This document shows, piece by piece, positions 1-64,000 of a stretch of 64,000 nucleotides of DNA (position 1 is its first letter; every line of letters begins with the position of its first letter). Below the pieces are notes generated by a model. The model was given only the letters and a program-made list of their open reading frames with translations. It had not been told where the DNA came from and made no database searches. The translations under genes and the position numbers were made by a program. This stretch comes from Gracilaria domingensis (lineage: Eukaryota; Rhodophyta; Florideophyceae; Gracilariales; Gracilariaceae): assembly GCA_022539475.1 (NCBI GenBank), contig VCMS01000037.1, positions 278,364 through 342,363 of the forward strand, written 5' to 3'.

Positions 1-3000
1 TCCGGGACGGCTTTCGATTGACGAAGTACGCGTGAAATCCCTCAAGAGGCTAAGCATCCGAGGACGCAGACGGAACTCCGATCTTTTCTCGGCTTGTGCA
101 ATGTGTATCGCCGCTTCATTCCGAACTTTGCGGATATCGCTGCACCTCTGAACGAGCTTCTTCGCAAAGGCCAGCCAGTCGATCTGGAAGAATTCGACAA
201 CCGCAAGGTCGCGGCTTTCTCGTCGCTCGTGGACGCGGTGACATCGCCACCTGTTTTATCCCTGCCTAGGGCTGGTTTGCCATATGCAGTAGATACGGAT
301 GCGAGCGACTACCAAGTCGGCTGTGCCCTATTCCAGACCACCAATGATGGCGAGCGATTGCCAATTGGGTATTGGTCAAGGAGCCTCAACGTTCACGAGA
401 GGAATTACTCGGTATCCGAGAAGGAGTGCTTGGCAGTTGTCTGGGCGTTACAGACACTGCGGCCCTATCTTATGGGGACCCGCTTCATTGTCCATACCGA
501 TCATTCGGCATTACGCTGGCTACTCTCTATAGCAGAGCCATCTGGCCGCTTGATGCGGTGGAGACTTCGCTTGTCGGAATTCGACTTCGAAATCCGTTAC
601 AAGAAAGGACTCCTGAACACTCAGGCTGATGCACTGTCCCGCTTGGAAACAGCGGCTGAAGCTGCGCCAGTCGATGATCTGGAGATACCGTGCTTCCTCG
701 TGGAAGACGGCTCGAGCGATGCCGATGAAGAATCGGAAGGATGGGACATCTACGATGCTGTTTTAGCCGTGTCTGACACGAAACCCGAACCGGGCTCTTT
801 CGTACCGATCAAGCCGGAGGAACTCATCCGGGAGCAGCACACCGACCGTTTTTGTACGGAGATTCGTAGTCGCCTAAACGGTGGAGCACAGTTGCCTTTC
901 GTCGAGAACGACCAAGGATTTCTAATCCGAACCGTCGGAAACAGGCCACAGATTGTGGTTCCGCACTCACTTCAGTCACGAGTACTGCATTTGTCGCACT
1001 ACGCGAAGTTGTCAGCCCACCCTGGTGGCAGGAAGTTGTACTACACCTTACGGAAGGACTTTTACTGGCCAGCAATGGCTTTCGACGCGTATGCCACTGT
1101 TCGTGGATGTTCTGACTGCGCGAAGAACCGCGTCAAGCTGCGGAAGTACTCCAAGAAGTTGGTACTCTTCCCTGCCAGGGCTCCACTTGAATTCGTGGCA
1201 ATTGACTTGCTCGGCGAGTTTATCCGCACTCGCCGGGGAAACCGGTTTCTACTTGTGATCACCGACCGTTTTTCTAAACTGGTACGGACTGTGCCTTTGA
1301 CGAAGGTTACCGCCAGTGCGGTCGCCCAAGCTTTCGTTACACACTGGGTTTTTGTCTACGGACCGCCGATTGACCTGTTATCGGACAATGGACCGCAGTT
1401 TACGGCTAAGTTCTTTCAGGACGTTTGCCGCATCTTGCGGATCCAAAACTGGTTTACGACAACATACCACCCCCAGAGTAATGGGCAGGTTGAACGTTTT
1501 AACCGCACAATGCTCAATGCATTACGGACATTCGTTGCCGAACATCCGTCGGAGTGGGATCAATACACCGATGCGGTGACATATGCCTACAATACGCAGG
1601 TTCATCGCACTACTCAGATCTCGCCGTTCGAGCTTGTGCTATCACGCGTTCCACCTTCGGTGGCTATCGAGCCACAGCCAACTTTGGATAAGTTCCCCTC
1701 GCCTCGTCTACACAGGGACGCCTGGAAGGCCTGGCTTAAGAACATCATTCCTACAGTTAGGCAAAACATCGATAAGGCACAAGCCGCGTACAAGCGGAAT
1801 TTCGACGCACGAATGCGCAGGGATGCCCCTCAGATCAGGGAAGGTAACTACGCCTTCCTACGGAAGGAATACTATAACCCGGAAAAGGAGAAGAGGCATA
1901 AGCTCTCTCCTATCGCGGACGGCCCCTACAGGGTTATTTCTATCACCGATACAACGGTTGTCCTCGATATTGAGGGTGAACACGAGCGTTTTTCGCGCGA
2001 TCGCGTAACGCCTGCGCCACAGCCTGTTCGTCAGGAAAAGCAACCGGAAACGCCGGACAGCGCTACGCCTACTGTGGACCAAGCCGCGACAGCGGGAGAG
2101 CGCGCTTCGTTGTCAGTCCTGCCGCATCCTAGCCGCGGACTTGCTGATTTGCCGGCAAAGCCGGAAGCTAACCCGCCAGTCTCGAACGCCGCACATGTCC
2201 ACACGCGGATACTGGCCCCTCAGGGGATACTCACCACCACCCCCGACGCTCCAACTGAGAAGGGGGAGGAGGAGGTAAGTCGCTCGATTTCGTTGTCGCC
2301 GTCGTCGACGGAAGTGCCTTTGCAGGCCTCCGGGCCGCACGCAAGTCGTGGTGAAAGCACGCGGACGCGCGACGTACAGCCGAAGATTCGGAAAGAAGCG
2401 AGAAACGCGCAGTCATCGCGGAAGCCTAAAGAGGAACGCACCACTTCGGTGGAGCACGAAGCCGGAGAACCGGAAGAACACCAGGATGTAGCTGCTGCAG
2501 AAGTCGCCGCTTCGCCCACGGATAGCACTGTACGGCCGTCACAGACGGAAGGACAAGAGCCTGCCCCAGCTGTGCAGCGTGAGACCGGTACGCCGGAAAA
2601 GAGGGTGGTAACCACCGCAGCAGCCACGTCGAATGCGGAAAGTACATGCCCGCCGCAGTCGGAGCCCGGCAGCGGCAGCGCACTCGCGTCAAAAGAAGCC
2701 GGAAGACCGGAAAAGAAGCCTGTCCAGAAAGACCGTGTTGTTACGGCAGACCCGATTTCGGGAGATTTTATTGAAGCATCGAGTGATGAAGCCGTTGAAA
2801 ACACGGAGGCAACCGCCGCAACAGCAGGCCGACATGCCACAGTAGGTGGGCAGCAGCCCAACGCTGCACACGCGCGCACGCTGCGCCAAGTGTCTGGCTT
2901 CGCCGGCGATCCGCCTCCAGTGGAGGGTGACAACACACGAGCCGGGCACGTGCCCGCTGTAAGGATTGCGGCCGCCGGAAACGGAAATTCCGAATTTGAA

Positions 3001-3603
3001 TCGGCAACGCACAGCCGTGCAACGGCGCAGGCCCCACCGCCAGCAATGCTTGGCAAGGCGTCGCCTCGGCACGTGCCACGGCACCACTCGCTGGCACACC
3101 GCATTGCGGACCGTTCACCCTCACTTCGGGAGATCTTGCCGGAACGCCGGAAGCTCGCTATTCGAGAACACCGAAGCTCGGTAACAGCCCGACAATACGG
3201 GAAGGAAAGCCAGAACTCTGGAAGCCGGAATGACATGGAAACACCATGGTCAAAATGGCTCTCGCCTGGCGTACAGGATGTCTTGCCGTCAGGACGGAAG
3301 CCGAAAGTAACCAATGAAGCCCACGACGGGAGAGGTAACAACGACACCTCGAGAGAGGATACATCGACAAAGCCGCATCCTGCGCGGAAGGTCCTCGATG
3401 AGGAGTATGTCATTGACCGTCTGATAAGTCACGGCTACGCCCCTGACGGGGAACTACTGTATCGAGTCCGTTGGTACGGCTACGCCTCTTCAGAGGATAC
3501 GCACGAGCCCATTGAGCACTTGCCTCGCTCGAAGGTCTTGCAGTACCACCGTCGCACACGGACACCGATACCGGCTACGCTGGACAAGGCCCAAGTGGGT
3601 TGA
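1..3603 (+). CDS. Retrotransposon pol polyprotein (RNase H-integrase-chromodomain), 5' partial
   Basis: This is the polyprotein that copies the element RNA and integrates the DNA in the nucleus. In the open frame from base 94 onward, RNase H spans about residues 60-183, with acidic residues D67/D69, E109, D136 and D179. The integrase zinc-binding H2C2 is H302, H309, C339, C342. The integrase core catalytic triad is D371, D431, E467, and the GPY/F module is at 610-612. From about 640 to 1105 the protein is a disordered P/E/A/T-rich linker of unusual length. A chromodomain follows (about 1110-1155, aromatic-rich, ending in a WYGY-type strand and helix), expected to steer integration to marked chromatin. 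Upstream of base 94 the frame is broken near base 47, and the TTG at 94 is not a real start. A splice-donor-like AG|GTAAGT sits at 2273-2280. Confidence 0.9.
2256..2268 (+). repeat. Polypurine-tract-like motif, copy 1 (inside pol)
   Basis: TGAGAAGGGGGAG, also found at 3974 and 5953. Only the last copy abuts an LTR. This one lies inside the coding region of the disordered linker. Confidence 0.6.
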
Positions 3604-4113
3604 CCACCCACGTCTCTATTGAGCACAGCCGTCCCAGACGGAATATGCCGCCTCATGCGGACAGTATTGCATTACGCAAGAATATGCCGCGTCAAGCGGA
3701 TGCAACTTGAAGTTAACTCGAGATCACTCAGTCGCCTCAGGCGGACCAGGCCGCTCTAAGCGGACAGCTTTTTGCTGAACAAACATGCCGCGAAATGCGG
3801 AAGCCACTTACAGTGGAGAAGAAGATAAAGAAGAAAGAAGCCTAAGAAGAAGGAGAAGAAGCCAGGACACTGGAAGGAAGACTAAGAAGTTTTATCGCTA
3901 CAGCCGCTTGTGCGGAAAAGTTACCCCTCTCTTGTGGGCCATTCGCAACAGCCTCAAACGAGGTATTGCCCACTGAGAAGGGGGAGAGCAAGACGAAGAG
4001 TTTGAGCCAAGCCAGCACGGCTGGAGAAGTTTACCTCTAACTATTGAGTCGCCCCTCATCATCGGGGTCTATCGCGGACTACCGTAGCCCGTAGGGGATC
4101 GCGAGCCGGGGAA
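3604..4113 (+). other. Hairpin-rich spacer between pol and the antisense ORF
   Basis: No gene is supported here. The spacer holds a series of small perfect hairpins, mostly CCGC-N4/5-GCGG or CCGT-N5-ACGG, each followed by A, at 3629-3641, 3648-3660, 3687-3699, 3751-3763, 3787-3799 and 3904-3915. It also holds the second polypurine-like motif at 3974-3987. It belongs to the retrotransposon. Confidence 0.7.
3974..3987 (+). repeat. Polypurine-tract-like motif, copy 2
   Basis: TGAGAAGGGGGAGA, identical over 14 bp to the tract that precedes the 3' LTR at 5953-5966. It sits between pol and the antisense ORF, so the antisense-ORF block is bracketed by two identical tracts. Confidence 0.65.
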
Positions 4114-5913
4114 TTACGCGCCGGACGGCCCAGCACCTGGGGTGCCCCCACTACCGGGAGCCCCGGAGAAGCGCTGTGCCGCTATTGCTTGCAACTCCGA
4201 CTCGTCGGTCACCGTATCGGGAACGGCCACTCCCACGCCTCGAAGGAAGTCGCGAATGACCGCCGCTCGCGGAGTGAGAGAAGAACTGCCGCCCACGGCG
4301 GATGCTACATCCTGAGCCCACGGGCCGGTCGGAGCGGGAGCCGCTACAGCGGGTGGGTCAACGATCACGACTTCGTCGTCATCTCCCGTAGTGTCGGGCT
4401 CCGAGGCAACCCCCACTGGGCTCCCCTCATCCATGGGACTTCCTCCCTCTGCAGGGTCATCACCGTCATCGTCGACGTATACGAACCCACGCGGGTGCCT
4501 TTCCGGGATATATCGCTCCTCTCGGCGGCGACCAGCCGCCTCAGCGGGACCAATTACCTCCCAAATCCATGGGTCAAAGTATACGAAGTCGCCGGCGTTG
4601 ACGTTCCGTCCGGGAGAACGGTCCGACTGCCGACGGACCCCGTCGGAAACCTGACTAGCAGGCACCTCATTCCAGTCAATCTGGTCAATGACGTCCACCA
4701 ACGCGGTGGCTTCGCGCGCATTGCGGACCGAGCCGAGCACTTCGGAGAGATCCAACGCTCGGATCGCTTGCCGGATGAGTTCCGGGATGAACCAAACTCG
4801 GTACGAATCATATGCCTCGATGAGGAGGAAAGCCGCAACGCGGACGGTCCATTCTGTTGCCAGGATGCTCCACAGGCCGCGAGGCGGATCGTTCATGAAG
4901 TACGAGCCTATGTAAGTTAGGCAGGGCGGTAGCTCTACGTGACACCCTCGTGGGACTTCGACCGCAGGCCAGAATGACGGCAGCGGCAGGTATCGCCCAG
5001 TATGGGAGTGACGCGCAATGCGTTCCACCTCCGTGCACTGGTACGGCACCAGTACCCCGAAGCGGGAACGCCATTTCCTCTCGAAGCGGAGGCCTTCATG
5101 AAATTGAGACCGTCCAGGACGGCGAAGGAACCGGAACTCGGCGCGAAGGATCGGCCGCGCCCACAGGATCAACTCCTGCTGCGGCTGAACGGTATCCGAA
5201 TATCGGTCAATTTCGTCCAACGCGTTGGCTAGATGGTCGCCGTAGCCGACCTCGCCGAAAGTTCGGTAACGTGCCACATCGTACTGGTACTGTGCCGGCA
5301 CCGGATGTTCGTTCGGAGCTCGGAAGTGTCGCGCGTACCCAATGCGGGCCATCTCATTGCGAGCGAATTGTCTCGTCTCGTTTCGACCTACAAACAGGCA
5401 GCTCGGTATAACCGCAACGCGGGCGATCCAGTCCCATGAACGGGTAACGTCAGCAGGAAGCCCACCAGGGAGTTGACCGTCGACAGCGTACGAGTCGACG
5501 AGCTCTGTATCCCGAACGGCTTCGGCGTCAAACCAGGGAGCCTGGGCAAAAAGGAAACTGTGCCGGTGGGGATCCCGGATGCGTAACGCGCCTGCGGTAG
5601 GCCATCCACCCAGCGTAGCTGGCATCTCGGCGTTGAACCAATCCCACACGGGCGCGGGACCAGCCTGAGCTGGAGCGTGATCTTGTCCGGAAGAACCCGG
5701 CTGGGAGGCAGCCGCCGACTGCGGGAGAGGAACAGACCGGAACGGCGGGTTCGATACTTGCATGCGTGCCGTCGAGGACGGAGGGCCGTTCGGTGCGTTG
5801 GACATCGCGGGAGGGCTCGAGATGACGAGGTTCGCTACTGACACCGGAGGTGTTGGTGGCTCCGAACAGTTCTCGGCAGACCCGTCTTGGGAGACTTCCT
5901 TATATACCTCCAT
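4114..5913 (-). CDS. Antisense accessory ORF of the retrotransposon, unknown function
   Basis: A 599-residue ORF, ATG at 5913 and TAA at 4114-4116, transcribed against pol and lying between pol and the 3' LTR. I do not recognise a domain. The N-terminal 90 residues are P/S/A-rich. Residues about 90-420 are W/Y/F/R-rich and look globular. The C-terminus is acidic and then G/A/P-rich. There is no signal peptide and no obvious membrane segment. Antisense ORFs in this position are known in plant Tat/Ogre-type Ty3/gypsy elements, which gives a precedent for position but not for sequence. The long open frame through GC-rich DNA and the non-random aromatic content argue for coding, but GC-rich DNA can hold chance ORFs. 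Confidence 0.6.
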   Translation of the reverse strand: MEVYKEVSQDGSAENCSEPPTPPVSVANLVISSPPAMSNAPNGPPSSTARMQVSNPPFRSVPLPQSAAASQPGSSGQDHAPAQAGPAPVWDWFNAEMPATLGGWPTAGALRIRDPHRHSFLFAQAPWFDAEAVRDTELVDSYAVDGQLPGGLPADVTRSWDWIARVAVIPSCLFVGRNETRQFARNEMARIGYARHFRAPNEHPVPAQYQYDVARYRTFGEVGYGDHLANALDEIDRYSDTVQPQQELILWARPILRAEFRFLRRPGRSQFHEGLRFERKWRSRFGVLVPYQCTEVERIARHSHTGRYLPLPSFWPAVEVPRGCHVELPPCLTYIGSYFMNDPPRGLWSILATEWTVRVAAFLLIEAYDSYRVWFIPELIRQAIRALDLSEVLGSVRNAREATALVDVIDQIDWNEVPASQVSDGVRRQSDRSPGRNVNAGDFVYFDPWIWEVIGPAEAAGRRREERYIPERHPRGFVYVDDDGDDPAEGGSPMDEGSPVGVASEPDTTGDDDEVVIVDPPAVAAPAPTGPWAQDVASAVGGSSSLTPRAAVIRDFLRGVGVAVPDTVTDESELQAIAAQRFSGAPGSGGTPGAGPSGA

Positions 5914-5952
5914 CGCGAGGCGTATCGAGCCGACGGAGTCGGTGTCTCAGCC

Positions 5953-5966
5953 TGAGAAGGGGGAGA
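5953..5966 (+). promoter_or_regulatory. Polypurine tract (plus-strand priming site)
   Basis: TGAGAAGGGGGAGA directly precedes the LTR start TGTAGAGC. In LTR retrotransposons this purine run primes plus-strand DNA synthesis, and its position next to the LTR fits that role. Confidence 0.85.
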
Positions 5967-7212
5967 TGTAGAGCAAAACGCCCTTTGTGGGGATGCACCG
6001 AGGTGCTTTTCATAGTTTGTTGATCCGTTACCGGCTGCGACACCTCAGGTTATGAGAGGCTACTGGGGTAGTGCCCCTATTTTGGGGTATGCCTAGGAAG
6101 GGTAGTATTTCTGCACACGTGTGCCAAGTTGGCCCGATCGCGCGGGCCCCGTGGCAAGCATGCCACGGGGGCACACCTGTAGTGTATTGGCCGGCAGCGC
6201 CGGATAGTTAGATATTTTAATTGATATTTTCAAGTGCCGTATATAAGTGGCGGCACTTGCCGCCACTGTACGGGAAGTAAACCTCAACGAGGCCTTTGGC
6301 TCTGATCTTCTTGCCGCTTGCGCACGGTCACCAGCCCCATCCTGGGGAATACCGCCGCAATTCCGGGCTGATCAACCAACCTCCGTCCCTGAGGAGTACT
6401 AATCCGTCGTCACGGCACTTTTCTTATCTATTTTATTGTTGTCATTTCCGTCTTACGGCTTTCGCTACTCTGCCCTACATTGTAGGTTTGTTTTATTTTG
6501 TCTCGGGAGTTTTCCCGCTTATCGCGAGTCAGTGCTCCGCAGTGCGGCTCGCTTGTTGATCTTTTGTCGTCCCATACCGTTGGGCTGGATACCCCCACTC
6601 GCTGTGGCTCGCCGGAACCATCCGGATACCTACGCCGATTCTACCCCTTCTACCTCCGACTGCACGCCCAGATCGGGGCCACCCGGATTTACACCCGGCT
6701 CGTGTTGGCCCTATCGGAGGGTTCTGCCGCTCGACTGCCCTTCACAGGGAGCAGGGCCTGAACACCCTGAGGTGCTCGTCCGCGACGCGGCTTGTTGTTT
6801 TCCCGTCGAGGGTTTTGCACCACAGACTCTAAGGGGGGCGGAAGGAAGAGACGAAGACAACCACGTGGTACCAGGCGCGCGACAAGATCAACTGGAATGG
6901 TCGCGTTTCGCGGTATCGCGCTCCAATGCCACGAGGGATGTAAGGTACGACCGCACATACCGAGGGGGGGGGGGGGGGGGGGGGCGGTACTGCCGCGCGG
7001 GTAATAGCGCTGCAGTGAAGGTGGCGAACCGCGCCGTGCTCCGCGCCGTCTTCGCTTCATCGCGAGACGCGCCGTGCGCCAGGCGACGCGCGCCGACGAC
7101 CGTTTGGAAAAAAGGGCGCCAGACGCTGTGGGAACTTCGCAGCCACTGGGCGTGCCTGTCGGTTGAAGGGGGGTGTGTAGTATAGCTCGGCCGGATCATC
7201 GGGGGCTCTACA
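5967..7212 (+). repeat. 3' LTR, 1246 bp
   Basis: Begins TGTAGAGC and ends GCTCTACA, an 8-bp perfect terminal inverted repeat with the canonical TG...CA ends, and starts right after the polypurine tract. It carries a TATA box at 6240-6247, several perfect stem-loops (6131-6148, 6147-6170, 6191-6203, 6232-6258, 6247-6266) and a run of 21 G at 6964-6984. ORFs inside it are short and not credible. The 5' LTR is outside the window. Confidence 0.85.
6240..6247 (+). promoter_or_regulatory. Putative LTR TATA box, inside a hairpin loop
   Basis: TATATAAG lies about 270 bp into the LTR, in the 11-nt loop of a perfect 8-bp stem (6232-6239 with 6251-6258). A second perfect 8-bp stem (6247-6254 with 6259-6266) overlaps the first, so the two folds exclude each other. 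Placement fits the U3 promoter of an LTR. Confidence 0.6.
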
Positions 7213-7465
7213 AAACCAAGTGGTGACGTCACGGGCTCCCGGGCACGTGTGTCTACTGTACCACGTGGGACGCGCAAGCGCAGGCTTGGACAGGACTAAT
7301 CAGTTTATTTTCAGTAATTTAGAATTAGTATTTACTAGGTAGTGTAGATATGTGGCCGGGGTGGCGCATCACAAATGCACCTCCCTGTGGCACACGTGGC
7401 ATTAGGCCCGTGAGAGCCGGAGGGGCGCTCGGGGGTGTTAAACCCCCCGAGACGCCAAACTCCCA
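7213..7465. other. Intergenic, no gene seen
   Basis: No credible ORF. It contains a GC-rich inverted repeat around 7417-7443 (CTCGGGGG and CCCCCGAG arms). Confidence 0.6.
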
Positions 7466-7545
7466 CACCAGATGGTAAAGTCAAGCACCAACTAGGCTAA
7501 GTTCACACCAGCTCGGTTCTACAGTCACCAACTGGTAAGTCCAGT
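7466..7545. repeat. Four contiguous 20-bp degenerate tandem units, each starting CACCA
   Basis: Units at 7466-7485, 7486-7505, 7506-7525 and 7526-7545 are exactly 20 bp. All begin with CACCA; the rest is a diverged pattern around (A/G)NTNGG...AAGT. It lies about 260 bp upstream of the decayed recombinase gene. It is not a CRISPR because there are no spacers. Confidence 0.55.
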
Positions 7546-7764
7546 GGACCTCTAATAGTTTTGCTGACCTCGAGGGTTGTGCGCGTCTGCCACACACCAG
7601 TGCAGGCGTATTTACCACTTGGTCACCGTGCACTATAGGCAACGGCGGGTGCTGCCGACCTATTAGGTGTCACGCGTTTCACTCCTCCGCAGAGTCGAGC
7701 CCGCGCAGGGCTCCTCACTAGCAGCTCGCACCGATCGGTTATACCACACTACAAGAGGGCATAA

Positions 7765-8586
7765 TCACTTCTTACAAACAGCCGTTGCCTCGTCGTACAC
7801 GCCGCTATGCTGTTCAACAAACGGAGATGGAACACGCAGTTTGCGCGAGAGAAGGTGCTTCGAAGCGTGTTAAAGTACATTAATGCTACGTCGAAGGAGA
7901 TCTACGTCTGGAACCGGACTCAAATAGGTGAGAAAAACAATGTGTATCAGGCTTTTATGGATTTTCTCCACATCATTACTCGTTTCCGTAAGCCGCATGA
8001 AAATTTCTTCTGTGCCATCAACTATCGTGCGGGGAAGCTGCATCTGTTCTTCAAGAGACAGAACATTAGTGCTAACACATGGACGCGCTATGTTATGGAA
8101 GCGTTTTTCTGTAACAATATGGAATGAGTTGGACTACGGAACGCTATGACAATGCATAGTATTCGTAAAACTGTTATCACTAGTCTTTTTTTATCTAGAA
8201 ACAGTAATGCAAACGTTGCGTTGCATTGTTAGCATCAAGATCATCGATCGTTTGCGGCTTATACCAATTTTTGTGGTAATTTGGGGTAGCGCCAGCAAAG
8301 TGGCATACTTGGAGAGTTTGAAAAAGGTAATGAAGGTGGAAAGCTGGTATCTATCAAAAAGAGTGATGCGGCAGAAGAGAGTACAGTTGTTTTCAATGCT
8401 ACGCGTAATGATGAAGAAGGAAAGAAGAGCAATGTGCAAGAATGGAAGAGGCGTCAAAATCTGGAGGAAGAAAATTGTAGTTTGGCTGGTTATGACGTTG
8501 TTGCAAGGTTTGTATTCCAGAATCATGGTAATATGGGCAAAAACGTTAGGCAAAACGTTTACAGAAAAGGCTCAGGACTGAACTGA
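7765..8586 (+). pseudogene. Decayed tyrosine recombinase (Crypton/DIRS-like), C-terminal part
   Basis: One frame reads protein-like from about 7765 to the TGA at 8584-8586, but is cut by in-frame stops at 8125-8127, 8230-8232 and 8287-8289. Around 8150-8280 it shows the C-terminal signature of tyrosine recombinases: an HSIRKT box (the H-x-x-R motif), a basic HRS element about 30 residues on, and a tyrosine in AAYTNF. After the third stop the frame continues as a hydrophilic tail of about 100 codons with normal amino-acid composition. No catalytic N-terminal arginine could be placed with confidence. Three isolated nonsense codons with the frame otherwise intact indicate a recently dead gene. 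The exact class is uncertain. Confidence 0.55.
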
Positions 8587-9168
8587 GGCGGAGAGCTTTG
8601 GTGGCGAAGGCTGAAGACTGAAGCTGGGAGAAGATTTAAACCACTGTTTCTCACTGTCTTCGATGTCAGAGCACCTTTGGTGAACTACTTAATTTGTGAA
8701 TAAAATTGAGACTATTTTCTTGTGATGTCAAGCTCACCCCAGGAGCTTGACATTCAATGTCAAGCTCGCCTCGATCCATGTTAGGCTTGGTCTTGTTTGA
8801 CAAGTTTGTGTCGGCGTTGCGGGGGCGCACAAGTGGCGCCCCCCATTGCGGCGCCTTGCGCCAAATAAAATGCACGACCATTTCGGCGAGTGTCCGACTC
8901 GTTGGAGGTCAAGGTGTGCACGATAACAATCCCCTCTGCTCACCCCGCGCCACCGCGTTCAATAGTTTCTCAGCTTCGAAGAAAAACGGTGGTGGTCTTC
9001 CTGCTTTTGTTTTTAATTCTTTTTTTCTGATCCACAATATCATATGGCGGGTACTGGTACACTACCTCTCCATCGCAGCCACTGACCACCATTCACTGAA
9101 TGGCATTCAGTACACGCACCTTTGTACCGTCCAAAAAAAGGCTAATTTTGGAAACGGTTCAATTCTGG
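8587..9168. other. Intergenic repeat-rich DNA
   Basis: No credible gene. The 11-mer ATGTCAAGCTC occurs at 8725-8735, inverted at 8743-8753 and direct again at 8757-8767. Sequence at about 9058-9131 matches about 17533-17590 upstream of the second channel gene, so it may mark the left edge of the segmental duplication. Confidence 0.6.
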
Positions 9169-9279
9169 ACAGATATTGGATTGAGTAAGTCTGGCCAAAC
9201 TTATTTAAAGAACTTTGACTTTGTCAAAGTCAAAGTTCTTTAAATAAATTTGGCCAGACTTACTCAATCCAATATCTGT
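9169..9279. repeat. 111-bp near-perfect palindrome
   Basis: Arms of 55 nt (9169-9223 and 9225-9279) around a single central base at 9224. By eye there is one mismatch (9200 against 9248). It could extrude as a cruciform, or fold as a snap-back RNA if transcribed. Confidence 0.9.
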
Positions 9280-10493
9280 TCCCTACAATACAATCTCCTT
9301 GACGAGATGAAGAGATAGATATAAAACGTGGCGCCACTTTCCAACAGCAACAGCAGCAATGTTTGGTTTGCCCACTCTGGCTTCAATAAAATGAACCCAT
9401 CCTTCGTGTTTAGGTAACCGAGTTCCATTACACTCGACCTCCAAAAAGCCCGCAAGGCCTAGCAAAGACACACTATGACCTTGATCATACGCTTACGGGC
9501 TCTAAAGATTCAGAAACGTCGCGATATGGCCAAGTGGCGGTGCCAATTGACGAAAAAACTGTGGCCATGATTCAGTAATTCTTTTCACTTCTGTTGCGAA
9601 TCATAGCCAAATACACTGCACCAAGGACAACAACCATCTATGAACTTCAATGTATGCTCGATGGCAAAGACCATACGGCCAAAAACCGTCAAACGCACAA
9701 TTTATCGCCATCTGGAGCAGACAATTAGCTTGTGTAGACAAAACATGAAGAAAACATAATTGCTCCGGGCAAACTTGAGGGTGCAGAACGTCATTTTGCA
9801 GCAGATAAAAACGCTTTTTGACATGCAATTGCATCCAGAAGTAGACAAAAAGCAAGCAGACGTAACAGAACCTCCCTCTGTACAGTTGAATTGCGGTGCT
9901 CTTGCCGACCACAAAGTGGTTTCAAGACAGGGAGGCCAAATATAAAGAGAAGCCTGATAAGCAACAAAACGCCAAAAATGTTGCACCGGCCAAGCAGCAC
10001 AAGCATAGTGAAAAAGAAACAGAGCGGTTGGAGGCAACAAGAAGGAATGCTGCGCTTTGTGAGCAACGAAAAAAGCAGAAAGAACGACAGCAGCTGCAAG
10101 ATTGTATATTCTAAACATGGGCTTGAGCGCAGAGGCGAATGCCTGGAGAGAGCGCCGGGCGGCGTCTAGTAATGGTGCTAATCGCTAGGACGGCATCATT
10201 AATATGATTGGAGAGCTTATATGCGGAGTTGTTAGCGATTCGGTGAGGTTAAGAGCCTGTCGAAAATTGACCCGGTTCGTCCTTGTGAAGGGTCGACCAA
10301 TGGAAGGCAGATTTGTCGAGATGTTGGTCGGCCCAAGAACCGCCTGTCGCAGCGTAGATGTTCTCCGAATGGAAGAAACCCCGCTGAATCGATTGCGCGC
10401 ACTTTGAAAGCCCAAAAACGAGCGGTTTCGAAGTTATTTAAAATATTGTCCAATGTTGTCCAAATTTGACCTCTTTTGAAAGGTACCCATATT
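9280..10493. other. Intergenic, present only beside copy A
   Basis: No supported gene. Between about 9900 and 10114 a plus-strand frame is rich in K/E/Q and resembles the charged tail of a decayed transposase, with stops and frame changes upstream, but no family can be named. This stretch has no counterpart beside copy B. Confidence 0.5.
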
Positions 10494-10988
10494 AGTATGA
10501 TACTGCAGTTCTCTCTCTCTCTCTCTCTAAGAAGGCATTAGATATCTTGGGTGTTTCCAACCGCGGGCGTTTACTACCAACATATCGCCGGTAACTGTTC
10601 TAACTCTGCGTTTGATGCAATCTTTGAGTTCTCCCAAGACAAACATTCAGAGGTATTATGGGTGGTTGGGTCTCGAGCAACTCCAGGCGAAGAAGCGTAA
10701 TCAGCTTCACCGTCTCGATAAACAGAGAGAGAGAGAAACATCTTGCACGAGTACATAGGTCTTTTGTTTCTTCGGCAGGTTCACTGTCATTTTGCAGAAG
10801 AAGAAGAAGAAGTCGCTTGGAAACCGTCCATCTTATTGCGCGGGCCTAACTTAAGGGTGCGACAATGACTACAACCAGCACAGTAGCCCTTTCAACGCGC
10901 TCGCGCAATCGCTTCGGGGTAGATCACCTGACCCCCATCTGAGCGACTCCTTCTTTAATGCGGACAACATCCTCTAATTCCTAGGATG

Positions 10989-10995
10989 TATAAAA
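10989..10995 (+). promoter_or_regulatory. Putative TATA box of channel gene A
   Basis: TATAAAA, about 330 bp before the chosen ATG and conserved in copy B at 18277-18283. Confidence 0.4.
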
Positions 10996-11319
10996 CTATC
11001 ATTACAGAAAGTTTTCTCGCACCAGAAAGGCCAACAATCTATGTGGATGTTGTGCAATCCGTCGCACCCAGCGCACCCCTCGCCATTTGGGCCGTCTGCT
11101 TTCCCAGCCTTAGCTCAGCTTTGACCCTGCTGCCTGCTTGCTCGCTTTCGTCGTTTTCGCGCATTCGTTTCCGTTGCTTCCATGCTCCGCATAGCTCGCA
11201 GAGGACCACTCTGTTGTTCACTTCCGGGCTTCCTGCTCCATATCTGCAGCGCTTATAACGGGTTACCCCAACTTGTCCTGCTCGCTTCTCTGATAACTTA
11301 TCGATGCAGTTGTTGTCGC

Positions 11320-12907
11320 ATGATACTAATGGTGCTATTCCTCACCGTCGCGGTGGTACTAGCGCTGGCTGAAGCCGGCGACCAGTTGCCTGCATCTGGG
11401 AGTTTTAACTGTACCAATCATAATCGTAGCGCCTCCCAAAACAACGGCACAGGTTGCCTGGCATACTTCCGGTCGAACCCCAGTCTGTATGAGCGCTGTA
11501 GAGACTCTTCCAACCTGACATGCTACATCTTTTTGCAAGAACCCCCGTTCATAATCTTTGAGAAAAAATACTTCAATGCGTCCGATGACGCTTTCATACT
11601 CCAAAAGCCATTCAAATGTGATCAATTCGAACAGGGCAAAGTCGGTGGCATTGCATTCGAGTTGCACAACCTCACCTCTTCCCGCGATGACTGGTGTATG
11701 TGGGGCGGACATGCAGAACATTGCACCTTCAACCAGTTGGTCGATTTCACAGACATTTGGGCTGACGAAGGCTATCGTTTCGCTATAACCGGTCTATTGC
11801 TCGATTTACCGCAGCGTCAGTGTCGCCACCACCCCTCCGCCCCCGTTGTCGACAGTGAGATGATAATCATCGGGAAAACGGATCCTAACTTTCGCAGTTC
11901 ACGAGGACCATTTGACCAACTGATACGCCCATTTGAAACGGGAGCATGGGCTCTTTTCATCGGTTTGGTTCTCTTTGCCTTCGCCATGTCTCTAGTAATG
12001 GCCTTGCGTTTTCACTGGTCAGCAAAGCGAAGTTTAGTATCGGCGTGCTTTATCTTTGCCGGTAATTGGGAAGAGATCATGGACGATGAAGATGGTTCGC
12101 AGGCGGGTAGCATTGACAGCGATATTCGTGTGAATATTGCTAAAAAGTATGCACTCGCATCTCTTTTGTTTCGTATTGCGCTAGTGGCGCTGGTCGCCAT
12201 TTTTGCCTTGTTCTATGAGGTAGCTGTTGTTGATGTTTTGTTTCAGGCACAGAGTCAGTCTCTCTCGAAGCCGGTAACTGAGCTAACTCGCGAACAGCTC
12301 AAAGAGTTCGCGGTGCTCGATAATTCCGCTCTTGAGGATGTGTGGACTGAAATAGGTAAGTTTTCTTTCCATGCCTTTTGCGCACATATACTGGAAGATA
12401 GCAGCAGGATTGACGTTTTTCTGTACGTTTCTTTTTTCGTCTTGCTCACCGCTAGTTCGAGACGGCAAAGAGGACTGGCCAGAAGGTATTCCGTGGAAGC
12501 AATGTCGAACTGCCACCGAATGCATTGAAGATGTTAAAAACAAATCAAGTGATGCGGAATTCATGGTGACATTTGAGATTGTGGGAAAATATCTCAGTCA
12601 GAACTCAAGTTTCGGCGAATTAGCCGTTCATGAAACACGTGATGTGCTATATCAGTTTAATGGAGGGTGGTTGTACAACATGGCTGTGAATGAGGAGCGC
12701 CGTTTGAAGATAGACCGCGAGCTGGTGGGATTACGCATCAAAGGAGGCATAGAGAAACTAGTGGATGAAGCTCTGAAGGAGGACTCCAAGAAGACGATGA
12801 ACATCAGAACAATGACGATCTTGATCCCTTGCCTGATATTCGTAATCCCACCACTAATTGGGTCGATTATGGTCATGGTATTTTGGAAGACATCGCGCAA
12901 ATCCTGA
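11320..12907 (+). CDS. Ionotropic-glutamate-receptor-like ligand-gated channel, copy A
   Basis: Two exons, 11320-12355 and 12456-12907, give 495 residues. The intron is GTAAGT...GCTAG, 100 nt, and rejoins the frame exactly. An in-frame ATG at 11182 would add 46 residues, but the ATG at 11320 starts a clean signal peptide (residues 1-19). A Cys-rich extracellular lobe follows, then M1 (about 208-230), a re-entrant pore-loop candidate (238-250), M3 (about 283-306), the second ligand lobe after a KPVTEL stretch, and a final membrane segment (about 466-488). Order lobe1-M1-P-M3-lobe2-M4 is that of iGluR-type channels. The SYTANLAAF-type M3 signature is not conserved, so gating and ligand cannot be inferred. 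A solute-binding-protein/channel relative is the main alternative. Confidence 0.65.
12356..12455 (+). other. Intron of channel gene A, 100 nt
   Basis: Donor GTAAGT, acceptor GCTAG. It splits a GTT codon after its first base. Length and splice sites are the same in copy B, and the first 71 nt are identical. Confidence 0.85.
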
Positions 12908-13457
12908 CAACACAAATCAAATTACCCAAGAAGTTGCAGTGAGAGTGTTTAGTAGAGCCGCAATTTCTCCCAGATCACTTGAACACTGGTTTCGATGGTT
13001 GTAAGGCAGGGAGTTTCAATCCAATGCGCGGCAATAGTTCCCGTTTGAATCTACTAGCTTTGAGCAGACGGGAGGGGTCCTGTGTCAGTGCGATTCCTCT
13101 CCCTGCATCGAGTGGCGTCTACCGCGATTCCTACAGATGGCTTGCGTCCGTTGACAGCAGGCCGAGATATCGTCTGATTGTGTTGGGTAGTAAAGATAAC
13201 TTTGTCATTCCTCTCGTATTTGTACGTGACGCCATAATACAGTACAAAAGATCAGCAAGGCAGACTAGTCACCTCGAGGTGTCCAAAAGCTGTGGGTTCG
13301 ACGAAGACAATCAAAATAGGAGTTGATTTCATGTCTGTGGATGCGGATCGAGACTCAAGGTGTCAGGCGTTAGTTTAGACCACTGTGGTGTCACATTGTA
13401 ATCGACTCACAAGTCAAAACTGGATTTCTTATACAGGAGATGTGACTTTTTCCGCCT
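12908..13457 (+). other. 3' flank of channel gene A, probable UTR
   Basis: Conserved with copy B, but the only long ORF here (12979-13326) is broken by a frame change in copy B, so it is not treated as coding. Confidence 0.6.
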
Positions 13458-13468
13458 GCGAAGATACT

Positions 13469-13673
13469 TTGTCTTTATTGGAGACACGTTACGCTTATTT
13501 TCTCGTATCGTGTGGGGATTTGCTAAACACCCCAGACAGCCTCTAAACGCCTTCCTAAAAAGGTAGGCACCGACTACAGAACTATAGCCGTGTTGCGCAC
13601 ACTGAGCTACTACGTAATTAATCTATGCGGACGTTAGATCTCTAAGGTGTTCCCGGTCTGCGTGAGGATACGC
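13469..13673 (-). mobile_element. Short (~205 bp) insertion with 11-bp target-site duplication, possible SINE
   Basis: The 11-mer GCGAAGATACT occurs at 13458-13468 and 13674-13684. Copy B has a single diverged version of this site with nothing inserted (about 20776-20790). On the minus strand the insert contains a tRNA A-box-like TAGCTCAGTGTGCGC (about 13594-13608) and ends with CAATAAAGACAA at the site. The long direct repeat and one-sided tail fit retroposition. The A-box-like element is about 65 nt from the 5' end, which is unusual for a tRNA-derived SINE. Confidence 0.65.
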
Positions 13674-14133
13674 GCGAAGATACTCTGAGTACAAGCGAGG
13701 GATTGACTGCAGAAGAAAGCGTGTACAGAGTACCACGGATACTGGCATTGGGGAGAGTCGAAGAAATCCTTTGCAATATAATCCAGATATGCGAAAAGGG
13801 CCGCATGATAACATTGTGTGCTTACTTTCGTTATTCGGCGAAGACAGACACAATGGCACTGATGGACAGTCTCGACGAATGGGGACGAGGGGCTGCTTCT
13901 CGTCCTCCGAGGAAGAAGGGGATTGTCACAGCTGTGAGAGGGTTTCACAGCTGTGACAGATCAATCGATCGGGTTGCCGCCGTATCGGCGACAACTCGAT
14001 CGATTCATCTGAACGGAACTCATGTTTTCGAGGCGCTTTCATTGATCTGTGAAAGGCGCCGAAGAAGGCTCATGAATTGCCTGTAATAAAAGATCTCGAT
14101 TTTGAATGGGTTTCCATTCAATTTGATTTTGAG

Positions 14134-14188
14134 CTGTCATACAGTCTTCAGACAGGCAATAGTTGCCTGTCTGAAGACTGTATGACAG
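14134..14188. repeat. Perfect 26-bp inverted repeat with 3-nt loop
   Basis: Arms 14134-14159 and 14163-14188, spacer TAG. It lies where copy A diverges from copy B, next to the DNA transposon. Copy B has a scrambled relative at about 21244-21300. Confidence 0.9.
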
Positions 14189-16525
14189 TACAGGGGTACA
14201 TCTGAGACTCCCAGGTTAGAAAGATAGAGGGCTAGCCCTCCTCGCCGGCCCAATCTGATACACATAACGACAGTACAGAAACATTCATTTACGTAGCCTA
14301 TTTGCGCGATATTGTTGCCCAAATGAGCACACCTTGTTGTCAATTTGAACCGGCCGGTGCAATTTGAATCAGCGGCTGGCACTATTGTTTCCTCTCCCGC
14401 TGTTCTCCGAGAGAGAAACCAACGCTTCAGCCGCTGTCCTATTGCAGTCAATTGTCTGCAAAACGGTTAAAGCCACTTCACGACGACGATAAGGAATTGG
14501 CCACTGCGCAATTGGTAGGTCATCCAAACTACGGCTCTTGCGGTTCTTTGGTAATGATACAGAGTTTTGACTCGTTTGTGCACCAATGTTTTCCTTATCA
14601 GCCGATCCATCATCAACCTTAGAGCCTTTGCCCCCACTCACACGCTTCTTTGAAGGCTTACTGGCCTTCATCGCAGCACGTTTTGCTTTCATCTTCTCGA
14701 CAGTTAACAATTCAGCTTCATTACCTGCCCCAATCATTTTTTTCGGCTCTTGTAAGGCGGTCGCTTTCTTCGACGGGCCAACACCGTTCCACAACAACTG
14801 CTCCACAACATATCTATTACGCATCAAAATAGCAATTTCCGCCAACGCAAAGGATGGTCTACTGCCTGTTGATGTCATGGCATGAATTTAAGACATCAAG
14901 GTTCTCTTGGCACGCTGGTTCTGAAATGCTGACACAGAATGTAGATTAAATGTGTCATGATGAATCATACAGCCACTTTGCAACATTCGGTGTGCAACAC
15001 CCTCTCCATCTGACGGAGAAAACGGCTTCATAAAGCGATAGTCCATTGGCCATAGCCGGGCCCCCCTAAACGCTTTCTTTACAACCGCCGGGGTTATCGC
15101 GTGGAATCCGGCTACGGCCATCTTGATCTTCAGAGCAACGTTAGAATGAGATATATGACACTGACGCATGAGATCATCTCGAGTTTTCCTAATAGTAACT
15201 TGGAATGCCTTGTTCACTGCCTTGTCACATGGCTGTAAAAAGTGGGTAGTGTTCGCCGGTAGCTTGACTACGAACACGTTAGCAAGCAACCTCACAAACT
15301 TCAAGCCATCCTATGCCGTCCCGAGAACTATGACCGTCCAGCATCAATAGAACGGGTTTCTCCTGTGGGACGATAGTTCGAATGTAGTCGTTGATATGTT
15401 TCACTACAAGTTTCATGTTTTCCTTTTCAACGGAGCCATTAGCACTCATCAGTAAACATGTATCACCTGGGCACCAATCTTTTTTCGTCAGCCAGTGTGG
15501 CCTTCCGTCTGACTCCTGAAAGTCTTTGCGGTGCAATGGAGCCAGCCAGTGGGACATTTTACGCTTTCCAGCTATGATAAGTAGCAAGGGTGCGACGTGA
15601 CCTGCAGCTGACACAGCAATTCCTGCTGTAACATGTTTCCCATTCTCTTTCATTGCCAGTCTCGTGCCCCCTCGGTTACTGTCGGCTGGACAGAAGCACT
15701 TCACCCGCCTGCCAAACTCAGGCATTACGCTGGTTTCGTCATAGTTCCAAACGCGGTTAGGATCGCTCAAAATGCCGGGATGCTTTTCACCAAGCTGCTC
15801 CAAAACTTCTTTCAGAGTCTTTACATGGCTGTATGACTGCGCAGCCAAACGTGCGGCTGTCATGTTCTCCGCATTTCGAAATGTCAACTGTCTATGTAGT
15901 GCACGGAAACGGCGCAAAGTATCATGGGAAGGTAGTTTGTTCTTGAATCCATCTCGGTTGTCTTCTGTGACACGGCTGACTAACAATCTCATTTGTTCGT
16001 AGTCGATTGCGAACCCTCTGCGAGCAGCTTCGAATGCGCGGTTAACAAGGAGCAACTGCTCCGGCATTTCGACGACAAATCTTCTTCCAGCGTGGTGGTT
16101 TATAGGATCTAGAAGCTTTTGAAGCTCGCTGTCGTTCTTTTTGAGTAGCGCTGCTCGAATCCTCTGAACCGTCGCAAAGGAAACGTCCGTCTCCGTCGCT
16201 GTCTTTCGAAGAGAGATACCGGTACGCAAAAGCTCCAGTGCTGCCTTACGTCGCATGTTTTCACTTTCACGTGCTTTTCTTTGTCTTTTGTAGTGTGCGG
16301 ACATTGTCCGCATTGACTTCGGCATTCTTGGCAATGAGACCAAGTAAGACTGTCATCGTGAGGCGGGGGAGTTGCGTGCTGAAGAAGAGTGTCAAAGCCG
16401 AACGGCAGCAAGGATAGCAACATCAATTCAACTTGTTTTCTTCGGAGGGGCGGAGAAAATCGCCGTATCAAATTGCGCCGTGTATATATTTGAGCCTTTG
16501 AGAAGGTTAACCCTTACCCCCTTTA
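14189..16525 (-). mobile_element. Pogo/Tigger-like DNA transposon inserted in copy A (ends approximate)
   Basis: Copy B homology stops at about 14188 and resumes at about 16525, and the intervening 2.3 kb encodes a DDE transposase on the minus strand. I could not identify convincing terminal inverted repeats by eye, so the ends come from the comparison of duplicate copies. Confidence 0.7.
14369..16325 (-). pseudogene. Pogo/CENP-B-like DDE transposase, frameshifted
   Basis: It starts with the ATG at 16325. An N-terminal helix-turn-helix (about residues 20-50) binds transposon ends in this family. The DDE catalytic core follows: the first Asp in a WNYDETS motif, the second in MLDGHSS, and the third in a QPCDKAVNKAF segment. 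The second and third lie in different frames. Near 15285-15300 a TGCT unit is repeated in tandem, and this 4-bp gain shifts the frame just after the MLDGHSS strand. The second frame runs to TAA at 14888-14890 and stays open beyond it to 14369 as a K/S-rich tail, so that stop may be a second lesion or the natural end. The protein is therefore not made intact from this copy. Confidence 0.75.
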
Positions 16526-17036
16526 TTGGGCTGAGAAGAACACCTCATGTCCCATGTGAATAGTGGCTTATTCCTTTTGTACTGTTAAAGGCGTAGGATC
16601 TGATATAATTGCCACCACCTGCCTGTCAAGGCACAATTCAGAACCAATTGGTTTCCTCTACTAGGAAGAGCCTCTTTCAGGGAAGACCAATAGAGCTTAA
16701 CTTAGTCGTTTTATCAGACTGGACGGAGAAACTTCCATTGAAAATTTTCCATAATTCAGAGCTATTCTCTCAGAATGCGCGCATTCCTCGCGCTCAAGTC
16801 AAACTGTTGTGGTCGTTGAGGTCGTTGAGAAACTCGAAAAATATCTGTTCTTATGCCATAAAAAAAGGCATCATTCATTATGCCCATGCAAATATTCTCT
16901 CTATTTATGTGGTTCTACTAGATACAACGCTATTTGAACTCCACGCCAGTGGATTTCCTGAAGTACCGGTACCACCAGTCTCTTTTGACCCGTGTGAACC
17001 TATAGAATAAATTGCGTTCATAATCATCAATGGAGA
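16526..17036. other. Resumed duplication copy A tail, then unique sequence
   Basis: About 16526-16845 matches 21330-21662. No credible gene. Confidence 0.6.
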
Positions 17037-17518
17037 TTGGATTTGCTGATTGATGATATTCGGTTTCATAGTAAGCCTGTGGGTCTAGATGTTACTGTGG
17101 TTAGTCCCAGCACCTCGATTTATACCACAGTAGCGTCCCAAATCGCAGGAGGTGCCGCGAGTAAGGCGGAAGCTGCAAAGACGAGAAAGTACGGCAGTAT
17201 CTGCACAACTGACAACGTGCACTTTGTGCCCATTGGCTTTGACGTTCATGGCGGAGCGGGATCCTCGGCGAAAGACTTCTGTCGTAGGCTAGCTGAATAT
17301 ACCAGTGGCATCCGGGGCTCAAACCCCATCACGGAGTACTACAAACTGATGTTGCGCCTTGAGAGAACGGTTCTACACTGTAGAATCTACAGCTCACAGC
17401 GATAGCTGTCAACCGTCGGCGCCTTGCTCTCCCACAGGGTGCAAACGCGGCCCTGCTGTGACAGCGCCGATTTGAATTCCAACAAATAAAGGCCTCATTC
17501 ATTCATTCATCATCATCA
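17037..17518 (+). mobile_element. 3' end of a non-LTR retroelement, truncated
   Basis: An open frame at 17037-17405 (no ATG at its 5' end) resembles the C-terminal segment of R2-like/LINE polyproteins: a hydrophobic DVTVVSP strand with acidic residue, an alternating A/K helix, a KYGSICTT turn and an F-x-P-IGFDVHGG strand, as in their restriction-like endonuclease tails. It is followed by a short 3' UTR with a hairpin, AATAAA and a simple ATTC/ATC repeat tail (about 17493-17518), typical of such elements. Upstream sequence is unrelated, which fits 5' truncation during insertion. Confidence 0.5.
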
Positions 17519-17766
17519 AGACCTATCGACCTACACTACCTCTTCATCGCAGCCACTGACCACCATTCAGTACACGCACCTTTGTACCCATAATAATGGA
17601 TTATTAGGGGATTTGACCCCAACCTCTTGGCGGGCGTGGGGTCTTTTAGGGGTTGCCTTTTCTATTGGGTGTTGGTAGATTTTTAGGGGTCAGGGGTCAC
17701 AAAACTGGCTTGTATTACAAATCGCGTAGACTACATGCAGATTTTTAGGGGTCACTTTTCGCGTAA
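17519..17766. other. Spacer left of duplication copy B
   Basis: About 17533-17590 matches about 9058-9131. The rest has repeated TTTTTAGGGGTCA-like words and no gene. Confidence 0.6.
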
Positions 17767-18276
17767 TAGTATGATACTGCAGTTCTCTCTCTCTAGTGGC
17801 CCTCTCTCTCTAAGAAAGTATTAGATATCTTGAGTGTTTCCAACCGCGGGCGCTTGCTACCAACATATCGCCGGTAACTGTTCTAACTCTGCGTTTGATG
17901 CAATCTTTGAGTTCTCCCAAGATAGACATTCAGAGGTATTTTGGGTGGTTGGGTCTCGAGCAAGTCCACGCGAAGAAGCGTAATCAGCTTCACCGTCTCG
18001 ATAAACAGAGAGAGAGAAGCATTTCTTGCACGAGTACATAGGTCTTTTGTTTCTTCGCAGGTTCACTGTCATTTTGCAGAAGAAGAAGAAGAAATCGCTT
18101 GGAAACCGTCCATCTTATTGCGCGGGCCTAACTTAAGGGTGCGACAATGACTACAACCAGCACAGTAGCCCTTTCAACGTGCTCGCGCAATCGCTTTGGG
18201 GTAGATCGCCTAACCCCCATCTGAGAGACTCCTTCTTCTTCTTTAATGCGGACAACATCCTCTAATTCCTAGGATG

Positions 18277-18283
18277 TATAAAA
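18277..18283 (+). promoter_or_regulatory. Putative TATA box of channel gene B
   Basis: TATAAAA at the same relative place as 10989-10995 in copy A. Confidence 0.4.
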
Positions 18284-18607
18284 CTATCATTACAGAAAGT
18301 TTTCTCTCATCAGAAAGGCCAACAATCTATGTGGATGTTGTGCAATCCGTCGCACCCAGCGCACCCCTCGCCATTTGGGCCGTCTGCTTTCCCAGCCTTA
18401 GCTCAGCTTTGACCCTGCAGCCTGCTTGCTCGCTTTCGTCGTTTTCGCGCATTCGTTTCCGTTGCTTCCATGCTCCGCATAGCTCGCATAGGACCACTCT
18501 GTTGTTCACTTCCGGGCTTCCTGCTCCATATCTGCAGCGCTTATAACGGGTTACCCCAACTTGTCCTGCTCGCTTCACTGATAACTTATCGATGCAGTTG
18601 TTGTCGC

Positions 18608-20225
18608 ATGATACTAATGGTGCTATTCCTCACCGTCGCGGTGGTACTAGCGCTGGCTGAAGCCGTCGACCAGTCACCTGCATCTGGGAGATTTGACTGT
18701 GACCTTCATAATCGTAGCGCCTCCCAAGACAACGGCAGAGGTTGCCTGGCATACTTCCGGTCGAACCCCAGTCTGTATGAGCGCTGTAGAGACTCTTCCA
18801 ACCTGACCTGCTACATCTTTTTGCAAGAACCCCCGTTCATAACCTTTGAGAAAAAATACTTCGATGATTCCAATGAAGCTTTCATACTCCAAAAGCCATT
18901 CAAATGTGGTCAATTCGAACAGCATTTGGGCGAAGTCGGTGGCATAAGCGGCATTGCATTCCGGTTGCACAACCTCACCTCTTCCGCCGATGACTGGTGT
19001 ATGTGGGGCGGACATGCAAAACATTGCACCTTCAACCAGTTGGTCGATTTCACAGACATTTGGGCTGACGAAGGCTATCGTTTCGCTATAACCGGTCTAT
19101 TGCTCGATTTACCGCAGCGTCAGTGTCGCCACCACCCCTCCGCCCCCGTTGTCGACAGTGAGATGATAATCATCGGGAAAACGGATCCTAACTTTCGCAG
19201 TTCACGAGGACCATTTGACCAACTGATACGCCCATTTGAAACGGGAGCATGGGCTCTTTTCATCGGTTTGGTTCTCTTTGCCTTCGCCATGTCTCTAGTA
19301 ATGGCCTTGCGTTTTCACTGGTCAGCAAAGCGAAGTTTAGTATCGGCGTGCTTTATCTTTGCCGGTAATTGGGAAGAGATCATGGACGATGAAGATGGTT
19401 CGCAGGCGGGTAGCATTGACAGCGATATTCGTGTGAATATTGCTAAAAAGTATGCACTCGCATCTCTTTTGTTTCGTATTGCGCTAGTGGCGCTGGTCGC
19501 CATTTTTGCCTTGTTCTATGAGGTAGCTGTTGTTGATGTTTTGTTTCAGGCACAGAGTCAGTCTCTCTCGAAGCCGGTAACTGAGCTAACTCGCGAACAG
19601 CTCAAAGAGTTCGCGGTGCTCGATAATTCCGCTCTTGAGGATGTGTGGACTGAAATAGGTAAGTTTTCTTTCCATGCCTTTTGCGCACATATACTGGAAG
19701 ATAGCAGCAGGATTGACGTTTTTCTGTACCTTTCTTTTTTCGTCTTGCTCACCGCTAGTTCGAGACGACAAAGAGGACTGGAAAGAAGATATTCCCTGGA
19801 AGCAATGTCCAACTGCCACCGAATGCATTGAAGATGTTAAAAACAAATCAAAGCCGGCGGAATTCATGGTGACATTTGAGATTGTGGGAAAATATCTCTT
19901 GAGTGAGAACTCAAATTGCAGCGAATTAGCCGTTCATGAAACAGGTGATGTGCTATATCAGTTTAATGGAGGGTGGTTGTACAACATGGCTGTGAATGAG
20001 GAGCGCCGTCTGAAGATAGACCGTGAGCTGGTGGGATTACGCATCGAGGAGGAAACAAAGAAACAAGTGGATGAAGCTCTGGATGCATACACATGTGGGG
20101 ACTCTAACACGGCGAAGAACATCGGAACAATGACAATCTTGATCCCTTGCCTGATATTCGTAATCCCACCACTAATTGGGTCGATTGTGGTCATGGTAGT
20201 TTGGAAGACATCGCGCAAATCCTGA
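18608..20225 (+). CDS. Ionotropic-glutamate-receptor-like ligand-gated channel, copy B
   Basis: Exons 18608-19658 and 19759-20225 give 505 residues, with the same start choice, signal peptide and membrane layout as copy A. It differs from A mainly in the extracellular lobes. Lobe 1 has in-frame insertions (an extra EQHLG-like and ISG stretch) and substitutions. Lobe 2 has a longer loop containing a Cys (AYTCGDSNTA region) before the last membrane segment. The pore region is identical in protein and DNA. This pattern suggests the two genes make channels with the same pore but different ligand-binding surfaces, or partner subunits. Ligand unknown. Confidence 0.65.
19659..19758 (+). other. Intron of channel gene B, 100 nt
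   Basis: Same donor, acceptor, length and phase as in copy A. Confidence 0.85.
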
Positions 20226-22770
20226 CAACACAAAATAAATTACCCAAGAAGTTGCTGTGAGGGTGTTTAGTAGAGCCGCAATTTCTCCCAGATCACTTGA
20301 ACACTGGTTTCGATGGTTGTAAGGCAGGGAGTTTCAATCCAATGCGCGGCAATAGTTTCCGTTTGAATCTACTAGCTGTGAGCAGACGGGAGGGGTCCTG
20401 TGTCAGTGCGATTCCTCTCCCTGCAGCGCGTGGCGTCTACCGCGATTCCTGCAGATGGCTTGCGTCCGTTGACCTGTCCGAGATATCGTCAGATTGTGCT
20501 GGGTAGTAAAAGATAACTTTGTCATTCCTCTCGTATTTGTACGTGACGCCATAATACAGTACAAAAGATCAGCAAGGCAGACTAGTCACCTCGAGGTGTC
20601 CAAAAGCTGTGGGTTCGACGAAGACAATCAAAATAGGAGTTGATTTCATGTCTGTGGATGCGGATCGAGACTCAAGGTGTCAGGCGTTAGTTTAGACCAC
20701 TGTGGTGTCACATTGTAATCGACTCACAAGTCAAAACTGGATTTCTTATACAGGAGATGTGGCTTTTCCCGCCTACGAAGGTACCCTGAGTGGAAACGAG
20801 GGATTGACTGCAGAAGAAAGCGTGTACCACGGATACTGGCATCGGGGCGGGTCGAAGAACCCCGTTGCAATATAATCCAGATATGCGAAAAGGGCCGCAT
20901 GACAACATTGTGTGCTTACTTTCGTTATTCGGCGAAGACAGGCACAATGGGATTGACGGACAGTCTCGACGAATGGGGACGAGGGGTTTCTTCTCGTCCT
21001 CCGAGGAAGAAGGGGATTGTCACAGCTGTGACGGATCAATCGATCGGGTTGTCGCCGATACGACGACAACCTGATCGATTGATCTGAACGGAACTTGTGT
21101 TTGAGACTCTCAAATTGAGAGGGGCTTTCATTGATCTAACAAAAGGCGCCGAAGAAGGCTCATGAATCGCATGTATTAATATATCTCGATTGAATGGGTT
21201 TCCATTCAATTTGATTTTAGCTACCACTGTATTGAGCTATTCATGTATTGCCTGTCTGAACTTCAGGCTCTGAAGAGTCTTCAGATATACTGTCATACAG
21301 TCCCCAGGTAGCCTTAAGGATACCCCCTTTAGGCTGGGAAGAACACCTCATGTCCCTTGTGAACAGTGGCCTATACCCTTTGCACTGTAAAGGCGTAGGA
21401 TCTGATATAATTGCCACCACCTGCCTGTCAAGACACAATTCAGAACCAATTGGTTTCCTCTTTCGAGTAGAGTAGAGCCTCTTTCAGACAAGACCAGTGG
21501 AGCTTATCGTAGTCGTTCTATCAGACTGGAAAGAGAAACACCCATTGAAAATTTTTCCATAATTCAGAGCTATTGCGTGCATTCCCTAGTGCGGGGAAAG
21601 AGAGATACCAACGCGCTTGGTGAAGTCAAACTGTTGTAGTTGTTGAGAAACTTCGGAGAAAGATGAATTCTGAGGATAGAATTACAAACTTTACTTTGAG
21701 GCGCACGGTGCGGAAATCAAACAATGTCGGGTTGAATTGCTATCGAGATAAAATCCTCCCATACGCGAGAGTAGGTTTGGGTCCTGGAATATCATTCCCG
21801 CGGCACGTCTACATCCGGATGAGTCATTGAGACTCATCATGACCTGACTTCAAGCAGAATTTTTGAAAATAGTGCAGAGGGGCGACCACTGACTAGTGAT
21901 ACACGGTTTTACTCCAAGGGCAAGGAAGCGTTCCTTGCCATTTTCGTAGAAAGTGTAGCCGCTCTTAGCTCCGTAAACGCCATTTGACAGATCAGACTTT
22001 GATTGAAAGTCGAGATATGATTTTAACCTATATACGGAATGGGAGATATGGGTGTGCTCAACGTGGATAGACCTGTGGATGAGTGTTGGTATCAGGTTGG
22101 GGGTCGCCCTTCATCGTGCGAAATACCCTCCTTGTCTTGCTTCTGCCCTTGAAACCTTATTTTCAAATGCGCGACAATCACAATCAGGACAAGCTTCGCC
22201 AAAAATACTTGCGTGCTTGACCAAGCTTATACCATAATTCGCGTACAAGTGTATATGACGGACAAGAATTCAGATATGACACCCATTTCTATTTTGTCAG
22301 GTATAAGCCCCCCGACTTCCGCGAAAGTATCTGGATCTAAATCAGATATCAATTTCAACCAATTCACTCGGTTAGAAGAGTTAGGTAAAGTCTGTCTGAC
22401 AATATGGATACTGTACGCTACTACTACTCTCTTATCCTTGCGAAGAGAAGCATTTGTTTAATGGTAAGTTACAGTGAATGGCTTCTACACGTACCAAAGG
22501 TAACATGATTTTGAGACAAAATGTGAGTTCAAAGCCGCGATGTCAACTCTAGTTACAGTACTTTCTTTGACCCTCAATTCAACCGAGGCTTCCACCTAAC
22601 ATTGGTATTCTCATGTAAACGAGAAGTCGTTGTCACTTCCGAGTCAGTCATGAGGAAGGTGGCTCACCCTTCGGAAAAACACTACTTAAACCGGTCTTGT
22701 CGGGCCTCACTCATCCTCGAATCCCCGACCAAAGTCAATCGGCTGCCGTCCTCAACTCATCTCTACTACC
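20226..22770. other. Intergenic after channel gene B
   Basis: The first ~1.4 kb is the duplicated 3' flank, including a GATCAATCGATC...GATCGATTGATC inverted repeat near 21030-21085. From 21663 to 22770 I see no gene, RNA or repeat that I can support. Confidence 0.6.
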
Positions 22771-23451
22771 ATGAAGAGCGTCATCTTTGTTCTGCTTTGC
22801 GCAGCTTTCCTGTGCTGCACCGTCCTCGCAAGCGTTGTCACCGAGAAGAAGGACTTGGCCCCGACTTCCGCCAAAGCGAATGGATTGAAGGAAGCAGATG
22901 GCGATCTCATAACTACCGCTCGCTGGGGCGATGATGATGACGACGACGATGATGATGGTGGCCGACGCGGTCGCCGGGGAGTCCGTGGCAGACCAGGAAG
23001 AGGTTTTAGGTTTGGTGGTCCAGGATTTCCCTACTATCCAGTGCCGTACCCGTACGGCCCGTACGGTCCGTACTACCCATACGGCTTCCCGGCCCCGAGA
23101 CCATTCGTTCCCCGCCCGAGACCGTTTGTTCCGGCACCGCCTGCCCCGCGCCCACCGGCACCTCGTCCGGCACCTCGTCCGAGGCCTGCAGCTCCCCGTC
23201 CTCGCCCACCGGCCCCGCGTCCACGCCCGTTGCCCCAAGTGCCCCGCCCGGTCTTGCCGCCGAGGCCGTTCTCTCCCCCGCCGAGGCAGTTCATTCCCCG
23301 CCCTATCCCGAGGCCGGTTTTCGTTCCGCAGCGACCGCCAGTCGTTCAGCAGCCGAGGAGAAAGAGGAGGAAGTGCCGCAAGGGTAGCGACAGCGACAGC
23401 GATGGTGGCGATGGCGACGACAGCAGCGATTGCTCCTCCGACTCCGATTAA
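22771..23451 (+). CDS. Secreted proline-rich protein with acidic run and acidic Ser/Asp tail
   Basis: 226 residues, ATG at 22771, no intron. Residues 1-20 form a clear signal peptide. After a short spacer comes a run of nine Asp (about 54-62), then an RG-rich stretch, a P/Y/G segment with repeated PYGPY units (about 88-100), a long PRP/APRP region (about 103-195), a basic RRKRRK cluster, and a tail of alternating Ser and Asp. This fits an extracellular matrix or wall-associated protein, perhaps binding cations or sulfated polysaccharide through its charged ends. No enzyme domain is present and no family is recognised. Proline-rich wall proteins and mineral-binding matrix proteins share this look by composition only. 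Confidence 0.8.
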   Translation: MKSVIFVLLCAAFLCCTVLASVVTEKKDLAPTSAKANGLKEADGDLITTARWGDDDDDDDDDGGRRGRRGVRGRPGRGFRFGGPGFPYYPVPYPYGPYGPYYPYGFPAPRPFVPRPRPFVPAPPAPRPPAPRPAPRPRPAAPRPRPPAPRPRPLPQVPRPVLPPRPFSPPPRQFIPRPIPRPVFVPQRPPVVQQPRRKRRKCRKGSDSDSDGGDGDDSSDCSSDSD

Positions 23452-24631
23452 GTCAAACTTCCTAAGTGGATAGCAAAGCGAGGAATTGATGTGTCATATT
23501 CACATGTCGCTGTTCAGATTCCACACTTTCGTACTTGAGTAAATGGCTAGAGGAGAAGAGAATATCCCGATGCCAGTAAATGTTTTGATTTCGTGACCGG
23601 TAGTGCTCATATATAAATGCGCGAAGAGTAATACGTTATGCATTTGATAACTTATCGCGCCTTTAACGGATTATGTCATCCTCAGACGCGTATAGAACTT
23701 GCCCATCGGTGTCTGGTCTGCTTTAAGAGAAAGCGGGACAAAATGTCGAATAAGTTTTCTTTCGTGATTGTGTTCATGGCATCTTCCGTATGATAGTGCG
23801 CATGTCTTATCCTTGCGAGCTGTAGGCAAGACTTAAGCTACACATACTGTCTTCTCGAGTTCTGATCTTTCATCTTTGGAAACCAGATCCCGTTCCAGAC
23901 TGCATTTGCAGGAGCGCATATGCCAGAGATGATGCCTGTTCAGCCTACACTGTCCAGCTGCAGTGCGCTAATGATCTGACTATGGAACTGCCTCTCAAAG
24001 TTTGCCTGGTAACCTCGCATTTCAAACGTATTACCCGAAAAGTTTTCATTATTATAGGCTTTTTTTAAAATGAATAGAACATACAATAAGCTGAATGTTC
24101 GAAAAATTAAAAACAAATCTAATAGAACAAATTTTCGCGTGTCTTTTTCTTGTTCTTCGCTCCAGAAGCGAGGACCAAACGCCGGACATGGACATGTCAA
24201 AATTTGTCCGTGTCTTTTTTTAGAAAGGCTATAAGAACGATTCGTTCGTTGTAAATCCTTTGAGAATTGATATCATGTAAAGGCTTCAATTTAATTTAAA
24301 AATGGAAATCCCTTTTAAATTAAAATAATGTTACGATTCCATTCACAGCTGGATGTGATGCACACAACATGTACGACGGTCAAGGGTAAAAATGTCCCAT
24401 CTTCGTTGACTACGTTGGTCTATCTTCCCGCCACACCGACGGCGGGTCTTTCGCTCATTCAAAGGTATACTAGAAGGATACAAAGGGAGCTTATCGAAAT
24501 CTTTTTTCTCGTGTGCTGCGAGAGCCTGGGCAATTAATTCGTTCCGGAGATCCATCCTGTCCTAAAGCGCCCTACTTGCCCAACTTGCTTTCGTAAATTG
24601 GTTCTTCTCTGTTGGAATCATCTAAACAACG
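23452..24631. other. Intergenic
   Basis: AT-richer than its surroundings, no credible gene. Contains a 12-bp perfect inverted repeat (24290-24301 with 24313-24324). Confidence 0.6.
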
Positions 24632-25429
24632 ATGAGTATGGACATTGACAATCCTCCATTTCAAGGGCAGGGCACAGGTGTGGATGCAATGTTAGGTATG
24701 AAGACTGAAACAAATGCTGGTCGACGAGACGGTAGAGCCCAGGGAGAAATGCGCGCCATGACAGTATCGCACGGGGAGTTCAGTCGAGCAGATGGTTCTG
24801 CTCGTATTAGACTAGGTGGCACCGACGTCATCGTAGCAATATATGGGCCCATGGACTGTCCGCACAACAAGCAACAGGTGGAGGCACTGCATGTGCATGT
24901 GGCCTATCGTCGTCGTGAACGATTGGGTACTTCACTTGGCGCTGCAGATTCTATAGTGTCAAATGAGTCTGTATTAACGAGAGACCTACAGGCCACTGTG
25001 ACCGATGTAGTTCTCGCTGCGCTTCACCCACGCAAAGCGGTGGTTGTCGCTGTTCAGGTGCTTTCAGATAACGGTGGGGTCGTTGCATCCGCGATTAATG
25101 CCACCACAATGGCTCTGTTAGACGCTGGTCTGCCCATGAGGGCTCTACCGCTGGCAGCCTCGGTGTCCATCCACAATAATGCGCTCATAGTAGATCCTGT
25201 GCTGGTGGAGGAGAGGGAAGCTCATGCCGTCATAACTATTACGAATGATACAGCTTTAGAGAAAGATGACGGCTTTATGTCAGTGTATACATTAAGAGAC
25301 TGCGGGGGGGAAGAAATATTTGCAACCGCAGTCGCAGTTTGCCGTCAACTCGTAGTCAAGACGAGAGCATTCCTGAGGCTCAGCCTGGAACAAAAGGCCG
25401 CACTACGACAGATTTGGAACGCTTCGTAG
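24632..25429 (+). CDS. RRP46: RNA exosome core subunit RRP46 (EXOSC5-type, RNase PH fold)
   Basis: 265 residues from ATG at 24632. Rrp46 is one of six RNase PH-like subunits of the nine-subunit exosome ring that channels RNA to the nuclease Rrp44/Rrp6 in nucleus and cytoplasm. The family opening motif R-x-DGR-x2-x-E-x-R is at about 31-41. DGSARI followed by a G-T-x-V-x-x-A-x-YGP strand spans about 54-73, and the A-(L/I)-NA-x3-AL-x-DAG-(L/I)-PM-R block is at about 162-180, which separates Rrp46 from Rrp41/Mtr3 by spacing. The usual phosphate-binding residues appear degenerate, as expected for an inert ring subunit. Its stop lies 30 bp from the stop of the convergent bromodomain gene. MTR4, an exosome partner, is encoded at 37.2 kb. 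Confidence 0.85.
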   Translation: MSMDIDNPPFQGQGTGVDAMLGMKTETNAGRRDGRAQGEMRAMTVSHGEFSRADGSARIRLGGTDVIVAIYGPMDCPHNKQQVEALHVHVAYRRRERLGTSLGAADSIVSNESVLTRDLQATVTDVVLAALHPRKAVVVAVQVLSDNGGVVASAINATTMALLDAGLPMRALPLAASVSIHNNALIVDPVLVEEREAHAVITITNDTALEKDDGFMSVYTLRDCGGEEIFATAVAVCRQLVVKTRAFLRLSLEQKAALRQIWNAS

Positions 25430-25459
25430 TAGTTGCACTCGGGGAAGACTATTTGAACC

Positions 25460-28400
25460 CTAAAAGTCGAATTCAGGCGGACCTGACGGAGAAGATGCAA
25501 TTCCCCCAACCCCAAACAACAGGTTCTCCATCATCTGATCCGGTGTCTCGCTCACAGGCACATTAATCCCCTGAGATCCTCTCATATCATTCACCGAAGG
25601 AATGCTTGCTATACTTGGGTTCCCAGATTGGGTTGGGAATGTTCCAAAATTTGGGTTACCAATTCCGTTCCCACCTGAACCGCCACTAACTGCCATACCT
25701 TCAGCCCCTGTTGCGCCGTTAGTCGGAGCAGTGAAGTTGCTCAAGCGCTGCCCCATCAAAAGTCTATTGTTTTGGGCAGAAATCTTCTGAAGCGCGACCC
25801 CTATGCCGCCCTCCGGTATGAACCCTTGATTCCCAGCGTTTGGAGGGTTTTGAGCATTGAGATTCGTCGGGTTGAACATAGTTGTGGGGTTAGTTCCCCG
25901 GAACGCAAGAGGATTAAAATTAGAAGCCCCCATATTCTGAAAGCCTTGCTGTGTTTGAGGTATTGACTGCTGAAGAAGATTTTGCCGTTGAAGGGATTCA
26001 GAAGAGGGAATTATCCCAATAGATTGTGAACCACCAATTTCAACCCCTGGTGGCCTTGAGAACATTGCAGAATTGATGGAACTACTTGCATGAGCTGGTT
26101 CCTTCATCTGTGCCCCAACAGTACCTGCTTTCGCGTTAACGAAACTCGGCGGACCAGGGCGTTGAAGCTGCTGACCAATATTAAAACGATCTTGATTGCC
26201 AGCCCTTGCTGCTAATACGTCAAGAACAGACCCACCCATGTTCGCCCGTTGAGGATTGGCCTGGCCTACGTGTTGCTGGATCGGTACACCCGGAAACGAA
26301 CGCGAAAATCCTTGTAACAAGTTAGCATTAGGCATCACACCCATCCTTTGATCCAGTATAACTCCGTGGGGTATTCGTGTCCGAGGACCTCGACCAGATC
26401 CATTAGATGACGGTGAGCGACGAGAAACAGACTGTGGCGTCTTCTTCTGAATCGGAGGCTTGGATACACCATTAGGAGATAAGCCCGGAATAATGGTCTG
26501 AAGCTGATTCGGGGTTGCACTCATTTGCGTGCGTCCATTCTGAGTACCGATAGGCTTTTGCATGCTCTGAAAGAAGCTCGACTGTGTTGCAAAATCCTTA
26601 GGTCGCATCTGCCTTGTCTTCTCCCAGAAGAGGCCACAAGGTATGCAAAGGTCTCTCGAGGCCATCAACTCGTTAGTTCGCCATCTTGGGGTATTGGTTG
26701 TACCACAGTTGGAGCAGGTGATCTTCGCATCAATTGACAACCCGGCAGCCGTAAATGCGGCCGAAGGCCTTCCAAGGGCATTTGGGGGGACTGCAGACGG
26801 AACCTGGTTGTGCCCAAGTAGACCCAGCTGAGGATTTCGCTGAGCTGATACTTCAAGGACAGAGGCATTCACTTTCTGCGTTTGTGAAGCTGCAAGCTGC
26901 TGCGGACCTTTAGCGCTGGAGTTTGGATTCTCCTGCTTCATGCTTGGCAACGGTTCTTTTGGGGGTAGAGCCACTTTTCGCATTTGCTGCACTATGAGTG
27001 CTGCTTGCTTCTCCGCTTCAACACGTCGCTGCTTTTTTTCTTCAGCTCTCCGGCGTTGGAACTCAACAAGAACGTTTGTCTGCTGAGCAGGGTTATTCAC
27101 AATCTTGGCAGCCGTTTCCGGCCGTAGCTGCGAAAGAAAGCGTTGCGCATGCTTTTGCAAAGCTTCAATTCGTTTGGCCTCGTTTGCAGAAATGCGAATA
27201 GCACTCATGGCTGCAAGACGTACAATATCGCTCAACGTTGCCAAACTCACACCATGAGGCATAGAGAAATCCACAATCTGTGACGGCGTGTTCTCAACCT
27301 CCTTAATCAAATCCTCGTCGAGGAATTTGCGTAAGCCGTCAATACCGTTGTACTCGTTGATGGTTCTTTGCATCTTCGGCAAGATAGAAAACATTCGACC
27401 ATTAATGCGATCAATATCATCCGCCAACTCGGTAATTGCCTCCTTGTTCCAAAGCTTTAGCGGTTTGTGCAGCGGAATAGACGAATGAACCGCATTTTCT
27501 GCCTTGATAGCCATTGCGACCTCTTTTGGAGAGAGCCCACTGTTTCGTAACCGTTCGTGCTGGGCGCGGAGCATGAGCTCGGGGCTGAGGATTTCTGTGA
27601 CAATATCTGACGCAATCGAACCACTACCTCTGACAAAATGGTAGAGTGACTCAGCATAATCGCTGACGTAGACAAAATCGGTTCGCGGATCCGGGGTACA
27701 TGGATTGCAGAGTCTGCTTGCAGGCAGCGAGTCGCAAAGAAGCGGTGGAATCGAGTCGCGACGACATGTATGTGCCTCGACGGGATCAGCTGGAGCCCAA
27801 TGATCTTGACGAGGATTATAACGCACTATAGGGATATGAGCAATACTACCATCGGGTTTCGTATACTGAGGCATAGGAGCATTGAGCATACTCCTCTTGT
27901 ATAGGCCAGTGGTTCCGGCGTATTGCAAGCGCAGCACTTCGGCAATCGCATTCTCTTCCGGACTCCTGCCCGAGTGGTAATCGCTCGTGAAATCAGCGGA
28001 TGCCATGGGGTCAGAAAGATCACGGATTCGCGACGTTCGAACGCTGTTCGCAGGCGAGTACGGACTGGCGGAGCCGTGCAGACGGGCGTTGAGCATGGCG
28101 GCGTTGGCGGCCATAGTTTCGCGACGCTTCCTGTACTTCTCCTTCCAGCGGTGGAGTACCTCCTTGTCCTTCTCAAGCTGCTGGCGAGTGTTAACAATGA
28201 GCTTGTCTGTGAGCCGACGCAGCTCGATTGCCTTCTTACTAAAGACATTGGTAGGCTCCTTTCCGTTGAAGAGCAGACAGTTGGACCAAATGAGGTCGAG
28301 GTCCTTGCGGAACTCGCCGAGGCTCTTGTACTCGCTGGCCATGAGCTTGGAACGCACGGTGGAGAGGTCCATGGGGCGTTTAATGATGTCAAGGTAGCCC

Positions 28401-28639
28401 GCGACGCCCTTGACGGGCTCGAGGAAGATGTCATAGTGGTCCTTCTTGCTGAGCCTATCGAGCACGTCGCCACATCGCTGTTTGAAGCACTCTGCGAGAG
28501 GGGGCGGGCGCTCGCGGCCGTCGCGCGGGGCGTTGGGCGGACGGCCGCGCCCGCGGGCGGAGGAGGGCTTCTTACGGGCGGGCGTGTTGGAGTTGAGGGA
28601 CGAGTCGGTGGCTGGGCGGCGACGCTTAGCAGCTCCCAT
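25460..28639 (-). CDS. Bromodomain protein with AT-hook and GATA-type zinc finger
   Basis: 1059 residues. The ATG at 28639 is the first in the frame; a longer open frame upstream has no ATG and is GC-rich promoter DNA. An AT-hook-like RGRGRPP is at about 29-36. A bromodomain spans about 50-148, with the acetyl-lysine-binding Asn at N125 and an RKDLDLIWSNC helix that resembles Spt7 and BRD7/9 types. A basic/coiled region lies near 520-560. One GATA finger (C-x2-C-x17-18-C-x2-C, about 639-665) is followed by a 390-residue P/Q/N/G-rich disordered tail. The likely role is a nuclear chromatin reader combining acetyl-histone and DNA binding, perhaps a SAGA- or SWI/SNF-like complex subunit; this is inference. 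It is divergent from a second bromodomain gene 362 bp away. Confidence 0.8.
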   Translation of the reverse strand: MGAAKRRRPATDSSLNSNTPARKKPSSARGRGRPPNAPRDGRERPPPLAECFKQRCGDVLDRLSKKDHYDIFLEPVKGVAGYLDIIKRPMDLSTVRSKLMASEYKSLGEFRKDLDLIWSNCLLFNGKEPTNVFSKKAIELRRLTDKLIVNTRQQLEKDKEVLHRWKEKYRKRRETMAANAAMLNARLHGSASPYSPANSVRTSRIRDLSDPMASADFTSDYHSGRSPEENAIAEVLRLQYAGTTGLYKRSMLNAPMPQYTKPDGSIAHIPIVRYNPRQDHWAPADPVEAHTCRRDSIPPLLCDSLPASRLCNPCTPDPRTDFVYVSDYAESLYHFVRGSGSIASDIVTEILSPELMLRAQHERLRNSGLSPKEVAMAIKAENAVHSSIPLHKPLKLWNKEAITELADDIDRINGRMFSILPKMQRTINEYNGIDGLRKFLDEDLIKEVENTPSQIVDFSMPHGVSLATLSDIVRLAAMSAIRISANEAKRIEALQKHAQRFLSQLRPETAAKIVNNPAQQTNVLVEFQRRRAEEKKQRRVEAEKQAALIVQQMRKVALPPKEPLPSMKQENPNSSAKGPQQLAASQTQKVNASVLEVSAQRNPQLGLLGHNQVPSAVPPNALGRPSAAFTAAGLSIDAKITCSNCGTTNTPRWRTNELMASRDLCIPCGLFWEKTRQMRPKDFATQSSFFQSMQKPIGTQNGRTQMSATPNQLQTIIPGLSPNGVSKPPIQKKTPQSVSRRSPSSNGSGRGPRTRIPHGVILDQRMGVMPNANLLQGFSRSFPGVPIQQHVGQANPQRANMGGSVLDVLAARAGNQDRFNIGQQLQRPGPPSFVNAKAGTVGAQMKEPAHASSSINSAMFSRPPGVEIGGSQSIGIIPSSESLQRQNLLQQSIPQTQQGFQNMGASNFNPLAFRGTNPTTMFNPTNLNAQNPPNAGNQGFIPEGGIGVALQKISAQNNRLLMGQRLSNFTAPTNGATGAEGMAVSGGSGGNGIGNPNFGTFPTQSGNPSIASIPSVNDMRGSQGINVPVSETPDQMMENLLFGVGGIASSPSGPPEFDF

Positions 28640-29001
28640 GGGCGGAGGGGAGGGGCGCGGGAGGGGGGTGGAAGGGGAGGAGGGGAGGGGCGGGGAGGGG
28701 CGCGGCGCGGGGGGGGGGAGGAATGGCAGGAGGGGAGAAGAGGGGGAGCTGGTGGCTGCCACGGGCGCGCGCGGTGTGCGCCTGGGCGCTTCAACGCGTG
28801 GGCTGGAGCGGCGCGCGTCTGCTGATGTCAACGCGAATTTCGGGGGCGGCCAGCGGCGCGGCGGCGCGCCCAAAAATTGGCGCGCAAATGGAGCCGGCGC
28901 CGGCTGCGCGTGGCGGCGTGGCGGCTGCACGCGCGTGTGCAAGCGGCTGCGGGCGCTGCGCCCCGCGCCCACCCGAGCGCGCGCGCCCCGTCTCCGTCCA
29001 C
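28640..29001. promoter_or_regulatory. Shared divergent promoter region of two bromodomain genes
   Basis: 362 bp, very GC-rich with G-runs, between two genes reading outward. Long ORFs in it on both strands are shadows of composition. Confidence 0.6.
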
Positions 29002-30842
29002 ATGGCGCCGTCGCGCCCGCCCCGCGCGCCCGCGCGCGCGCTGCGCGACCCCAAGGAGCTGCTCAAGAAGCGCGGCGCCGACCTGCTGCGCAAGATCTCC
29101 GACCGCGACCGCTATGGCATCTTTCTGCAGCCCGTGGACGTCGACGCCATCGACGGCTACGCGCAGCTCATCGCGCGCCCCATGGACCTGTCCACCTGCC
29201 AGAACAACCTCGCCATGGGCGTGTACCGCACGCCCATGGAGCTTCGTGCCGACCTCGACCTCATCTGGTCCAACTGCTGCACCTTCAACGCCGATGACTC
29301 CATCTACTTCAAGGAGGCCGTCCGCCTGCGCGCCCTGGCCGCGCGCTACTACGACGACTTGGTCCGCGCGCTCGTCAAGGACGGCGTCGCCTCCGCGCTC
29401 GGTCTGTCTCGCGGCGGTGCGTCTTCCTCCGGCCGCCTGCCGCCGCGGAGACCGCCGCGTCCGCGCTCGTCCGACTTTTCGGCGCGGCTGCAGTCGCCGT
29501 CCTTGCAGCACTCCGACCTGCTTTCCGTTGACGCTGACGGCGACACTCAGTCCGCTTCGGCGCCTCGGCCGCTCATGCTTCCTCGCGCGACGTGCACCTG
29601 AGACGAGCGCGCGTCAGCTACGATGCCGCCGTCACCGCGGCCATCGCCGCCATTCATGAGGCTCGGCAGGCTGCACAACTCGCGGGCTTGCCGGACGCGC
29701 CGCCTTCTACAGAAGAACCCATCTTCAACGGTCCCAACAATGAGCTTCGGGATGCGTCCCCAGCGCAGTACGGTGCTTCGTTTGTACGCAAGTTCCCGTT
29801 GCTGCACAGTCAGCGCATCAGGGACAGTATCTCGCAGATTCCGCTTGCGTGGAGAAGGATTGGCCGTTGGCACTCGCGCGGGGCCACGCAACCGTCCTTA
29901 CTCACAGAGGATCGTGTGCGAAATGTACGGTATGGATTGCAGTATGAACGCTTCGTGACAGAATCGGCACCCATGGCGCGCCGTCTTCTGGCTTGTGTAC
30001 TAGACGCTGAGGTTGTTCAGCAGCATGATGTTGCGCTGATGGAGAAAGTTTCGCCGGTGGCGAACGGCGTTTCACATGGCGGGGAGCAAGCGCTCAAGAA
30101 GCTGTCATCTGCTGCGACAGCGAATGACGTGCATGGCGACGGAAAGAAGAACGGAGTGACAGACGCGATGGATGTAGACAAGGAAGAAAGTCGAACTAGA
30201 TCGAATGGGGAGAATAGAACGCCCAAGTCTAGGAAACGACCGCGTGCCAACAATGAGCTGACGAGGGCGAATGGCGCGTACACGAACCATAATGACGGAG
30301 GGTTCCGCGATCAGCTGAGAGAATTGATTGGTCATAAGCGACTGAAACAAGTATCAGCGCAGCGCGTTGAAGAGCTTTCTCAATCGTGTCTTTCGGTGCC
30401 ACCGAAGCAGTCGATCTACCGGGTGCGGTCGCTGTTGCGGGCGAAAAGAATCGATCCGAAATTCGTGAGCTCACTGATGACAGACGACCCCGAGAGCTAC
30501 TCGGCCGAGCCGCAGAACAACGGCGCTCAGGACGGAGGAGTAAGCGCGTCGCACCATCGCAAGGTGGAGTTGTTGCTGAACAACAACTATGAAACGATGA
30601 TGAACGTGCTGCGCTTGCGGGCCCTACGGGAGAACTGCGCGGAAAGCATGGTGGAAAGCGTGGAAGACAAGGAGCGAGATAGCGTGGAACGACTGGCCGA
30701 TGGGCTGTGCCTGGCCGTGCGTAGCGTGCCGCCGCGCATGTTGGTGCACCCGGCCGACGCGGCCGAGAGCCTGCTGTGCATGGCGCGGACCATCAACAGT
30801 CAGCAGCCGGCGGGCGGCGACGGCGGTGGCGGGGAGTCGTAG
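29002..30842 (+). CDS. Second bromodomain protein, two exons
   Basis: Exons 29002-29416 and 29551-30842 give 568 residues. The 134-nt intron (donor GTGCGT, acceptor CTCAG) removes a segment that would otherwise end the first frame at 29601, and it joins two frames in phase. Other acceptors nearby (AG at 29492-29493 or 29507-29508) lead to stops. The bromodomain is at about residues 16-120, with N96 at the acetyl-lysine-binding position and an LRADLDLIWSNC helix nearly matching its divergent neighbour. The rest is helical and charged, with a KSRKRPR-type nuclear localisation signal and no zinc finger. Parts of the middle also resemble the neighbour, so the two are probably old paralogues. Codon use in exon 1 is strikingly GC-rich. 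Confidence 0.75.
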
Positions 30843-31093
30843 GCGGGCGCCTGCGGCGTTGTACCTTCGCAGATGCAGAGCGACTTTACCGAACTCGCGC
30901 GTTGTCATCGCGCGCCCCGAGGCGCTGGCTCACTGTAAATCAAATTCAAGTTCTGTTTTCGAGACGCGCGCTTTACGCTTCGCTGCGCTTGCGACGCTGT
31001 CGAGATCTTCCGTGGCGGCCACCGTAGTTGCCGCCTCCATTGACTTCAGCCTTCTTCTTCGACTTCAGCACCGGCCGAGTTCGCACCGCCAAC

Positions 31094-31608
31094 ATGGCGC
31101 CGCTGTTCGACTTCGTCAGCTTTCCGGCGTTCTTCATCGGATGGATGGTTCACATGACTATGGGCATGGTAAGCGCAACACTTCTAGTTCAGTCCGTAGC
31201 CGGCATTCAGTGGCGTACTCGCCACAACCCTACTGACCCCGAATTGTTTGCATCGCGCCGCAGATTTGGTATTCAACGCCGGTTTTCGGAAAGGCCTTCG
31301 TGCAACTCGCCCTCAAAGGTAAGACGCCTGTGAAACCTGACCCGCGTGCGATGTTTGCCGCCGTGTTAGGCACAGCCACAGCCATTCCATTTTTCTCGTT
31401 TCTGTTGCGCGTGGCCAATTGTCGCGGCGCTGGCGAGGGTGCGTTGTGGGGCATGGCATTTGGCATTTTCTTTGATTCTGGTTTGAATGCTTCGCATTCT
31501 TTCTTTGAGAATCGACCGTTTGCGCTTTTCGTATTGCATAGAGGCTATCATTGTGTCAGCTTAGTGCTTGTGGGAGCAATTCTTGGTCGTCTTTGTGGAA
31601 TGGCTTAG
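31094..31608 (+). CDS. Small DUF1761-type membrane protein, copy 1
   Basis: Exons 31094-31168 (exactly 25 codons) and 31264-31608 give 139 residues; the intron of 95 nt starts GTAAGC and ends CGCAG. Joining the exons restores the IWYS-x-PVFGK motif typical of DUF1761 proteins right at the junction. There are four hydrophobic segments (about 5-24, 48-66, 74-92, 115-135). A cytosolic-type FENRPF loop precedes the last. The DUF1761 function is unknown; it is a membrane protein in bacteria and algae. Alternatives such as a transporter cannot be excluded. Confidence 0.7.
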
Positions 31609-32211
31609 ATTTACATCTTCAACTGGTCCGGCATTTCTTGCGAATGCTTGTTGCGAACCAATGCTATCTCATTCTCGTTTCGTGCTGCTGCTATCTACGC
31701 CCTGAATTTCTTGAACCCAAGTACCTGTAAGTTGGTCTTCAGGAGGGCCAACATTTTACGCAATTATTGTGTATTAGAAGGGCAGTCTGATTGATGTCGA
31801 TGCCTCTTCACCCTCGAAGACGCAAGATTAAAAACTTAAAATTGCTTTCTTCGAATAATCGGCCTGTTTCAGGATCAATCAACGGTGGGCTGAGATCATC
31901 TTTAAATTCAAATCGGTCTGAAAACTTGCAAGACTGCACTCCGCCAGTGGCGGGAAATCTGCGGATCGAGATCCTGACGCCGATTGGTTCCCAGTTCCCA
32001 ATTTTGACAAACTGTTCCAAGCTGTGAACCATCGCCTCCGCTCCACTTCATCTCGAGTTTGCTTTCCCCATGGCGACAACGTCGCATCGAAAGTTTGTAG
32101 CGCCCTGAAACTGTCCTCCCAAGGTCGGCTATTGTCAACGGTAATATAACGCCTTGCCGCGAATTGCTTCCCTCGACTGCCGTCCGATGTGAGCTTGTTG
32201 ACGGCCTCGGA
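31609..32211. other. Spacer between the two DUF1761 genes
   Basis: No supported gene. ORFs at 31791-32027 on the plus strand and 31808-32138 on the minus strand overlap each other and show no family features. Confidence 0.55.
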
Positions 32212-32723
32212 ATGGCGCCAATGTTTGGCTATTTCAGCCTTCCTGCTTTTGTGGTGTCATGCCTTGTTAACTTTGTCGTCACCACGGTATGTGCCACTCA
32301 CCCTCACGGACTCACACTACCATCGCTATCTTGGAGCGCTGACCATTTGAGCTTCCTCACGTTCTGGTTTAGGTGTGGTACTCGGCTCCAGTATTTGGCA
32401 CCATATCGAAGCGTCTGGCATTCGGGAAACGCAGGAGAAAGAAGTTGACGCATCAAGGAATTCTCGTGTCTATTGCGGGAGGCATTTTGTCATTCTCTTT
32501 CTTTTCCTTTGTTCTTCACATTGTCAAATGTAGAGGGGCGTTTGATGGCGCTTTGTGGGGTTTGGCATTCGGATTTTTCTTTGACTCGGGAATGAATGTC
32601 TCGCACAGCTTCTTCGAAAAGCGTTCATTTCGTCTATTCCTTGTTCATCGTGGATGCCATGCTCTCTCCCTGACTCTGGCCGGTGTTGTTCTAGGGCTAT
32701 TGTGTGGTAGTCCGAATTTGTGA
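32212..32723 (+). CDS. Small DUF1761-type membrane protein, copy 2
   Basis: Exons 32212-32286 (again exactly 25 codons) and 32373-32723 give 141 residues; the intron of 86 nt starts GTATGT and ends TTTAG. Exon 2 opens with VWYSAPVFG, the same place in the protein as in copy 1. Shared blocks include a KCRGAFDGALWG segment (copy 1: NCRGAGEGALWG) and a SHSFFE box. It is a tandem paralogue in the same orientation with the intron position conserved. Membrane topology is as in copy 1. Confidence 0.7.
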
Positions 32724-33376
32724 AGCAGCTGCTCACCAAGTTCGCATGAGAGGCGACTTGTACCGACTATGCCTCCACTCGCATGAACAAGCGAAAGCGG
32801 ATCATGCAACTTATCGGTGCTCGAACGTCTCCGTCTCTGTATTAGGGGACTTTTCTTTCCCAATGAAGTTTGAAAGTCGTTGTTTCATCGTAAAGATGGG
32901 GATATAGAGCAATGGGGTGGGTTGTTCTAAATGCAAAGTCGGAGTTATGCATGCTGGGCGTGCGAAACTTTGACCTGAAACTGATCAGTGTAACGGAGTC
33001 CATAAATGCGAACTGACATCCCCTGTGAACTGGGAATTCTATCTCGCTTTCGTGAAGTCAAGATAATACTGGCCATGCAGACGAAGTATTGCCTCGCCAT
33101 TGTAAAGCTCGCTTTGCTAAAACTGAGACACTACCCTCGTTTTAGTTCTGCAGGTTCTGCATGAAGCCAACAGTCACTCGTTCTCTCCCACAAGGTCGTT
33201 TGATTGTGAGATGGAGAGGCTCGGTCTATGCTCTAGCTCGAGTATTCCAGCGTTTCAAATTGGCAATTGGTCAGACGCCCACACAGCAATCGCTGTACTA
33301 GTTAAAGCAGCTTAGTGATCCGCTCTGTTTACATTTCGAAGGCGAAAAGTCTTTTCGAAGGCATACGTTTCGCACT
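32724..33376. other. Intergenic
   Basis: Nothing recognised between two genes whose 3' ends face each other. Confidence 0.6.
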
Positions 33377-34960
33377 TTACCTTCTTGCGACTTTCCCATC
33401 GGGGATTTCAATCAACGTAAGTGGAGGTACGGCATTGTCACATATGTAGAATCCCCGACGCTCTAGCTGAATCGTATCGCCCTTTTGCAGTAATCTGAGG
33501 TTGACGTCCCCCTTCAGCATTTTGACTTTCTCACTATTCCTGTTAATGAAATCCTCGAACTCGTCGTCTTCTTCAAGACGATCCTTGGTTAGTATGTCTG
33601 AATACGAACAGACCCTTAGGGGCACAAGGTCCTCCACATCTGCCAGCCATGTGACCTTCTTCGTCCCTTTGAAGTTCTGGTCATCAGGAAGAAACTTTGC
33701 TTGTAGGTTTCCATCCCCGTCACGATCGGTTATCTCCATGTTACCCCAATCCATGAACGTTACTTTCTCTCCAACCTCAATGCTTGCAGCGTCTTCGCCT
33801 TCGATAAAGATTTTGCTCTTGTAAATCACGTTCTTGGTTCCAACATCTGGATTCTTTTTGTGTTTAGGTACAGTCCTGACCTCATCGCCTGCGTTGATAA
33901 CAGTCACCAACTTTGCAGCTTCGATATCTAGGGCCACATGACGGGCTGCAATCGGGTCAATGACACGCTTATTCACAGTCCAGATCTTATCCCACTCCTG
34001 AGTAGTATTGTTTCTCGACGCCCCCTGGGACAAAATGAAGGCCCGTAGCCCTTGAATTGTCATTCCTCTTCTGCGAACTCCTTGAATGGTTGGGAAACGC
34101 GGATCATCCCAAGAACGTACAGCTCCAATATCGACGAGCTTTTGCAACTTGCGTTTCGACAAAACCGTGCGAACAAAATCAAGTCTTGAGAACTCCCAGA
34201 TGTTCGCACATCGAACGTCTGCAGCCTTACAGAACCACTGATATTGCTTCTCTCGATCCTTGTACTCGAGAGAACGTAGTGCATGAGTAACACCCTCCCA
34301 TGAATCAACAAGTGGACAAGAAAAGTCATATGTTGGATAAACATTGTACTTGCTCCCCGTGCGGTGGTGCGGTACTTTCTTCGTTCTGTACATCGTAGGA
34401 TCTCTGAGTGTCCCGTTCTTGTGTCTAATATCAAACTTTGCTCTCAACACACACTTCTCACCTTCCTCCGTCCCTTTCAACATTTCCTGCCATAGTCGCA
34501 GATTCTCCTCTACGCTTTGTGTGCGATACTGGTTGGCTTCCTTTTTCAGGCGCTGTGCCTTCATCTCCTCCGGAGGGGTTGGATCGACATACGCCTTATC
34601 TTCCTTAATGAGACGCTCGGCAACTTCAAGAAGCTTCGGAAAGTAGTCAGAGGTATACTCGATAACGTCTGGTTTGATTCCTAGACGCTCTAGATCCTGA
34701 ACTATCGAATCCTCAAATCCCTGAGTTGCTTTTTCAGTGTTGGTATCATCGAAGCGAACTATCAGTTTTCCTTCGTAGTGACGGGCAAAATAGTCGTTAA
34801 GAAGTGCCGCCTTTGCGTGACCTATGTGCAGAAAGCCACTGGGCTCCGGCGGAAATCGAGTGACAACCTTTCCCTTTTCAGCCCCCTTTAAACCCACATC
34901 CATGTTTCCCTTGCTCTTCACGAGGCGCATCACATCTCCCCAAGAATCCTGTCGCGTCAT
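33377..34960 (-). CDS. Glutamyl-tRNA synthetase, cytosolic eukaryotic type
   Basis: 527 residues, ATG at 34960. It charges tRNA-Glu with glutamate for cytosolic translation. As a class I synthetase of the GlxRS branch it shows RFPPEPSG-x-LHIGHAKAALLN, with HIGH at 45-48, and a VLSKRK version of KMSKS at about 268. The N-terminal motif and the DDTNTEKATQGFE block favour GluRS over GlnRS. The C-terminal half is the archaeal/eukaryotic beta-barrel anticodon domain. It lacks the N-terminal GST-like extension of yeast or plant cytosolic GluRS, so it is a short version. It shares a 712-bp divergent region with PAF1. Confidence 0.9.
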   Translation of the reverse strand: MTRQDSWGDVMRLVKSKGNMDVGLKGAEKGKVVTRFPPEPSGFLHIGHAKAALLNDYFARHYEGKLIVRFDDTNTEKATQGFEDSIVQDLERLGIKPDVIEYTSDYFPKLLEVAERLIKEDKAYVDPTPPEEMKAQRLKKEANQYRTQSVEENLRLWQEMLKGTEEGEKCVLRAKFDIRHKNGTLRDPTMYRTKKVPHHRTGSKYNVYPTYDFSCPLVDSWEGVTHALRSLEYKDREKQYQWFCKAADVRCANIWEFSRLDFVRTVLSKRKLQKLVDIGAVRSWDDPRFPTIQGVRRRGMTIQGLRAFILSQGASRNNTTQEWDKIWTVNKRVIDPIAARHVALDIEAAKLVTVINAGDEVRTVPKHKKNPDVGTKNVIYKSKIFIEGEDAASIEVGEKVTFMDWGNMEITDRDGDGNLQAKFLPDDQNFKGTKKVTWLADVEDLVPLRVCSYSDILTKDRLEEDDEFEDFINRNSEKVKMLKGDVNLRLLQKGDTIQLERRGFYICDNAVPPLTLIEIPDGKVARR

Positions 34961-35672
34961 CGTTTCCTGACAATATGAGTGAATCTCTAAGAAATGCTTC
35001 CGGCTAAATGAGATCCTATATTAGTCCAACCTCTGAACAGGATGCTGATCCTTAAATGTGAGACCTTCGATCTTTAAAAACCTATGTTGCCAAATCGACA
35101 TCGAGGTCCTCGTACGTCGCCGTTTCTTCTATGTACGGTAAGGATATCCCCTTCAACCTTACATGATAGAATGAAGCCCGCGCTGACTAAGAGCGACAAC
35201 TACGTGTACTCTTTTATTGGATGCATTCTGTATTTTGAAATTCAATAAAATTTAGAACGCGCGGGAATCGCTCTCTTTGAAAGAGGACAAGGTCTTTCTG
35301 ATACGGCCTTCTATCTGCGCAAATGAGAAACCCCACCATGGACTAATTTCCATGATGAATGCATGGCCAAGAACATGCAACTTTCGTAAGTTGCACTCTC
35401 ATGTTAATTGGAACTCGGTTTACCTTCGCAATTGTCCAGTCGCGCTTGTACCCCACAATCGCTTTTCGTAAGATAACTTTTCTATCTGTTATCCAACGAC
35501 TTGCTCAGCAGGAGATTCTTGGGGTCTTGTGTGCATCCTCCTGGACTTCGTGTAGAGAGCCCCAAGTCCGCGGTTGAAGTTTACTCTGAGAAGAGCTTTT
35601 CCGTCAAATAACAGCTGTTTGTTCTGAGACTTGTTGAATAGCGCTGGAGCTTAACAACAAACATCAACCAAG
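34961..35672. promoter_or_regulatory. Divergent promoter region of GluRS and PAF1
   Basis: 712 bp with no credible ORF between two genes reading outward. Confidence 0.5.
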
Positions 35673-37019
35673 ATGTCCACGCCGTACGAAAAACTGATTA
35701 GACCCGTTTCTCAACCTTCTCGTGAAAGGCCAAGAGTACCACCTCCGGCTCAATCAGCTACGGCTGCGAAGAAAATGTTAAGAAGACCCGCTCGAATTGA
35801 AAAGCCGAATCTGGCATTCAGCGTCCGTCCCCGGTTTCGATTCGATGTTCCGCCACCCCCTATGGATCCGAAAATGTTGCTGGGCACCTTATCTACGGCT
35901 TCGTACGCCGAACCTCATTTTTCTGACCTGGAACGCAATTTTCGACCAAGTGCGATCCCATCCAACCCAACCCACGGGCTCCGCGTTAATCTTGTCGATA
36001 CTCAGTTATACAAAGAGCCTGCTAGATTGACAGGAGATGATATATCTTTGCTAGAAACAATCATGAAAGGTCGTTCTGGAGGTGGTTTGCTCAACCCTAG
36101 AACTGGTGCGCCCGACAACATGAGAAACCCGGGAATGCCGCCACCTCCGCGAAAGCCAGAGACCACCACTGCTCCATGGATGAGAAGAATGGCCTACGAT
36201 GAATATGACCGGACTGCTCACAAGAACGTTCATGCCGTTGATCTCGCAGCCAAGATGCAGGAAATGAACCGACAGAAAGAAGCGAAATTTGAGAAGTCGC
36301 GTCGTGAGAGGTTGATGAAGTCCTTCAAAGGCCCTTCTCGAAACATGAGGCACCCTGGTCGTAAAATGGGAAACATAAGGGCTGTCAGTGCCGCTCCTAT
36401 TTACCCGGACTTCTTACACATGTTACAAGAGTTTGTGTCAGTGGAGGTTGATAAGGACGAAGTTTTGACTGTTCCACAACGGCTTAAGAACAATCCTGAG
36501 GGTGCAGAAGAGTCCCTGCGAACGACTGCAACGGTATCTGTTGCTGAGCGATCCAGAAGTCGGGGGGCGCAGAAATTTGTCGCATGCTACACGCCGACCT
36601 TGAAAACATTGGAAAAACGAAAACGAAAGCAAGATGAGACAGAGGCGGATGCCGGGCCGAGTAAGAAGAAAGTTTGCTTCGGGGAAAAAGAGGATTATCA
36701 ATGGATTGGGGAGTATTCCATACGAGAGGGTAAATTCGAGGATCCGAGAGTATCAGGAATTCAGGGTAGATCGTGTTTTGCTATATCGGAACATGCAGTA
36801 TCGGGAGGTACAGCACGAGTTGTTACCGCTGCTCGAGTTGGCACTATCTGGAAGTTGTCTCGACGTCCGCAAACGAACGGGGTCAAGTTAGGCAAGAATG
36901 GTTTAAGGATTTCTTTGCAACCTGAGCTAGACGAAACGAACGACGGCCACATTGAGTCAATTTTGTCCGGGTCTAGTGTGAAACGAAGAGCGAAAGGCGA
37001 TTCGAAATCGATACGATGA
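35673..37019 (+). CDS. PAF1: PAF1, RNA polymerase II elongation complex subunit
   Basis: 448 residues, ATG at 35673, no intron. PAF1 is the scaffold of the Paf1 complex, which travels with RNA polymerase II and promotes H2B ubiquitination and H3 methylation. Family features: an FxVRxRFRFDVPPPPMDPKxL opening (about 49-72; the usual form is a RxxLPDIPFDPKFL-like segment), an HGLRVNLVDTQLY strand (about 104-116), an L-x2-DD-x3-L helix, and an APWMRRMAYDEYD block (about 169-181) equivalent to PWLRRTEYIS. Then comes a conserved LLEE-poor middle and a charged C-terminus. Length is close to yeast Paf1 (445). It converges with the MTR4 gene 159 bp downstream. Confidence 0.8.
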   Translation: MSTPYEKLIRPVSQPSRERPRVPPPAQSATAAKKMLRRPARIEKPNLAFSVRPRFRFDVPPPPMDPKMLLGTLSTASYAEPHFSDLERNFRPSAIPSNPTHGLRVNLVDTQLYKEPARLTGDDISLLETIMKGRSGGGLLNPRTGAPDNMRNPGMPPPPRKPETTTAPWMRRMAYDEYDRTAHKNVHAVDLAAKMQEMNRQKEAKFEKSRRERLMKSFKGPSRNMRHPGRKMGNIRAVSAAPIYPDFLHMLQEFVSVEVDKDEVLTVPQRLKNNPEGAEESLRTTATVSVAERSRSRGAQKFVACYTPTLKTLEKRKRKQDETEADAGPSKKKVCFGEKEDYQWIGEYSIREGKFEDPRVSGIQGRSCFAISEHAVSGGTARVVTAARVGTIWKLSRRPQTNGVKLGKNGLRISLQPELDETNDGHIESILSGSSVKRRAKGDSKSIR

Positions 37020-37178
37020 AGATTGCACATGTAATGTTACCTTGTCATTTGAATCTCCACGATCGAGTATCGACATCAAACTGTTATGTCGTGTATGTAA
37101 TCCGCTCATAGAGTTTTCAAAGACGGTTGAATGTAATCAGTGTTTATCAATTGTGTTTCTGCGAGTGTTCTCACTTCG

Positions 37179-40100
37179 CTAAACGTATAGAGAGGCGTGA
37201 AAGGGAATACCCCGTTTCAAAGCCTTTGAACCTGCTTCAATTTTTGCCTCGAGCTCAGTGTTACCGATCGATTTCACTGCAGCAACCAGCTGCCTTAGCA
37301 ATTCTTCCAGCCGACGAAGACATCTAATAACACTACCCTCGAATAAATCTGCTAATTCACATATAGCGGAGAAGCCTTGACCCTTGCACCAATAGTATGC
37401 TATTCTCATCGCATTTGGATTAAACGACTCAACAAACACATCCACATCAAGGGGAATATTACTTTCCTTTGTAACAGTTCCAACTCGCGTAGCTACTGCT
37501 TTCAGAGATTCAAAAGCAGATTGCAACTCTTTTTCCAGTTTAAGGTTCTCATCGATCTTACCTTCGTCCAAGACAAAGCATGAACAAACTGCAACGAGAA
37601 CTGCTGGGTCCATGTTATTAAGAGACCCCCCCAGCAATAGTTCAGTCAAAACTAGCTCATTTGCGGTATTTATCTCGCAAGCAACTCGACCTTTGACCTC
37701 AACAACGTCTTCGTTATTGATGAAGCCAAGGCGTCTCAAAACGCGCTTCATTCGCTTCAGTTCGTCCTTAAGTATTATCCCTTTTGCCACCTTCAATTGG
37801 TGCTTGATAGCCTTGATCTCTTCGTTCTTTTGCTGCCGTTTTATCCATTGCCTGTGAAGGAACTTGATCCTAGGGCTCTTTGCTACTGGTGATGCAATCA
37901 TAGCCTCTTCAAGGGCTTCAACTTTCTTCAAGAGAATGGCCAGATTCTCGTCAGCAATTCCAAGATCACTGAACGGATCTAACATTGGAATATTGTCTGG
38001 GTATCTCCGCAAAGCTTCACTCACCGATCTACCGACTGTAGCACGGTTCTCGATGGGACGAAGGTCCTCAGGTTTCACGACCCGTATAGCAGAAAGTCCG
38101 TCGATGTCTTTGAGTGAAAACCCGCAGACTATCCATTCTTCCTTTTCAGGCTTTTGCCCGTCTTGTTTCCTTGTCGATCCTGCGTTCGGCCCAATTCGGT
38201 ATGGGCGAGCCCTACCCCCTTTGTTGCTACCAGCTAGACAACGAACGAGCACCTGAAGTTTGTATCTTTCTTCCTCTGGCTTTTTCGCAACCCCTGTTGC
38301 GTGTCGAATACAATCTACAATTGCACCCCATCCGAAGTCCATATTCGACTTGGCTTCTCGCATCCTCACCACGCGTCCCGCTTGAAGGAACGGCAAAACG
38401 TACGAGGGCTTGTGAATCGCATCCCTAACCTCTTTCCTCAATTTCTCGGAGACGTCACGCATCTTGAAATAAGATCTGACTTCGTGTTCTTCAACACCGA
38501 TATCCCAGCCGCCAAGTGGAATTGAGTCTCGTTCGGCTTCCAGCTCTTTAAGCTTTTTCTCATTATCAGGGAGAGCCCTATCCGCTTGAAACTGGGCGAG
38601 GGATCTAGCAATTACGTACTCTGGATCGGCTTCTTCTGCCCGTAACAGATTGATGAGCATATTATAACCAAGTTTGAAAGTCGATTTGAGAGGCTCTGCG
38701 GATCCGCTCATTATCCGTTTCGCGGTGGCCGGCTCAAGTTTTTCGTCAGTCATAAGAATAGCAACTCCTCTTTTGTCAAGACCGCGCCGACCTGCCCGTC
38801 CACTCATTTGAACATACTCACCACCGGCAAGTTGTCTGAATTGGGAGCCGTCGAACTTTCTAATGCTCGTGAACACTACGGTCTTGGCTGGCATGTTTAG
38901 TCCCATTGCGAATGTTTCAGTAGCAAAAAGGCACTTCAGAAGGCCTTCTTGGAAAAGAAGCTCAATGACTTCTTTTATAATTGGCAGCAATCCAGAATGA
39001 TGAATTCCTATCCCGTTTTCTAACAACGGGAAAATTGCGGTGATCTGCGGGAGAGTTTGGTCTTCGTCATTCAAGGAAGCTACAGCGTTCTCAAAGACCT
39101 GAGCTATATTCGCCCGATCATCCTCGCTGCTGAAATTCAGTTTGGCCATCTGCATTGCCATCGCTTCGCAATCTTTTCTCGAGAACGAAAACACGATTAC
39201 GGGTTCAAAGTGTCTATCCATAATCTCTTTCACAACTCTGAAGCAGTCTGTCTTCCCTGGTCCATCGCCCTTGCGCTTCCTTCGCTTGTCCTTCCGCAGA
39301 CCCAATGATGATTCCTTGTCTTTTTCTTTAGTGGATTCCAGCTCTCGCATAGCTGCCTCGAAAGCATCCATATGAAACTGCCCTTTTGCATCAACAACGC
39401 GATGCAAACCTTTCCCACCTGAAGGATGAAGGTAGTGCTCGAGTGGAACAGGCCTGGTATCTGTATAAATAGTGTGACAAGGTTGATTCTTCAGATGAGC
39501 AATCCATTCCGAAAACTCTCTTGCATTTGGGATGGTAGCACTCAAGAAAACAAAACGAACATTTTGCGGCACAAGGATGATCGTTTCCTCCCAAACGACG
39601 CCCCGTTCTTTATCCCGCATGTAATGCACTTCATCAAAAATCACCCAAGATACCTCTCGCACAACCTCGCTACCCCTGTACAACATGCTTCTCAAAATCT
39701 CCGTGGTCATGACCAAGCAGGATGCGTTTTTGTTAATTGTCACATCTCCAGTCATGAGGCCAACATCTTGAAACTCACCCTCAAGCTCACGATACTTTTG
39801 ATTGCTTAGAGCTTTGATGGGGGAAGTGTAAATCACTCTTTGCTTGTCACGTAAGGCAAGCGCAATGGCGTACTCTGCAACCACCGTCTTTCCAGCACTT
39901 GTATGGGCGGCCACAAGAACGCTTTCGTTCCGTTCGAGACATTTCACGCTTTCCCTCTGGAATGAATCCAGAGAGAAAGGATATTCCTTTGCAGGCGTTT
40001 CCGGCATCTTAAGAGCTGAAATATCATATTCCTCAGAGCTTTTTCCGGGTAAAGACACATCGTGCTGGCAAGAAGTTTTCAACATCGGAGGAGATTCACC

Positions 40101-40319
40101 AAGCTTTTCAGGAACCACAGAAGGTGCATTTTCCGAAGAGTCCACACGGATTCCTATAGAACGAGGCATCAAAAACGCTGTGGAAGATTTTGAAACCGCA
40201 GTTGGATCCGCTCGAACATCCTTCATCTTATCGGCGTCCTCTTGCAACCTGGGTCTTTTCACGGGTTTCTGCACTCCATTTGCCGTAGCCCCTTCTTCAC
40301 TTGCCCTCTTGGTAGTCAT
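37179..40319 (-). CDS. MTR4: MTR4-type exosome RNA helicase (Ski2-like DExH)
   Basis: 1046 residues, ATG at 40319; human MTREX has 1042. Mtr4 unwinds and feeds RNA to the nuclear exosome as part of TRAMP and NEXT-like complexes. Motif I AHTSAGKT is at 138-145, followed by TSPIKALSNQKY, DEVHYMRD (motif II) and SATIPN (motif III). The RecA2 motifs include FATETFAMGLNMPAKTVVFT and QMSGRAGRRG. The arch/KOW region follows. The C-terminus, with AYYWCKGQGF, ADLFEGSVIRCLRRLEELLRQ, IGNTELE and an ending ASLYV, is characteristic of Mtr4 rather than Ski2. The N-terminal 110 residues are low-complexity and basic, with a KRPR nuclear signal. Confidence 0.9.
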   Translation of the reverse strand: MTTKRASEEGATANGVQKPVKRPRLQEDADKMKDVRADPTAVSKSSTAFLMPRSIGIRVDSSENAPSVVPEKLGESPPMLKTSCQHDVSLPGKSSEEYDISALKMPETPAKEYPFSLDSFQRESVKCLERNESVLVAAHTSAGKTVVAEYAIALALRDKQRVIYTSPIKALSNQKYRELEGEFQDVGLMTGDVTINKNASCLVMTTEILRSMLYRGSEVVREVSWVIFDEVHYMRDKERGVVWEETIILVPQNVRFVFLSATIPNAREFSEWIAHLKNQPCHTIYTDTRPVPLEHYLHPSGGKGLHRVVDAKGQFHMDAFEAAMRELESTKEKDKESSLGLRKDKRRKRKGDGPGKTDCFRVVKEIMDRHFEPVIVFSFSRKDCEAMAMQMAKLNFSSEDDRANIAQVFENAVASLNDEDQTLPQITAIFPLLENGIGIHHSGLLPIIKEVIELLFQEGLLKCLFATETFAMGLNMPAKTVVFTSIRKFDGSQFRQLAGGEYVQMSGRAGRRGLDKRGVAILMTDEKLEPATAKRIMSGSAEPLKSTFKLGYNMLINLLRAEEADPEYVIARSLAQFQADRALPDNEKKLKELEAERDSIPLGGWDIGVEEHEVRSYFKMRDVSEKLRKEVRDAIHKPSYVLPFLQAGRVVRMREAKSNMDFGWGAIVDCIRHATGVAKKPEEERYKLQVLVRCLAGSNKGGRARPYRIGPNAGSTRKQDGQKPEKEEWIVCGFSLKDIDGLSAIRVVKPEDLRPIENRATVGRSVSEALRRYPDNIPMLDPFSDLGIADENLAILLKKVEALEEAMIASPVAKSPRIKFLHRQWIKRQQKNEEIKAIKHQLKVAKGIILKDELKRMKRVLRRLGFINNEDVVEVKGRVACEINTANELVLTELLLGGSLNNMDPAVLVAVCSCFVLDEGKIDENLKLEKELQSAFESLKAVATRVGTVTKESNIPLDVDVFVESFNPNAMRIAYYWCKGQGFSAICELADLFEGSVIRCLRRLEELLRQLVAAVKSIGNTELEAKIEAGSKALKRGIPFHASLYV

Positions 40320-41339
40320 GGCTCAGTCGTGTATGATGGAAGTATTATCCAAGTTCACAAGAGCAAAAATGCTCTCAGTTTTTGCCTCCTCCTGGTGCTT
40401 GAATTCACCGTCAACACGTACTATTCTTAGATACACGTGCAATTGTGCTATGATTTCATCAAGAAAGTCTGCAGGGGGCGAAGCGGCAATCAGGAAGCAC
40501 CAGGTCAGAGCCAAAAGCTGCGTGGAGGAAAGACGCTACAGTACTCAATCCGAGCGCGATGCTGGTGAAATTGGATAGATGTTCCCGGTTCTTTGAACTT
40601 CTGAGCCGAACTGAAACAACCCCTTGCTTCCCAAGTCAGCGCCACAAGATCGGACTAACCACCTAAAGTTTCCGTAAATAGAAGACTCTCGATGATGGGA
40701 GTGGCATGGATCAAGCCACCCCGCGGGCGAGAAACATAAATTAAAACTTGAAATGGATCTGTCATCGGAGCTTTCGTTGCACTCTTCCAACGGACGTTAG
40801 CGCCATTATAGAAAAATAAAATCAATACCGTACAAACAATAATGATTATGGAAATAACAAGGGTAATAATATTTCTCTAATGAATATATTCTTAGAAATA
40901 TATTTTATTTCTTTACCCGCATATTTCTTGGCATTGACTGGGTCCCGTAGGAGCGGTATCAACCGAGATCATCATCATCGTCCTTATGATGATGATCATC
41001 ACAAGGACACTAAACACAAAGATAACGAACGTTTCTCTCTCATTAGGCACCTAAAGAAGTTTTCACTCAATTGCAAGCTAAACTGGATTCACAAGCTCTT
41101 GCTGATGAGGAAGAAACTTTCTTTGCTCTCTATCTTTGGGTATACCAGGCTAATCATGACATACTTTTAGTACATGGATACCAAAAGGATGTAGAAGTGG
41201 TGTGTACCCAACAAACACTTGCAAACACTTGCAACAAATAGCTTCCGTTTCTCTCAACTTTTGCGAATGGTACTGCTGCACTTAGAATCCCCAGTTGATT
41301 CAGTTCGTGATAGACGTGAAAAGCCACGAGAGATGATAT
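40320..41339. other. Intergenic
   Basis: No supported gene. Contains a 12-bp perfect inverted repeat (40967-40978 with 40986-40997, GATCATCATCAT arms). AT-rich in the middle. Confidence 0.55.
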
Positions 41340-42368
41340 CTAGCCTTTCTTCTTGCTACTCTTCCCAGCTTTTTTCTTCTTGCCACCAGTTCGGCTTTCC
41401 TTGCGTTCCTTCAAGTTCTTTTCCCTTTGCTCTTGCCTCGACCGCTTCTCATCTTCAACAGCCTTCACTCTCTTTGCCCACTCCTCCTTGCTCTTTTCAT
41501 GCTTTCTCTTCTCCATCCGGATAGATTTTCTTATTTTCCCTACATCATCTTTCACAGAATCACCCCGCGCTCGTTGCATCGCTTTCTCAACCTCTCGCTC
41601 TTTCACCCTGTCTGAAACCATCTCGCCGGACACAAGTTCAGAATTCTCTTCTGTTCCGAGCTTCCGGTTCCGTCTTGTGGTTCGCTTGTCCAGCAGCTCC
41701 TTGTCCTCTTTTTCCTTCGTCGCAATTTCAAGCTGCTTCTGAAGCTCGCGTAGTTTCTTCTGAGTCAGTTTTCGTCGCTTTGATTTCCGCGGCTTATCTT
41801 CATCAGATGCAAAACCAGACAGCCTAGTAGTCTCCATAGCAGATTCCGAAGACTTCTGTTCACCCCCCATATTTTGTTCCACAGGATTGTCTTCGTTGGA
41901 TCCCGAAGCTTGATTCTGTTCTTCACTTGATGGTTTGTTTTCCGTGGACTTTTTCCTATTTTCCTTCCTTCTCTTCCTCGCCTTTTCAGCTTTTGCCTCC
42001 TCTCGTTTACGCTTCCTTCCGTCACGAATCTGTATGCTCTTCTCATCATCAGCTTTTCTCTCTGTCCTCTTGTCCATGATCTTCTGTCTTAACATTTGTC
42101 TCAATCGTTTCCGTTCTTCGCTCTCATTTACTGTATCAAGCTGTGAACGCTCTTCCTTCTTACGTCTTCTATTCCGCTTTTTGGGCTTAGAAGACGGCTG
42201 CTTTTCAGAAGAATCTGCTTTTGAGGATTTATTCGCTTTTTCTTTGACAGAGTTTTGGCCGCCGTACAGAGCCCTCGGGATCAAATCCAGAACCTTTCGC
42301 ATCCAAATCTCATCTTCTTCCTGATAGAAGCTAACTCTTTCTGCTTCTTTGTTCTCTGCGGGGGCCAT
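41340..42368 (-). CDS. SURF6/RRP14-type ribosome biogenesis protein
   Basis: 342 residues, ATG at 42368. Nucleolar proteins of this family bind rRNA precursors and are needed for 40S and 60S assembly. About half of the protein is K/R/E, mostly single alpha-helix. The C-terminal ~90 residues carry the Surf6 signature: a DDVGKIRKSIRMEKRKHEKSKEEW-like block near 282-305, then an R-x2-Q-x-REKN-L-x-ERKE repeat and a final GKKKKAGK tail. N-terminal residues 14-40 form a conserved-looking short domain. There is no enzyme domain. Composition alone could mislead, but the ordered motif supports the call. Confidence 0.75.
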   Translation of the reverse strand: MAPAENKEAERVSFYQEEDEIWMRKVLDLIPRALYGGQNSVKEKANKSSKADSSEKQPSSKPKKRNRRRKKEERSQLDTVNESEERKRLRQMLRQKIMDKRTERKADDEKSIQIRDGRKRKREEAKAEKARKRRKENRKKSTENKPSSEEQNQASGSNEDNPVEQNMGGEQKSSESAMETTRLSGFASDEDKPRKSKRRKLTQKKLRELQKQLEIATKEKEDKELLDKRTTRRNRKLGTEENSELVSGEMVSDRVKEREVEKAMQRARGDSVKDDVGKIRKSIRMEKRKHEKSKEEWAKRVKAVEDEKRSRQEQREKNLKERKESRTGGKKKKAGKSSKKKG

Positions 42369-42746
42369 TTTGCCTGCCAGTCGGCAACCAAGGCGTGTAA
42401 ATCGAAGAAGTGTTGCGGTACAAAGGCTGACGAAATGATAGCAAAGCGATGTATGTCCGGTGGCTCAACAGCGACGGAGTTGCTCTGCAACAGGTGCGTT
42501 GAAAAACGTGAATAATCACAATTTGAACAGCTCTAATTGACATGCATAGAACGTAATTTCGGTGGTGCTCTCTGCCACACACTGTCTTCGAGACTCGAAG
42601 TTCGAGTATCGCCCCGTGCCGGGATCGCATGCGAATTCTGAAGTTGTGACTGCGTTGCATCTCCATCACCAGGTCAGCATCGCTCCTACGATCGCTCCGG
42701 TCGAACTTCCAAAAGCATTAGAGCTTATAAATAGTTGCGCCTTATC
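42369..42746. promoter_or_regulatory. Divergent promoter region of SURF6 and NDUFA13 genes
   Basis: 378 bp. A TATAAATAG element at 42725-42733 is close to the NDUFA13 ATG and may not be the true core promoter. Confidence 0.45.
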
Positions 42747-43374
42747 ATGGCACAAACAACTGTTACTGGACCGCCCCAACCACCGCCAAGGACCGTCAGA
42801 CAAGAGGTTGCTCCTAAAGGAGGGTATGCGCGCATCAACGTCGCACGAAATGTTCCGAAGACCATCGGAACCGGGGCCGGTCCGCTGTTGTTCGGCACTG
42901 CGTTGTTAATGGGCTATGGAATGTATCGCGTCGGGTCTTTCAATGTGAAGAGAAGGTGCGTGTGTCGGTGCCAATTTGAACGAATCTAAGATGTGCGCGT
43001 TTGTGTGCTAACCGTAGTGCTTTTGCTTTCGTCTGCGTTACTTTGAATGCGTAGGGAGTTACGACAAGAGAAGAAAAACATTCGTTTAGCGATCATCCCG
43101 TTTCTGCAGGCTGAGGAGGATGCTCGTTTTGTAAAAAAGGTATGTTATACAATCGTACTGATTTGCTAGATTGCCACCGGTCCCGAAGCGTTTTTCGCAA
43201 GTGTCTAATTGTTGCCATCTCCGCCACTGGTTGACTCGACAGAGAGACGAATACAACATCTGGGAGGCTTCTGTTATGAAGGACGTTCCAGGATGGAAGG
43301 TTGGTGAGAATGTATATCAGACTAGAAAGTTTATGCCCCCGGTTGGAGGAGAGCCTCCATTTACTCACAACTAA
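42747..43374 (+). CDS. NDUFA13: Complex I subunit NDUFA13 (GRIM-19), three exons
   Basis: Exons 42747-42955, 43055-43139 and 43243-43374 give 141 residues (human 144). It is an accessory subunit of mitochondrial NADH dehydrogenase with one membrane helix. Introns of 99 nt (GTGCGT...GTAG) and 103 nt (GTATGT...ACAG) both keep phase. Conserved features: the Q-x3-P-x-GGY-x-x-I N-terminal motif (about 21-36), the single membrane helix about 48-67, a [23 protein letters not shown] block across exon 2, and the diagnostic [14 protein letters not shown] segment in exon 3. No single exon shows the whole protein. Confidence 0.9.
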
Positions 43375-43859
43375 AGACCATCCACGCCTACCTCACGCTT
43401 TGACTACTCCTCCCAATGAGAACAGTTGCTTCACTTGTAGTTCGAGATAGACCGAAACAAACCATTCAGCGATAGGATTACCCGTCAGTGATGGTTGACT
43501 TTCGTTTTGAAGCCGTTCCACCAAATTCTAAACAAAAATCCCCAATTTGATCACTCGCTGCATCCTCTCGTAGGAAAACCCTCGTGATGACGAAGTTCTC
43601 CCTCTGGGAATTCGTCCATATGACGATCCGTTCAGTTTGTATACGCCCGCTTCTCCTGCACGACGTCAACCGAACTTGCTCCTATATCGAAGCTCATGGA
43701 CAGCGGCCAATCCAAGACAATTCGTATTAACCCATTGACTCTTGGCACACACCTATATCGCCCGTGTGCATGGGCTGTTGTTACGTTGTTACCCCGCGAA
43801 TAACCTCAAGCTTGCTGCAAGAAAGCTAGAAACTTTCGGCTTATGGAGAACCATTAGAA
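43375..43859. other. Intergenic
   Basis: 485 bp with nothing recognised. Confidence 0.6.
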
Positions 43860-45095
43860 ATGAACCGACTCATTGCTGCAGCATCTGAAGTTCCTATTCT
43901 TATTGTTGGTGGCGGTCTTGGAGGATTCACAGCCGCTCTATCCTTACATCGAGCGGGAATTCAGAATAATATCATTATGCCAATGCAGAACTTCACCCAG
44001 AAAGCAAGAACTGGCGTGTTCTTGGGCGGCTCAGCTGTACGAATTCTGGATCGGTTAGGGCTTGGCTCGCAATATCGTGCGCTCGGAACGCCCCTGTACC
44101 AAATCCAGGTAGAGAATATCAAAGGAAAGCAAATCATAGGCTTCCAACTTGATGATATTGGAACGGAAGTATGGACAGTCCCACGAGAATACATGCAGCA
44201 GCTTTTCCTGGAATCTATTCCCCCAGAGTCTGTTTCCTTTAATACCAAGTTTCGTTCGCTCCAACTTCAAACAGCTGGCGTTAAGGTGAAGATTCTTGAC
44301 CTCAACAAAGGGAAAATTCCCTCAAATGAGGGACAACAGGCTTTTATAGACACAAGGTTCGTCATTGGTGCAGATGGCCTTAACTCAGCTGTGCGCATGT
44401 GTATGTCTCGCCCAGTAATGACTGCGCCTTCTGGGGTATTTTCTTGGCAAGCTGTTGTTCGAAATCGCAACATGGATGACTTCCCGTTACATATTGGAAA
44501 GGAAATATGGGACGAAAACCTCCGATTCGGGTTTGCTAGGATGACACCGAATGAAGTTGTTTGGTGGGCGATTGTCTCGGACCTTCACGAAGTCATTCTT
44601 CGGCCTTTCGCTCCTCATTTGATGCGATTCTTTCAGAGCTTCCCAACTTCTGTTCTGGAGCTCATTGATTCCATCGAATCAGACAGGGATATTCGTCGTG
44701 CAGAGATGAAGAAAGTGTGGCCTGAAGAGTTCCCATGGGTAGATAACAATTCTTCCCGAATTGCTCTCGTAGGAGATGCAGGACGTCCGCGGAACATTGG
44801 AAACTTTCACACTAGTACAACCCTTTCCATAGAAGACAGTTATGTCCTAGCCAATTATCTTGCTGATCAGAACGAAAAAGGCATGCTGACTGTTGGCCCA
44901 AGATTGGAACCTTACGCATTGAACAGAAGCGAGCGCAAAGCTATCATAGACCAGTTCTCAACTCGCTACAACATACTTTCCTTCTCGAAATCTCTTCTTC
45001 GTAAGTACGTAACAAAACAATTGCTCCGAATATCTGTGGAACAACTCGCACTTGGTGCAATGCCTTTGACGCTACCAGGTGATTCAATAAGGTAA
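43860..45095 (+). CDS. FAD-dependent monooxygenase, zeaxanthin-epoxidase/salicylate-hydroxylase class
   Basis: 411 residues, ATG at 43860, no intron. This class uses FAD and NAD(P)H to hydroxylate or epoxidise small organic substrates. The FAD-binding GGGLGG is at 16-21 right after a beta strand. The second motif, GADGLNSAVR, occupies about 174-183. The third (GD) motif, ALVGDAGRPRNIG near 304-316, is unusual: the common A-H after GDA is replaced by GR, and the P-x3-GQG part is diverged, although an S-IED-S helix follows. There is no visible transit peptide because the FAD strand starts at residue 12. The substrate cannot be named. The gene converges with SMC1 59 bp downstream. Confidence 0.75.
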   Translation: MNRLIAAASEVPILIVGGGLGGFTAALSLHRAGIQNNIIMPMQNFTQKARTGVFLGGSAVRILDRLGLGSQYRALGTPLYQIQVENIKGKQIIGFQLDDIGTEVWTVPREYMQQLFLESIPPESVSFNTKFRSLQLQTAGVKVKILDLNKGKIPSNEGQQAFIDTRFVIGADGLNSAVRMCMSRPVMTAPSGVFSWQAVVRNRNMDDFPLHIGKEIWDENLRFGFARMTPNEVVWWAIVSDLHEVILRPFAPHLMRFFQSFPTSVLELIDSIESDRDIRRAEMKKVWPEEFPWVDNNSSRIALVGDAGRPRNIGNFHTSTTLSIEDSYVLANYLADQNEKGMLTVGPRLEPYALNRSERKAIIDQFSTRYNILSFSKSLLRKYVTKQLLRISVEQLALGAMPLTLPGDSIR

Positions 45096-45154
45096 CATTT
45101 CTAGCACATCACCATCTCTACAAGATCATATTGGCAACTCTCGGTCTCGGATAC

Positions 45155-48100
45155 CTATTGAGCCGCTACTGGTGTTGACGAACGCTCGTCAAAATCCGTG
45201 AGGTCAAGAGTAAGAAGACGAGATGACTGCAGCATAATATCTCTATATATACCCACTAATGCATCTGCTCGTTCATAGAAAGAATCTTTCAAACTGATGA
45301 CGATCGTTTGCAAGTCGGATGCGCGCGATCGGACGTAAGATGAGACACGCCCAACATTCAAGTTGTCGAGAGCCGCATCAATCTCGTCTAGAACAAAGAA
45401 GGGACTTGGACGGAAGTCGTGGATTGCAAAAAGAAGCGCGAGAGCAGCTACTGTTCTTTCTCCACCGCTCAATTGGTCCATGTCCCGAAAACGTTTGGTT
45501 GGTGGCATGGCATTGAACTTAATTCCACCAAGATATGGCTCATCTTGTTGTTCCAAGTAAAGGCTTGCTGTCCCACCCATTGGATACGCAGCGCTCCTGG
45601 TTAATTGCTTGTAAACTTCGTCGATTTTGTTTGCGACATGGCTAAAGCAAGCACCAAAGCGGTCTTGCCTTTTCTGTTTGACGTCTTCAAACCGTTGTGC
45701 TGCTTTGCGAGCCCTCTCTCTAGCTTGCTCTGCCTCACGATCGATTTCCGCAAGCTTCTCGTTCACGTCTGACATATGCTCATTGGCTTTCATATTTGGA
45801 GCAAGTCCATCCAGTTGATGCTCCATTGCTCGAATCTTCTCGGAATATGAATCAAGCATTTCTTTTTGCTTATCTACCGTGGCGGCTGCTCGATGACGGC
45901 GTGAAAGACTGGAGTAGTCGATTTTGATGTTTGCGTCAACAGTGACTTGATTTCCGTCGTTGTCAGTTTCCACAGGAGTTTCCATAGGAGTGTCACCATC
46001 CTCGTCCCTTTCCACTTCCTCCATCTCTGAATCGTCGTCGCTAACCTGGTCTCGGGTGGGAATTCTCACTTGTCCAACCTTTGCGTTGGTCAACAGTTTC
46101 AGCCGTTGGTTTTGGAGTTGTTCCATTCTAGATCGTTTAAGCATAAGTTCTTTCTCGGTTTCTGCAACACCTTCGGTCTCCTTTCGATATTCCTGACGCT
46201 TCTCAGTTATTAAATCCGACGTACTTGCCTTCTGTTGTATTATGTCTTCAATTTCCTTCTGCATTTGCTGTAACCGGCTTTCGAACTCGGTTCTCTTAGT
46301 CCCAAGACTTGAAAGATTTTCTTCGACACTCGACAGTCTTTCTCTTTGACTCTCGATCTTTCTCTGTATACGAATGGAGGACGATTTGTCCTGTCGGCCC
46401 GTTTGGAACTTTAGAGAGCTCTGCAGCCCAGATTCCTTCGTTTGGAGTTCTACTACTCGCCCTCTTAACTTCTGAGATTTCTGGACAAACTGTTCCTCAA
46501 ATTGCTGCACTGACTCTACATTGTGACGCGAAGCAAAGTCACCAAATAACTCATTCTCCAAGCCATGCAGCTGATCCTCAACAGATTTGACTTTCTCGTC
46601 CGCATTCTTGCTCTCCGAAATAGCCTTTTGAATCTGAGGGATCAGACTGTCTAATTCACTGGTTGTTTGCTCCACATCCTTTTGTAAAGACTTAGCACGG
46701 CTGAGGGCATCTCGTCGGTCCTGTCCAATCATATGCAACCGCCGATTCATATCATCTATCTTTTCTGCAAGCGTTGCGGCCCTTTGTCGTTCAGAATCAG
46801 CGGATCCAAGTGCGTCAAGCTCTTGCTGTGCCTGGTTACGCTTTTGCTTTAATCTCTCGATTTCTCCGCGATTCCACTTCCGGGTAGCGCTTGCGTCCCC
46901 TCGACCCATCCCCCCAGTCATGAAGCCGGCCGTAGAAATCAGAGTGCCGTCAAGAGTGCATACTTTCACCTTGCGTCTTCCCTCATATGCCAGACGTCGA
47001 GCTTCGTCAAGGGTATCGCAAATGATTGAATTTCCAGCAGCATAAAGTACAGCTTTCTCGTATATATCTCGATACTTCACAACATCAAAAGTAAGACGAA
47101 CCGTACCCCCTAGGCGACGTAGTGATTCATCCAACGGCTGAGGTCTGACATCTTCAAGGGGAATGAACGATATGACTCCCACCCTGTTGTCCTTAAGAAA
47201 TCGGACACATTCGGCCCCAGTTTGTTTGTTATCGATAACTACAGCATCCATTTGCTTTCCAAAGCTAATGGCCACAGCCTCGCGATATCGCGCTTGGATT
47301 GGCTGACATAAATCGGATAATCTTCCGTGGACTCCGGGAAAAAGACTTTTCATTCTCTGAACGGCATCATTAACAACTTTCTCTCGTCCGCTTTCATGCA
47401 TATCTGCCTTAGCATCCCGAAGAGCCTGAGTAGCACTCATAAAAGATTGTTCTAGTTGCCTTCGAACAGATGTGCGTTCCGCATTTACTTCACCAAGACG
47501 AGCGTAGTCACTCTTCAAGGTACGCACCTCTCTCTCAGTGTCTCTCATCTGTTGAGCAAGGTCTGCAGCTTTGTTCTCGTAAAAATTCACATCATTTGCA
47601 GCCGTTGAAACTCGTTCACGTAACAGTTTCTCACGGCTCTCAAGAACTTCCCTCTCGTTGGAAAGACTCGTAGCGCTTCTCTTTCTTGCTTCAAGCTCTT
47701 GTTCCAAAGCAGATGTTCTCGCTGCAACAGCTTCCTTCAATGACCTATACTCCGCCATGCTTTCAGGAGATATATCAGCTTCTTCCGCCTCTTTAATTTC
47801 TCTCTCCAAATTCGCAATCTCTTCCCGGCATTCGCGAAGCTCCTTCTCAAGAGAACTCAGAGACGCAACGCCCTTTTCGAAGTCATCTCGAAGTTTTGCC
47901 AACATGTTCTCATCCCCCTTAATTCGACGAGTAAGTACTGATCTCTCAGTTTGGTGCTTCACTTCGATAGGGCGTAGCTTCTCTATTTCATCGGTCAGGC
48001 GCTTCTTTCTTCGCTCCAGTTTTGCCCTATCCCTCTCTAGGTCAGCCAGTTTTCGTTTTTCAGCCTTCAAAGCAGATTCTTTCTTCGCAGATCGACGCTG

Positions 48101-48880
48101 TTGATCTTCCAGTTCATCGGTAATGTCTTTCACCGCTGACTTAAAAGTCCTGAGGTCCGTATCAACGTGAAAGAGCTCAAAGAGTGCTTTCTCGGTCTTC
48201 ATATCTTCAATTTGTCTTTGAAGACGCTTAAAACGTTCGGCTTCTTCCTTCTGTTCCTTACAATGTCGCTTTTCTGCTGCCATGCTCTTTCGCTTCCTCC
48301 AGAAGTGCGTTACTTCTTCTTCCGCCGTGTCGCGTTCAGTCCGAGCCTCTTGATACTCGTTACGGAACTCTGTAGACTCGGAGATTTCTTCAAACATGTT
48401 AGTGAGCTCCTTCGGAGATTTTGAGGCAATCCCTTCAACCTCATTTTGAAAAACAAGAAAGTTTCTCGCCTTCACCAGAACACCTATTTTAGCAAGTTCC
48501 GCGTTATAGGTTTCAAGATTCACAACTTGTCCACTGACGCGGTATTCGCTAGAGCCATTCGTTGTAACAGTTCGCATGAACTCCAGTTCGTCTACTTGTT
48601 CTCCCTCGTTGTTCTTGCGATAAATCAGCTTTACATAGGCCTTTCTGGTCGTGGGGTTGTCCTCAGGATCTTCAAGGTTACGGTAGACCAAATCTCTTAG
48701 TTGATTTCCACGCAACTGACTCGTGCGCACGCCGAGAACGAATGATATGGCATCCATAAGATTACTCTTTCCACTGCCATTAGTGCCTATGATGGCCGTA
48801 AAGCCCTTAAACGGGCCAACCATGACTGTCCCACCATAGCTCTTGAAGTTGTGGAGTTCAAGACGATCTAAACGTCCCAT
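45155..48880 (-). CDS. SMC1: SMC1, cohesin subunit
   Basis: 1241 residues, ATG at 48880; yeast Smc1 has 1225. With Smc3 it forms the ATPase ring that holds sister chromatids. Walker A GTNGSGKSN is at about 32-40. A long coiled coil runs to about 505, the hinge spans about 510-680 (FPGVHGRLSDLC, KQMDAVVID and TLDGTLISTAGFMTGG landmarks), and a second coiled coil carries an acidic D/E patch near 975-990. The C-terminal head has the signature LSGGERTVAALALLFAIH and Walker B FFVLDEIDAALD. The N-terminal LRDLVYR region and the NFLVFQNEVEGIA box separate SMC1 from other SMCs. It is divergent to the nucleolar GTPase gene. Confidence 0.93.
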   Translation of the reverse strand: MGRLDRLELHNFKSYGGTVMVGPFKGFTAIIGTNGSGKSNLMDAISFVLGVRTSQLRGNQLRDLVYRNLEDPEDNPTTRKAYVKLIYRKNNEGEQVDELEFMRTVTTNGSSEYRVSGQVVNLETYNAELAKIGVLVKARNFLVFQNEVEGIASKSPKELTNMFEEISESTEFRNEYQEARTERDTAEEEVTHFWRKRKSMAAEKRHCKEQKEEAERFKRLQRQIEDMKTEKALFELFHVDTDLRTFKSAVKDITDELEDQQRRSAKKESALKAEKRKLADLERDRAKLERRKKRLTDEIEKLRPIEVKHQTERSVLTRRIKGDENMLAKLRDDFEKGVASLSSLEKELRECREEIANLEREIKEAEEADISPESMAEYRSLKEAVAARTSALEQELEARKRSATSLSNEREVLESREKLLRERVSTAANDVNFYENKAADLAQQMRDTEREVRTLKSDYARLGEVNAERTSVRRQLEQSFMSATQALRDAKADMHESGREKVVNDAVQRMKSLFPGVHGRLSDLCQPIQARYREAVAISFGKQMDAVVIDNKQTGAECVRFLKDNRVGVISFIPLEDVRPQPLDESLRRLGGTVRLTFDVVKYRDIYEKAVLYAAGNSIICDTLDEARRLAYEGRRKVKVCTLDGTLISTAGFMTGGMGRGDASATRKWNRGEIERLKQKRNQAQQELDALGSADSERQRAATLAEKIDDMNRRLHMIGQDRRDALSRAKSLQKDVEQTTSELDSLIPQIQKAISESKNADEKVKSVEDQLHGLENELFGDFASRHNVESVQQFEEQFVQKSQKLRGRVVELQTKESGLQSSLKFQTGRQDKSSSIRIQRKIESQRERLSSVEENLSSLGTKRTEFESRLQQMQKEIEDIIQQKASTSDLITEKRQEYRKETEGVAETEKELMLKRSRMEQLQNQRLKLLTNAKVGQVRIPTRDQVSDDDSEMEEVERDEDGDTPMETPVETDNDGNQVTVDANIKIDYSSLSRRHRAAATVDKQKEMLDSYSEKIRAMEHQLDGLAPNMKANEHMSDVNEKLAEIDREAEQARERARKAAQRFEDVKQKRQDRFGACFSHVANKIDEVYKQLTRSAAYPMGGTASLYLEQQDEPYLGGIKFNAMPPTKRFRDMDQLSGGERTVAALALLFAIHDFRPSPFFVLDEIDAALDNLNVGRVSSYVRSRASDLQTIVISLKDSFYERADALVGIYRDIMLQSSRLLTLDLTDFDERSSTPVAAQ

Positions 48881-49538
48881 TCTGCACTTCCTGAAGCACT
48901 TCTATGAAGCAACTCCAGAAAGTCTGGATTCCCAGAGTTGTTTCGACGATGAGACGCCTTCTATTTTACTTGGAGCAGATTTACTGGCGTCTCATGAGAT
49001 ACGATGACGGAAGATGTAGGAGACAGCTTTGTTTCGCTTCGCTTCCCGCGAAAATGATCTGCAAAATTTGCATGCCATAATAAATGTTGTTTAAATTTAA
49101 AGAAAACCTGCTGTCCACATACTTGTACAGGTATGTCAGCACTTGTATGAAGGGTACGACGGTACGTGTACCCTGTACGAAGTTGAAGGTCATTCATGAA
49201 AGAGAATGGGTAGGCCCCCCACTGACCTGACCACGTACACGTACACGTATGTGTGTAACCGCGAAAGCAACAGAGCTTTCACGGCGCACAGTTCACCGCA
49301 ACTCGCCGCTGTCCCCGACGACGACGCCGACAGCTCCAAAGATACAGAAGCCTGCCTGTTTCAGCATCTTTTGTGCGGCACCTGTTAGACCCGACTCCTT
49401 CGTCTTCCCTCTTAATACGAACGTGGTGGAACTTGGGAGACCCGTGCGGTTCACACTCCCGGTCATCAATTCGTATTTGCGTACCGCTGCTCACCCCTAC
49501 TTTCTCTACGTCACGGTTGCAACTCGAGTCGTTTCACA
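48881..49538. promoter_or_regulatory. Divergent promoter region of SMC1 and a nucleolar GTPase
   Basis: 658 bp, no gene. Carries repeated ACGTACAC words, including a near-palindrome around 49155-49175 and a run at about 49231-49250. Confidence 0.5.
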
Positions 49539-51104
49539 ATGGCGCCACACGTCAAGAGTAAACGCCAAACGCTTAAACACAAGTATAAAGTCGAGAAGAA
49601 GGTACGACAACATCGCAGAGAGGTGCGCCGTGCCAACAAACACAAGCCAGAAGTGAGAAAGATTCGCAAAAAGGATCCAGGCATTCCAAATCTATGGCCT
49701 TTCAAAAAGCAGATGATGGAAGCTATCGAGCGAAAGAAAGCGCAGGAAGCAGAAGCGAAGAGAGCAATGCTTGAGGCGCGTCGAGAAGCAAACAAGGAAA
49801 TGGATGCGGCTGGGATGGACCCCGCTCTTCTAGATGTTGCAGCTGATGCTAACCGACGAGCCGCAGAATTTGAAAGTCGCCAACACGAAGAAGATGGAGA
49901 ACCCGAAGCTTCTTCCGGTCTGACTCAAGATGGCTCGAGACGGGCGTTCATGAAAGAATTTAAGAAAGTCCTAGAAAGCTCCGACGTTATCCTAGAAGTT
50001 TTGGATGCCAGAGATCCTATCGGATGCCGCTGCTACGAAGCAGAGAAAGCAGTTCTAACCGCTTCGGGGGGAGCTAAAAGAATCGTCCTTGTTCTGAACA
50101 AAGTAGATATGGTGCCAAAAGAGATAGCTGACAAGTGGCTGTCGTACCTTCGCAATGAATTTCCTACCGTTCCCTTCCGCGCATCTGTTGAACAAAGTCG
50201 GTCAAAAGGGCAGGCCAACATGACTGCTCTCGCCGCGTCGTCCGTCAATACTTCAGAGTGCCTTGGAGCAGCCAACTTGCTCTCGCTTCTGAAGAACTAC
50301 TCGAGGACCCGGAATTTGAAGACATCGGTTACCGTTGGAGTCATTGGATACCCAAATGTTGGTAAGAGCTCACTGATAAACTCCTTGAAGAGATGTCGTG
50401 CTGTTTCAGCGGGAGCCACTCCGGGGCTCACCCGAAACGCTCAAGAAGTCCATCTCGACAAGAATATTCGCCTAATAGATTGTCCCGGAATTGTCTTCTC
50501 CGCCAACCAGGCCGATGCTCTCGTGCTCAGAAACTGTATCAAAATTGAGCAGCTCCATGATCCAATATCACCAGTGGAGACAATCATCAAGAGGGTGGGG
50601 GGAGAACCTTTGATGGTGGCGTATAGCGTTCCGCAGTTTGACAATGTCACGGAATTCTTGGCGTACCTCTGTTCCTCGCGAGGGAAGTTCAGAAGGGGGG
50701 GTTCGTATGATGTGGAAGCTGCAGCGAGAATCGTTCTCCAAGACTGGAACAGCGGAAAGATACCGTTCTACACGCTTCCTCCGAAGGGCCCTAGCACGGC
50801 TCACCTCAGCGCCTCTATTGTTCAACAATGGAGCCAAGAGTTCGATATTAACGGCGTTAAAGAAGGAGAAGCTGCCCGTTTGGAGTCGATGGCACAAGCC
50901 CCAACCGTGCAGTTCGCAAGCGCTTCAGCGTCTACGCCGCAGATGAATACGGAAGGTAACATGACAGATGAAACTCCGGAAAACGAGAAAAAGGACTCAG
51001 GGAATGCCAACACTGAACCCACTTTCCATGTTGCTCCGAAGGCAGCGAAAGGAATTCTTAAAAAGAAATCACGAGTTAACCAGGACAAAATGGAGCTTCA
51101 ATAA
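49539..51104 (+). CDS. Nucleostemin/GNL3-type nucleolar GTPase (circularly permuted)
   Basis: 521 residues, ATG at 49539, no intron. Members of this family bind nucleolar pre-60S particles and help their export. A basic GN3L/Grn1 N-terminus (about 5-50) is followed by a coiled coil (about 60-115). The permuted GTPase has its motifs in the order G4 NKVD (about 187), G1 GYPNVGKSS (about 270), G2 T in ATPGLT and G3 DCPG (about 313), which is diagnostic of the YlqF/YawG group. The tail is acidic and ends with a basic GILKKKSR. It most resembles the GNL3/Nug1 branch. It converges with the TFB4 gene, with stops 53 bp apart. Confidence 0.88.
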   Translation: MAPHVKSKRQTLKHKYKVEKKVRQHRREVRRANKHKPEVRKIRKKDPGIPNLWPFKKQMMEAIERKKAQEAEAKRAMLEARREANKEMDAAGMDPALLDVAADANRRAAEFESRQHEEDGEPEASSGLTQDGSRRAFMKEFKKVLESSDVILEVLDARDPIGCRCYEAEKAVLTASGGAKRIVLVLNKVDMVPKEIADKWLSYLRNEFPTVPFRASVEQSRSKGQANMTALAASSVNTSECLGAANLLSLLKNYSRTRNLKTSVTVGVIGYPNVGKSSLINSLKRCRAVSAGATPGLTRNAQEVHLDKNIRLIDCPGIVFSANQADALVLRNCIKIEQLHDPISPVETIIKRVGGEPLMVAYSVPQFDNVTEFLAYLCSSRGKFRRGGSYDVEAAARIVLQDWNSGKIPFYTLPPKGPSTAHLSASIVQQWSQEFDINGVKEGEAARLESMAQAPTVQFASASASTPQMNTEGNMTDETPENEKKDSGNANTEPTFHVAPKAAKGILKKKSRVNQDKMELQ

Positions 51105-51157
51105 ACGACCATATTGTAGCGGTGTTCATAGTGTTCATCATAACGTAAAAATTTCAT

Positions 51158-52228
51158 CTACGGTCTTGGTGGTCGCCTCAGAGGGTTGACGATGGCAAAT
51201 CTTGCATTGCATACAGGACACATTGCTGCTCCCTTCCCAACAGAAGGGCTGAACGTTGACAAGCATATTGAGCATGTGAACCCATTGTCGATTATTTCGC
51301 TAGTTTCCATGCACGACGCTCTGAAATCCACCTTGTCCGGAACCGGCATTGCTAGGAAGTCTCGGCTTTGTTTGTCAACTATAAAAACCGTTTGTAAGTA
51401 TTGCAGTAGAGTGTCCGGCGTATCCGTAGAGAATTCGTCTGGGCGCACGTACACTCCGTTCGTGAGATGAGCAGCTTGTTGGAAGTAAGTAGAGTCCTTT
51501 TCGTTCAGAAGCACGCAAGAATCTATAGGGACTCCCAGTCTCTGAGCAGAGAAAATGCAATTCATCACCGACACATATTGATCCGGGGCATCAGGACCTG
51601 CCAGCACGCATAGTATCCGACCATTGAAGTGAACGCTTTGTTCCACTATTTCTAGCCGATCCCTGTCCTGGCCGAGGCTCATAGCTGCCCGTTCAATTTG
51701 AATTCTACGAGCTCTGTTCAGCAGGCAGAGTGCGGTTGCAAGGGCGGAGCTGATGCATGAGTACTTCTTACAGACATCGGGATCTTCCTGGCCACGTAGA
51801 GATGCTGCAATGCCCTCCTCAACAGCCCTCTTGACATCTTGTACCATCTGCTGAGGATCTGCGGCTATATGTTGATGAGAGGAATATCCTCTGAGAGCAT
51901 CAAATGATGCATCTTCCACAGATTCGTCGTAATCCGGTGTAAGAGTGTCTGGCTCCGGAAAGACTGGGTACACCAGTCCCGACGCATCTGAACCGGAAAA
52001 TATTACACAAACTCTATTTGCTTCATGCAGCAACAAGAAGGTATTCAAGAACACAAGCAGTTGTTCTGTGACAGACTTGAGTGCTTGTACGGAAATACAC
52101 AAGGCCTCTTTTGGATCCTTTCCGGATACTTCAAGCCATGAACGAACAGATGTATCGAGGATAAGAATTAGAAGGTCTTGTGCATCATCAGCAGCCTTGA
52201 CTCTGAAAGGGTCTGTTGCTTCCCGCAT
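51158..52228 (-). CDS. TFB4: TFIIH core subunit TFB4/GTF2H3 (p34)
   Basis: 356 residues, ATG at 52228. A non-ATG codon just upstream extends the frame by one residue only. Tfb4 partners with p44/Ssl1 in TFIIH, used in RNA polymerase II initiation and nucleotide-excision repair. A von Willebrand A-like fold starts at LLILILDTSVRSW. An NR-(V/L)-x-VI-x-SG strand follows, then the conserved SCISSALATALCLLNR helix, ILCVLAGPDAPDQYVSVMNCIFSAQ, and a VYVRP-like block near residue 270. The C-terminus is a C4 zinc module (C-SIC...CPVC) and a short basic end. Length matches the family. Confidence 0.88.
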   Translation of the reverse strand: MREATDPFRVKAADDAQDLLILILDTSVRSWLEVSGKDPKEALCISVQALKSVTEQLLVFLNTFLLLHEANRVCVIFSGSDASGLVYPVFPEPDTLTPDYDESVEDASFDALRGYSSHQHIAADPQQMVQDVKRAVEEGIAASLRGQEDPDVCKKYSCISSALATALCLLNRARRIQIERAAMSLGQDRDRLEIVEQSVHFNGRILCVLAGPDAPDQYVSVMNCIFSAQRLGVPIDSCVLLNEKDSTYFQQAAHLTNGVYVRPDEFSTDTPDTLLQYLQTVFIVDKQSRDFLAMPVPDKVDFRASCMETSEIIDNGFTCSICLSTFSPSVGKGAAMCPVCNARFAIVNPLRRPPRP

Positions 52229-52889
52229 CAAGGCAGTTGAGGTGTACGGAAGCTAATCGCAACTTGCTCTCTTGTAATGCGATTCAAGTACGTGTACAAG
52301 TAATGTGCAGATGAAAAAGCAACGAGAACTGGAAGAAGATACTCACGAAGTGGATAGCCTTCGTTTGTCCCTGTGACGGGAGTTAGGTTTGGATCTGCGG
52401 ATCATTCTGAAGAGGACACGTACACGTTTAAGTACGGGTATGAAAGGGGGGTTCTATTCCAATACACTTTCGCTCGTAAGTAAATGTAAATTGCCAATCT
52501 GGCCAATGGATGGGGCCCAACCAACGTGGGCCGCGGCCCAAGTAACTCAGAAAACCTGTCACTGACAGCCTGTCAGTGACAGCCTGTCAGTGTAGGTTAC
52601 ACGTACCTGGTCTGCATCATGATCACAGATCCCATCGGTTCGAGCGACGACCGTCGACAGGGATTAGATCGTCAGTCTGAACGAGGGGATGCGACTCGTA
52701 CAAACATGTACTTTAGTATGCAATTTAACCGGTTAACACTCATCTTCTTCTAATCATTAGTGCCGTCGTTGAACTTCACGAAGAACAAAAGTAATTTCAA
52801 CCTTAAGTGCACGAGAACATCACACAGAATGCGCACAGCCTGACGCCACTGCGTTTTGGAAAAACAATCTGTGAAGTTCATGTTTGCAT
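52229..52889. promoter_or_regulatory. Divergent promoter region of TFB4 and a mitochondrial carrier
   Basis: 661 bp. It contains a 14-bp unit CCTGTCAGTGACAG repeated about 2.7 times at 52555-52592 (the first copy has C for G), each a partial palindrome. Confidence 0.5.
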
Positions 52890-53849
52890 ATGGGACGAGA
52901 ACCTACTGTCTCGTCTGGCCCAGGATCGGAGAAATGGACCATAATCTCCGACCTAATGGCCGGTGGTTTGGCCGGCATATGCTGCGATGCAATCCTCCAT
53001 CCTGTTGACACTGTTAAATCACGACTTCATGTTCAACGAGGTCCCCCGTTTAAGTATCGCTCAATGTTACACGGTTTTCGTCTAATCACAAGACAAGAAG
53101 GTATACAAAAAGGGCTATACGCTGGCTTTGGGGCTGTTATCGCGGGCACTATTCCAACGCATGCGGTAATGTTTGCGAGCTACAAAGCATTGAAAAGAAA
53201 AGGTGAGGACGGGATTTCAGACGAGCAGCAGTTGGCTGCCGTGGACTTTGTAAGCGCTTCCATTAGTGAAGTCTGTGCATTACCGTTTTATGTACCAGCA
53301 GAAGTGATAGCAAAACGAATGCAGGTTGCAAGACTAGGTCCTGCACGCAACTATAAATCAACAATGCACGCAGGACGATCAATACTGAAATCGGAGGGCT
53401 TTCAAGGCCTACTATCAGGTTTCTGGCCGACAATGTTACGTGATGTACCGTATACAGCGTTGCAGTTTTCCTTTTTCAGTGTTGCGAAGGACCAGTATCG
53501 AGGTTACACGAGAAAACACGACTTAAATGATGCTGAGGCGACTGCTCTTGGCGTCGGAGTTGGGGCGGCCGCAGCGATATTAACAAATCCGTTCGATGTT
53601 ATCAAGACGCGATTCATGACCCAGAGCACAGGTTCAGAACGAAAGTATCACTCAATTTTGCAATGCTTCGGTAGACTTATTAAAGAGGAGGGGGCCTCTG
53701 TTTTGATGCGCGGAGTGTTTGCCAGAGTGCTGTGGGTGGGTCCAGGGAGTGGCATTACTCTGGCTGTGTACGAGAGGTCATCCAAGGTTTTCCGGTCCAA
53801 ATGGCAGTTGGAGGAATCCCGGGTCTACTCTTCAGTAGAAACGCTGTAA
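52890..53849 (+). CDS. Mitochondrial carrier family (SLC25) transporter
   Basis: 319 residues from the ATG at 52890; the frame opens two codons earlier with a TTG. These are inner-membrane carriers with three repeats of about 100 residues, each with P-x-(D/E)-x-(I/V)-K-x-R. Here they are PVDTVKSR, PAEVIAKR and PFDVIKTR. Second signatures such as E-G-x-x-G-(L/F)-x-x-G-F follow in each repeat. Motif choice resembles the S-adenosylmethionine carrier (PET8/SAMC) and the yeast Mme1 group, but the substrate cannot be assigned from motifs seen by eye. No cleavable presequence is evident, as usual for this family. Confidence 0.85.
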   Translation: MGREPTVSSGPGSEKWTIISDLMAGGLAGICCDAILHPVDTVKSRLHVQRGPPFKYRSMLHGFRLITRQEGIQKGLYAGFGAVIAGTIPTHAVMFASYKALKRKGEDGISDEQQLAAVDFVSASISEVCALPFYVPAEVIAKRMQVARLGPARNYKSTMHAGRSILKSEGFQGLLSGFWPTMLRDVPYTALQFSFFSVAKDQYRGYTRKHDLNDAEATALGVGVGAAAAILTNPFDVIKTRFMTQSTGSERKYHSILQCFGRLIKEEGASVLMRGVFARVLWVGPGSGITLAVYERSSKVFRSKWQLEESRVYSSVETL

Positions 53850-54059
53850 AAAGACGATCACTAACTGACTTTGTCATGGGCCCATTTTGTGGCATCGCAT
53901 GTATATGGCACTAAATTGTACAGCCCTGAACCAGACACAGGCGAATTCTTCGAAGGCCCAGCTTCGCTTCGTTCATTTAACATCTTCGATGAATGAAGGT
54001 GTCTAGTTCAAGCAATAACAGATGGTGTCCAATTCCGGGTTCAAAAAGGCATAGTTAGA

Positions 54060-55226
54060 TCAGTATCCAAGTTCCGATGGAAGAATGAACCCCATATCAC
54101 TCTTCACGTTTCTCAAAGTTCGCTCAGCCTCCTCATTTGCGTGCTCAAATCCATCCTTCAAAACAGAACACAGGTAGGATTTGTCGTCGAGTAGTTCGTT
54201 GTACCTAGTCTGTATTGGAGCCAAATGTTCAGTGATGGCGTCCGTAAGCAATGGCTTGAATGTTCCCCATCTCATGTCCTGACACTCAGCTAAGACATCC
54301 TCTTTGGTTTTGTCTGTGACCAGCTGATAAATTGAAAGGAGATTGTTGCACTCGGGGCGTTGCGGATTGTCAAACTGCAATCCTTCAAACGAGTCGGTCT
54401 TGCACTTCTTCACCTTTCGCTTGATAGCCGCGGCGTCGTCAGTCATGTTTATGCGAGAATGATCATTCTCGGCGCTCTTTGACATCTTGTTAGTACCATC
54501 CTCTAGACTCATTACTCTCGCACCTGTCGTTTGCATGAGCGCCTTGGGTTCTCGAAGGGTGCGTGGGCGCTTCTTTTTACAGTACATGTCGTTGTAGCGG
54601 CGCGCAATATCTCTGGCTAATTCAATGTGCTGTCGTTGGTCTTCGCCGACAGGAACCAGATCCGGTTGATAGAGCAGCACGTCTGCTGCCATTAACACCG
54701 GGTAGTCGAAAAGGCCAACCGATACATTCTCACCCTGCTTGAGGGCCTTTTCCTTGAACTGAATCATGCGATGAAGCCAGCCAATGGGAGTGGAACAGTT
54801 CAGCAGCCAGGTAAGCTCTGCGTGCGCCTTGACATGACTCTGGATAAAAATCTTGCTCTTCTGCGGATCAATTCCGCAAGCAATGTACATGGCGACGGTC
54901 TGCAACGTGCAATCGGAAAGGGTCTTCCTGTCGTGCGGGACCGTGATGGCGTGCATATCGACGACGACGAAGAAGTTATCGTACAGCTGCTGGTTGTTGG
55001 TCCACTGTCGAATGGCGCCCAGATAGTTGCCCAGATGAAGAGCTCCGGTCGGCTGAACGCCAGAGAGCACGCGCTTCTTGCGCTGCGTGGACGCCGCGCT
55101 GCGTTGCTCCGTCTGCGGAGAGGTGACGGTCATCAACGGCGCGCGCGGTGCACGGCGCGAACATAGTAGATGACCATACGAGCACAGCCGCCTCGCCGAC
55201 AGCGGAGCGGCAACAAACGAAAACAT
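54060..55226 (-). CDS. Organellar tryptophanyl-tRNA synthetase
   Basis: 388 residues. The chosen ATG at 55226 gives a 31-residue Ser/Arg/Ala-rich presequence typical of mitochondrial or plastid import. The open frame extends further upstream but overlaps the divergent promoter and lacks family similarity. It is the bacterial type of TrpRS: SGVQPTGALHLGN (HIGH equivalent), D-x-HAIT, LLYQPDLVPVGEDQRQHIE, and NKMSKS. It charges tRNA-Trp in an organelle. The first ATG of the long open frame on the other strand lies within this start codon, so the upstream regions face each other. Confidence 0.88.
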   Translation of the reverse strand: MFSFVAAPLSARRLCSYGHLLCSRRAPRAPLMTVTSPQTEQRSAASTQRKKRVLSGVQPTGALHLGNYLGAIRQWTNNQQLYDNFFVVVDMHAITVPHDRKTLSDCTLQTVAMYIACGIDPQKSKIFIQSHVKAHAELTWLLNCSTPIGWLHRMIQFKEKALKQGENVSVGLFDYPVLMAADVLLYQPDLVPVGEDQRQHIELARDIARRYNDMYCKKKRPRTLREPKALMQTTGARVMSLEDGTNKMSKSAENDHSRINMTDDAAAIKRKVKKCKTDSFEGLQFDNPQRPECNNLLSIYQLVTDKTKEDVLAECQDMRWGTFKPLLTDAITEHLAPIQTRYNELLDDKSYLCSVLKDGFEHANEEAERTLRNVKSDMGFILPSELGY

Positions 55227-55764
55227 GACGCGCGCAGGGAACGACGTCGACTCGCGCAGCGCGCGGCGGTTGCTCAGCCCAGCGGCCGCACCGGCTTGCG
55301 GAGGACTCTTCGGCATCCAGTGGCTGCCGGCGCATCGCTCAGCCGCAATGTCGCTCGGAGCAGCAGAGCGGAGATCTGTGCGGCACCTTCGCACCTGTCG
55401 CGCCCCCATTGGCGCGCCTGCACCGCCCGCCGGCCACCCATTCCGTCTCGCGGGCAATATCCCACCGAAAATAAGCGCAAAACAACACAAAACAAGACGC
55501 CGCGCGGCGGCCACGCGCCCGTGTCACGGCGCAGAGCCATTTGAGAGGCGCATCTCGTCGCCTCACACAAATGGAACAGCGCGCCGCGCAAGTGCTCGCC
55601 TGCGCTCGTCCCCGGCGCTCGTCCCCGTCGCAGCCGCTGCGTTTGCGAACCGCGCCGTCGTCGACTGCTGTTGCGGCGCGCTTTGTTTTCCGTCTGTCTT
55701 TGTGCGCCGTTCGGGTCAATTGGGAGCCTGTGCTGATTGCGTGTGGTGCCCGTGCCTGCGCGCC
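55227..55764. promoter_or_regulatory. GC-rich divergent region of TrpRS and ABC-F genes
   Basis: 538 bp that stays open in several frames because of GC richness. I assign no gene to it. Confidence 0.5.
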
Positions 55765-58700
55765 ATGGATGATTCGCTCGCGTTTGTCACGCCGGCTTCT
55801 GCCGCGCGCGTGCACACAGCTGCGGCGCGGCGCGCGACGGCCGTGTGTCGCAGGCCGCCGCGTAGCGTGCCAGTCATGAAGAAGGTGCGGCGGAAGGTAA
55901 CCACTGGTGAAGAGGATAATGCGGTGGATGTGTTTGGCGGTACGAAATTATCGCAAGAAGAGCTGCTGGCGGCTGCGCTAGGTGAGGAGCCCGCTGCCGT
56001 GGGTGTGGATGCAGATGCAGACTCGAACGCGGCACCGGTTGCAGCTCCTTCGAAGAAGAAGAAGAAGAAGCCGAAGAAGGGCGCTGTGCTCAACGACGAT
56101 GCTAATGCTGTCGATGTGTTTGGCGGCGCTTCTATGTCACAGGAGGAGCTGTTGGCCGCTGCTTTGGGCGAGGATACTGCGACTGCGGAGGCTCCCTCCT
56201 CTGCGAAGAACAAGAAAAAGTCGAAGACACCCTCTGTGCTGAACGATGATGCGAATGCTGTCGATGTATTTGCGAGTCCGTCCGCGACACAGGAACAGCT
56301 TCTGGCAGATGCTTTGGGTGAACAGCCGCAAAACAACTCTGTAAAACAATCAAAGAAGAAGAAGAAAAGTAAGGGTAAGAATGGCGTACCTGATGATTCT
56401 GACAATGCGGTGGACGTGTTCTCTGGCACCAATTTATCTCAGGAAGAACTGCTGGCTCAAGCCTTGGGAGAGTCACCTGAGGAGGAAGACAAGCAATCGC
56501 AAAAGAAAAAGAAAGGCAAGAACCAGGCTACGGCTGGTTCCGGCGAGAATGGTGTGGATGTGTTTGGCTCTGCTGACCCCTCGAAAGAAGAGCTTCTCGA
56601 CAATTCCTTGCAAGCCCCAGAACACCACTCGGCGAATGGCGTTCACAAATCCTCCAAATATGCTTCTAATGGAAGTGGGACTACAGTTTCCATGGAAGCG
56701 GACTTGTTCGAAGATGATGATGATGAGCTCGCTGACGAGCAACAACTGTCTGAAGAAGCTGTACCGGAGCCGCTCGAAGACAAACTTTTTGAACCTGATA
56801 CGGAAGTTGTCGGCGAATTTGAAGATGTTTCCAAACAATTCCGCGACTTCACCTCGGCAGGTCGCCGACAAAAGATGAAAGAAACGAGGACAGAGCGCAA
56901 TGCTGCCGAGGGCCGCTTAGCAGATGTCAAGTACGCCAACTTCGGCTCGGGTGGGGAGAAGTTTACGTCAGTTAGATTGGAGGATGTTACAATGATTTTC
57001 CGAAATACAACAGTGTTACAGGGTGTGACATGGGGCGTGAGAACCGGAGAGCGTGTTGGACTCATTGGAGAGAATGGTTCCGGGAAAACGACGCAACTTC
57101 GTATCATTGCAGGCCTATTGAAGCCAACATCAGGAGAAGTTGTGAGGTCTTCGAAAAAGACAAGAGCATCATTCTTGCGTCAAGAGTTTGTAGATGAATT
57201 GGATCCGACTCGAACTCTTCGCGAAGAGTTTTATTCTGCTTTCCACAAGGAAATGAAGCTTGCAGCGGAGTATACGAAATGCGAGAGGGATATAGCGACA
57301 GTAGGAGATGACATGGAATCGCTTGAACGTCTGCTGAACCTTTTCGAAGACCTTCGACAGCAGTGCGAAGAAAGCGATGTTTGGAACTTGGATGCAAGAA
57401 TTGACAGAGTTATGCCTGGATTGGGTTTCAGTGAAGATGACAGTGATAAACTTGTGGCGTCGTTTTCGGGTGGTTGGAAGGTTCGAATCGGTCTCGGAAA
57501 GGTGCTTCTTCAGGATCCAGACCTGCTTTTGTTGGATGAGCCCTCGAATCATTTGGATAGTGAATCTGTAGAGTGGCTCGAAGAATTCCTCCGAGTAAGC
57601 AAACTACCTATGGTTGTGGTTTCTCATGATCGCGAATTCCTGGACAAGGTGTGTACCAAGATTGTGGACATTGAAGCTGGGGAAGCCTTTGAGTATCCAG
57701 GCAACTACTCGACCTTCGTTAAACTCAAGAAGGAGCAACGAAAGGCTTGGGAGTCTGCATACGAACGCCAACAAAAGTTTATTAAGGAGCAGCAAATCTA
57801 CATCAAGAGAAATCGACGCGTTTCAGCCAGATCGAGTCAAGTTAAAAGCCGAGAGAAAATGCTCGAGCGCATGGAACGAACTGGACAAATCGTTCGGAGA
57901 CCCCCGCGTCAGGGAAAACCGCTCGTGTTTAGATTTCCTCCGGCGCCTCGGTCGGGTCGCGACTGTATTGTCATTGATGACCTTACTCATGGATATGGAG
58001 GACGCACGCTTTTCCAAGATGCTTCCATAGCGATCGAGCGCGGTGATCGAATTGCCCTGATCGGTCCCAACGGTAGTGGAAAGAGCACACTTCTGCGTCT
58101 TATTGTTGGTCTTGAAGAGCCTCAGAGCGGATCGGTTGATTGCCAAGGACTGACCAATATCAAAGTTGCGTACTACGAGCAAAACCAGGCTGATGCGCTT
58201 GACTTGGAAGTCACAGTGCTTGATACTCTTACCAGAGCCGCACCAACTGATATGAGATATGAAGACATCCGAGCTCTACTTGGAAAGTTTCTGTTTAAGG
58301 GTGACGCCGTGGAGAAGAAGGTTTCCGCGTTGAGTGGTGGGGAAAAGGCAAGGTTAGCTCTAGCGAAGATCATGCTCGAACCTGCGAATGTTCTCGTTCT
58401 CGATGAACCTGGAAATCATCTTTCAATATCAGCAAAAGAAATGCTTGAGGAAGCCTTGCAACATTTCCAGGGCACTCTACTACTTGTGAGCCACGATCGG
58501 TACTTGATTTCACAGGTTGCAACCCAGATATTGGCAGTAGAAGACAAGAGCCTTGTGTTGTACGATGGGGACTACAAAGCGTACATGGAGAAACATCAAG
58601 AGTTGAGAGAGAAACTACAAGCTCGATTCATCCCTGGTGTTTCAGAAATTAAGAGTGCTCCCAAGATAGTTGTCGAGGAACCACTCAAAATGTCGAACAA

Positions 58701-58785
58701 GAAGGAAAAGAGAAAGAAGAACTTCGGAGGAAGTGGTATCCACAGTGGCAAAACCAAAGAAATGAATGCAAAGAGATGGAACTAA
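55765..58785 (+). CDS. ABC-F translation-type ATPase with five-repeat N-terminal extension
   Basis: 1006 residues from ATG at 55765. An in-frame ATG at 55225 would add a poorly conserved GC-rich stretch, and a third ATG at residue 38 is possible. ABC-F proteins have two ATPase domains and no membrane part, and act on ribosomes. The N-terminus holds five copies of a NAVDVF-x5-QEELL-x3-LGE unit (about 51-75, 113-136, 163-186, 213-236, 261-283), separated by Lys-rich linkers. NBD1 has GENGSGKTT, the signature SFSGGWKVR and LLDEPSNHLD. NBD2 has GPNGSGKST, LSGGEKARLALAK and LDEPGNHLSIS, where the usual NHLD Asp is Ser. The core most resembles plant ABCF5, a plastid type. Localisation is not settled. 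Confidence 0.85.
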   Translation: MDDSLAFVTPASAARVHTAAARRATAVCRRPPRSVPVMKKVRRKVTTGEEDNAVDVFGGTKLSQEELLAAALGEEPAAVGVDADADSNAAPVAAPSKKKKKKPKKGAVLNDDANAVDVFGGASMSQEELLAAALGEDTATAEAPSSAKNKKKSKTPSVLNDDANAVDVFASPSATQEQLLADALGEQPQNNSVKQSKKKKKSKGKNGVPDDSDNAVDVFSGTNLSQEELLAQALGESPEEEDKQSQKKKKGKNQATAGSGENGVDVFGSADPSKEELLDNSLQAPEHHSANGVHKSSKYASNGSGTTVSMEADLFEDDDDELADEQQLSEEAVPEPLEDKLFEPDTEVVGEFEDVSKQFRDFTSAGRRQKMKETRTERNAAEGRLADVKYANFGSGGEKFTSVRLEDVTMIFRNTTVLQGVTWGVRTGERVGLIGENGSGKTTQLRIIAGLLKPTSGEVVRSSKKTRASFLRQEFVDELDPTRTLREEFYSAFHKEMKLAAEYTKCERDIATVGDDMESLERLLNLFEDLRQQCEESDVWNLDARIDRVMPGLGFSEDDSDKLVASFSGGWKVRIGLGKVLLQDPDLLLLDEPSNHLDSESVEWLEEFLRVSKLPMVVVSHDREFLDKVCTKIVDIEAGEAFEYPGNYSTFVKLKKEQRKAWESAYERQQKFIKEQQIYIKRNRRVSARSSQVKSREKMLERMERTGQIVRRPPRQGKPLVFRFPPAPRSGRDCIVIDDLTHGYGGRTLFQDASIAIERGDRIALIGPNGSGKSTLLRLIVGLEEPQSGSVDCQGLTNIKVAYYEQNQADALDLEVTVLDTLTRAAPTDMRYEDIRALLGKFLFKGDAVEKKVSALSGGEKARLALAKIMLEPANVLVLDEPGNHLSISAKEMLEEALQHFQGTLLLVSHDRYLISQVATQILAVEDKSLVLYDGDYKAYMEKHQELREKLQARFIPGVSEIKSAPKIVVEEPLKMSNKKEKRKKNFGGSGIHSGKTKEMNAKRWN

Positions 58786-60238
58786 GATTTCCATCTTGGG
58801 ACCTTAGCTTAAGACCATCCTCTAAGCCCTCATTCGATTACTGTTATTTTCAAGTGTATACGTGCACAGTACTCCAGATGGTTGATTTGCCACAGTTGAT
58901 TACAACTTTTCACCCGATAAGTTGAACCCAGGAGCAGAAAGAAGGTTGAAGTTTACAGACTTTGGAGCTAATTTGTTGAGATAAAGGCACTCCATACCTG
59001 GCCTAGGGTTTGGAAACACATCAATCACACATTCGTTCTTTCTTCTCTTCTTAATGCAGATAATAGCCCCCAATTACGAGGCTAAAGAAATGCGTTCTTT
59101 GATTCTTAAAGAGCAAAAGCACACACACGCGCTTCTGAAGGAAGAGAACTTGTCGGCATGCCATCGCCGAGATTTCCCCCCTTTTTTTTCTTGTGTGCTT
59201 CTTCCTTTCTTTCAGTCTTGACCGAAACTAAATGGTGATTGCTTGGTTTGAAGTTTACTCGTAAAACGGCTTCTCCTTTATCCTTGAGTGTTTGTTTTCA
59301 ATTTCTGAACTATATGTCGAACAGCAGCTCCATTTCTTCGGTAAACTTCAGGACTCAAGCTCGAGTCTGGAGAACAATTCGATCTTGCCATGCCACAGAC
59401 TTCACCGTCAAACAACACAGAACAATAGCCGCAAATAACCCGCGCTACCTAAAGGTTTGGCTGTCGCTTCGGCCCACTCGTCCTGTTCCATGTTAACAAA
59501 ACGCAATCATCATCTCTGTGATGAAATAGGTCAAAACTTTCTTGGATACTTCTATACATGTAGTAAGTTATCCTCAGAAGATGCAGTAGTAGTGTATTTC
59601 GATAAACAGAAGCGCCAACTTTGTTTCTGCTTCCCTTTAAAGACACCAGCTGAGCTGAACCTGATGGCAACAAATTAACAACGATCGCGAACGGGTTTCT
59701 TGCTCCTTGGTCCTTAAATCCCTGAGCCAAAAGACACCTAACTCTCAACCTGACAGGTTATTGTTTAGAACGAGTCGCGTCCAGGATATCTGCTACGAGA
59801 AATACTACAAACTTCCAAGATTGTTTCGAAGATCTCATTCTATTCCCAAGGTACCTGTAGAGTGCTTTTCTCCCATCCACGGCGTGATATACTAGGTCTA
59901 CATGCAGCAGTCGGTGCCTCTGCGGTTCTTGTCCCTTGTACGACGGCTAAGTCTTTCTGGGAAGCTCTAATTGAGTGAGATTATCTATATCTCACTGAGA
60001 TACACACCAATTAGTTGCTCATACAACTCATGCTTGACTCTAGATGGTTAAAACCGTTTTCGCACCATCTTGGTCAGTACTTTTACATGTCTGAGGCAGA
60101 TTTGCTTCTCTTGGAGAAACATGTTCATTGGCAATATGTACATAACTGAACTGTTTCTCCTATTCAAAGTGATTGCTAGTAGCTGCGGAGGATCCAACAC
60201 GCAAAGGAGCCGTGTGTCCCAAGCTACTGCTTAAAAAC
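58786..60238. other. Intergenic between two convergent genes
   Basis: 1.45 kb. No ORF longer than about 100 codons is credible and no RNA gene was recognised. A T-run lies near 59182. Confidence 0.6.
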
Positions 60239-62342
60239 TCAAGTACCAGGATGTCTGCGGAAGGCCATCCAAACCGTTCTGCATTCGGCTACAAATGCGT
60301 CTCCGTATAGCTCTTTTGGTGGATGGAAACCATCTTTTCGTTGAGTAGGCCAGGCTAGCACTGAGAGGACACCGAGTATTACATTTCGTTCGGATTTACG
60401 AAGCATAAGCTTCCTAGTTCTAGCAATCAGCGCAAGAGCAGCAAGGCAACCTCGAGCAAATGCAGCTAGTTTCTTTCTTTCTCTTAAGTGCGTAGCGATA
60501 TCTTCTTCCCACGTCATCCTGTCTTGCAGAACTTGTGCTCGCGTATCAGCAACGCGGAGTGTCTGAACAGCATGTACAAAAGCATCTGACAGAGCGGCTA
60601 CACCATGGCCATCCACAGTCGAAGGTGCGTGACATGCGGCACTCGTCAAAATCGCCAGAGCAGACTGCGGGGGATGCCTCTCCGCACGAAGAACATCACC
60701 GGCAGCAATAAGAGTTTCCTCAAGAACGCGCAAATCTTCATCACATGGCGAGCTTATCGACGTCAGACACACAGTAACGCCTACCTCGAGGACAGAGAGT
60801 GCTGAGTGTCGTACCTTTGAGCTTAACTTTCGCTGACTTGGAGGAATAGATTTTGGAAACACTCGCATACGTCTCGTCCAGTTCAGCACAACGTTGCCGA
60901 AAACTTGGGTTCTGAACTGTGTTACCTGTTCCTCACTCCCGTGGAGTACCACCGCATCAAACATTACTCGTAGAACTTGTAGGCATTTATCAGCTATCTC
61001 GAAATCGACGCGCAACGCCGCCGCGTTTAGCGCGTCAGTCAAGTTCCCAGTTATGGCCAACAATGTCTCTATGTTCCGCCGACATTGATCGGAGTATACG
61101 AGTAGCCCGTATGTACAATTCAGCGATGTTAAGGCTGCCCCTCTGCCGGCATCCAGAACGTCGGTCAAAGGTTCCAACAGCGTCGGCCATTCATCATCAT
61201 TACTTAGGCCGGCAAGCATGGCATCCCGCAAGTGCTCCTGTCCTGAAACACGAGCCATCTGCCAAAGAGATGTTCCGATTGCACCAGAGAACAAATGCTG
61301 GCGAAGTGCCGCTTTAGTTGTATTGTTCATAGAATCATTTAGCTGTAGTTGCCAGCAATCCCTGCGCGATGTTGCTCTTTTCATACTTCTCTTTGTCTTC
61401 GGCGGTTCATTCCCCTTGTCGTTTGAAGGAGTTTCGTGTTCCACACGCGGATTTCTTGCAGATGGTTTCGGTTTCAGGTCGAGTGGTCGAGGTCTTCGAA
61501 GAGATTCACGAAGCGGAGGTCGTCGCGCAGATAGAGGTACGCCTCTTCTTACTCTGGCCTTCACTTGAGTACCAGGGGTGGCAGGTGCTTGGGTGCCTGG
61601 GACCTGTGTTCCAGCTACTTGTGAGGCAGCTTGTTGCGTATCTCCGGCATCATGAGACATGGCCAAAGCCTCTATTTTTCGACGGTCGCGCAAGGACGAT
61701 AGCTCCCGCTTGGTGTAGCTGAGCTGCTCCTGCAAACGAGCACTTTCCTGAGTGGCAGCGGTGAGAGCTGCAGTGAGTCTTGTGTTTTCAGTTCGTATGT
61801 TCTCAACGTCTAGAGCTCGCAGTGAGTCCAACTCCCCCTGCATGGCCCGCATTCGATTCTGGTGGTTTGCCAGTGAGCCCCGTTGTTGTTCTACAATTCC
61901 TTGTAGTTCAGCAATCTCTGCTTGTGGTATCGAATGCGCAGGCCCTAAGTCAGGTTCTTGGTTTAAGATAGCCGGTTGAGCGACATGGGACGTCGGGGCC
62001 GGATTTGATGCTTGCATGTTAGATATCATATTGTGACGTGCCAGTCTACAGTTGTGGCATGATCGGGAAAGTTGAGAGGGTTTCCATACTCTGTTGGCTG
62101 GGTTTTGGCATCACCACATTGGAGCCATCGGTACAGGTTGTAGAGCAGCTGAGGTACCAAGGCTGTCATGTTAGAGTTGAGAGGTTCCATACTCTGTTGG
62201 GCTGGTTATTAGGTTCACCACCGACAGAATTGCGAGCATCGGTGTATTGCTGTTCTATAACGTTCATGACCTCTGCAATTTGTTGCCACTCAAATTCCTC
62301 ATCTTCATCGATGTCGCCGTCTGGTAAAGGTACTGAAGCCAT
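60239..62342 (-). CDS. ATRIP-like coiled-coil/helical-repeat protein, two exons (model)
   Basis: The model has exon 62222-62342 (ATG at 62342) and exon 60239-62097, 659 residues. The intron of 124 nt (donor G|GTGGTG, acceptor CCCAG) keeps phase. Exon 1 encodes an acidic amphipathic start, DGDIDEDEEFEWQQIAEVM, like the RPA-binding motif of ATRIP/Ddc2. Exon 2 adds a coiled coil (about 100-180), a proline- and arginine-rich linker, and a 350-residue all-helical C-terminal region with repeat-like hydrophobic spacing. That layout is the ATRIP plan, where the protein brings the ATR kinase to RPA-coated DNA. Sequence similarity to ATRIP was not measurable by eye. If the intron is wrong, the protein starts at the ATG at 62029 (596 residues). 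Confidence 0.4.
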
Positions 62343-62434
62343 TGCTTCGCGGATAGAGAATTGCGATACCGAATCTTGGCCTTCGTTTCTTTAAGATACG
62401 CTTACGGTGCTGAGCGACGGAACCAGGCATGGTA

Positions 62435-62797
62435 TCACGGCAGATTTGATTTGAAGTGTCTGCAGTTCAGACAAAGAACCTCTTTTCCTGGTCGACGCCT
62501 ATGAGCAGCATCTGGGTTGAACTGGGCAAGGATGGACAGGCAAGGATGCACAAGCTCGGATGAGGGAACTCCGAAACTCAGATGATGTTTGCCGGCCGCT
62601 GAGCACCGAAGAAGAAATTCAACCTCGCGTGGGCATTTCGCCATCAACCTGTTCCCGCCAGAATTTCGCTTCGTCTCCGGGTGCATTGGCACTGCCAATT
62701 TGGCAGCACGCACGGCCGCGCTGTTGTTCAAAATTGTAGCAAAAATTGCAGCTTGTGGTTCCGCATGCGCTTCGACGATTCCGAACGGAATGGGTGC
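62435..62797 (-). CDS. Unassigned open frame, possible exon
   Basis: A 120-codon frame follows a CTAG acceptor-like site and ends with a stop at 62435. It lacks an early ATG. It is protein-like in composition, with a C-x2-C pair near its end, but I recognise no family. It may be the last exon of a short gene whose 5' exon could not be placed, or a chance frame. Confidence 0.25.
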   Translation of the reverse strand, partial: APIPFGIVEAHAEPQAAIFATILNNSAAVRAAKLAVPMHPETKRNSGGNRLMAKCPREVEFLLRCSAAGKHHLSFGVPSSELVHPCLSILAQFNPDAAHRRRPGKEVLCLNCRHFKSNLP

Positions 62798-62983
62798 CTA
62801 GCCGCGACGCGCTGGACTGTGACTGTTTGCGCGCCCACTGCCGACTAGGCATGTGGCAAACAGCATGACCTGGCGAGAGGGCTTGACTTTTCCGCTCTGT
62901 TCGTATTCGCCTCCCCACGCGCATTCGTACTCTTGACTCACAACTTTCCGAGGAGGAACAGTTCGCATACCACCTGCAAAAGA

Positions 62984-63702
62984 ATGTCAGCGAGAGTTGG
63001 AGGAAGCGGCGCAACTTCCGCGGATTCGCGCGCCCCCAAGAATCACCCCTTCATTTCGCAGCAAGCCAGGGAATTACTGCCCCCCAACAAGTAAGTTACA
63101 AAAAGTGAACCCCCCCATCGTTACCGGGTCGCGTGCTTCGCCCGAAAGGCATTCGCTGTCCAAGTATCTGTCCGTCAGACGTGCGCACATCTTCGCGCCT
63201 TTTAAGGTTTTTGCAATGTGCATTGCGACGTTCTCAGTGGTCAACAAGTATTTCTAACCTGCAATTTGAAATTGCGAGACAGACTTCAGGAGCTTCTTCA
63301 AGAGGTCGCCCCAGGCGAGGTACTGGATCCCGAAGTTGAAGAGGTAAGGTACATAATAACGGAGACAATTGCAGCGCACCTCCTCTGCTCCTGTTCTCCA
63401 GTTTTGTACTCTTCAAAAGGCATATGAGAACTGACCCAATTTACTAAATCCAAAATGCCGAGCAGTTTCTACAAGAGCATATCGATGAATTTGTCGAATC
63501 TGTAACAGAGTTCGGATGCCTTATGGCAAAACATCGTAGAAGCAAAGTGCTTGAAGCGAGAGACATACAGTTTCATCTTGAATCCGCGTGGAACATCAGA
63601 GTGCCTGGGTACGGTGACGATCCTCGGCCAGCTAAACGGAATGTGACCTCCCCAATTCATAACGCTCGCCTTCAAGCGATTCAAAGAGCACAACAGCAAT
63701 GA
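62984..63702 (+). CDS. TAF12: TAF12, TFIID/SAGA histone-fold subunit, three exons
   Basis: Exons 62984-63090, 63283-63343 and 63466-63702 give 134 residues. TAF12 pairs with TAF4 (TFIID) or ADA1 (SAGA) through an H2B-like histone fold. Introns are 192 nt (GTAAGT...ACAG) and 122 nt (GTAAGG...GCAG, with a TTACTAAAT branch-point-like box). Spliced, the histone fold reads through LQELLQEVAPGEVLDPEVEE, then DEFVESVTEFGCLMAKHRRS, and ends with the diagnostic HLE-x-x-WNI-x-VPG block. No exon shows the family alone. The N-terminal 35 residues are low complexity. The stop codon overlaps a downstream ATG. Confidence 0.85.
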
Positions 63703-63920
63703 ATCAACCCGATGATGCTCACTCGTCAGTTTATCACCATTCCTTTGCTCGGGACATATTTTTCATTCAAGTTTTTGCTCCAACTCATGACCATGTCGAA
63801 GAAATGTTGTCAGGATTACGTCACACGTCGCCAGAGTTTTTTTCGCACTTGTACGCTATGCAACTTTGGGAGCGCGTTTGGTTTGTCCCTGATCCCTCCA
63901 CCCCAGAAAGGAAAAAGTAG
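63699..63920 (+). CDS. Short downstream ORF overlapping the TAF12 stop (ATGA)
   Basis: 73 residues, ATG at 63699, starting inside the TAF12 terminator region with a 4-bp overlap. Normal-looking amino-acid mix with no family match. It may be coincidental, because coupled reading of overlapping frames is rare in eukaryotes. Confidence 0.2.
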   Translation: MNQPDDAHSSVYHHSFARDIFFIQVFAPTHDHVEEMLSGLRHTSPEFFSHLYAMQLWERVWFVPDPSTPERKK

Positions 63921-64000
63921 ATGTCTGGAGATGCACCAGTTCTTGCAACTAAATGTTGGGTTTACGGGAGGTAGACCGTGTGGCCCCGCAAGAGGCTGCG

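Follow-up and report, generated by a model that had tools for sequence, protein, structure and literature searches.

A five-unit repeat array in the N-terminal tail of a probable plastid ABC-F protein of the red alga Gracilaria domingensis

ABC-F proteins carry cores that act at the ribosome, and one of their subfamilies, cpYdiF, has been described as comprising cyanobacterial and predicted chloroplast sequences, with chloroplast targeting predicted for the majority of its members (Murina et al. 2019, PMC6723617). No function for cpYdiF proteins was found in the literature searched, and the portion of the main text of PMC6723617 available to us mentions no N-terminal repeat array. Among the ABC-F proteins of animals, the N-terminal sequence of ABC50 was found to be important for the interaction with eIF2 (PMC5438103). 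Repeated binding motifs are known from plastid proteins of another kind: EPYC1, whose four 60-residue repeats are quasi-identical and contain basic motifs, drives phase separation with Rubisco (PMC6265248), and a pyrenoid linker of the red type is likewise built of tandem repeats (PMC10288592).

Here, we describe a gene of Gracilaria domingensis that encodes an ABC-F core preceded by five copies of a short acidic-hydrophobic unit. The gene lies in a 64-kb stretch of genomic DNA, the whole of which was analyzed and is referred to below as the window. The genome of the host amounts to 77.9 Mb in 680 contigs, and 11 stretches matching the LHC family (PF00504) were found in it, some of which are pieces of one gene; the host is therefore a photosynthetic eukaryote.

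Gene, core and likely plastid targeting

The gene is an open reading frame on the forward strand, at 55765-58785, whose translation gives 1006 residues. Its core contains two ABC domains, and each of the Walker A, Walker B, signature and SHDR (switch) motifs is present in two intact copies. The Pfam family ABC_tran matched twice, the ABC_tran_Xtn linker (PF12848) scored 82 bits against a cut-off of 25.9, and the NCBIfam model ribo_prot_ABC_F (NF000355) exceeded its cut-off of 380 with 441 bits, so that the ABC-F identity proposed from a sequence-only reading of this DNA was confirmed. More specific names were rejected because the score fell under the curated cut-off of each named model: EttA (PRK11819, 400 versus 599 bits), Uup (NF050005, 383 versus 900 bits), and PRK10636 (350 versus 917 bits) and PRK15064 (377 versus 762 bits), which we take to be YheS and YbiT, respectively. 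The nearest solved structures to the core are those of YheS, YbiT and EttA.

A scan of a contig collection yielded six relatives, the best of which, at 43% identity, was in a genome labeled Prochlorococcus. In 79 genomes sampled from the phylum of that genome, the core found a match at 1e-60 or better in 60, and the identity was 50-52% in 29. A tree of 40 rows, which included 15 of these 29 cyanobacterial proteins, placed the core, on a long branch (1.04), as sister to the 15 cyanobacterial rows with 100/100 support, and placed Escherichia coli Uup, EttA, YheS and YbiT elsewhere. The photosystem II reaction-centre family was matched in all 14 genomes tested from the 50-52% group and in none of six others (20 genomes in total); the match in genome G063 is a 64-bit piece only. 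On the strength of these sequence comparisons, namely the identity level, the tree grouping and the photosystem II genes of the matching genomes, we conclude that the core is of cyanobacterial descent, as is expected of a plastid protein. It probably belongs to the cpYdiF group, a label given here by the published definition and not by the profile of its authors. Membership in ABCF1/ABC50 was considered and rejected, the core being of bacterial type and standing beside cyanobacterial proteins in the tree.

The beginning of the cyanobacterial proteins also bears on the origin of the tail. Of the 29 cyanobacterial loci, 26 begin at most four residues from the start of the core; under the first-Met rule, one further locus (L038) has a reading longer by about 85 residues, and the readings of two (L042 and L045) are without a start. 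Since most of the cyanobacterial proteins begin together with the core, the 402 residues that precede it in the Gracilaria protein are most simply regarded as an addition made after the gene had entered the host. Two other loci of the Gracilaria genome may be recorded here: the reading of L009 is almost identical to the beginning of L008, an ABC-F of the cytosolic type, but has a different tail, and the match at L013 has internal stops. Both are possibly decayed copies, or else contain introns.

The start codon at 55765 stands in the context GCGCCATGG, which rates as good by the Kozak rule. It had been pointed out in advance that a later start might leave the array untranslated. The sole additional in-frame ATG between 55765 and the first unit is codon 38 (55876), which still lies 5' of unit 1; all five units are thus retained from either start, and loss of the array by initiation at codon 38 is ruled out. 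The region of the array itself is taken to be translated because the substitutions between units follow the pattern of a translated protein. The frame remains open 5' of 55765, with ATGs at 55225 and 55348, and the assignment of the start to 55765 is therefore a judgement; the two upstream ATGs, which lie at or beside 55226, the start of a divergent neighboring gene, look less likely.

This neighbor, at 54060-55226 on the reverse strand, has a likely organelle-targeting start (MFSFVAAPLSARR) and reads as a tryptophanyl-tRNA synthetase (TrpRS), a name that we assume from reading of the sequence and not from a profile. The start codons of the two genes are about 540 bases apart, and one promoter region may thus serve both of these genes, each with a likely role in organelle translation. 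Elsewhere in the window, two forward frames of 448 and 453 residues (11182-12528 and 18470-19831), about 7.3 kb apart, are nearly identical over their first 90 residues, which in sequence terms is a local duplication, and a forward frame of 1043 residues (472-3603) opens with residues suggestive of a retrotransposon RNase H/reverse transcriptase (FIVHTDHSALRWLL).

Read from 55765, the N-terminus of the ABC-F protein is MDDSLAFVTPASAARVHTAAARRATAVCRRPPRSVPVMKK, with a Phe near its start. A Phe near the N-terminus marks plastid precursors of glaucophytes and the red lineage (PMC2222254). Comparable starts were seen in the same genome in an EttA-like ABC-F (L010, MAFLPSRP) and in the TrpRS (MFSFVAAP), both of which are likely organelle proteins. 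Residues 1-37 are therefore likely to be a transit peptide of the red-algal type if translation starts at 55765, and the protein is probably imported into the plastid. Given the cyanobacterial core and this likely transit peptide, a binding partner of the tail would be expected first in the plastid.

The five units, their linkers and their history

The sequence motif VDVF occurs in the tail at residues 54, 116, 166, 216 and 264, each time within a 32-residue unit that also holds a short acidic motif of predicted helical form, S-Q-E-E-L-L-x-x-A-L-G-E, which is least strictly kept in unit 5 (Table 1). All five copies are in the frame of the ABC-F protein, and the best off-diagonal self-match of residues 1-310 scored 250, whereas 200 shuffles gave a mean of 36 and never more than 61; the presence of five repeats on this protein, claimed in the sequence-only reading, was thus borne out. 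Nine positions (N, V, D, V, F, E, L, L and L) are invariant across the units, although any two units are identical at only 10-22 of 32 residues. The spacing is 62, 50, 50 and 48 residues, for which about 50-60 had originally been given, and the ending LGE, which had been assigned to every unit, is found in units 1-4 and is missing from unit 5. A Lys cluster behind each unit, except perhaps the last, had likewise been described, and this holds: units 1-4 are followed by Lys-rich linkers, whereas the 60 residues after unit 5 contain 3 Lys and 18 Asp/Glu. Acidic and basic blocks alternate nine times along the tail, versus a shuffle mean of 2.6, and none of 2000 shuffles reached nine. At the DNA level, a repeat finder grouped units 1-4 into one 80-nt family, with units 2-4 at 64-73% identity to the first, and assigned a portion of unit 5 to a family of 21 nt; Tandem Repeats Finder did not report the array. 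Between array and core, a strongly acidic stretch carries two acidic-hydrophobic-Phe motifs, EADLF and EDKLF, which could be degenerate relatives of VDVF.

Table 1. Positions of the features of the ABC-F gene in the window
Feature	Position	Strand	Residues	Remarks
Likely plastid transit peptide	55765..55875	+	1-37	Phe in AFVTPASAAR
Repeat unit 1	55900..55995	+	46-77	Repeat finder, self-comparison
Linker 1, Lys cluster	55996..56085	+	78-107	8 Lys
Repeat unit 2	56086..56181	+	108-139	Repeat finder, self-comparison; AlphaFold2 helix QEELLAAA
Linker 2, Lys cluster	56182..56235	+	140-157	5 Lys
Repeat unit 3	56236..56331	+	158-189	Repeat finder, self-comparison
Linker 3, Lys cluster	56332..56385	+	190-207	8 Lys
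Repeat unit 4	56386..56481	+	208-239	Repeat finder, self-comparison
Linker 4, Lys cluster	56482..56529	+	240-255	6 Lys
Repeat unit 5, most divergent	56530..56625	+	256-287	No Lys cluster behind
Strongly acidic stretch	56689..56814	+	309-350	Motifs EADLF, EDKLF
ABC-F core	56971..58785	+	403 to stop	604 residues; domain and motif searches

The units appear to be old. In the six pairs among units 1-4, dN was 0.20-0.44, and dS was 1.90 for units 2 and 3 and saturated, hence not computable, for the other five pairs. Where two of these four units share a residue, any excess of identical codons over the level expected from codon usage is not significant (P 0.14-0.73 over the six pairs). Unit 5 behaves differently, since its codon sharing with unit 1 exceeds expectation (10/14, P 0.005), as does, with marginal significance, that with unit 2 (8/13, P 0.05), so that the units are not all equally old; over all ten pairs, 77 of 167 codons are shared versus 61.5 expected (P 0.018), an excess that is mainly due to unit 5. 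Because residues are conserved while codon sharing among units 1-4 does not rise significantly over chance, the simplest reading is that the units are old duplications under long constraint at the protein level, perhaps with a separate history for unit 5. Recent tandem duplication or gene conversion is not favored by the near-chance codon sharing of units 1-4, even though the total over ten pairs is slightly higher.

The composition of the tail favors disorder: mean TOP-IDP values were 0.16-0.26 for residues 1-350, versus 0.05-0.16 for residues 401-950, and 0.23 for residues 951-1000. AlphaFold2 was run on unit 2 with an alignment to which the remaining four units were added, and which thus had five rows only. 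It gave one helix of at least four residues, at residues 22-29 (QEELLAAA), after a Ser, and nothing helical behind it. Confidence was modest, with pLDDT values of 76 for the best block and 51 and 58 for the linker blocks, a mean pLDDT of 64 and a pTM of 0.23. This prediction weakly suggests that the unit is a short motif, partly pre-formed, that would firm up when bound; the helix signal may also reflect local helix propensity alone. The helix carries a net charge of -2 to -3 and, with a hydrophobic moment of 0.10-0.23, is weakly amphipathic. The proposal of an acidic-hydrophobic helix joined to a basic linker was accordingly upheld as to the predicted helix and the Lys linkers after units 1-4, with the reservation that amphipathicity is weak. 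At the start of the helix, four of the five units have S-x-x-E, letters that also spell a helix-capping box. Because CK2-type sites are not in excess in the region as a whole (7 versus 5.9 expected, P 0.38) and S-x-x-E can be read as capping boxes, regulation by CK2, as in ABC50, was dropped and is not claimed here.

Relatives of the array were sought in several collections. In the same genome, no second array was found, the array region matching itself only (nine candidates scored), and a single-unit query at E values up to 10 recovered four of the five units and no other protein; as unit 5 was missed, equally weak copies would escape this search. A six-frame scan of the whole window with two VDVF/EELL-like patterns returned the five array sites only. 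No relatives were seen among viral contigs, and plasmids gave no match (tblastn, E up to 1), results that say little about other red algae because algal nuclear genes are not expected there. None of the PDB sequences matched the tail at an E value of 10 or below, and searches of the array against NCBIfam and PHROG gave weak matches only.

Possible roles of the array

We consider it evenly balanced whether the protein is an ABC-F translation factor of the plastid whose tail, flexible and five-valent, docks on a ribosome-linked partner. A motif in five copies on a flexible charged tail is a usual form of multivalent docking element. According to this proposal, the product of the nuclear gene would enter the plastid and its transit peptide would then be removed, and the ABC core would bind the plastid 70S ribosome at the E site, as for other ABC-Fs. 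The five equivalent motifs, each consisting of N-A-V-D-V-F in extended form and then a helix capped by Ser/Thr (Q-E-E-L-L-x-x-A-L), would dock weakly and repeatedly on one partner surface, and the Lys clusters would keep the tail close to an acidic surface, that of rRNA or a different one. Through this multivalency, the ATPase would become locally enriched at its target, which might be the ribosome, an assembly intermediate or a translation factor, and the role of the tail would parallel that of the ABCF1/ABC50 N-terminal region, which serves eIF2 in the cytosol. Docking sites, as already suggested in the sequence-only reading, are thus our best guess at the function of the repeats, made by analogy, and the partner is putative.

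Other explanations place the same features in a different light. The tail could be a linker of a stromal condensate or scaffold, like EPYC1 or PYCO1, with the ABC-F core as a passenger or recruited client, and five stickers separated by basic spacers could network a multimeric partner. Valency and spacing are indeed similar, with Lys clusters and intervals of 48-62 residues here and four 60-residue repeats in EPYC1; however, the array is part of a conserved ATPase and not of a stand-alone linker, its units are more diverged than the quasi-identical repeats of EPYC1, and an acidic helix would seem ill-suited to the acidic surface of Rubisco, so that we regard both the linker and its networking mode as improbable. 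It is also rather improbable that the array arose only because a disordered tail tolerated the expansion of repeats, and that it acts as a spacer or entropic tether without specific binding. Repeats do arise readily in disordered tails, the array is known from one genome, and the codon excess between units 5 and 1 and the unequal ages of the units would fit such growth. Nine positions have nevertheless stayed invariant in five units while synonymous resemblance was lost among units 1-4, and conservation lies in the units, whereas the linkers retain mainly their Lys content.

Localization outside the plastid is a further matter. A form initiated at codon 38 or at an upstream ATG, without a working transit peptide, could be a nucleolar or cytosolic protein in which the Lys clusters serve as nuclear or nucleolar signals; the in-frame ATGs at 55876, 55348 and 55225 would all keep the whole array, and its acidic and basic charge blocks alternate, as they do in the arrays of Nopp140 and treacle. 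One cluster, KKKKKKPKK, resembles a nuclear localization signal. Against this stand the cyanobacterial core, the Phe-type targeting peptide and the good start context at 55765, together with the chance-level count of CK2-type sites, an excess of which would have supported the parallel with Nopp140, and we hold a location of this kind to be decidedly unlikely. Finally, the second helix of a Cro/CI-type helix-turn-helix, whose pattern is T/S-Q-E-E-L-A-x-x-L-G, might survive as a remnant in each unit or be mimicked by it, and the tail might bind nucleic acid. Weak matches to Pfam HTH_35 (E 0.0014, 19 bits, under the cut-off of 25) and to PHROG 769, a transcriptional repressor (E 0.064), point in this direction. 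These matches span 23 residues each, the helix net charge is negative, and there is one predicted helix of at least four residues per unit with none behind it, where at least two, one of them a recognition helix, are needed; nucleic acid binding of this type is therefore very improbable. A helix-turn-helix domain as such was rejected, in view of the score below cut-off and the single helix predicted by AlphaFold2 with modest confidence.

If the tail does act by docking, a bolder version of the idea, which is unlikely though worth stating, is that the array is a red-algal invention, five-valent and confined to this one protein, through which a plastid ABC-F is coupled to a multi-copy partner in the plastid, such as the ribosome stalk, an assembly factor or a condensate. 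Were it true, the array would be a docking or clustering device of plastid translation without a counterpart in plants or cyanobacteria. More generally, with cpYdiF ABC-Fs already in print, an old and constrained multi-copy array on one of them offers a ready bait for its partner, and it would show how an organelle translation ATPase gained a new docking device made by the eukaryote.

Comparison with known systems

Among plastid repeat proteins, EPYC1 and PYCO1 share with the Gracilaria protein a construction from repeats with several binding motifs; the comparison is one of architecture, drawn from the published descriptions available in part, and both differ in being stand-alone, Rubisco-binding scaffolds without an ABC core. 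Within the same genome, the EttA-like ABC-F at L010 has a similar transit-type start (MAFLPSRP) and a short Lys-rich stretch before its core; in contrast, no VDVF unit occurs in its reading, and it groups with EttA in a different subfamily.

The N-terminal region of ABC50 is reportedly involved in partner binding, as Paytubi is said to have described in 2008. ABCF1/ABC50 of animals is the closest functional parallel, having, like the Gracilaria protein, a long N-terminal region ahead of the ABC-F core that, in the accessible descriptions, binds a partner. The likeness is a functional one by description. ABCF1/ABC50 belongs to another subfamily and compartment, is a target of CK2, whereas CK2-type sites in the Gracilaria tail are at chance level, and has no regular array mentioned for it in the parts of PMC5438103 at hand.

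The cpYdiF proteins are closest in the core, as indicated by the 50-52% identity to cyanobacterial proteins and the 100/100 grouping, and the likely transit peptide, if translation starts at 55765, would fit the chloroplast targeting predicted for most of them; the Gracilaria protein differs from the cyanobacterial members in carrying about 360 residues, the array and the acidic stretch, between transit peptide and core. The sequence-only reading knew of no such array on ABC-F proteins. This stands for the regular array, as five units of this kind on a plastid ABC-F were not found in the literature searched, part of which was available as excerpts, and does not extend to long partner-binding N-terminal regions, which are known from ABCF1/ABC50. 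ABC-F proteins, the cpYdiF group and partner-binding N-terminal regions are thus already known; what appears to be new, as judged from the literature searched, is an array of five regular units on a probable plastid ABC-F.
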